A stretch of DNA of 34,700 nt from contig JAEUQZ010000002.1 of assembly GCA_016788965.1 (NCBI GenBank), forward strand, positions 1-34,700, written 5' to 3'. A program made the translations under genes and the position numbers. The DNA is from Anaerolineae bacterium. GTDB lineage: Bacteria > Chloroflexota > Anaerolineae > Aggregatilineales > Phototrophicaceae. Each line of letters begins with the position of its first letter. Within the stretch, counting starts at the first letter, position 1. The notes beneath the pieces are model-generated. The model did not search any database. It had not been told where the DNA came from and saw nothing but the letters and a program-made list of their open reading frames with translations. This document shows, in pieces, positions 1 to 34,700 of the stretch.

Positions 1-1077
1 GGTGCAACTTCCGACGAAGACGACATCTACGGGCTTGCCGAGCAGTTTCTGACCCGGCTCCAGGGCCATGTACCTGAGAGCTTTGTCGAGGGCCATCTTC
101 TGGCTGGCGTCGGCGAGTTTGTCCGGGTCGGGCACATGGGCGGTGATGGGCATTCCCATGCCTGGGTTGGTTCCATAGGTAATCATGGGGACGAGTTCAT
201 CGGCGTTGAGCGTGACCTCAGCGTCGAACCTCGCGCCGTCGTCCGAGGGAAGCTGTCGCCAATCCGCTACAGCGCGATCCCAGGCTTCGCCTTTGGGAGC
301 ATAGGGACGGCCGGCGATGTACTGGACGGTGGTGTCATCCGGCGCGACCATGCCGGCACGGGCGCCACCTTCAATGGACATGTTGCAGATGGTCATGCGG
401 CCTTCCATGCTCAGGCCGCGGATGGCCTCGCCCATGTATTCCAGGACGTAGCCAGTGCCACCGCCGACGCCGATCTTGGCAATGATCGCCAGGATGATGT
501 CTTTGGCCGAGACGCCGCTGCTCAGGCGGCCATTCACCTTGATCGCCATGGTCTTCGGGCTGCTTTGCAGCAGGCATTGGGTCGCCAGCACGTGGGCGAC
601 TTCGCTGGTTCCGATGCCGAAGGCGAGCGCACCGAACGCACCGTGGGTGCTGGTGTGGCTGTCGCCGCAGACGATGGTCATGCCCGGCTGGGTGAAGCCT
701 TGCTCCGGGCCAATGACATGGACAATACCCTGATTGGAAGTTCCCAGATCGTAAAGGGGAATGCCGAAATCGGCGCAGTTCTTCCGCATCACGTCAAGCT
801 GGGCGGCGGCCATCGTATCGGTCACGGGGATGATGCCCAGGGCATTGCGCGGCGTGGTGGGCGTGCTGTGATCCATGGTGGCGAGGGTGCGGTCAGGACG
901 GCGGACTTTCAGGCCTTCCTGTCGAAGCTGGGCAAAAGCCTGCGGCGAGGTGACTTCATGCACCAGATGCAGGTCGATATAGAGTACGGCCGGGGTATCC
1001 GGGGTCTGCGGGCGCACCAGATGGTTCTGCCAGACCTTCTCGAACAAGGTACGTGGGGTCGGGTTGTTTACACTCAT
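1..1077 (-). CDS. leuC: 3-isopropylmalate dehydratase large subunit LeuC (3' end cut by window)
   Basis: Large subunit of isopropylmalate isomerase, the [4Fe-4S] enzyme converting 2-isopropylmalate to 3-isopropylmalate in leucine synthesis; it works with LeuD, presumably just beyond the window. The 359 visible residues start [16 protein letters not shown], the usual LeuC opening, and carry [21 protein letters not shown] near residues 130-150 and the [15 protein letters not shown] block. The frame runs off the window at FVGSCT, the motif with the first cluster cysteine, so the other two cysteines and the last quarter (LeuC is normally about 470 residues) lie outside. It is the last visible gene of the ilv-leu operon, 96 bases after leuA. 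The ATG has only a weak purine-rich site (GAGATTGAG) ahead of it. Family assignment is secure. Confidence 0.95.
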
Positions 1078-1143
1078 GCTGACTCAATCTCACACTCAGT
1101 TGAACTCAGGACAACAAACAGCTAAAAGTATCATCCGTTGATC

Positions 1144-1163
1144 GACGGGTGATGACACCCGTC
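1144..1163 (-). other. hairpin between leuA and leuC
   Basis: A perfect 8-base-pair inverted repeat, GACGGGTG / CACCCGTC, with a four-base loop lies 10 bases after the leuA stop. No U-run follows on the minus strand, so it is more likely an mRNA-stabilising or processing stem, or a leaky stop that lowers leuCD relative to the upstream genes, than a full terminator. Confidence 0.5.
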
Positions 1164-1173
1164 AAAACGGCGG

Positions 1174-2790
1174 CTACTTCTCGGCGTGCTGCACGGTGAC
1201 GGTCGAAACCTCGCCTTCGGGTTTCTGCCCGGCCAGCCCCATGACCGCAACCATGCGGTTGACGGCGGCGAGGTAGGCTTTGACGGAAGCCACGACAATA
1301 TCGCTGTCTGCGCCATAGCCGCCGAAGGAACGCTTCTCATCGTCAGCGGGCGAAATCCGCACCGTCACTTCGCCGAGGGCGTCGATGCCTTCGGTGACGC
1401 TGTGGACGCTGTACTCGATGAGCGTATTGGGCGCTTTGACGATGGCGTCAATGGCCTTATAGCTGGCATCCACCGGGCCACGTCCAACGGCGGCATGGAC
1501 GAACTCGTCGCCCGCGATGCTCCGCATCTTGACGGTGGCGGTGGGCATGCCCATTGTACCGCAAGTGACCTGGATGTCCGAGAGGCTGAAAAGCTCTTCC
1601 GGGCCGTGAAATTCGTCGGCGATCAGGGCTTCCAGGTCGGCATCGGTGACGGTTTTCTTGGCATCGGCCAATTCCTTGAAGCGCATGAAGACCTGGTTGA
1701 GGGCATCGCCCTCGATCTTGAAGCCCATCTCCTGCAAGCGCACTTTCAGGGCATGACGGCCGCTGTGCTTGCCGAGTACCAGACGGCTCTGATGCAGGCC
1801 GACGGTCTCCGGGGTCATGATCTCGAAGGTGCTGGCGTGCTTGAGCATCCCATCCTGATGGATGCCGGCCTCATGGGCGAAGGCGTTAGCGCCGACGATG
1901 GCTTTGTTGGGCTGGACGTTCATCCCGGTGTAGTTGCTGACCAGACGGCTGGTCTTCATGATCTCGCGGGTATTGATGTTCGTCCGCAAGGTGTAGTACT
2001 TGGAGCGCGTGTGCAGCGCCATGACGACTTCTTCCAGGCTGGTATTGCCGGCGCGTTCGCCGATGCCGTTGATGGTCACTTCAACCTGGCGCGCGCCAGC
2101 CAGGACACCGGAGAGGGTGTTGGCCGTCGCCAGACCCAGGTCATTATGGCAGTGTACCGACCAGATAATGCCGCTGTTGGGACCCGCGCCGGGGGTTTCG
2201 GCAATGAGGTTGCCGATGAACTCGCCCCACTCGACCGGGGTGGCATAGCCGACGGTATCGGGGATGTTCAAGGTGGTCGCGCCAGATTCGATGGCGGCGG
2301 CGCAGGCTTCGACGAGGAACTGCGGATCGGCGCGGGCTGCGTCCATCGGGCTGAACTCGACATCGGCACACAGGCTGCGGGCCAGTTTGACCGCTTTGCG
2401 GACGATTTCCAACGCCTGTTCATGCGTGATGTTGGAGATGTACTTGAGGTGAATATCGGACATGCCCAGAAAGGTGTGGATACGCGGTTTGGCGGCATCC
2501 TTGACGCCTTCCCAGCAAGTAAGGATGTCTTTTTCGACGGCGCGGGCGAGGCCGCAGATGGTCGGGCCATTGGCCGTCCCGACTTCACGGGCGATGCGCT
2601 GAACAGCGGCAAGATCATCAGGCGAGGCGGCGGGGAAACCGGCTTCGATGATGTCCACACCGAGGTGCGCCAACTGGCGAGCAATTTCAAGCTTCTCGGC
2701 GCTGGTCAGGGTCGCGCCGGGACTCTGTTCGCCGTCCCGCAGAGTGGTATCGAAAACTCGAACCAGTGTGTTATCAACGCCTGTGGACAT
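1174..2790 (-). CDS. leuA: 2-isopropylmalate synthase
   Basis: Condenses acetyl-CoA with 2-oxoisovalerate, the committed step to leucine. The 538-residue product has the full LeuA layout: [18 protein letters not shown] at residues 11-28 (Arg and Asp of the active site), [15 protein letters not shown] at 211-225 with the metal-binding Hx[12 protein letters not shown] at 244-254, GKHSGRHAL at 340-348, and a C-terminal leucine-sensing domain (about 400-520, including [16 protein letters not shown]). The frame is open further upstream, but homology begins at MSTGVDN, and that ATG has a good ribosome site (GAGGAAAGGA), so I start there. Presence of the regulatory domain implies feedback inhibition by leucine. 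It lies 20 bases after the GNAT gene in the ilv-leu operon. Homocitrate or citramalate synthase are relatives, but context and length favour LeuA. Confidence 0.96.
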
Positions 2791-2810
2791 AACCTGATGA
2801 TCCTTTCCTC

Positions 2811-3671
2811 TCACTGGTCGCCAAACCGGTAGTCGTCTATATCGGCGACCGGTTCGTAGCCAATTTCCTGATAGATGTGATTCGATGTCGGATTGCCGAG
2901 GTCGGTGAACAAGAAACAGTATTCGCGTCCCTGGTTCAGCAATTCCTGACTGAGCGCCGCGACACACGCGCCCGCATAGCCCTTGCGCCGATGCTCCGGC
3001 GGCGTGTAAACGGGGCCAACGCGGATGCCATGTGGGGTCGGGCCTGTGTATCCGGCCATCGAAACGGGAGTATCGTCTGTCACCCAGAAGTACAGACCGC
3101 GCATGTCGGGCTGGGCTGTCAGGTAGCGGTTTGTGATCTGTTCGGCTTGCTCAGTCGAAATGGGCGTCAGCGCATCGGCATGAAACCCCATGATCCAGTC
3201 GGTGATGAGCGCACGGTCGTCGGACTCCATCGGGCGCACTTCGCCGGGCACAGCGGCATGCAGCGATTTGACCTGTACCAACTGATAGACTCGCTGGGCC
3301 ATGTTGAGTTGAGCCGGCTGCCCCGATACCGCCGTCCAGCAGCGAGCAAAGTGGTCTGCCAGCCAGTTCGGAACATGAGCGCCCGGCAATGCTCCATAGA
3401 GCTTATAAACATCCTCAGCGATCAAGTTGAGCGCCGCCGGATGGGATGTATCCGACACGACCAGGCGATGCGGCGGCGTTCGCAGCGCGGCGGCGATCAC
3501 TGCGCCGCCGTCTTCGACGTAAGCCAGGTAGGGCGGTTCGGGATACTCGTTCGTTCGGATCAATGTGGCGCAGAGTCCGAGCATGAGGCAGTGCAGCGCC
3601 TCCCGCTTGAGCAGGAAAGGCTGCACACGCTCGGAGAAAACGCTCGCATCATCCAGACGAACGAGTTTCAT
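2811..3671 (-). CDS. GNAT-family N-acetyltransferase
   Basis: Predicted acyl-CoA-dependent N-acetyltransferase of 286 residues; substrate unknown. The C-terminal half is a GNAT fold: a strand resembling [16 protein letters not shown], then [20 protein letters not shown], which is motif A with the acetyl-CoA pyrophosphate loop (RRKGYA), and the late block [12 protein letters not shown] typical of the FR47-like subgroup. The N-terminal 130 residues are less conserved and may form a degenerate second GNAT-like unit. I choose the ATG (MKLVRL) over an adjacent in-frame GTG one codon earlier. It sits inside the ilv-leu operon, 17 bases after ilvC and 20 before leuA, so it is co-expressed with branched-chain amino acid synthesis; a role there is not evident from sequence. 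Confidence 0.85.
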
Positions 3672-3688
3672 CACTGCACCAATCCGGC

Positions 3689-4699
3689 TTAGGATTCCTG
3701 CTTGATGCGCTTGGCATTCAAGAAGGGCATCATATCGCGCAACTGCTCGCCGACCTGCTCGATAAGCAGGTCGTGTTCATGCTTGCGGCGTGGGGTAAAG
3801 TTCGGGCGGCCGACCTTGTTTTCGTGGATCCATTCACGGGCGAAGGTTCCATCCTGGATGCGATGCAGCACGCCCTGAAGTTCTTCCTTGACCATTCCCT
3901 CGATCTGATCGCCGACGACATAGCCGCCATACTCGGCGGTGTCGCTGACGCTGTACCACATGTAGCTCAGCCCGCCCTGATAGAGCAGGTCAACGATGAG
4001 CTTGAGTTCGTGCAGACACTCGAAGTAAGCGACTTCCGGCTGATAACCGGCTTTGACAAGGGTTTCAAAGGCCGCGCGGATCAAGGCGGTCACGCCGCCA
4101 CAGAGGATGACCTGTTCGCCGAACAGATCGGTTTCAGTCTCTTCCTTGAAGGTCGTTTCGATCACGCCGGCGCGGGTGCAGCCAATGGCTTTGGCGTAGG
4201 CCAGACCGAGGGCTTTAGCGCGGCCGGTGGCATCCTGATGGACGGCCAACAGGCCGGGCGTGCCGGCGCCTTCTTTGAAGACTTCACGGACGCGATGGCC
4301 GGGGGCCTTGGGCGCGACCATGGTGACATCGACGCTGGCCGGGGGCTTGATTTCGCCAAAGTGGATGTTGAAGCCGTGGGCAAACATCAACATGCTGCCG
4401 GGCTTGAGGTTGGGACCGATGTCCTGGGCATAGACCTCGGCCTGCTTGGTATCCGGGATCAGCACCATGACGACATCGGCCTGGCGGGTGGCGTCGGCGA
4501 CCGAGAGGACTTCAAGGCCATCGGCGCGAGCTTTGTCCGCGCTCTTGCTGCCCGGGTGCAGGCCAACAACGACCTTCATGCCGCTGTCTTTGGCGTTCAG
4601 GGCGTGGGCGTGTCCCTGGCTGCCATAGCCGATCACGGCGATGGTCTTGCCATTCAGCAGCGAAAGATCCGCATCTTTGTCGTAGTAAAGCGTTGCCAT
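3689..4699 (-). CDS. ilvC: ketol-acid reductoisomerase (NADP+), class I
   Basis: Isomerises and reduces acetolactate or acetohydroxybutyrate to the dihydroxy acids of the valine/isoleucine pathway. The 336-residue length is that of the short class I enzyme. [17 protein letters not shown] at residues 24-40 is the Rossmann loop; [10 protein letters not shown] at 47-56 is the cofactor-specificity loop, whose two serines are usual for NADPH. The Mg-binding and catalytic residues are visible: H108, D191 and E195 (ETDLFGEQ), E227 and E231 (ECLHE) and S252 (SDTAEYG). The ATG follows a clear GGAGTGA ribosome site. The operon holds ilvE, ilvB, ilvN and ilvC but not ilvD, which must be elsewhere. Confidence 0.98.
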
Positions 4700-4766
4700 T
4701 GAGTTGGTTCACTCCAATAGTAGGGCGCGGTCTAGTCTGCGCCGCAGTAAAACCTGTCAGACTGCA

Positions 4767-5537
4767 TCAGATGGGGCACGCTTTGATGAGCGCCCCACGT
4801 AGCGAGAAACGATAATCGGCCTGAACATCCATCTCGGCGCGGACTTCGAGCGGAGCGCCATCGAAGAGCGCTTGGATGATGGCGACATTGGCCGCGGGAG
4901 TCGCCATCCGTTTCACCCAGGACTGGAAGTCCAGTGGAGGTTTCCAGGTGAACAACACCTCTGATCGGAAACCCGCCTGGGCGAGCATGGCCTCCCACTG
5001 GGCGACGGTGTGATCACGGACATGGGATGGATCGCGCAGGAGTTCGACGGTTTGCAGGAAGGTATCCAGCGCGGGTTCATCGGGCGACACGATGTCGCTC
5101 AGGAGAAATGCTCCACCGGGTTTCAGCACGCGGCGGAATTCCTGAAGCGCCAGCAGTGGATGCGGCCAGTGATGGGCACTGTAGCGAGATACTACCCCAT
5201 CGAAAGAGTCCGGCTCGAACGGCAGATGCTCGACATCGCCGCGCTGAGTCACCACGTTGGCGCAGCCACGCTCGGCGGCAAGCTGCTCGACCTGACGCAG
5301 CATCGGCTCGGTCAGATCGTAGGCAACGACTGCCTGTACGAAAGGCGCGACCGCCATGGCGGTATGTCCCGCGCCGCAGCCGGCATCGAGGACACGAGCG
5401 GCATTCATGCGCTGGACTTCGCGAGCAAGGCGCTGCAAGTCCTCACCGGCCGCATGAACGGCGCTGGCGCGATACTGCTCGGCGACTTGCCCAAACTGCT
5501 GCTGCACCGCAGCCTTTACATCCTGCATCGAAACCAC
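4767..5537 (-). CDS. class I SAM-dependent methyltransferase (UbiE/type 11-like)
   Basis: Soluble Rossmann-fold methyltransferase of about 256 residues; acceptor unknown. Motif I is VLDAGCGAGHTAMAVA (about residues 49-64), followed by an acidic residue ending strand 2 (VVAYDLTEPML), GDVEHLPFEPDSFDGVVSRYSAHHW (motif II/III region) and EFRRVLKPGGAFLLSDI (post-motif), the pattern of the UbiE/YcgJ group of Methyltransf_11. Start is uncertain: a GTG at 5537 with AGGA upstream, or an ATG three codons in (5528) with GGTGAG; I annotate the longer form. It sits 66 bases after ilvN and 67 before ilvC, so it belongs to the ilv-leu transcript, although no branched-chain amino acid step needs a methyltransferase. 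Confidence 0.88.
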   Translation of the reverse strand: MVSMQDVKAAVQQQFGQVAEQYRASAVHAAGEDLQRLAREVQRMNAARVLDAGCGAGHTAMAVAPFVQAVVAYDLTEPMLRQVEQLAAERGCANVVTQRGDVEHLPFEPDSFDGVVSRYSAHHWPHPLLALQEFRRVLKPGGAFLLSDIVSPDEPALDTFLQTVELLRDPSHVRDHTVAQWEAMLAQAGFRSEVLFTWKPPLDFQSWVKRMATPAANVAIIQALFDGAPLEVRAEMDVQADYRFSLRGALIKACPI

Positions 5538-5603
5538 TCACCATTCCTCACGGCCTGTCCTCCACTCCGAGAACGGGCCAATCTGCCGAGATTCGAGGAT
5601 CCG

Positions 5604-6173
5604 CTAGACGCCGTAGACCTGATAGCCATTCGGACTGGCTTCCTGGAGAGCAACATTGGGTTCATAGTCGCTGTCCAGAATGCGAATGCCGCGCCCCATC
5701 GCCACGACGCCCGTCCGCACCATTTCCAGGATGCCAATCGGCTCCAGTTCGCGGATGAGCGATTCGACGATATCTTCCTGAGCGGCGATCTCCAGGATGG
5801 CGACCTTTGGCCCAATATCGACAATGCGGGCGGGATAGCGGTCACAGATGAGGGTGACGCTGTTGCGGGACTCCACGTCGTCGGTACGCACTTTGATGAG
5901 CGCCAGGTCGCGGCTGACGTTGGGTTCTTCCGACACCAACCGCACATCCATGACATTGACGAGTTTGAGCAGGTTGGCGGCGATCCGGCGGCCATTGCCC
6001 TTCTCGGCATCCACGACCATGGTCATGCGAGAGATATGGGGGTTGTGGGTGCGTCCGACAGTCAAGCTGTCGATGTTGAAGTTGCGGCGGCGGAGCATAC
6101 TGACCACGCGGTTCAGCACGCCGGGCTTGTTCTCTACCAATGCGACGAGTATCTGTTTGTTCACCTGAGTCAT
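5604..6173 (-). CDS. ilvN: acetolactate synthase regulatory (small) subunit
   Basis: Regulatory partner of the IlvB catalytic subunit; binds valine through its ACT domain and gives feedback inhibition. The 189-residue protein begins with the ACT fold (ILVALVENKPGVLNRVVSML, then RRRNFNIDSLTVG, residues 8-41) and continues into the small-subunit C-terminal domain, including SVTLICDRYPARIVDIG and LEMVRTGVVAMGRG. It is somewhat longer than the common 160-residue form, with a short divergent tail. Its ATG lies 2 bases after the ilvB stop, so the two are translationally coupled, which suits a stoichiometric complex. The symbol ilvH would also be acceptable. Confidence 0.96.
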   Translation of the reverse strand: MTQVNKQILVALVENKPGVLNRVVSMLRRRNFNIDSLTVGRTHNPHISRMTMVVDAEKGNGRRIAANLLKLVNVMDVRLVSEEPNVSRDLALIKVRTDDVESRNSVTLICDRYPARIVDIGPKVAILEIAAQEDIVESLIRELEPIGILEMVRTGVVAMGRGIRILDSDYEPNVALQEASPNGYQVYGV

Positions 6174-6175
6174 GA

Positions 6176-7873
6176 CTATTCCTCACCGGGTTTGGGGCGG
6201 CGCAGCATGGCATGGAGGTCTGCGCCCGCGGGAACCATTGGGTAAACGATCTCTTCCTTCTCGATGACGTATTCGATCAGCACCGGGCCTTCGTGGCTGC
6301 GGGCGAACTTCACCGACTCTTCGATCTGGTCGCGGTGAGTCACGCGCATGGCCGGAATGTCATAGGCTTCGGCGAGTTTGACGAAATCCGGGTTGAACAT
6401 GGGGGTCGCCTGATAACGCTCTTCGTAGAAGAACTCCTGCCATTGGCGCACCATGCCCAGGAAGGCGTTATTGAGAATGGCGATATTGACTTTGACGTTT
6501 TCCTGCTTGGCCGTTGCCAATTCGCACAGGGTCATCTGGAAGCCGCCATCGCCAACGACAGCCCAGACTTCTTCGTCAGGGCGACCGAATTTGGCGCCGA
6601 TGGCTGCCGGAAGGCCAAAGCCCATTGTCCCCAGGCCGCCGCTGGTAATCATAGTCATGGGGCGCTGGTGGGGATAATACTGGGCTTCGAGCATCTGGTG
6701 CTGGCCGACATCGCTGACGGTGATGGATTCGCCGCCGGTGTGCTTCCAGAGTTCGTTGATGACCTGCGCTCCCAGCAGTGTGTCTCCGGTGGAATGGTGC
6801 AGAATATCGCGCTCGTCGCCGTCTTCCTGCCACTCGCGAATTTGCCCAACCCACTCCCTGTGTTCCTGCTGCTGAACGCCCGGCAGGATTTGAGAGAGAA
6901 CGGCGCGGAGATCGCCCGCGATGCCGACATCGACGCGGACGTTCTTGTTGATCTCCGACGGGTCAATATCGACATGAATCTTCTTGGAGTTCGGTGAATA
7001 GGTTTTCAGGTTGCCCGTCACGCGATCATCGAAGCGCATCCCCAAAGCGATGAGCAGGTCGGCTTCCTGGATGGCAAAGTTGCAGGCAGCCGCGCCGTGC
7101 ATACCCATCATGCCGACGGTCAGCGGATGGCTTTCCGGGAGCGCACCTTTGCCGAGCAGAGTCAAGGTGACGGGAATCTGGGCGCGTTCGGCCAGTTCGC
7201 GGAGTTCCTGAGAGGCTCCCGACATCATGATCCCGTGGCCGGCCAGGATGACCGGGCGCTTGGCATTCTGGATCAGTTCCAACGCCTGAGCAACCTGCTC
7301 ATCCGAGGCCTTGCTGGGCGGGCGATAACCGCGCATGACGATCTCGCCTTCAGGATAGACGAACTCGGTTTTTTCGTTCTGCACATCCTTGGGGATGTCG
7401 ATCAGCACCGGCCCTGGACGCCCAGTGCGGGCGATGTGAAAGGCTTCCTTGACGATATAGGCCAGTTCGCGGACATCCGAGACCAGGTAGTTGTGCTTGG
7501 TGACCGGAATGGTGATACCGGTGATGTCGATTTCCTGGAAGGCATCGGAACCAATCGCGCCACGCGGAACCTGCCCGGTGATGCAGACAATCGGGGACGA
7601 GTCCATCATGGCTGTGCCGATCCCGGTGACGAGGTTGGTCGCGCCGGGGCCGCTGGTGGCGATGGCGACGCCGACCCGGCCAGTGGCACGCGCGTAACCA
7701 TCGGCCATGTGAGAAGCGCCCTGCTCATGGCGCACCAGCACATGGCGAATCTGAGGATACTTGGTCATGGCGTCGTAGGTCGGCAAGATCGCGCCGCCTG
7801 GATAGCCAAACATCACGTCCACGCCTTCGCGAAGAAGGCATTCCATGACAATTTCAGCGCCCGTCAATAACAT
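6176..7873 (-). CDS. ilvB: acetolactate synthase catalytic (large) subunit
   Basis: ThDP-dependent enzyme that condenses two pyruvates, or pyruvate with 2-oxobutyrate, at the first common step to valine, leucine and isoleucine. The 565 residues show the full biosynthetic AHAS form: the N-terminal PYR domain with GYPGGAILP and the catalytic Glu (E50 in RHEQGASHMADGYAR), a central FAD-type domain (ALGMRFDDRVTG about 276-287), and the C-terminal ThDP site GDGGFQMT...NN (441-469). LGMVRQWQEFFYEERY at 472-487 marks AHAS rather than the catabolic enzyme. A strong ribosome site, AAGGAGAGG, precedes the ATG. It is the second structural gene of the operon, 55 bases after ilvE. Confidence 0.98.
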   Translation of the reverse strand: MLLTGAEIVMECLLREGVDVMFGYPGGAILPTYDAMTKYPQIRHVLVRHEQGASHMADGYARATGRVGVAIATSGPGATNLVTGIGTAMMDSSPIVCITGQVPRGAIGSDAFQEIDITGITIPVTKHNYLVSDVRELAYIVKEAFHIARTGRPGPVLIDIPKDVQNEKTEFVYPEGEIVMRGYRPPSKASDEQVAQALELIQNAKRPVILAGHGIMMSGASQELRELAERAQIPVTLTLLGKGALPESHPLTVGMMGMHGAAACNFAIQEADLLIALGMRFDDRVTGNLKTYSPNSKKIHVDIDPSEINKNVRVDVGIAGDLRAVLSQILPGVQQQEHREWVGQIREWQEDGDERDILHHSTGDTLLGAQVINELWKHTGGESITVSDVGQHQMLEAQYYPHQRPMTMITSGGLGTMGFGLPAAIGAKFGRPDEEVWAVVGDGGFQMTLCELATAKQENVKVNIAILNNAFLGMVRQWQEFFYEERYQATPMFNPDFVKLAEAYDIPAMRVTHRDQIEESVKFARSHEGPVLIEYVIEKEEIVYPMVPAGADLHAMLRRPKPGEE

Positions 7874-7928
7874 TGAAACCTCTCCTTGATTGTTCTCTGC
7901 CGAGATGATCGGCCACTGTGCTGATGAT

Positions 7929-8867
7929 TCAATCTCCCGAAACGGGCTGAGCCTGATGTACCTGGGTCAACCAGTTGTGACGGTCGGGAGCCTGACCGGA
8001 GGTGATGGCGAAAAACTGCTCTTGCACGGCCTGAGTGATGGGGCCACGTTTGCCAGCGCCGACCTTGATGCGATCCACTGAACGCACCGGAGTGATCTCG
8101 GCGGCTGTGCCGGTCATGAAGATTTCGTCGGCGATATAGAGCATATCGCGCGAGAGGGACTCATATCGAACGGGGTAGCCCAGATCGGACAGGAGCGTAA
8201 TGACCGTATCGCGGGTGATGCCCATCAGGATGGAAGAGCCTATGCCGGGGGTATAGACCACGCCGTTGAGGATCACGAAGATGTTCTCGCCCGCGCCTTC
8301 ACTGACGTTGCCATAGATATCCAAAGCGATGCCTTCGTTGAAGCCATTATCGTGGGCTTCCATGGTGATGAACTGGCTGTTGACGTACTGGCCGCCGATC
8401 TTCGCCAGTGATGAGTACGTATCTGGCGCGATGCGACGCCAGGAACTCACCTGCACATCGACGCCCTGCTCGATGGCTTCCGCGCCGAGGTAGCGGCCCC
8501 ACTCCATCGTAATGATGACCAGTTCGGTAGGATTCTGACGGCCTTCCACGCCGAGCTTGTTAGCCCCACGATAGAGCAGCGGACGAATGTAACAGGCGTC
8601 GTGGCCGTTCTTACGCACGGTCGAGAGAATGGCTTCGTTGATCTGCTCAGCGGTATAGGGTACATCGACGCGGGCGATCTTGGCGGAGTTCAGCAGACGC
8701 TGGGTGTGCGGTTGGAGCCGGAACACGGCCGGCCCCTGAGGTGTTGCATAGGCACGAACCCCCTCAAAAACACTCGACCCATAGTGCAGGGCGTGGGCCG
8801 TGACATGGACGGTCGCGTTTTCCCAGGCTACAAACTCGCCATTCTTCCAGATGAATTCAGCAGGCAT
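7929..8867 (-). CDS. ilvE: branched-chain amino acid aminotransferase
   Basis: PLP-dependent fold-IV transaminase that makes valine, leucine and isoleucine from their keto acids. The 312-residue product shows ALHYGSSVFEGVRAY at 26-40, the PLP lysine K156 in SSLAKIGGQYVNS, and EGIALDIYGNVSEGAGENIF around 177-196, all typical of the IlvE group rather than D-amino acid transaminase or 4-amino-4-deoxychorismate lyase. The frame stays open upstream, but homology starts at MPAEFIWKNG, whose ATG has GGAGAAAAG about ten bases ahead; I use that start. It is the first structural gene of the operon, and both terminator hairpins of the leader lie before it. Confidence 0.96.
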   Translation of the reverse strand: MPAEFIWKNGEFVAWENATVHVTAHALHYGSSVFEGVRAYATPQGPAVFRLQPHTQRLLNSAKIARVDVPYTAEQINEAILSTVRKNGHDACYIRPLLYRGANKLGVEGRQNPTELVIITMEWGRYLGAEAIEQGVDVQVSSWRRIAPDTYSSLAKIGGQYVNSQFITMEAHDNGFNEGIALDIYGNVSEGAGENIFVILNGVVYTPGIGSSILMGITRDTVITLLSDLGYPVRYESLSRDMLYIADEIFMTGTAAEITPVRSVDRIKVGAGKRGPITQAVQEQFFAITSGQAPDRHNWLTQVHQAQPVSGD

Positions 8868-9078
8868 GTGGTCTTTTCTCCAGTTCCTTAAATAAAAACG
8901 CTTTCCGGGGTTTGCGCGATGGAATTTCCCTGGAAAGCGTTTGATGCACGGCGTGTGACGGCTGCCACATGGGTTGACTGGCAGCGGAGTGCGATTGATG
9001 GCGCATGGCAGTCGCACAGGGAGAACTTCCCCGCTTGGAGGTGGCTGTTGGGACTGATTGTGCAGAGCGACCGGCCAT
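8857..9078 (-). CDS. small unrecognised ORF between the ilv attenuator and ilvE
   Basis: A 73-codon frame begins 29 bases after the attenuator stem with ATG preceded by AAGGATCATC. The same 11-base string AAGGATCATCA stands before leuA, so the ribosome site is believable. The frame crosses the hairpins of the leader and the second terminator and stops 8 bases inside ilvE. The product (start MAGRSAQSVPTATSKRG) is polar, basic and resembles no family I know. It may be a coupling peptide whose translation melts the terminator at 8896-8942, a decayed gene, or chance; coding is not proved. Confidence 0.35.
   Translation of the reverse strand: MAGRSAQSVPTATSKRGSSPCATAMRHQSHSAASQPMWQPSHAVHQTLSREIPSRKPRKAFLFKELEKRPHAC
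8896..8942 (-). terminator. second intrinsic terminator in the ilv leader, immediately upstream of ilvE
   Basis: On the minus strand AAACGCTTTCC pairs perfectly with GGAAAGCGTTT, and inside that GGG pairs with CCC after one mismatch; UUUUUAUUU follows directly. This has both stem and U-run of an intrinsic terminator. It lies only about 30 bases before the ilvE ATG with no room for another promoter, so it must be conditional or leaky. A possible antiterminator contact is UCCCUG (9022-9017) with CAGGGA (8932-8927), 6 pairs. Confidence 0.75.
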
Positions 9079-9106
9079 GATGATCCTTCAATCCTGTTCG
9101 GAAACG

Positions 9107-9131
9107 AAAAGCCCCCGGCTTGGGGGCTTTT
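9107..9131 (-). terminator. ilv attenuator terminator hairpin
   Basis: AAAAGCCCCC pairs with GGGGGCUUUU across a five-base loop, a ten-pair stem with five consecutive G-C pairs, followed by CGUUUCC on the minus strand. It lies 45 bases after the stop of the leader peptide. The stem would also stop transcripts that read through from argH. Confidence 0.85.
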
Positions 9132-9175
9132 GTGTTTCTGGTATCTTGCAGACTAGCTGTTCGCGCCCAAGCCGA
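9115..9175 (-). promoter_or_regulatory. antiterminator pairing of the ilv attenuator
   Basis: UCGGCUUGGG (9175-9166), which begins right after the leader stop codon, can pair over ten positions (one G-U) with CCCAAGCCGG (9124-9115). The latter comprises part of the 5' arm, the loop and the start of the 3' arm of the terminator, so the two structures exclude each other. An alternative 1:2 pairing is available between GAUUAG in the leader coding region and CUAAUC (9179-9174). This is the classical segment 1-4 logic of amino acid attenuation. Confidence 0.75.
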
Positions 9176-9247
9176 TTAGAACTCGTTCTTAAGGACGAGT
9201 ACGATGAGGCTAATAAGGCTAATCAGGGCAGAATTCAGCTTGGACAT
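9176..9247 (-). CDS. ilv operon leader peptide (branched-chain-residue rich)
   Basis: A 23-residue frame from ATG to TAA, reading MSKLNSA, then LISLISLIVLVL, then KNEF. Eleven of 23 residues are Leu, Ile or Val, and ten of twelve within the run, so ribosome movement would report charged tRNA for all three end products. Its end overlaps the hairpin ACUCGU/ACGAGU, and the antiterminator strand begins 1 base after the stop codon. An in-frame ATG ten codons upstream (9277) would sit nearly at the predicted transcription start; the inner ATG, preceded by GAGAGAG, is preferred. Function resembles ilvL/ilvB leaders of enterobacteria and actinobacteria, but the sequence itself is not one I recognise. 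Confidence 0.85.
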   Translation of the reverse strand: MSKLNSALISLISLIVLVLKNEF

Positions 9248-9286
9248 CGCTCTCTCGTTGAGCCTCTCTCGATTCATACGCCCAAT

Positions 9287-9315
9287 AGGTTAACGAGCTT
9301 CCCTCAAGTTGTCAA
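9287..9315 (-). promoter_or_regulatory. sigma-70-type promoter of the ilv-leu operon
   Basis: TTGACA (9315-9310), 17 bases, TAACCT (9292-9287). The -35 box is a perfect consensus and the spacing is optimal; the -10 keeps the first two and last positions. The predicted start is near 9280, giving a leader of about 410 bases before ilvE. The promoter begins 20 bases after the argH stop. Confidence 0.7.
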
Positions 9316-9334
9316 CCATTTGGGCAACAAATCC

Positions 9335-10765
9335 TCAAGGTTCGCCAGATTCGTTCAAGTTGACCAGCGGCGTTTGTGCGGGATGCACATCTGGATGATC
9401 GTCCATCCAACGATGGGCGGCTTCAAGCTGGGCGCGGACGGCATCCGGGGCTGTGCCACCAGTGGCGCGGCGCTGGGATACGGACGACTCGAAGTTGAAG
9501 ACCTGGGCGACATCGGCCTCGAAGAGGTCGGAGACGGAACGCAACACTTCCAGCGGGAGGCGCGACAGGGCACTCCCCTGCTCGGCCGCGAGGCGCACCA
9601 ACTGGCCGACGGCGTGATGGGCCTGACGGAACGGAAGACCACGCCGCACCAAGTAGTCGGCGAGATCGGTCGCCAGCAGGTCTTCGCCCAATGCGGCACG
9701 CATCCGGTCGGCATTCAGGCGCAGGGTACGGATGATGGCTGTGACCACGGGAAGCAGGCGCGTGAGGGTATCGAACGAGTCGAAGAGCGCCTCCTTGTCT
9801 TCCTGCAAATCCTTGTTGTAGGCGGTGGGCAGCCCTTTGAGGGTGGTCAGCAAACCGGTCAGATTGCCGATCAAGCGGCCTGCCTTGCCGCGCGCGAGTT
9901 CCATCGGATCGGCATTGCGCTTCTGGGGCATGAGGCTGGAGCCGGTGCTATAGCGGTCGTTCAGGGTGATATAGCCGAACTGCGGGTTGCTGTAGAGGAC
10001 AATATCCTCGCCGAGGCGACTCAGATGGGTTCCGAGCAGTGCCATCACGAAGAGGGACTCGGCCACGAAATCGCGGTCACTGACGGCATCAAGGCTGTTC
10101 TGGGTCACGCTGGTCAGGCCGAGGTCATGAGCCAACTGGTCACGATCCACGGCAAAGGGCGTCCCAGCCAACGCGCCGGCTCCCAACGGAGATACCGCCG
10201 CACGGCGGTGGGCATCGGCCAGGCGGTCGCGGTCACGGGCCAGCATCCAGAAGAAGCTCAGGAGCCAATGGGCGGCGGTGATCGGTTGGGCGGGCTGCAA
10301 GTGGGTATAGCCGGGCATGAGGGTCAAGATGTGCTGCTCGGCCTGAGCGATGAGCGCCGACTGCAAAGCCGCGATGCGCCCGTCCAATTCGGCGAGCGCA
10401 TCGAGCGTCCAAAGGCGGAAATCGGTCGCCACCTGGTCGTTGCGGCTGCGACCGGTATGGAGTTTGCCGCCGACCGAACCGACCAACTCGGTCAGGCGGC
10501 GCTCGACGGCGGTGTGAATGTCCTCATCGGCAGGCTGAAGCGCGAACGTCCCGGACTCGAATTCGGCCAGGACAGAACGCAGCCCCTTGACCAACACCTC
10601 AGCTTCAGCCGCGGTGATGATGCCCGCACGGGCTATGGCCTGGGCATAGGCGATGCTGCCGGCAATGTCCTGGCGGAACATGTGGCGGTCGAAGCCAATG
10701 CTGTCGTTGAGGGCACGCAGATCATCATCGGTCGGTTCGGAAAAGCGGCCACCCCATAAGGTCAT
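9335..10765 (-). CDS. argH: argininosuccinate lyase
   Basis: Last step of arginine synthesis: argininosuccinate to arginine and fumarate. The 476-residue protein of the fumarase/aspartase superfamily shows LWGGRFSEPTDD at the N-terminus, TGRSRNDQVATD (104-115), the histidine of GYTHLQPAQP (152-161), and the flexible signature loop GSSLMPQKRNADPMELARGK from 275, with the catalytic serine. The frame is open upstream into argG, but homology starts at MTLWGG and that ATG has GCGAGG ahead of it. It starts 13 bases after argG ends, so the two form an argGH unit. No terminator is seen between argH and the ilv promoter, so read-through into the ilv leader is likely. Confidence 0.97.
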   Translation of the reverse strand: MTLWGGRFSEPTDDDLRALNDSIGFDRHMFRQDIAGSIAYAQAIARAGIITAAEAEVLVKGLRSVLAEFESGTFALQPADEDIHTAVERRLTELVGSVGGKLHTGRSRNDQVATDFRLWTLDALAELDGRIAALQSALIAQAEQHILTLMPGYTHLQPAQPITAAHWLLSFFWMLARDRDRLADAHRRAAVSPLGAGALAGTPFAVDRDQLAHDLGLTSVTQNSLDAVSDRDFVAESLFVMALLGTHLSRLGEDIVLYSNPQFGYITLNDRYSTGSSLMPQKRNADPMELARGKAGRLIGNLTGLLTTLKGLPTAYNKDLQEDKEALFDSFDTLTRLLPVVTAIIRTLRLNADRMRAALGEDLLATDLADYLVRRGLPFRQAHHAVGQLVRLAAEQGSALSRLPLEVLRSVSDLFEADVAQVFNFESSVSQRRATGGTAPDAVRAQLEAAHRWMDDHPDVHPAQTPLVNLNESGEP

Positions 10766-10778
10766 GAAAATGCCTCGC

Positions 10779-12020
<1,242 letters not shown>

Positions 12021-12050
12021 TGGTGGTTTCCCTTATCGGTTCAATGAAAA

Positions 12051-12073
12051 AGCCTCGACACGACGCCGAGGCT
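12051..12073 (-). terminator. terminator hairpin in the argG 5' leader
   Basis: On the minus strand AGCCTCG...CGAGGCT forms a seven-pair stem with a nine-base loop, followed at once by UUUUUC, ending about 30 bases before the argG ATG. Because it lies between the only available upstream space for a promoter and argG, it is best explained as an attenuator or leaky stop. Confidence 0.7.
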
Positions 12074-12120
12074 GATCTCGCTGGTTGAGTCCGGCTGTCC
12101 CTGAGAAGGATAACCCGGCG
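12064..12120 (-). promoter_or_regulatory. candidate antiterminator of the argG leader
   Basis: CGCCGGG (12120-12114) can pair over seven positions, one of them G-U, with CUCGGCG (12070-12064), which removes the 5' arm of the argG terminator. Upstream GCGGA/UCCGC forms a small stem. I find no Arg-rich reading frame and no T-box AGGGUGGNACCGCG element, so the sensor is unknown. The remaining intergenic bases 12120-12188 show only A/T-rich sequence, with a possible -10 (TATTAA, 12148-12143) lacking a convincing -35. Confidence 0.4.
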
Positions 12121-12188
12121 GATTCAAGTCCGCAACGGCCAGTTAATACGAGGTGATAGTTTATGGTTGGAAGTTAATAGAGGGGAAA

Positions 12189-12215
12189 GGTGGGCACAGC
12201 GGCGCTGCGCCCACC
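12189..12215 (-). terminator. terminator after the MFS gene
   Basis: A twelve-pair stem with one G-U, GGTGGGCGCAGC / GCTGTGCCCACC, and a three-base loop lies 21 bases after the transporter stop. Only UUU follows on the minus strand, so termination may be partial, but the stem is very stable. Confidence 0.65.
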
Positions 12216-12236
12216 GACTACAGATGCCAAAGCGAA

Positions 12237-14237
12237 TCAAGTCGAGGCGGGGCGGAGCAGTTGGGCGTCTTCTTCGTCAGCGACGCGGATGCCTTCCTGG
12301 ACATTCACGCGGGTGAGGAGAAGGCCGCCCACGATGAAGAACAGGATCAAGCTGAGGATGGCGGGACGACTGCTGCCGAGCAGCGTTCCGGCAGCAGCAA
12401 ACAAGAGCGGGCCGAAAATGGCCGAGAACTTCTCCATCACACCGAAAAGACCGAAGAACTCACCGCTCTTGGTCGATGGTGACATGGCGGCGTAAAGGCT
12501 GCGGCTGAGCGCCTGACTGCCCCCCTGAACGATGGCGACCATCCAGGCGAGGAACCAGTATTCGACAGTACTGTTGAGGAAGAAGCCCCAGACGGCGATG
12601 ACCGAGTAGACGGTCAAGGCGAGGAAAATGGCGCGTTTGGTATTCAGGCTGGCCGCGAGACGGCTGAAGAGGGGTTTGCCGAACAAGAACGCAAAGATGC
12701 CACCGACGATCTGGACGGCGAACAACATGCCGATGATAAGCGGCAGGCTGCTCTGGCGGATGGGCGGGAGGACACGGGCCTGAGCTACTGCCAATACTGT
12801 CCCGGTGCTGGCGTCGTTCTTCTCGCCCGTGTTCACCAACGACAGGGTGTATTCGCCAGGCTCGTCGGCCTGGAAGGTTTCGGTCTCGCCAAAACGGGAT
12901 GTGGGGTAATACGCATCGAGGCGCACAGGCTCATCGCCATCCATGAGCGGTTGGCCGTTCAGTTTAACTGCCCAGATGCCGTGATCCGGCCCGACGCTGT
13001 AGGTGATTTCGACCTGCTGGCCGTTGAAGGGAAAGTCCAGGCGCGCGCCCGATTCAGATGTGATGGAGTAAGTGGCATCCTGAGCGGCATCCAACTGCTG
13101 CGCCGGGATGACCGCGGTAGACCAGTTTCCGGTCGCGGTGAATCCTGGGCCGACGACGAGATAGGTTCCTTCGCCGGAGGCCGTGGCGGTGGAGAGGAAG
13201 GGTTCGCTGGGCGCACCTGAAATCGACTTCGGCAGCGCGCCAGAGGCGACAATGCCAACCAACGGCAGCGCGACCAGATTGAAGAGGATGAAGGCAAGGT
13301 AGATGGGACGGCGCTTCTCTTCCTGGTTGGGTAGGCGGCCAAAGATCAGGCTGAAAGGGATGCCAACGAACTGCACCAGCATGAGGGCAAGAAGAAGTTC
13401 AACTGTGCCAAAGCCGAGTTCGGCGCCGTAAATGGCGGCTACGCCGATGATGGTTCCGATGGCGTCGTTGTAGATGAGGAAGGCCAGCAAGAACTTGAAG
13501 AGTTCACGGTAACGCTGAATGTCGCGGAGGGTATCCCGAAGACGGCGGAAGCTGACGCCGATGACGGTCTCGCCCTTCTTGAGGACGGCGGTAGCGGACT
13601 GTGGTTCGGGAACAGTACGGAAGAGCGGGATAGAAAAGACGGCCCACCAGATGGCAACCGTGACGAAAGACCAGCGAGCGCCCCATTCCCCGCCCATGAC
13701 CTGGATCATGATGATGTTGATGACCAGCAGGAGACCGCCACCGAGGTAGCCCATGGCGTAGCCCCGCGCGGAAACTGAGTCCTGATCGGCGGGGCGGGCG
13801 ACATGCGGCAGGAGCGAGTCGTAGAAAGAGATCGCGCCGTTCAGACCGATGCGTCCCAGAATGGCGAGGACGGATGCCAACAGCCAATCGCCTGTGCCGA
13901 CCAGTACGAGGAGCGCGGTCACGACGACGCCGAGGCCGGTGAAAATCGCCAGGAAACGTTTCTTGCCGCGCACGATGTCCGAGACAGTGCCGAGGACGGG
14001 AGAAAGGATGGCTGCGATGAAAAGGGAGATGCTCAGTCCGATGCTCCAGTAGGAGGTAGCGACGGCGCGGCTGGGCAGGGTCGCGCCAGCGACAGCACTG
14101 TAATAGGTGGGCAGGACAGCGGCCATGATGGTGGTCACGAAGGCGGAATTGGCCCAGTCATAGAGAGTCCAGGCCCGGATACGGCGTCTATATTCGGCGT
14201 CATCGATGCGGTCGAAGTGGGCGCTGGCTGCGGTCAT
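12237..14237 (-). CDS. UMF1-family MFS transporter with an inserted extramembrane domain
   Basis: Inner-membrane transporter of 666 residues; substrate unknown. WTLYDWANSAFVTTIMAAVLPTYY (from residue 23) and STKSGEFFGLFGVMEKFSAIFGP (from 588) are hallmarks of the UMF1 / Atg22-like branch of the major facilitator superfamily. Membrane segments cover about 23-330 and 497-645. Between them lies a soluble stretch of roughly 160 residues (about 333-495), rich in Gly, Thr, Asn and alternating strands (for example YLVVGPGFTATGNWS and GEYTLSLVNTG), which resembles a beta-sandwich; ordinary UMF1 proteins of about 430 residues lack it. The ATG has AAGGGGAA ahead. Convergent with nothing; it is divergent from the GH63 operon and ends in its own terminator. 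A sugar or amino acid exporter/importer cannot be decided. Confidence 0.88.
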   Translation of the reverse strand: MTAASAHFDRIDDAEYRRRIRAWTLYDWANSAFVTTIMAAVLPTYYSAVAGATLPSRAVATSYWSIGLSISLFIAAILSPVLGTVSDIVRGKKRFLAIFTGLGVVVTALLVLVGTGDWLLASVLAILGRIGLNGAISFYDSLLPHVARPADQDSVSARGYAMGYLGGGLLLVINIIMIQVMGGEWGARWSFVTVAIWWAVFSIPLFRTVPEPQSATAVLKKGETVIGVSFRRLRDTLRDIQRYRELFKFLLAFLIYNDAIGTIIGVAAIYGAELGFGTVELLLALMLVQFVGIPFSLIFGRLPNQEEKRRPIYLAFILFNLVALPLVGIVASGALPKSISGAPSEPFLSTATASGEGTYLVVGPGFTATGNWSTAVIPAQQLDAAQDATYSITSESGARLDFPFNGQQVEITYSVGPDHGIWAVKLNGQPLMDGDEPVRLDAYYPTSRFGETETFQADEPGEYTLSLVNTGEKNDASTGTVLAVAQARVLPPIRQSSLPLIIGMLFAVQIVGGIFAFLFGKPLFSRLAASLNTKRAIFLALTVYSVIAVWGFFLNSTVEYWFLAWMVAIVQGGSQALSRSLYAAMSPSTKSGEFFGLFGVMEKFSAIFGPLLFAAAGTLLGSSRPAILSLILFFIVGGLLLTRVNVQEGIRVADEEDAQLLRPAST

Positions 14238-14347
14238 GATGCGTTCCCCTTGAAGTGTGTGCGAGTTTGACCTACTCCACCGACGGATTCGATCATAACG
14301 AAAAGCATGGCAAAGCGCCGTGAATTGGTGGGATTTAACAGGAGGTT

Positions 14348-14409
14348 AACGCCGCAGCGAGAATGATAGCGCGGCTCAGCAGTGCGGCGTTACACTGACT
14401 AGTTGTAAC
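14348..14409. other. inverted repeats in the divergent MFS / GH63 intergenic region
   Basis: Two repeats share the 240-base divergent spacer (14238-14477): AACGCCGCA (14348-14356) with TGCGGCGTT (14383-14391), and GTTACA (14389-14394) with TGTAAC (14404-14409). The second has an operator-like 9-base spacer. I see no full sigma-70 promoter on either strand, although TATGAT on the minus strand near 14287 could be a -10 for the transporter. A regulator binding here would suit both divergent operons. Confidence 0.35.
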
Positions 14410-14477
14410 AGGTGGCAATCATCGAGGACGATTCCGGGTACGCAACAACTTGCTCGGAATAGCCAGGGAGGGTCTTG

Positions 14478-17117
14478 ATGCAGACCCAGACTCCTGAACA
14501 TCAACGCCTTGCGGACTCAGAAACGCGAAAAGCGGATTGGAAGCTGTGGGGGCCATACCTGGCCGAACGGGCATGGGGAACGGTGCGCGAGGATTACAGC
14601 GCGAATGGCGATGCCTGGAACAGCTTCCCGCACGATCACGCACGCAGTCGGGCATACCGTTGGAACGAAGACGGGCTGGGCGGGTTCTGCAACCGTCACC
14701 AGAATTTGTGTCTGGCGGTGGGGTTGTGGAACGAGCACGACGCGATCCTGAAAGAGCGGTTGTTCGGGCTGACGAACGCCGAGGGCAATCACGGGGAGGA
14801 TGTGAAGGAGTATTACTTCTACCTGGATGGGACGCCGACCCATTCCTATATGAAGATGCTCTATAAGTACCCCCAGGTGGCTTTTCCCTACGGCGCATTG
14901 GTGCATCATGGGCGAGGCCGAGATGCGCCCGAACTGGAACTGATCGATGCGATCCCGCAAGCCTGGGCGGAGAACCGCTACTTCGATGTGTTCATTGAAT
15001 ATGCGAAAGCGGGCGAGAACGATGTGTTCTGCCGCATCTCGGCGGTCAACCGAGCAAGCTCCCCTGCCCCGCTGCATATCCTGCCGCACGTCTGGTTCCG
15101 CAATACGTGGTCGTGGGGATACTCGGCGGAGCGGCCATCGCTGCGAGCGGCTGGGCTGAACTGCATCGAAGTTCGGGAACGGCATATCGGCGCGTACTGG
15201 TGGTATGTGGATGCCGACGGTATACCGCCCGCGCTGCTCTTCACCGAGAACGACACCAACACCGAGCGGCTGTATCAATGGCCGAATGGCAGCCCGTATG
15301 TGAAAGATGGGATTCACGAGACGGTCGTGCTGGGACAAGCCGGGCGAGTCAATCCGCAGAGGGCAGGCACGAAAGCCGCAGCGCACTTCTACAAGATGAT
15401 GCAGCCGGGCGAGTCGTTCGTGGTTGTGACGCGGCTGGCGAACCAGGCCATCGAGCGGCCGTTCGCGGATGCGGACAGTGTGTTCGCGCAGCGGATCAGC
15501 GAGGCCGAGACGTTTTATCGCAGCATTCAGCCGCAGACCATGGATGAGGACGCGCGGCGGGTGCAGCGGCAGGCCTGGGCGGGTCTGCTATGGAACAAGC
15601 AGTTCTATCATTACAGCGTGGAATTGTGGCTGAATGGCGATCCAGCCCAACCGCCGCCGGATGAGTCCCGGCTCCAGAGCCGGAATGCACGCTGGACGCA
15701 TCTGTACAACCTGGATGTGCTGTCGATGCCGGACAAGTGGGAGTATCCGTGGTATGCGGCCTGGGACCTGGCGTTTCACTGCCTGCCGATTGCGATGATC
15801 GACCCGGAGTGGGCCAAGCGGCAGATCATCCTGCTGCTGCGGGAATGGTATATGCATCCGAACGGGCAAATCCCCGCGTATGAATGGGCGTTCGGGGATG
15901 TGAATCCACCTGTTCATGCGTGGGCGGCGTGGCGGGTCTACAAGATCGCGCGGAATGTAACCGGACAGGCGGACACGGGCTTTCTGGAGCAGGCCTTCCA
16001 CAAACTGCTGCTGAACTTCACCTGGTGGGTCAACCGGAAAGACGCGGAAGGAAACAACGTCTTCCAGGGTGGATTCCTGGGGCTGGACAATATCGGCATC
16101 TTCGACCGGAGCGCCCCACTGCCCGCAGGAGCCTGGATTCAGCAGGCAGATGGCACGGCGTGGATGGGGATGTACTGCCTGAATATGCTGGCAATCGCGC
16201 TGGAACTGGCGCGGACTAAACCTGCGTATGAGGATGTGGCGACCAAGTTTTTCGAGCATTTCATCTATATCGCCAACGCGATGCAAGATTTATGCGGAGA
16301 TGCAGGGTTGTGGGACGAGCGGGACGGGTTCTTCTACGACAGCCTGAAGTTCCCGGACGGGCGGCGGATTCCGCTGAAGATTCGGTCGTTTGTGGGATTG
16401 ATTCCGTTGTTCGCGGTGGAAACGCTGGAAGCCGATTTGCTGAAAAAGCTGCCGCACTTCGCGCGGCGGATGGAGTGGTTCATCCGCTACCGACCACAGT
16501 TGGTGAAACGGATCAGTTCGCTGGCGGAGCCAGGAGAGCATAGCCGGCGGCTGCTGTCGATCCTGAGCCAGGAGCAGTTGGAGCGGATTTTGAAGCGGAT
16601 GCTCGATCCGGGAGAGTTTCTCTCGGAGTATGGGCTGCGCTCGGTATCGAGGCATCATGCTGAGCATCCTTATCAATGGCACATGAATGGGGAGACGCTG
16701 CGGTTGAATTACGAACCGGGGGAATCATCAAGTGGGCTGTTCGGGGGCAACTCGAACTGGCGCGGGCCGATCTGGTTCCCGACGAATTACCTGATGGTCG
16801 AATCGCTGCAAAAGTACCATCACTACTATGGGGATAGGCTTCAGGTGGCGCTGCCAGCCAATGGGGGTGAAGCCCACACTCTGCATGGAGTCGCGCAGGC
16901 GCTCACGCAGCGGTTGGAGCGAATTTTCCTGCGAGACGAATCCGGCAGGCGGGCTGTGTTTGGCGAGACAGCGCTATTCCAGCATGATCCGCACTGGCAA
17001 GACTACATCCCGTTCTACGAATACTTTCACGGAGATGATGGGCACGGGCTGGGAGCCAGCCATCAGACCGGGTGGACGGCACTGATCGCCAAGCTGCTGC
17101 AACAACATTCGGGCTGA
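14478..17117 (+). CDS. glycoside hydrolase family 63 (MGH1J-type glucosidase)
   Basis: Predicted inverting alpha-glycosidase of 879 residues with no signal peptide, so cytoplasmic. The N-terminal half is a beta-rich super-sandwich domain ([19 protein letters not shown] about 204-222); the C-terminal half is an (alpha/alpha)6 barrel with [21 protein letters not shown] from 422, [23 protein letters not shown] from 460, and [17 protein letters not shown] from 756, the GH63 signature segments. Bacterial relatives are annotated glucosidase; smaller GH63 members hydrolyse glucosylglycerate or mannosylglycerate. I take the ATG after GGGAGGGTCT rather than the TTG just before it. First gene of an operon that continues with glucokinase and the oxidative pentose phosphate genes, so glucose is its likely product; the true substrate is open. 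Confidence 0.9.
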
Positions 17118-17196
17118 CCCACAGTGGTGTTTAAGCGCCCCCTGTGCGCTATATTCTGAGCGGTTTTGATCCGCGCAGCTCAGGAGTTGGATAACC

Positions 17197-17934
17197 ATGC
17201 AAACGCTCGGTATCGATATTGGCGGTTCGGGCATCAAGGGCGCTCCGGTGGACACCATCACCGGGATGCTGCTGGCTGAAAGGTTCCGCATCCCAACCCC
17301 AAATCCATCGGCTCCGCACGCAGTGGCCGAAGTGGTCGGCGAGATCGTCCAGCACTTCGACTGGCACGGGCCGGTTGGCTGCACGTTCCCGGCGATTGTC
17401 AAGCACGGGACGGTGCAGAGCGCGGCCAATGTGGATCAGGGGTGGATCGGGACGAATGGACAGGAACTGATCGAGGAATTGGTGAACTGCCCAACGATTG
17501 TGGTGAATGACGCCGATGCAGCCGGGATCGCGGAGATGGAGTTCGGCGCGGGTCGCGGCCATGAGGGCGTGGTCATCATGCTGACGTTCGGGACGGGGAT
17601 CGGCAGCGCGATCTTCAACAACCGCATCCTGCTGCCAAACACCGAACTGGGACACATCGAGATTCGCGGGAAGGACGCGGAACTGCGGGCATCCGACCGG
17701 GCGCGGCAGGATAAGGAACTGAATTGGGAGAAGTGGGCCGAGCGGGTGAACGAGTATCTGGGTCGGGTGGAGTACCTGTTCTCGCCCGATCTCTTCATCA
17801 TCGGCGGCGGCGTGAGCAAGAAACATGAGAAGTTCATTCCCCTGCTCCACACTCAAGCCCAGATCGTCCCGGCGCTGCTGCTAAACGATGCCGGGATCGT
17901 CGGCGCGGCAATGGCGGCCCGGTCGCTGGCGTAA
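17197..17934 (+). CDS. ppgK: polyphosphate glucokinase
   Basis: ROK-family kinase that phosphorylates glucose with inorganic polyphosphate (often also ATP). The 245 residues match the compact PpgK form: [15 protein letters not shown] (5-19) as phosphate-1 loop, catalytic Asp in VVNDADAAG (102-110), [12 protein letters not shown] (129-140), and the [13 protein letters not shown] block, where ordinary ROK proteins have the CxCGxxGC zinc motif, absent here as in PpgK. AGGAG precedes the ATG by ten bases. An 80-base gap after the GH63 gene contains TATATT (17151-17156), a possible extra -10. It should feed glucose-6-phosphate to zwf in the same operon and spare ATP. Confidence 0.93.
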
Positions 17935-17967
17935 CCCATCGAAGTTTCCATTAAAGGATCAAAGCTC

Positions 17968-18666
17968 GTGGATGTCACGGAACTGAAGCAGGCAGCCGCG
18001 GAACACGCGGCCCAATTCGTGGAATCGGGCATGGTGGTCGGGCTGGGTTATGGCAGCACGGCCATCTGGGCAGTTCGGCAGATCGCCGAACGCCTTCAGC
18101 GGGGCGAACTGCGGGACATTGTGGGAATCCCCTGTGCGCTCAAGACCGAGATCGAAGCACGTGAACTGGGCATCCCGCTGGGCACACTTGAAACGAATCC
18201 GGTGATCGACGTGACTATTGACGGCGCGGATGAAGTCGATCCGGCGCTCGATCTGATCAAAGGCGGCGGCGGGGCACTGCTGCGCGAGAAGATTGTGGCA
18301 CAGGCCAGCCGGCGCGAGATCATCATCGTGGACCCATCGAAGATGGTTCCGCGCCTGGGGACGAAATGGGCGCTGCCCATCGAGGTAATCCCGTTCGGCT
18401 ACGGCTCGCAGATTCGCTTTCTGGAAAGCCTGGGAGCGGAAGTGCAAATCCGGCAAAACGGGGAAGGCGCGCCGTTTCAAACTGACCAGCACAACCTGAT
18501 CCTGGACTGCCGCTTCGGGCCAATCCCGGATACACACATGCTGGCTGAAAAGATCAAGTACCGCACCGGGATCGTCGAACATGGATTGTTCATTGGGCTG
18601 GCAACGGATGTGATTATCGCGGATGCCAACGGCATTCAGCACATCCAGCGGCGGCAGGGCAACTGA
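17968..18666 (+). CDS. rpiA: ribose-5-phosphate isomerase A
   Basis: Interconverts ribulose-5-phosphate and ribose-5-phosphate in the pentose phosphate pathway. The 232-residue protein has the RpiA motifs GLGYGSTA (25-32, phosphate loop), IDGADEVDP (84-92) and [11 protein letters not shown] (98-108) with the active-site acidic and lysine residues. It starts with GTG; AAAGGATC lies upstream at normal distance and no closer ATG fits the homology. Third gene of the operon, 33 bases after ppgK. Confidence 0.95.
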
Positions 18667-18688
18667 AGTACGCGGGGAAAGGGAAAGC

Positions 18689-19597
18689 ATGATGGAATTC
18701 GGAATGATCGGGCTGGGGCGGATGGGTGGCAACATGACGCGGCGGCTGCTGAAAGGCGGACACCGCGCTGTGGTGTGGAACAAGTCACCGGAACCCGCCC
18801 AGGAACTGGCGCAGGCAGGAGCGATCCCGGCGGCGACACTGGAGGAATTCGTGAGCAAGCTGACCACGCCGCGCGCGATCTGGATGATGATCCCGGCAGG
18901 CGAGGCCACGCAGTCTACTATCAATCACCTTGTGCCGCTGCTCAATCCTGGCGATCTGATCATTGACGGCGGGAACAGCAACTACAAGGACTCGATGGCG
19001 AGGGCGGAAACGCTGGCGTCACACGGCCTGCACTTCGTGGATGTGGGCACAAGCGGCGGCATCTGGGGGCTGACCGAGGGGTACAGCATGATGGTCGGTG
19101 GGAGCGCCGAAGCGGTCGGGCGCATCCGGCCGATCCTGGAGACGCTGGCTCCGGCTCCCGACCAGGGATGGGGACATGTGGGGCCGTCAGGATCGGGACA
19201 TTTCGTCAAGATGGTGCATAACGGGATCGAGTACGGCCTGATGCAAGCTTATGCCGAAGGCTTCGAGATCATGCGGGCGAAAGAGGAGTTCGGCCTGAAT
19301 CTGCACCAGATCGCGGAACTATGGCGCTTCGGCAGCGTGGTACGGTCATGGCTGCTCGATCTGACGGCGAATGCACTGAAGGACGATCCCGAACTAAGCG
19401 ATATCAAGGGATGGGTGGCCGATTCCGGCGAGGGGCGCTGGACGGTGGCTGAGGCTATCGACCAGGATGTGCCCGCGCCGGTCATCACCTTGTCGCTGAT
19501 GATGCGGTTCGTCAGCCGGCAGGATGACAGCTACTCGGCCAAACTGCTGGCGGCGATGCGGAATCAGTTCGGCGGGCACGCCGTCAAGCGGGAGTAA
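18689..19597 (+). CDS. gnd: 6-phosphogluconate dehydrogenase, decarboxylating, short form
   Basis: Oxidises 6-phosphogluconate to ribulose-5-phosphate and CO2. The 302-residue length is that of the short (GndA/YqeC-like) class, often NAD-linked, rather than the 470-residue NADP enzyme. Visible: [15 protein letters not shown] (Rossmann), [35 protein letters not shown] (substrate loop) and [19 protein letters not shown] with the catalytic Lys and Glu. The frame is open upstream into rpiA; homology begins at the double ATG (18689/18692) after AAAGGGAAAGC. Fourth gene of the operon, 22 bases after rpiA. Cofactor preference is inferred from subfamily only. Confidence 0.93.
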
Positions 19598-19602
19598 AGC
19601 TA

Positions 19603-21045
19603 ATGACGACCACAATTGTAATCTTCGGCGCGTCCGGCGATCTGGCGCATCGCAAGCTGATCCCGGCGCTGTACAACCTGTACCGCAAAAAGCGGTTGGA
19701 AGATGCGTTCCACATCGTCGGGGTGTCACGGACAGCCTATTCACATGAGGCTTATCGGGAAGAACTGCGCGGGACAACTCAGGAGTTCTCTGCCGAGACT
19801 TTCGCTCAGGACATATGGCAGCCCTTCGCGGAGCATATCTGGTACGGCGCAGGGGATGCGGCCAAGCCGGATGAACTGAAGCACATCGATGCGTTTCTGA
19901 GCGAGCGGGAAAATGGCAGCGCCAACCGATTGTACTATCTCTCGGTTGCGCCGGGACTGTATGGGGCGATCATCACCAATCTGGGGCAACTGGAGATGGC
20001 CCGCGAGGGGAACGGCTGGCGGCGGATCATCATTGAGAAGCCGTTCGGCGTGGACTTGCAATCGGCGCGTGAGTTAAACGACACGGTGCATCAAAGCTTC
20101 GACGAGTCGCAGGTCTACCGGATCGATCATTACTTGGGGAAAGAAACGGCGCAGAATATCCTGTTCCTGCGCTTCGCCAATACGATCTTCGAGCCGGTGT
20201 GGAACCGCAACTACGTGGATAATGTGCAAATCACCGTGGCGGAAAGCGTGGATGTGGGGCATCGGGCGGCGTATTATGACCGCGCCGGGGTGCTGCGGGA
20301 CATGTTCCAGAACCACATTCTGCAACTGCTGGCACTGGTGACGATGGAGCCGCCGATCAGTTTCAACGCCACGGCGCTCCGCAACGAGAAGGTCAAAGTG
20401 CTAAGCGCCATCCGCCCGATTGCGGCGGAGGACATCGTGCGGGCGCAGTATGACGGTTACTGCGAGACCGAAGGCGTCGCGGCGGATTCGCAGACGCCGA
20501 CCTATGCGGCGCTCAAGCTGTACATCGATAACTGGCGCTGGCAGGGGGTTCCGTTCTATCTGCGTTCCGGGAAGGCGTTGAAGGCCAAGACCAGCCAGAT
20601 TCGCGTGCGGTTCCAGCGGCCGCCGAATGTCATGCTCAGCCTGATGGATGATGACTCGTGTACCCCGAACACGCTGACGATCTGTATTCAGCCGGACGAG
20701 GGCATTCACCTGAACTTCCAGGCGAAGCAGCCGGATTCGAGCCATGAGACGCGCGACGTGGATATGGAATTCAGCTACCGGCGGTCGTTCGGCGAGCAGC
20801 AAATCCCTGAAGCCTATGAGCGGCTGCTGCTGGATGCGATCAACGGGGACGCGGCACTGTTCACACGCAGCGACGAGATTGAGACGCTATGGGGGCTGAT
20901 CGATCCGATTCTGAAGCCGGCACTGGGCAGTCCGCTGATTGGGAGCTATACACGCGGCACATGGGGACCCAAAGAGGCAGAAGACCTGCTGGCCCGCGAT
21001 AGGCATGTGTGGCGGTTGGGGTGCGGACCGGATGGCACAGGATGA
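19603..21045 (+). CDS. zwf: glucose-6-phosphate 1-dehydrogenase
   Basis: First step of the oxidative pentose phosphate pathway: glucose-6-phosphate to 6-phosphogluconolactone with reduction of NAD(P). The 480-residue protein has the dinucleotide loop [11 protein letters not shown] (9-19), IEKPFG (144-149), and the active-site signature [13 protein letters not shown] (173-185) with the base histidine and substrate lysine. Length is normal. It starts 5 bases after gnd, its ribosome site GGGAG overlapping the end of that gene, and its TGA overlaps the ATG of pgl (ATGA). Confidence 0.97.
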
Positions 21046-21773
21046 GCGACATCCAGATTGTGGCTGACGCGGACGCACTGGCCGTAGAAGCTGCTCACCG
21101 GATCGTGACGACGGCTCAGGAAGCGATCCACGAGAACGGACGATTCAGCCTGGCGCTGTCGGGGGGATCGACGCCGGAGCGATTGTATCGATTGCTGGCA
21201 GGCAAGCCATTCGCCGAACAGATCGACTGGGCGAAGGTATATGTGTTCTGGGGGGACGAACGCTGCGTGCCGCCGGATCATCCCGACAGCAATTACCGGA
21301 TGGCGCATGAGGCGCTGCTGGCGCATGTGCCCATCCCAGCAGGGCAGATTCACCGTATTTACGGCGAAGATGACCCAGGTGAAGCAGCCCAGGCATATGA
21401 GAAGGCGCTGCGCGAGTTTTGCGGCGATGGGCCGCCGCGCCTAGACCTGATCCTGCTCGGAATGGGCGATGATGGACATACCGCGTCGTTGTTCCCGCAC
21501 AGCGCCGCGCTGGATGCGCCGCCGGATCGGTGGGTCGTGGAGAACCTGATCCCCACCAAACAGGTATGGCGGGTGACGCTCACTGCCTCGGCAATCAATG
21601 CGGCCAGACAGGTGATTTTCTTGGTCAGCGGGCCGGAGAAAGCAGAACGGCTCCAGCAAGTTCTGCACAGCCCATATCGACCGCATGACCTGCCTGCCCA
21701 ACTGATCCACCCGGCAAACGGCAAGCTGCTGTGGCTGGTGGATGAAGCGGCAGCACAGGCAGTGAACTCCTGA
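21042..21773 (+). CDS. pgl: 6-phosphogluconolactonase
   Basis: Hydrolyses 6-phosphogluconolactone to 6-phosphogluconate, between Zwf and Gnd. The 243-residue DevB/SOL-type protein shows [17 protein letters not shown] (37-53), [21 protein letters not shown] (68-88) and [19 protein letters not shown] (136-154) with the catalytic His. The start overlaps the zwf stop by four bases, so translation is coupled. Last gene of the six-gene carbohydrate operon; a hairpin follows 16 bases after its stop. Confidence 0.95.
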
Positions 21774-21789
21774 CCGCTTCAGACGTGAA

Positions 21790-21813
21790 AGGGCGCAGCG
21801 GATGCCGCGCCCT
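21790..21813. terminator. bidirectional terminator between convergent operons
   Basis: AGGGCGC pairs with GCGCCCT across a ten-base spacer, in the 59 bases between the converging pgl and permease stops. UUUC follows on the minus strand and no U-run on the plus strand, so it suits the ABC operon best while still giving a stem for pgl mRNA. Confidence 0.6.
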
Positions 21814-21832
21814 ACCCCACAATCTCGCAACG

Positions 21833-23074
21833 CTACTTCAAACCGGTCGAGGCGATGCCTTCGACAAAGTAGCGCTGCGCCAGGATGAAGATGATGATCG
21901 GCGGGAGGATGGCTATGGCCGCGCCGGTCAGCACCAGGTTGGGCTGGTCGGCAAAGGCATTGCTCAACCGGATCATCGAGAGCGTCAGCACATGGTTGGT
22001 GGTGTTGCCTTCACCGATGATGAGCAGCGGCCAGAGGAAGCTGTTCCAGGCATACAGGAACGAGAAGATCGCCAGAGTCGCAATGGCCGGACGGCTGAGC
22101 GGAACAAAGATCGTCCAGAGGACACGGAAGCGACTGGCTCCATCCAGGAGGGCGGCCTCCTCCAGATCCTTGGGGATGGTGATGAAGAACTGGCGGATCA
22201 GGAAGGTTCCATAGGCGGTGAATATCCAGGGCACGATCAGCGAGACGATGCGATTCTCCCAGCCGATGACGACCATCAAGCGGTACATGGGGATAATCAG
22301 CACGACGAAGGGGATCATGATCGAGCCGAGGTAAACCAGGAAAAGCGTATCCCGACCGCGGAACTGCACGCGCGAAAAGGCATAGCCACCAAAGATGGAT
22401 GTGACCAACTGCCCAGCGACAACTCCGAGGGTGACGATAGTGGTGTTGATGAGGGCGCGGTTGAGGTTCAGTTCATTGAAGGCGCGGGTGTAGTTGCCGG
22501 TCTGAAATTCGACGAACTCGGCGGCTTCAGCAGTACGGGCAACGGCGTAGGTGAAGATGGATGGTTCGTTGGGATCAACGAACTTGTCCAACGCGCCGCG
22601 ATAGGCCAGGAGAAGCTGCTGCGGCTGGCCGTCAAGGGTCACGGCGTAGACATCGAATTCTTTGTCCGCGCCGCTGCTGTCTTTGAGGGTGGTTTTTTCG
22701 CCCGTCGCTACGGCTTCGTCGATGGGAACCTGTGCCAGGATGGTGCTGCTGCGCGGCGTATCGGCGTTCACGTTTTCGGCAGTGGTGAAGAAACCGAAAT
22801 TGAGGCGCTCGCCTTCGGCAATTACCAGATCACGATCCGCGCCACCGATGTTGAAGCGATAGACCTCGACGGTGTTCCCGTTCCACTGGAGCGTTTCGGC
22901 GCTGTATGGAAACAGGCGCGGCGGGAACTTGAACACATCCGACGAGTTCTTGAAGGACGTCATCAGCATGTAGGTGAAGGGAAACAGCATCAGGAAGGCA
23001 AAGACCGTCAGGAGTACATAGGCCAGAAGCCGCGGCAGCCAGACGCGGGCGAATGAGGGATTGCGAGGTGTCAT
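21833..23074 (-). CDS. carbohydrate ABC transporter permease (MalG type) with long periplasmic insert
   Basis: Inner-membrane permease of the CUT1 family, 413 residues against the usual 270-290. The first membrane helix (about 12-33) leads into TSFKNSSDVFKFPPRLFP; then about 120 extra soluble residues (roughly 50-165) precede the normal core, which resumes at TGNYTRAFNELNLNRALINTT. The EAA loop that docks the ATPase is DLEEAALLDGASRFRVLWTIFVPL near 280. The product ends ...YFVEGIASTGLK, a common CUT1 ending. It starts 9 bases after the MalF-type gene and is last in the operon. The sugar is unknown; neighbours suggest a glycerol-linked compound. Confidence 0.9.
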   Translation of the reverse strand: MTPRNPSFARVWLPRLLAYVLLTVFAFLMLFPFTYMLMTSFKNSSDVFKFPPRLFPYSAETLQWNGNTVEVYRFNIGGADRDLVIAEGERLNFGFFTTAENVNADTPRSSTILAQVPIDEAVATGEKTTLKDSSGADKEFDVYAVTLDGQPQQLLLAYRGALDKFVDPNEPSIFTYAVARTAEAAEFVEFQTGNYTRAFNELNLNRALINTTIVTLGVVAGQLVTSIFGGYAFSRVQFRGRDTLFLVYLGSIMIPFVVLIIPMYRLMVVIGWENRIVSLIVPWIFTAYGTFLIRQFFITIPKDLEEAALLDGASRFRVLWTIFVPLSRPAIATLAIFSFLYAWNSFLWPLLIIGEGNTTNHVLTLSMIRLSNAFADQPNLVLTGAAIAILPPIIIFILAQRYFVEGIASTGLK

Positions 23075-23083
23075 GACTCTGCC

Positions 23084-24796
23084 CTACCCTTCGTAGGCAT
23101 TGGAACGCTGCAAACGGAACTGCGCCAGCGTCATCAGGAAGATGAGCGCGAAGAGAACCCAGGCAATCGCCGAGGCATAACCAAAGTTAAAGCTGAAGAA
23201 GCCTTCCCGGTACAGGTAGAACACCGAAGTGGTAGCATTCTCCGGGATCGGGCGCGACGGGAACAGGGCGTAGGGTTCATTGAAGACCTGAAGGCCAGTG
23301 ATCACCGTCGTGATGATGACGAAAAAGGTCGTCGGGGCCAGCATGGGCAGGGTGATGAACAAGAAGGTTTCCCAGCGGTTGGCCCCGTCGATAGACGAGG
23401 CTTCATAGAGTTCTCTGGAGATGCCCTGCAAGCCAGCCAGGAAAAGCACCGTATTGAAGCCAATGACCTGCCAGGCGGAAAGAATCACTATCGAGAGCAG
23501 CACCACCCCTGGCCCGGTCAACCATTCAATCTGCGGATCGGCCAACTGGAAGCCGATGGAATTCAGGAAGTTCACAAGCTGGCTGATGCCGTAATTGATG
23601 AAACCGATGGTCGGATCATAGAGCCAGCGCCAGATCAGCGCCGTGCCAACAACGGCCGCGACCGACGGCAAGAAGTAGACCGCGCGGAAGAAGTTCACAC
23701 CGGGCAGCTTGGAGTTCAAGACCATCGCCAGCCCCAATGCCGGAAGCACACTGAGGGGGACAAGCAAGAGGCAGAACAAGATGGTGTTGCGGAGGCTGAT
23801 CCAGAACAGGGCATCCTTCGCGCCGATCACCAGCACGCGCCCGCCCAGATTGATTTCTCCCAGCGGACTGAAACCAAAGGTCATGACGCTCTGGGGAGCA
23901 GCCTGCGGATCATCCAGCCACTTGAGTTCCAGCGAGAGAATATCGGTATAGTTCTGGACACCGATGAAGTCGGGCACTCTACCGACGGTGTTGTTGGTGA
24001 AACTCAGGTAGAAGGACAGCAAGAGCGGGCCGGCAAAGAAGATCATAAAGCCAATGATGTTTGGCGAGAGCATGAGCCAGCCCTGCCAGGCCACCAACTG
24101 ATCCTGGGTTTCGCGGAAGAACTGGCCCAGGTGGAGCAATCGCCAAGCCAGAAACCCGAAGACGAATGCCAGAACGGTCGCAATCCAGGTGGCTGGATTG
24201 GAATAGGCGGAGAGGATGTTGTTGGCAAAGGTCAGGATGTTGGCAACGAAGAGAACCACAATCAGCGTCGCCATGCCCAGCAGAATGCCAGCCGTCTCCA
24301 AACGGCTGCCCCAGGATGTGGTCTTGGAGAAGCGTCCGCCCAACCAGAACAAGGCATAGGCAATCGGAATGCCCAGCAGCAGCCAGGGATTCTGAACGAT
24401 GCCATCCACGATGGTCTCAAAACTGTTGAAGAACCCCCACAGGTGAATGAGCGCGACCACCGAGAAGACCAGCCCTAACCCTTGTAGGACGAGGGCAGCG
24501 TAACGGCCAGAGATGTTGCGCCGAAGCAGTTGTATGCTGCTAAAGACTGCAATGAGGGCGGGTGTCAAGACGATCAGGCCGACGAAGACTACGACAGGAC
24601 GCCCCAAACGCAGCAACTGCTGAACGGCAGTGCTGCTATCGGCAGTGCCTTCCTGTAAGTTAAAGATGGAAATCGCCAGAAGAACGCAAACCACCGCAAT
24701 GATGATGTTGGCTACGACACTGGCATAAACCACGATTGGCATTTGCGGCGGAGACGGCGGCGCGGCTCTACGAAGGGCAGAATCAATAGTCGTCAT
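23084..24796 (-). CDS. carbohydrate ABC transporter permease (MalF type) with extra N-terminal membrane region
   Basis: Partner permease of the CUT1 importer, 570 residues where about 300 is usual. Residues 1-235 contain about six additional hydrophobic segments (for example IVVYASVVANIIIAVVCVLL and ALVLQGLGLVFSVVALIHLW). The standard core begins near GWLMLSPNIIGFMIFFAGP and carries the EAA loop RELYEASSIDGANRWETFLF and a 40-residue periplasmic insert after IGVQNYTDIL. The ATG (24796, GGATGG just upstream) is preferred over a TTG four codons earlier. It lies 101 bases after the binding-protein gene, separated by a strong hairpin. Confidence 0.9.
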   Translation of the reverse strand: MTTIDSALRRAAPPSPPQMPIVVYASVVANIIIAVVCVLLAISIFNLQEGTADSSTAVQQLLRLGRPVVVFVGLIVLTPALIAVFSSIQLLRRNISGRYAALVLQGLGLVFSVVALIHLWGFFNSFETIVDGIVQNPWLLLGIPIAYALFWLGGRFSKTTSWGSRLETAGILLGMATLIVVLFVANILTFANNILSAYSNPATWIATVLAFVFGFLAWRLLHLGQFFRETQDQLVAWQGWLMLSPNIIGFMIFFAGPLLLSFYLSFTNNTVGRVPDFIGVQNYTDILSLELKWLDDPQAAPQSVMTFGFSPLGEINLGGRVLVIGAKDALFWISLRNTILFCLLLVPLSVLPALGLAMVLNSKLPGVNFFRAVYFLPSVAAVVGTALIWRWLYDPTIGFINYGISQLVNFLNSIGFQLADPQIEWLTGPGVVLLSIVILSAWQVIGFNTVLFLAGLQGISRELYEASSIDGANRWETFLFITLPMLAPTTFFVIITTVITGLQVFNEPYALFPSRPIPENATTSVFYLYREGFFSFNFGYASAIAWVLFALIFLMTLAQFRLQRSNAYEG

Positions 24797-24836
24797 AAAA
24801 CCATCCAATCACAATTCATCCAGTACCAAGAAAGGT

Positions 24837-24866
24837 GTGGGGAACACGGTGAACCGTATTCCCCAC
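24837..24866 (-). other. strong hairpin between binding-protein and permease genes
   Basis: GTGGGGAA pairs with TTCCCCAC, and ACGGT with ACCGT inside, giving about 14 pairs with one U-G, some 30 bases after the binding-protein stop. It lacks a proper U-run (ACCUUUCUUGG follows). Stems in this position commonly protect the abundant binding-protein mRNA and reduce permease expression; that role is inferred. Confidence 0.65.
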
Positions 24867-24897
24867 GAAAGTCTTATCGAAACACGCGGTCAGCGAG

Positions 24898-26190
24898 TTA
24901 CATGCCCGCAGAGAAGAGCGGCGCGACTTCGTCGCAGATGGTATCCGCGAATTCCTGCGCGGTCTTCTCGCCATTGAAGACGGCCGTCACACCCGTGCCG
25001 TAGGCCTGGTCCACAGCGGGCCAGTCGCCGTTGAACAGCGGGGCTTCGGTGCGAACGTCTTCGGCAGTCGTGCCATCGACAAAGGCCTGGTTGTTGACGC
25101 CGCTGTCAGGCAGCGTGCCCAGGAACAGGTCGATGGCTTCCTGGGTAGCGCGGCTGGGGATGTTGGCGCCGAGGCTGGAGATCTGGCCCTGGATTTCAGC
25201 GCTGGTCAGACGAGTGACCAGGTCCCAGGCTTCCGCCGGATGAGCGGTCTTGGCATTGACGACATACGCGCCCCAGAACAGCCAGTTGGTGGCCTTGCCG
25301 GACGGCCCGATGGGCAGCGGAGCCACGTTCCAGTTGAAGGTCGCGTTCGCTACCGTGCCGGGGGTCGCCCAACGGCCATTGATGAACATACCCACGTTGC
25401 CCGCCAGGAAGGGCGGTTCCGAATCCGTGCCCCAGGGGATGGCCGCGCCGCTGTCAAAGAGGGCCTTGGCCGCTTCCAGACCGACGACCGTGCCTTCGTT
25501 GTTCAGGCCGCAGCCGGTGAAGTCTTCATTGAAGAAGCCGCTGCCGGCCGCATTGACGAAGTAGCCCCAGTTGGCCCACCAGGCGTTCATGCCGAAGCCA
25601 ACGATTTCGTCGCCGAGTTCATTGATGGCATTGGCGGCTTCAGTGAAGCGTTCCCAGTTCCAGTCTTCGCCACCGGGATAGGCCAGACCGGCTTCATCGA
25701 AGAGGTCAGCATTGTAGTAGATGGCGAAAGCCGACACATCGCGGGGCAGACCCCACAGGGCCGGCACACCAGCTTCAGCCGAAGTGGTCAGGAAACCCAT
25801 CGGGCCAGCATAGAAGTCCGAAGCCGCGAAATCGGCATCGGCGCTGGACAGATCGCTGAGGTTCAGGATCAGGCCGTTCTTGGCGAAGCGGGCCACATCT
25901 GTGCCGGGGATCCAGAAGACATCAGGAGCCGTGCCGGCTTCGATTTCGGCGATCAGCACGTCCTGGTAGCTGGCGCTTTCGCTTCCACCCGGTTCGTAGG
26001 TCAGCGTCACACCGTCCCAGGCTTCGTCGATGGACGTGCTGGCGGCGGTGTAGACATCGATTTCCGCCTGGTTATCCGGGCGGGTACGCCAGCGCAGTTC
26101 AACATCGCCCTGTGCCTGTGAAACCAGCGGCAGTGACAGAGACAGCACAAACAGGGCCAGAAGCACCACAATCAACGTTCGTTTGGACAT
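24898..26190 (-). CDS. extracellular solute-binding protein of a CUT1 sugar ABC transporter
   Basis: Captures the substrate outside the membrane and hands it to the two permeases downstream. The 430-residue precursor has a Sec signal (MSKRTLIVVLLALFVLSL core, cleavage after SQA near residue 27) and no lipobox cysteine, so it is soluble or otherwise retained. Bacterial family-1 binding-protein features follow: YQDVLIAEIEAGTAPDVFWI, LWGLPRDVSAFAIYYNADLFDEAGL and the hinge region GNVGMFINGRWATPG. Two cysteines (in TGCGLNN and DTICDEV) could form a disulphide. TAGGAG precedes the ATG. The gene follows lacI by 82 bases and is probably on its transcript. Confidence 0.92.
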   Translation of the reverse strand: MSKRTLIVVLLALFVLSLSLPLVSQAQGDVELRWRTRPDNQAEIDVYTAASTSIDEAWDGVTLTYEPGGSESASYQDVLIAEIEAGTAPDVFWIPGTDVARFAKNGLILNLSDLSSADADFAASDFYAGPMGFLTTSAEAGVPALWGLPRDVSAFAIYYNADLFDEAGLAYPGGEDWNWERFTEAANAINELGDEIVGFGMNAWWANWGYFVNAAGSGFFNEDFTGCGLNNEGTVVGLEAAKALFDSGAAIPWGTDSEPPFLAGNVGMFINGRWATPGTVANATFNWNVAPLPIGPSGKATNWLFWGAYVVNAKTAHPAEAWDLVTRLTSAEIQGQISSLGANIPSRATQEAIDLFLGTLPDSGVNNQAFVDGTTAEDVRTEAPLFNGDWPAVDQAYGTGVTAVFNGEKTAQEFADTICDEVAPLFSAGM

Positions 26191-26272
26191 GAGTTGGTTC
26201 TCCTATCGTGTCCTTCAAATCAGCCTTTTCGTCAGGATGAACTTTCCAAGTAGTCGATGACTTGAGGGCGCG

Positions 26273-27298
26273 TCACCTCCTTTCAAGGTGGGGCTGCACG
26301 GTCGCCGAAGACTGGCGCACGACGAGCGCCGTCGGCAGCCGCACCGAAACGGGTGCGCGGTGGTCAATGACCTCAAACAGCATCCGCGCTGCCGCCCGCC
26401 CCAATTCGGGGGCCTGCTGGTCAATGGTTGTCAGCGGCGGCGTGATGGCCGCTGCCATGGGAATATCGTCATAACCGACTACACTGAGGTCAGTGGGAAC
26501 TTCCCTGCCGGCCTGCTTCGCTGCCTGGATCGCCCCGATTGCCATGCGGTCATTGAGGCAGATGATGGCGGTCAGATCGGGATGCTGCTCCAGCAGGCAG
26601 GCCGCGCCTTTCGACCCGCTCGCCGTCGAGAAATCGCCATCGGCGCATGGGAGTGATCCAAAATCAAGGTTGGCTTCTTCCGCTCCGGCACGAAGTCCAT
26701 CCAGACGATAGTGAATGGCGTAATGCAGGCGCTCCGGGACGGAGATGATCCCGATATGGCGGTGTCCCAACGCTGTGATATGGCGCATTAACTGGAGACC
26801 GCCGGAATAGTCATCGCTCTGGACGGTGTAGGGAGTCTCGTAGTAACCGATGGCAACGGCCGGAATGCCTTTCCGGGCAGCCGGCTCGGTCACAGATGCG
26901 AAGGGTACATTGTCGAGCGTAATCATGCCGTCGATATAGCCGCTGGCGATGAGCTGATGGTATTTGGGGTCAGGGCCGTGATCGGTCAGCTTGGGGGTGC
27001 TGAGCAGAATGGCATAGCCGCGCTGACTGGCCTCGGATTCGATTCCTTCCAGGATGCGAAGGACGAGCGGATCCGAGAAGATCATATCGTACAGGTATGG
27101 AAAAACGACGGCGATGATTCCCGTGCGGCCGGATGAGAGGGCGCGGGCGGCCAGATGCGGAACATAACCCAACTCGGCAACGGCCTTCATGACTTTATCG
27201 CGCGTTTCCTCGGTAAAGTAAGGCTTGTTGGACAGGACTTTGGAGACGGTGGCTGTGGAAACACCGGCTCGTTTGGCGACATCCTGTAGAGTTGGCAT
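26273..27298 (-). CDS. LacI-family transcriptional regulator
   Basis: Sugar-responsive repressor of 341 residues. MPTLQDVAKRAGVSTATVSK is the N-terminal helix-turn-helix, LAARALSSGRTG (about 49-60) the hinge helix that enters the minor groove, and from about 62 on a periplasmic-binding-protein-like domain (GIIAVVFPYLYDMIFSDPL ... SVVGYDDIPMAAAITPPLTT). I start at MPTLQ; an upstream ATG (MVFM) is three codons away and the frame extends further, but LacI proteins begin here. Palindromes matching LacI-type sites lie on its own promoter and on the glpK promoter, so it probably controls itself, the ABC genes behind it and the glycerol genes. Effector unknown. Confidence 0.93.
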   Translation of the reverse strand: MPTLQDVAKRAGVSTATVSKVLSNKPYFTEETRDKVMKAVAELGYVPHLAARALSSGRTGIIAVVFPYLYDMIFSDPLVLRILEGIESEASQRGYAILLSTPKLTDHGPDPKYHQLIASGYIDGMITLDNVPFASVTEPAARKGIPAVAIGYYETPYTVQSDDYSGGLQLMRHITALGHRHIGIISVPERLHYAIHYRLDGLRAGAEEANLDFGSLPCADGDFSTASGSKGAACLLEQHPDLTAIICLNDRMAIGAIQAAKQAGREVPTDLSVVGYDDIPMAAAITPPLTTIDQQAPELGRAAARMLFEVIDHRAPVSVRLPTALVVRQSSATVQPHLERR

Positions 27299-27333
27299 AA
27301 AAACCATGCCGCAGATTTCAGTGATAATCAATA

Positions 27334-27347
27334 GTTAAGCGTTTAAC
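27334..27347. promoter_or_regulatory. LacI-type operator in the lacI 5' leader
   Basis: GTTAA-GCGT-TTAAC, a perfect inverted repeat with the TTAA half-sites and central CG common in LacI-family operators. With flanks it reads ATAGTTAAGCGTTTAACG and resembles the stronger site at 27375-27398. It lies about 36 bases before the start codon, where binding could block elongation or loop with the promoter site 46 bases away. Confidence 0.6.
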
Positions 27348-27374
27348 GGATCGACGCGAAAAAATGGGCAACCC

Positions 27375-27398
27375 CTATAGTTAAGCCCTTAACTATAG
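27375..27398. promoter_or_regulatory. LacI-type operator on the lacI promoter
   Basis: A perfect palindrome with 11-base arms, CTATAGTTAAG and CTTAACTATAG, around CC. It starts inside the -10 box and covers the predicted transcription start, a textbook repressor position. Read on the minus strand its core TATAGTTAAGGGCTTAAC matches 17 of 18 bases of the site before glpK. Confidence 0.8.
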
Positions 27399-27425
27399 GA
27401 TAGCGCCGAACAGAGGCGCTGTCAA
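27397..27425 (-). promoter_or_regulatory. promoter of lacI and the ABC transporter genes
   Basis: TTGACA (27425-27420), 17 bases, TATCCT (27402-27397): perfect -35, optimal spacing, four of six in the -10. The operator palindrome overlaps its downstream edge. Confidence 0.75.
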
Positions 27426-27451
27426 CCCTGGCAGGGCAAATCGGGTTGACA
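27420..27451. repeat. inverted repeat TGTCAACCC / GGGTTGACA downstream of glpD
   Basis: Nine-base perfect arms with a 14-base spacer. The left arm contains the -35 of the lacI promoter on the minus strand; the right arm gives TTGACA on the plus strand, 17 bases before TGAAAT (27469-27474), a possible divergent promoter facing glpD. In RNA it is also the only stem after glpD and may act as its weak terminator. The rest of the 27452-27514 spacer shows nothing else. Confidence 0.5.
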
Positions 27452-27514
27452 GCCTTCACAAGTAGGTTTGAAATGACGGACGATCCCGCAGGCCGTCCCC
27501 CAACGATACGAGCT

Positions 27515-29239
27515 TCAGGCCAGCTCTTTCCGCGAAACCCGGACACGATCCAATGGCACGCCGCACTTCGAGCTGAGGATCTGCACGGCGCGTTCGATTT
27601 CCTCAGTGATGCGATCCTCCGACCAACCGAGGACCGGCGCGAGTACAGCGGCTGTTTCTTCGAGCAGATCGGCTGTGGTCAAGCCGAGCATGGCGATCAG
27701 AGAGCGGCGCAGCAGAAAATCTTCGAGGTGGACGACCTTTTCGCGCTGTGCCAGGAAGATGACCTCACGATGGCTGAAGGACGGCGCAGCACGGAAAGGT
27801 TGATCGCTGCCGGCGGCGATGAATGCGGCGATGTCCGCAGCGCGGGTTCCGTATCGCTCGAAAAGTTGCTCTATGCGGTCGGCGGGAATGCCCGTTTTAG
27901 ACTGCACCCCGTCGATCCAGGTCTGCTGGTCGGCTTCGGCGCGGGGATAGTCCCTGCCGCCGCCGATGGCGAGTTTCTTGGTGTCGGCTACACGGGGCTT
28001 CTGAAGGCGCTGAAGAACCTGATCGGTGGCCTGCTCCGCGAAGGCGCGATAGGTTGTCCATTTGCCACTGACCAGGGAGAGTACCGGGAAGTTCAGCGTG
28101 CTGCCATCGGGTTCAATGACCCGGATGCTGTGATCGCGGCTGATCGCGCCGGTGCGGGAGGCGCTGCTGTGCGGCAGCGGACGCACCCCGCAGAACCAGA
28201 AGACGATCTGGGAACGTTCGACCTTGATGGTAGGAAAGACATGGCTCACGAGGTCGATCATGTACTCGACCTCATCTTCGGTGCATTCGGCCTTTTCGGG
28301 ATCATCGACGCGAATATCGGTGGTCCCGATGATGACTTTATCGAGGAGTGGGAACATCAGACAGATGCGGCCATCTTTGTTCTCGAAGAACATCTCGTGC
28401 CCCTGGCAGGCTTCGCGCAGTTCCGGGTGATCGACGATGATGTGTGACCCTTTGGTTCCACCGATGAACTGAGTCTGCTTGCCCATCGACAGGTTGGCGA
28501 GGTCGATCCAGGGGCCGGCCGCGTTGATTACAATGCGGGGTTTGACAGTCGCGGTTTCGCCAGTGAGTTCATCGCGGAGGGTTACGGTGCTACCTTTGGC
28601 GCTGTCCAGGCTGACGTAGTTGAGGGCACGCGCCTGGGGGTTTTCGGCCTCGGCATCCAGGATCAGTTCGAGGGCGATGCGCTCTGGGTAGGGCATCCAG
28701 GCATCATAGTACGTAGCGGTACAAACGATGTCATGGTTGATACTGGGGCGGAAGTCGAGCGAGGCCTCACGGGAGTGTAGGCGGTGTGCCGGGAGAGTCT
28801 GCTGCCCACGGGTGAAGAAATCGTAGAGCATCAGACCGACCTTGATGATGAAAGCGCCGCGCTCGGAGGGCTTATCCCGCAGGTTCAGGAACTTCAGCGG
28901 CGCATTCAGCACGCCGGAGAACCAATGAAAGATGGGGATAGTCGTCGGCATGGGCTTGGCATAGTGTGGGGCATTCTGGAGCAGACGGTTGCGTTCGGTC
29001 AAGGCTTCGCGGACGAGGCGAAACTCGCCATACTCCAGGTAGCGAATCCCGCCGTGGAGCATGTGGGACGAGGCGGCGCTGGCTCCGCCGCAGAAGTCGC
29101 CGCGATCCACCATCAGGACATCGACGCCCTGTAGAGCGAGGTCACGGAACGTACCGATCCCGTTGATTCCCGCACCGACGATGAGAACAGAACACTCCGG
29201 GTTCTGCCGGAGTCTGGCGAACACTTCCTGCCTGGACAT
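27515..29239 (-). CDS. glpD: FAD-dependent glycerol-3-phosphate dehydrogenase
   Basis: Membrane-associated oxidation of glycerol-3-phosphate to dihydroxyacetone phosphate, passing electrons to quinone. The 574-residue protein has the FAD loop VLIVGAGINGIGTFRDLALQG (from 18), the GlpD signature SSHMLHGGIRYLEYGEFRLVREAL, FIGGTKGSHIIVDHP in the substrate region and a full C-terminal domain (SHREVIFLAQREKVVHLEDFLLRR). CAGGGA precedes the ATG. It follows the PfkB gene by 24 bases, as the third gene of glpK-pfkB-glpD. Confidence 0.96.
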   Translation of the reverse strand: MSRQEVFARLRQNPECSVLIVGAGINGIGTFRDLALQGVDVLMVDRGDFCGGASAASSHMLHGGIRYLEYGEFRLVREALTERNRLLQNAPHYAKPMPTTIPIFHWFSGVLNAPLKFLNLRDKPSERGAFIIKVGLMLYDFFTRGQQTLPAHRLHSREASLDFRPSINHDIVCTATYYDAWMPYPERIALELILDAEAENPQARALNYVSLDSAKGSTVTLRDELTGETATVKPRIVINAAGPWIDLANLSMGKQTQFIGGTKGSHIIVDHPELREACQGHEMFFENKDGRICLMFPLLDKVIIGTTDIRVDDPEKAECTEDEVEYMIDLVSHVFPTIKVERSQIVFWFCGVRPLPHSSASRTGAISRDHSIRVIEPDGSTLNFPVLSLVSGKWTTYRAFAEQATDQVLQRLQKPRVADTKKLAIGGGRDYPRAEADQQTWIDGVQSKTGIPADRIEQLFERYGTRAADIAAFIAAGSDQPFRAAPSFSHREVIFLAQREKVVHLEDFLLRRSLIAMLGLTTADLLEETAAVLAPVLGWSEDRITEEIERAVQILSSKCGVPLDRVRVSRKELA

Positions 29240-29263
29240 ATGATTTTTCCCTGACTAAATCGA

Positions 29264-30175
29264 CTAAACGGCCAGTTTCAAGCACCATTGATCGAGTTCA
29301 GGGCGGCTGAGGAAGCCATCAGCAGCGCTGGTTGCGCCCACCTTGTAGGACGCAAACACCATCGCCTTGCGAATGGCCTGATAAGGATCGCGGGTACGAT
29401 TGTAGTTGTCGATAAAGGCGGCAACCAGGGCGTCCCCTGCCCCAATGGTGTTGATCACCGGGCGGGTGAACACTGCCGGAATCCGCTCCATATAGTGGTG
29501 GTTCCTGACCGCCAATAACGCCCCATCGACACCCAAACCGATCACAATGATCTCGGTTCCATAGCGATCCATCAGCCAGCGCGCCCAGTCTTCTGGCGAA
29601 CAGGGCAACTGTTCGTGGCTCATGAACAGGATGTGCGCGGCAGCCATGTAGTCGCGGTTGTAATCGTCTTCGATGTTGGAGACCGCGTGGACATCCGTCG
29701 CAATGATTTTACCCATACGCAGGGCGGCGTCCAAGAATGGACGGGTGAAATTCACATTGCACAGGACAGCGATAGATGTATCTTGCAGAGCCTGTTCAGC
29801 AAGTACCTGGGGATAGGCGCGATCCTGAATGTCTTTGAGGTCTACATTGATCTGCCTATGTCCAGCACGATCATACATGACGACGGAGTGCGGGGTCTGC
29901 TCCATGCCATCCAGGACGAAACGTGAACGGATGTTGGCTTCGGCCAGGGCCTTCTTCACCAGCAGTTGGGCCGAATCACGACCGACCATCGACAGAAAAT
30001 TCACCGAGTTTCCGAGCCGTGTCAGGGCTTTGGCGATGTTGAAGCCTACGCCGGAGACAGCACTGTTCACCCCGAAGAAAGGATAAAGCACGGGTGAATA
30101 GTGAATCGGAAATGATTCCACCTGGAGCGTGACCTCGATGTTGGTCAGTCCGGCGACGAGGATTTTGTTCGGCAT
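29264..30175 (-). CDS. PfkB-family carbohydrate kinase
   Basis: ATP-dependent ribokinase-fold kinase of 303 residues; substrate unknown. It has the N-terminal glycine motif SGVGFNIAKALTRLG (41-55) and the C-terminal anion hole and base NTIGAGDALVAAF (242-254), with D248 as catalytic base; the first residue of the usual DTxGAGD is Asn here. FSMVGRDS-like LSMVGRDSAQ at 61-70 and HSVVMYDRAGHRQI at 96-109 also fit. AGGA precedes the ATG. Sitting between glpK and glpD and under the same operator, it may phosphorylate the sugar released with glycerol, or a product such as fructose or tagatose phosphate; this cannot be decided from sequence. Confidence 0.9.
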   Translation of the reverse strand: MPNKILVAGLTNIEVTLQVESFPIHYSPVLYPFFGVNSAVSGVGFNIAKALTRLGNSVNFLSMVGRDSAQLLVKKALAEANIRSRFVLDGMEQTPHSVVMYDRAGHRQINVDLKDIQDRAYPQVLAEQALQDTSIAVLCNVNFTRPFLDAALRMGKIIATDVHAVSNIEDDYNRDYMAAAHILFMSHEQLPCSPEDWARWLMDRYGTEIIVIGLGVDGALLAVRNHHYMERIPAVFTRPVINTIGAGDALVAAFIDNYNRTRDPYQAIRKAMVFASYKVGATSAADGFLSRPELDQWCLKLAV

Positions 30176-30270
30176 AGGTCAATCCTGTTTCGATCAATGA
30201 ACGGATGAGATGCGGTACTGCAATGAGTCGTAACAAACAAACCTATCAACAAAACAAATTTACGTTTCCT

Positions 30271-31767
30271 TTACGTGGCCCACGCCCTGGCCCGATCCAC
30301 GGCACGACGCCAACCCGCATAGAGCGCCTCACGCCGATCCGGTAGCATGTTCGGTTCAAACGTCCGTTCGACCACCCATTGGCGGGCGATCTGTTGCTGA
30401 GACGACCAGAAGCCAACCGCCAGCCCGGCCAGATAGGCAGCGCCCAGCGCAGTCGTCTCGGTGACGGCTGGCCGCTGTACAGGCACACCCAGAATATCCG
30501 CCTGGAACTGCATCAGGAAGTCATTGCGGACCGCGCCGCCATCGACCCGGAGCGCCTGAAGGCTCAATCCGGAATCGGCGTGCATGGCTTCCAGCACATC
30601 GCGGCTTTGATAGGCAATGCTTTCAAGGGCTGCCCGGACGATGTGCGAACGACCTGTGCCGCGCGTCAGCCCGATGATGGTTCCACGGGCGTACTGATCC
30701 CAGTAAGGCGCGCCCAGGCCAGCAAAGGCCGGAACGACGTATACACCACCGTTATCGTCCAGGCTGCGGGCGATGGCTTCCGATTCAGCAGCGGTCGAGA
30801 TCAGTTTGAGTTCGTCGCGAAGCCATTGAACGACCGCTCCAGCGATGAAGACGCTGCCTTCCAGGGCATACTGCACTGGTTCCGCGCCGATCTTCCAGCC
30901 GATGGTCGTCAACAGGTTATTGGATGAAGCGCGGGCTTGCGGGCCGGTGTTCATCAGCATGAAGCAGCCTGTGCCATAAGTGTTCTTGGCGAGGCCAGGC
31001 TCAAAGCACGCCTGTCCGACCGTGGCAGCCTGCTGGTCGCCGGCGATCCCCGCAATGGGCAGCGGCTTACCGAACCACTCCGAGGCGGTCTCGCCGACAA
31101 GTCCGCTGCTCGGAACAACCTGGGGTAAGAGCGAACGCGGAATGTTCAGGCGGTTCAGGATTTCGCCCGACCACGCCTGCCGATGAATGTCATAGAGGAG
31201 TGTGCGGCTGGCGTTGCTGACATCGGTGACGTGCAGACGGCCGCCGCTCAGACGCCAGATCAGGAATGAATCAATCGTGCCGAAGGCCAGCTTACCGGCC
31301 TCGGCTTTCTGGCGCGCGCCGGGGACATGATCGAGAATCCAGGCCACTTTCGTGCCCGAAAAATAGGCGTCGGTCACGAGGCCAGTCTGATCGCGGATGG
31401 TCTTGTCGAAGCCTTCGGACTTCAACTGGTCACAGAGTCCGGCCGTGCGTCGATCCTGCCAGACAATGGCTGGATGGACAGGCTGTCCCGTCTCGCGATC
31501 CCAGACGACGGTGGTTTCGCGCTGGTTGGTGATGCCAATCGCGGCGACGGCTTCAGCCGTAATGCCAGCCGAAGCCAACGCCTGACGCGCGACGGTGAGC
31601 TGCGACTGCCAGATGGCTTCGGGGTCATGTTCGACCCAACCGGGCTGTGGGTAGATCTGCGGGAATTCTTGCTGGGCGGAAGCGACGATGCGCCCGCCGT
31701 CGTCGAAAAGGATTGCCCTGGAGGACGTCGTTCCCTGGTCAAGCGCCAGGATAAAAGATGGCGTCAT
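30271..31767 (-). CDS. glpK: glycerol kinase
   Basis: FGGY kinase making glycerol-3-phosphate from glycerol and ATP. The 498-residue product carries [18 protein letters not shown] (8-25, phosphate loop), [20 protein letters not shown] (glycerol site with Arg-Glu), [32 protein letters not shown] with the catalytic Asp, and [14 protein letters not shown]; all are diagnostic of GlpK rather than other FGGY kinases. AGGGA precedes the ATG. First gene of glpK-pfkB-glpD, with a repressor site over its promoter. The 95-base gap to the PfkB gene holds a direct repeat ACGTAAA but no terminator. No GlpF facilitator is in the window. Confidence 0.97.
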
Positions 31768-31788
31768 ATTTTCCCTGCGTGCGAGTGC

Positions 31789-31806
31789 GTTAACCCCTTA
31801 ACTATA
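31789..31806. promoter_or_regulatory. glpK promoter with LacI-type operator
   Basis: On the minus strand TATAGT (31806-31801) is a five-of-six -10 box; it merges with TATAGTTAAGGGGTTAAC, which matches 17 of 18 bases of the lacI promoter operator. No good -35 is seen, so an activator or a weak promoter is possible. The operator ends 21 bases before the glpK ATG. Confidence 0.75.
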
Positions 31807-31879
31807 TTCTAAGGCGTTTGGCGTTGATGGGGGTGGCGTTTGTTTTCGAGATTCATCGAATGTTAACATTTCGCAAGAT

Positions 31880-31912
31880 TCCGATGGGACAGCCATGCCC
31901 TGCCCCATCGGA
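31880..31912 (-). terminator. hairpin after the GH2 gene
   Basis: TCCGATGGG pairs with CCCATCGGA over nine bases around a 15-base loop, starting 13 bases after the GH2 stop. No U-run follows, so it may be a partial or assisted terminator separating GH2 from glpK. Confidence 0.5.
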
Positions 31913-31925
31913 AATCAGGTGAACC

Positions 31926-34130
31926 TCAGCGGAGTTCGATAGTCGCCACGGCTTCCGGCAAGCGCGGCGTCCGGGCGCGGACAGTGACGGTTCCCGGTTG
32001 GCAGCGGGCGCGGACGTAGAGAGCAGCCTGTCCGCCGACAAGTGCGAACGGGTTCTCGCCAATGAGGTCGGCGGGGCCGTCGATCTCGAAGCTGACGACC
32101 TGGGTCGCAAACGGCAGGCGATTGCCGTAGCGATCCACGATGCGGAAAACCAACCGGGTCATGTCCATGCCGTCGGCATCAAGCACGGCATCATCGGGGC
32201 GCAGTTCGAGGGCGGATGGGATTGGACTGGATTCGATGTGCTGCTCGATGACGCCCTGCCCATCCAGATAACCGACGACGCGCAGATCGACCAGCCGGCG
32301 CCCCCAGGTGGAGAAGATCGCCAGACCATTCACCTGGAACGGTGGATGCGGCAGATTAGGGAAGGACTCTCGATCTGGCTGAAAGCGTCCAAAGAGGTCA
32401 TTGCCAATGAAGACATCGATCTCGTCGCAATTGCTGAAGACCACCAGGGGATCGTTGCCGCCGGCGCTGCGGTCGCCCATTGACCAGATGGTCGCCGCCT
32501 GCAAGACTGGCCGCACTGAGGGCGAAATCTGGCTGGAGTACAGATAGGCGGCGTACTTGGGCAGCCGCCAGATGTCCATCACGCCGTGGTAGCAGATGCG
32601 GTCGCCGGAGCCGAACTCTTTGTGGGTGTTGTAGTCGAAAGCGCACCAGCCGATAGCTCCGGCGACGTTGGACATCCCCAACTGCTTGTCCTGGATGCGG
32701 GCGTGACGCAGCGCGTGTTCGATCAGGCGTTCTTCCTGGTCGAAGCTCTTGGTGGGGAACATGTGACCGCTGAACTCGGTCACGAGGTGAGGAACATACT
32801 TCGGCTCGACGATGGTGTTGGAGAAGTCGTTGTAGGTGAAGACATCTTCGAGGAACTGGCTGTCCAGAAAATATCGGACACCCCCAGTTGGACGGGTTGG
32901 ATCGAGCTTGTGGGCGAGGTCGTTGGTTGCGCGGTAGAGGGCTTCATCATCCTGAGACTCATTGATGCGAACCCCCCAGATGATGATCGAGGGATGATTG
33001 CGGTCGCGGAGGATCATGGCCTCGACATCGCGCAGGGTGATGCCCTGCCAGTCGCGGTCGCCGATGTGCTGCCAGCCGGGAATCTCCTCGAAGACCAGCA
33101 GACCGATCTGGTCGCAGTGATCGAGGAACGAGGTCGCCTGGGGATAATGCGAGGTGCGGACGATATTGCAGCCGAGTTCATGCTTGATGATTTCGGCGTC
33201 TTTGCGCTGCAAACGAGCCGGAGCCGCCGCGCCAAAATAGGGATAGGTCTGGTGGCGGTTCAGCCCGATCAGTTTGAGCGGCTGGCCGTTGAGGTAGAAA
33301 CGGCCGTCTTTGCGGAACTCGGCCTCACGAAATCCGAAGCGGGTATCAACCCTATCGATCTGCGATGATCCAGCGCCCGACCTCAGCACAACCTCGGCGC
33401 GGTACAGGTGAGGATCATCGATAGACCAGAGCGCGGGTCGATCCCAGGTTTCTGTGAGGGTCAGGGTAGTCTCTTCGAGGGGATTCAAAGTCACAGCGCC
33501 CGGAACTGGAATAGCCTGTTTTGAGTCCGAGGTCGTGTCCGAGATAGACGCTTCGACGGTGAAGGTCTGTGTCTGTGGGGACTGATTCTGTACGGTCACG
33601 AGCAGTGTTACATCCGCGGTCGGAGCGAGGACGTTGGCGGTGCGGACGCACAGGTTGGTGATGTGCAGCGGTTCGACATAGCGCAGGCGAACATCGCGGT
33701 AGATGCCGCCGAAGGTCAGGTAATCCACCACGAAGCCGAATGGGGGAATATCCGCCCGTTCGCGGGAGTCCAGGCGCACCACCAGACGGTTCTCGCCCTT
33801 TTCGTCCAGGTAATCGGTCAGGTCGCAGGAAAAGGGTGTGTAACCGCCTTCATGTTCACCCACTTTGACGCCGTTCAGGAAAACTTCACAGGCGATCATG
33901 GCCGCGTCGAAATCCAAGAAGATGCGCCGCCCCGCGCGAGGTTCCGGCAGCTTGAAGCGCTTGCGGTAGGTAGAGATGAACTGGTATTCGAGATTGTCGA
34001 AATTGTGGTGCGGGAAGAGTTTGTTGGTATGCGGCAGAATGACCGATTCGAAGGCGCTATCCGGGGTCTCATCACCGACATCGGCAGCGATGAACAGCCA
34101 GTCATGATTGAACGGCAGGTTGGTACGCAA
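31926..34130 (-). CDS. glycoside hydrolase family 2 (beta-galactosidase-like)
   Basis: Retaining beta-glycosidase of 734 residues without a signal peptide, so cytoplasmic. Order: jelly-roll sugar-binding domain (about 1-155, with FLNGVKVGEHEGGYTPFSCDLT), immunoglobulin-like domain (about 165-270), TIM barrel (from FYLNGQPLKLIGLNRHQ, 278-294), then C-terminal beta domains. The acid/base is E391 in NHPSIIIWGVRINES and the nucleophile E452 in LVTEFSGH. The family includes beta-galactosidases, beta-glucuronidases and beta-mannosidases; specificity is undecided, and the N-terminal HDWLF opening is common in beta-galactosidases. The first usable start is TTG (34130) with AAAGGA 11 bases ahead; no ATG fits. 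It lies upstream of glpK and probably acts on the compound imported by the ABC system. Confidence 0.88.
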   Translation of the reverse strand: MRTNLPFNHDWLFIAADVGDETPDSAFESVILPHTNKLFPHHNFDNLEYQFISTYRKRFKLPEPRAGRRIFLDFDAAMIACEVFLNGVKVGEHEGGYTPFSCDLTDYLDEKGENRLVVRLDSRERADIPPFGFVVDYLTFGGIYRDVRLRYVEPLHITNLCVRTANVLAPTADVTLLVTVQNQSPQTQTFTVEASISDTTSDSKQAIPVPGAVTLNPLEETTLTLTETWDRPALWSIDDPHLYRAEVVLRSGAGSSQIDRVDTRFGFREAEFRKDGRFYLNGQPLKLIGLNRHQTYPYFGAAAPARLQRKDAEIIKHELGCNIVRTSHYPQATSFLDHCDQIGLLVFEEIPGWQHIGDRDWQGITLRDVEAMILRDRNHPSIIIWGVRINESQDDEALYRATNDLAHKLDPTRPTGGVRYFLDSQFLEDVFTYNDFSNTIVEPKYVPHLVTEFSGHMFPTKSFDQEERLIEHALRHARIQDKQLGMSNVAGAIGWCAFDYNTHKEFGSGDRICYHGVMDIWRLPKYAAYLYSSQISPSVRPVLQAATIWSMGDRSAGGNDPLVVFSNCDEIDVFIGNDLFGRFQPDRESFPNLPHPPFQVNGLAIFSTWGRRLVDLRVVGYLDGQGVIEQHIESSPIPSALELRPDDAVLDADGMDMTRLVFRIVDRYGNRLPFATQVVSFEIDGPADLIGENPFALVGGQAALYVRARCQPGTVTVRARTPRLPEAVATIELR

Positions 34131-34174
34131 GAGCGGGACTTTCCTTTGACTGTAAATGAAACGAAGTGCTGCCG

Positions 34175-34180
34175 ATTATA
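34175..34180 (-). promoter_or_regulatory. candidate -10 box for the GH2 gene
   Basis: A perfect TATAAT on the minus strand, 45 bases before the GH2 start. The corresponding -35 (TGTCCA) is poor and lies inside the fhs terminator. No LacI-type palindrome like those of glpK and lacI is present here, so GH2 may be regulated separately. Confidence 0.45.
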
Positions 34181-34186
34181 AATGAA

Positions 34187-34213
34187 CAGAGGCGGGTTGG
34201 ACACCCGCCTCTG
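34187..34213 (-). terminator. intrinsic terminator of fhs
   Basis: An 11-pair perfect stem, CAGAGGCGGGT / ACCCGCCTCTG, with a five-base loop, followed by UUCAUUUAU on the minus strand, 28 bases after the fhs stop. Confidence 0.85.
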
Positions 34214-34241
34214 CCAGCTTCAGGACTGAACCTGAAGGCAA

Positions 34242-34700
34242 TTAGAAGAGGCCAACCACGCGCTGCTCATCGTCCAGATCGACATTCTCGGCGGCCGGAT
34301 GGGACGGTAGACCGGGCATCGTCCGCATCTCGCCACAGAGAGGATAGATGAAGCCCGCGCCCACCGAGGCCCGCACCTCGCGGATCGGCAAGCGGAATCC
34401 GGTTGGCGCTCCCTTGACGGTCGGATCGGCGGTGAAACTCAGGTGGGTCTTCGCCATGCAGATCGGCAGGTTGCCGAAGCCATTCTTCTCGAAGGTGCTG
34501 ATCTGCTTTTCGGCTTCGGGGGTGTAGTCCACCCCATCAGCGCGGTAGATTTCGGTGGCGATGGCTTCGATCTTGCGCTTGATCGGCCAATCCACAGGGT
34601 AAAGCAGCTTGAAGTCATTGGGCTGGTCGCAGGCGCTAACGACCATCTCGGCTAGTTCAGTCGCGCCCGCGCCGCCTTCGGCCCAATGCCGCGCCACCGA
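34242..34700 (-). CDS. fhs: formate-tetrahydrofolate ligase (C-terminal part; 5' end beyond window)
   Basis: ATP-dependent formation of 10-formyl-tetrahydrofolate, for one-carbon metabolism or the methyl branch of the acetyl-CoA pathway. Only the last 152 residues are in the window, entering at the right edge. They contain MAKTHLSFTADPTVKG, GFRLPIREVRASVGAGFIYP and GEMRTMPGLPSHPAA, which are conserved C-terminal blocks of Fhs. The ATP loop lies outside. It ends in a strong terminator, so it is a separate transcript from GH2. Confidence 0.95.
   Translation of the reverse strand, partial: SVARHWAEGGAGATELAEMVVSACDQPNDFKLLYPVDWPIKRKIEAIATEIYRADGVDYTPEAEKQISTFEKNGFGNLPICMAKTHLSFTADPTVKGAPTGFRLPIREVRASVGAGFIYPLCGEMRTMPGLPSHPAAENVDLDDEQRVVGLF

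Follow-up and report, generated by a model that had tools for sequence, protein, structure and literature searches.

What kind of leader controls the branched-chain amino acid operon in this DNA, and how much of the sequence ahead of ilvE takes part in the control? The window analysed here is the whole stretch of 34,700 nucleotides. An earlier note had proposed that positions 9107 to 9315 hold a complete ribosome-mediated attenuator of an ilvE-first operon, probably outside the Enterobacteria and Actinobacteria and possibly of an undescribed class. The host is a member of the Chloroflexota, class Anaerolineae, known from a metagenome-assembled genome of an uncultured organism, and thus does lie outside those groups; the closest relatives that carry a name are Anaerolineae/Chloroflexi MAGs. 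The operon is larger than had been stated. It runs in the order ilvE-ilvB-ilvH-(methyltransferase)-ilvC-(GNAT)-leuA-leuC up to the contig end (Table 1), the ilvE, ilvB, ilvH, ilvC and leuA names coming from family models and the methyltransferase, GNAT and leuC names from sequence reading. Since ilv and leu genes share one operon, a single leader would govern the synthesis of Ile, Val and Leu jointly, which fits the mixed control codons of the leader.

Table 1. Leader features and genes of the ilv-leu operon, in window positions.
Feature	Coordinates	Strand	Basis
Promoter: -35 TTGACA (9315-9310), 17 nt, -10 TAACCT (9292-9287)	9287..9315	(-)	sequence; conserved in relatives
Leader peptide 1, MSKLNSALISLISLIVLVLKNEF, 23 codons, control codons Ile/Leu/Val	9176..9247 (ATG 9247, TAA 9176)	(-)	sequence; I/L/V-run frame in relatives
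Segment 1, GCGATGTCCAAGCTGA, at leader start, pairs with segment 2 (protector or anti-antiterminator)	about 9249-9235	(-)	MFE fold
Segment 2, antiterminator strand TCGGCTTGGG, directly after leader stop	9166..9175	(-)	10-position pairing; covariation
Terminator 1 (segments 3 and 4), AAAAGCCCCC-AAGCC-GGGGGCTTTT	9107..9131	(-)	fold; U-rich tail to 9102
Segment 3, CCCAAGCCGG, in terminator 1	9124-9115	(-)	pairs with segment 2 over 10 positions
ORF2, 73 codons, SD-like GAAGGA, V9 the only I/L/V codon until 15 nt from hairpin 2	8857..9078	(-)	sequence; relatives
Hairpin 2, intrinsic-terminator-like, AAACGCTTTCC-(25 nt)-GGAAAGCGTTT + TTATTT	8890..8942	(-)	arms: left 8942-8932, right 8906-8896
ilvE, branched-chain aminotransferase, first structural gene	7929..8867	(-)	NCBIfam TIGR01122, 408.9 bits
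ilvB, acetolactate synthase large subunit	6176..7873	(-)	TIGR00118
ilvH/ilvN, acetolactate synthase small subunit	5604..6173	(-)	TIGR00119
Methyltransferase-like gene, embedded in the operon	4767..5537	(-)	ORF and sequence reading
ilvC, ketol-acid reductoisomerase	3689..4699	(-)	TIGR00465
GNAT-like acetyltransferase gene, embedded in the operon	2811..3674	(-)	ORF and sequence reading
leuA, 2-isopropylmalate synthase	ORF 1174..2967; HMM match 1258-2763	(-)	TIGR00973, 667 bits
leuC-like, cut by contig end	1..1077	(-)	ORF and sequence reading

The promoter, the 23-residue leader, the antiterminator strand after its stop, the terminator and the ten-position pairing named in the earlier note were all found, in that order, on the minus strand. 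A strict consensus scan did not report the promoter at 9287-9315 because its -10 is weak. In the window fold, segments 1 and 2 form the usual 1:2 hairpin, which completes the set of 1:2, 2:3 and 3:4 pairings, and the fold of the whole leader has z = -2.2. Leader frame, terminator and antiterminator come together at a single place in the window and nowhere in 2.08 Mb of first-order Markov shuffles. Related loci, 1.85 Mb in total, contain the combination immediately ahead of ilvE in 57 cases and at one other place, which is again a real leader. The interval 9107-9315 was correctly placed and is too short: the regulatory sequence extends past 9107 up to the ilvE start at 8867, and a small open reading frame, ORF2, and a second hairpin lie in between.

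Alignment with related genomes, the check that had been suggested, bore out the attenuator. An I/L/V-run leader frame precedes ilvE in 75 distinct loci, with widely differing peptides. All relatives (75/75) have a promoter of the form TTGAC. N16-18 TANNNT at 20-60 nt ahead of the leader ATG, compared with 0.5% in shuffles. A terminator follows in 75/75, spaced 23-51 nt from the leader stop; the automatic search found 74 and that of L029 was read by eye, as was terminator 1 in L063 and L065, where the search had chosen hairpin 2. In most relatives segment 2 starts 0-2 nt past the leader stop and its partner is made up of terminator arm and loop. This 2:3 pairing is kept in 93.8% of cells of a 57-sequence MAFFT alignment, and it covaries: 5 of 8 pairs show double changes, in 10 cells altogether, a level reached in 0/500 shuffles. 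Relatives were where the leader or its pairing might have been lost; leader, promoter and compensated pairing are all kept there. The 1:2 pairing is weakly conserved (mean 0.67 vs 0.57 for the null). A MAFFT-based count of the pairs in terminator 1 was left out of the evidence, as it is blurred where GCCCCC and GCCTCCC forms are offset by one base. In three loci (L021, L047, L056) the leader stop has moved, which puts the antiterminator strand within the leader frame, with the pairing still kept. Codon choice in leader 1, taken over the window and its relatives, is also biased: CTT makes up 43% of Leu codons vs 8% in genes, ATT 66% of Ile codons vs 23%, and CTG is avoided. The preferred codons are perhaps those whose tRNAs discharge first.

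An RNA model of stage 1, the promoter-to-terminator unit, matches 92 of the 98 genomes of the family. The IlvE proteins encoded behind such a leader form one clade (support 100/98), and the leader is absent from the sampled outgroups. One locus of this kind (L044, JAHHHY010000001.1) is titled Pleurocapsa minor, a cyanobacterium, and has a Chloroflexota ilv locus; it is likely a mislabelled MAG. Within the genome of the window the model found no further attenuator of this design, the present site being the sole one; the next-best match was rejected as a plain gene-end terminator. Rfam returned no family at gathering score, the best leader on this strand being Phe_leader at 20.1 vs 55 bits, and the T-box covariance model had no match, so a T-box, a riboswitch or a known leader family was ruled out by this search. 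Judged by its sequence, stage 1 is a classical ribosome-mediated attenuator of the textbook 1:2:3:4 kind. As for an undescribed class, the lineage is new and Rfam has no family for it; the predicted mechanism is textbook, and 9107-9315 therefore extends a known kind of attenuator to a new lineage without founding a class of its own.

Leaders built alike, with compensated pairing, also occur in other Anaerolineae families, before ilvD (L185) and before ilvB-ilvH-ilvC (L189), where the compensated strand pairs of the ilvD and ilvB leaders are GGTTGGGAGG/CCTCCCAACC and CTGTTGGG/CCCAACAG. In another Anaerolineae family a Leu-rich leader, MTPKTLLNLLSNLLLLTRGH, and an attenuator precede a leuA-like gene (L184, G325:C261). 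Leader-peptide attenuation, as predicted from these matches, is family-wide in this Chloroflexota family and scattered through the class. Two tandem I/L/V leaders lie before an ilvD-like gene at about 170-520 of JAFGTJ010000497.1 (L094), each with its own compensated antiterminator and terminator, GGTTGGGA/TCCCAACC and GGGTTGGG/CCCAACCC. Three further I/L/V leaders with attenuator structure (L182, L183, L190) precede genes, e.g. MTDCIRFVPEDHRSPAACQ..., that are not obviously amino acid enzymes. Some class-level matches of the model were rejected as plain terminators (L150, after a tatA-like gene, L186-L188 and L191).

The distance from terminator 1 to ilvE falls into two classes, 31-121 nt and 184-351 nt. 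The long linkers hold a small ORF that begins just past terminator 1, followed by a second terminator-like hairpin. Of the 75 loci, 49 have this ORF2 module, counting L019 with its GTG start, and 26 leaders are without ORF2; the module lies deep in the family tree, and was probably ancestral there and lost several times. Hairpin 2 usually reads ACGCGCTTTCC...GGAAAGCGCGT followed by T, lies 25-70 nt before ilvE in most relatives, and usually contains the ORF2 stop in its loop. The window copy differs from most relatives in that ORF2 has no stop in the loop, reads through hairpin 2 and ends in an 11-nt overlap with the start of ilvE. The arms vary with the pairing kept, as in TTTCC/GGAAA, TTGCC/GGCAA, CCTGTG/CACAGG and CCTATCGTC/GACGATAGG. 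Shine-Dalgarno sites of ORF2 are slightly above chance (57% vs 40%), and its dN/dS is near 1 in some clades.

The most striking property of ORF2 is the near absence of the three amino acids that leader 1 is rich in. In 38 representative ORF2 sequences, counting the residues before hairpin 2, 59 of 1606 are I, L or V (3.7%), compared with 22.9% in the genes of the window. The other two frames hold 20.9% and 14.4%, and shuffled nucleotides give 15.8 +/- 0.8%. The most depleted residues are I (0.07x), V (0.17x) and L (0.21x); F, Y and W are at about 1x, and M (2.2x) and C (4.8x) are enriched. The depletion has a sharp end. From -60 to -16 nt of hairpin 2 there are 5 I/L/V residues in 570, at -15 nt there are 8 in 38, the level is 21% at both -15 and -12 nt, and it is 16/37 at +6 and +15. 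The Fisher p of 6e-27 for this edge is only nominal because the ORF2 sequences are related. The ORF2 starts were initially chosen by hand; a composition-blind automatic rule gave the same frame in 37 of 38 and an I/L/V content of 3.4% vs 17.9%, the ORF2 frame being the lowest of the three in 38/38. Six later loci that had not been used in pattern discovery gave 6/224 (2.7%) vs 18/78 (23.1%).

These parts, their conservation, the covariation of the antiterminator and the blank with its sharp edge are read directly from the sequences and their comparison, and together they probably make up a two-stage attenuator that controls a single Ile/Leu/Val operon, with the second stage opposite in sense to the first. 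In stage 1 (9315-9107), a shortage of Ile-, Leu- or Val-tRNA would stall the ribosome in LISLISLIVLVL over segment 1; segments 2 and 3 would then pair and transcription would continue. When the three amino acids are plentiful, the ribosome would reach the stop beside segment 2 and terminator 1 would form. Stage 2 (9078-8890) would work in the manner of pyrBI, in that a ribosome on ORF2 must arrive at hairpin 2 to prevent its forming. A terminator can work only if at least 10-15 nt of RNA are free from the ribosomal A site to the base of the hairpin, and when a stop codon was shifted so that it lay 5 bp ahead of a terminator, termination fell from ~90% to <10% (PMC4824070). In the pyrL leader, a ribosome that stalls upstream of the terminator makes termination more frequent (PMC5021804). 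A ribosome stalled at -15 nt, the position of the edge, would just start to hinder hairpin 2. Most simply, branched-chain stalls would have been selected against at every place where they leave hairpin 2 free; since ORF2 avoids I, L and V at those places, branched-chain starvation would not halt transcription there. If other amino acids ran low, or if translation were poor, hairpin 2 would shut the operon off. Expression would thus require two things at once, a lack of branched-chain amino acids and otherwise working translation.

A different view of hairpin 2 is that it serves as another branched-chain sensor: the ribosome crosses the I/L/V-free runway, which this view shares with the two-stage reading above, stalls on the first I/L/V codons of the 5' arm and masks the arm, and when Ile, Leu and Val are plentiful it reaches the stop in the loop and departs, so that terminator 2 can form. 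The residues do return exactly at -15 nt and exceed 40% at +6 and +15, as in the ORF2 ends DALSDIYN and LSQTLVLCHLLA, and actinobacterial ilvB leaders likewise have I/L/V runs that overlap the terminator (PMC1262725). Over hairpin 2 as a whole, however, I/L/V is near the gene average (16-21% per bin) rather than enriched, and the two peaks owe most of their height to one related peptide family and to the conserved arm GCGCTTTCC. Some ORF2 copies (L227, L012) have no I/L/V on hairpin 2 at all, and a ribosome finishing in the loop would mask the arm too, which leaves such a sensor unlikely. It is less likely still that stage 1 alone regulates, with ORF2 a small protein made in branched-chain starvation and hairpin 2 an ordinary intercistronic element. 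Adaptation of protein composition to starvation is a known idea, and one subclade conserves PTSPWTE...PTHDALSDIYN with dN/dS of 0.1-0.5. The ban on I/L/V, however, ends at a fixed distance before hairpin 2 instead of spanning the whole protein, and it is kept in subclades that have no recognisable common sequence. I/L/V is normal in the operon genes of the window, and F and M, the other NUN residues, are not depleted in ORF2. A conserved protein function was rejected, as ORF2 has no Pfam or NCBIfam match.

Chance would require that an open intergenic frame had been picked for its composition. I/L/V-poor ORFs of 36 codons do occur elsewhere, at about 0.07 per kb, and the window holds five others of ORF2 length. 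A single such ORF was therefore rejected as proof of stage 2: the lone window copy proves nothing and the claim rests on the family. There, the density before ilvE is ten times higher, the composition-blind rule and the validation loci agree, and the arms of hairpin 2 change with the pairing kept, which makes chance highly improbable. The least credible of the alternatives concerns stage 1, whose terminator might just end the upstream argGH transcript, the leader frame being incidental. The argH gene does end at 9335 on the same strand; the promoter between argH and the leader is conserved in all 75 loci, the content of the leader frame is conserved and the antiterminator covaries, all of which argue against it.

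For the preferred reading of two stages opposite in sense, the evidence leans towards a natural two-input gate built of two serial attenuators, with ORF2 kept blank up to ribosome-footprint distance. If so, the gate would let a single promoter distinguish specific from general starvation with no protein regulator. The second module would be a new regulatory logic, an attenuator defined by the codons it lacks, and the -15 nt edge would be the footprint, at genome level, that ribosomes leave by acting on terminators. "Blank" ORFs before terminators would then offer a searchable signature for other operons.

The classical ribosome-mediated ilv/leu attenuators are those of E. coli ilvGMEDA, ilvBN and leuABCD. 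The present locus resembles them in its Ile/Leu/Val leader codons, its segments 1-4, the competition of antiterminator and intrinsic terminator, and its branched-chain operon. Unlike them, it belongs to the Chloroflexota, encodes an unrelated peptide, stands before an ilvE-first operon that includes leuA and leuC, and is followed by ORF2 and a second terminator. The actinobacterial ilvB/ilvBNC leaders, for which a three-hairpin model exists in C. glutamicum, likewise place an I/L/V-rich leader before an ilv operon; their I/L/V runs overlap the terminator, whereas the Chloroflexota antiterminator strand directly follows the leader stop, and no I/L/V-blank second ORF was found described for them (PMC1262725, PMC11857589, PMC10272879). 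The S. aureus ilv leader is reported to have a Leu-rich attenuator peptide before a branched-chain operon, in a host from the Firmicutes and not the Chloroflexota (PMC5794164). A 2010 listing of leader-peptide attenuation names Proteobacteria, Actinobacteria and some Firmicutes (PMC2965389). The literature search, whose coverage did not include a 2010 cross-phylum attenuation review, found no earlier report from the Chloroflexota. Stage 1, as read from its sequence, is a sound classical attenuator in a lineage for which that search gave no earlier report.

Stage 2 is closer to other systems. In E. coli pyrBI, the small pyrL ORF runs into an intrinsic terminator, and a close ribosome suppresses termination while a distant one permits it (PMC5021804, PMC3641672). 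ORF2 likewise runs into or through an intrinsic-terminator-like hairpin; the likeness is one of layout, and membership in the pyrBI type is not claimed. The difference is that pyrL senses UTP via polymerase pausing, whereas for ORF2 no pause signal is known, and its peculiarity is the lack of three specific amino acids. The Salmonella mgtCBR leader also carries two short ORFs and two attenuators in tandem; its signals, ATP and proline, are additive and act without obvious intrinsic terminators (PMC3641672). Here, in contrast, two intrinsic terminators stand in series, and ORF2 is blank for the very signal that leader 1 reads. It is this second stage that goes beyond the classical attenuator, and it is the surprising part of the locus.
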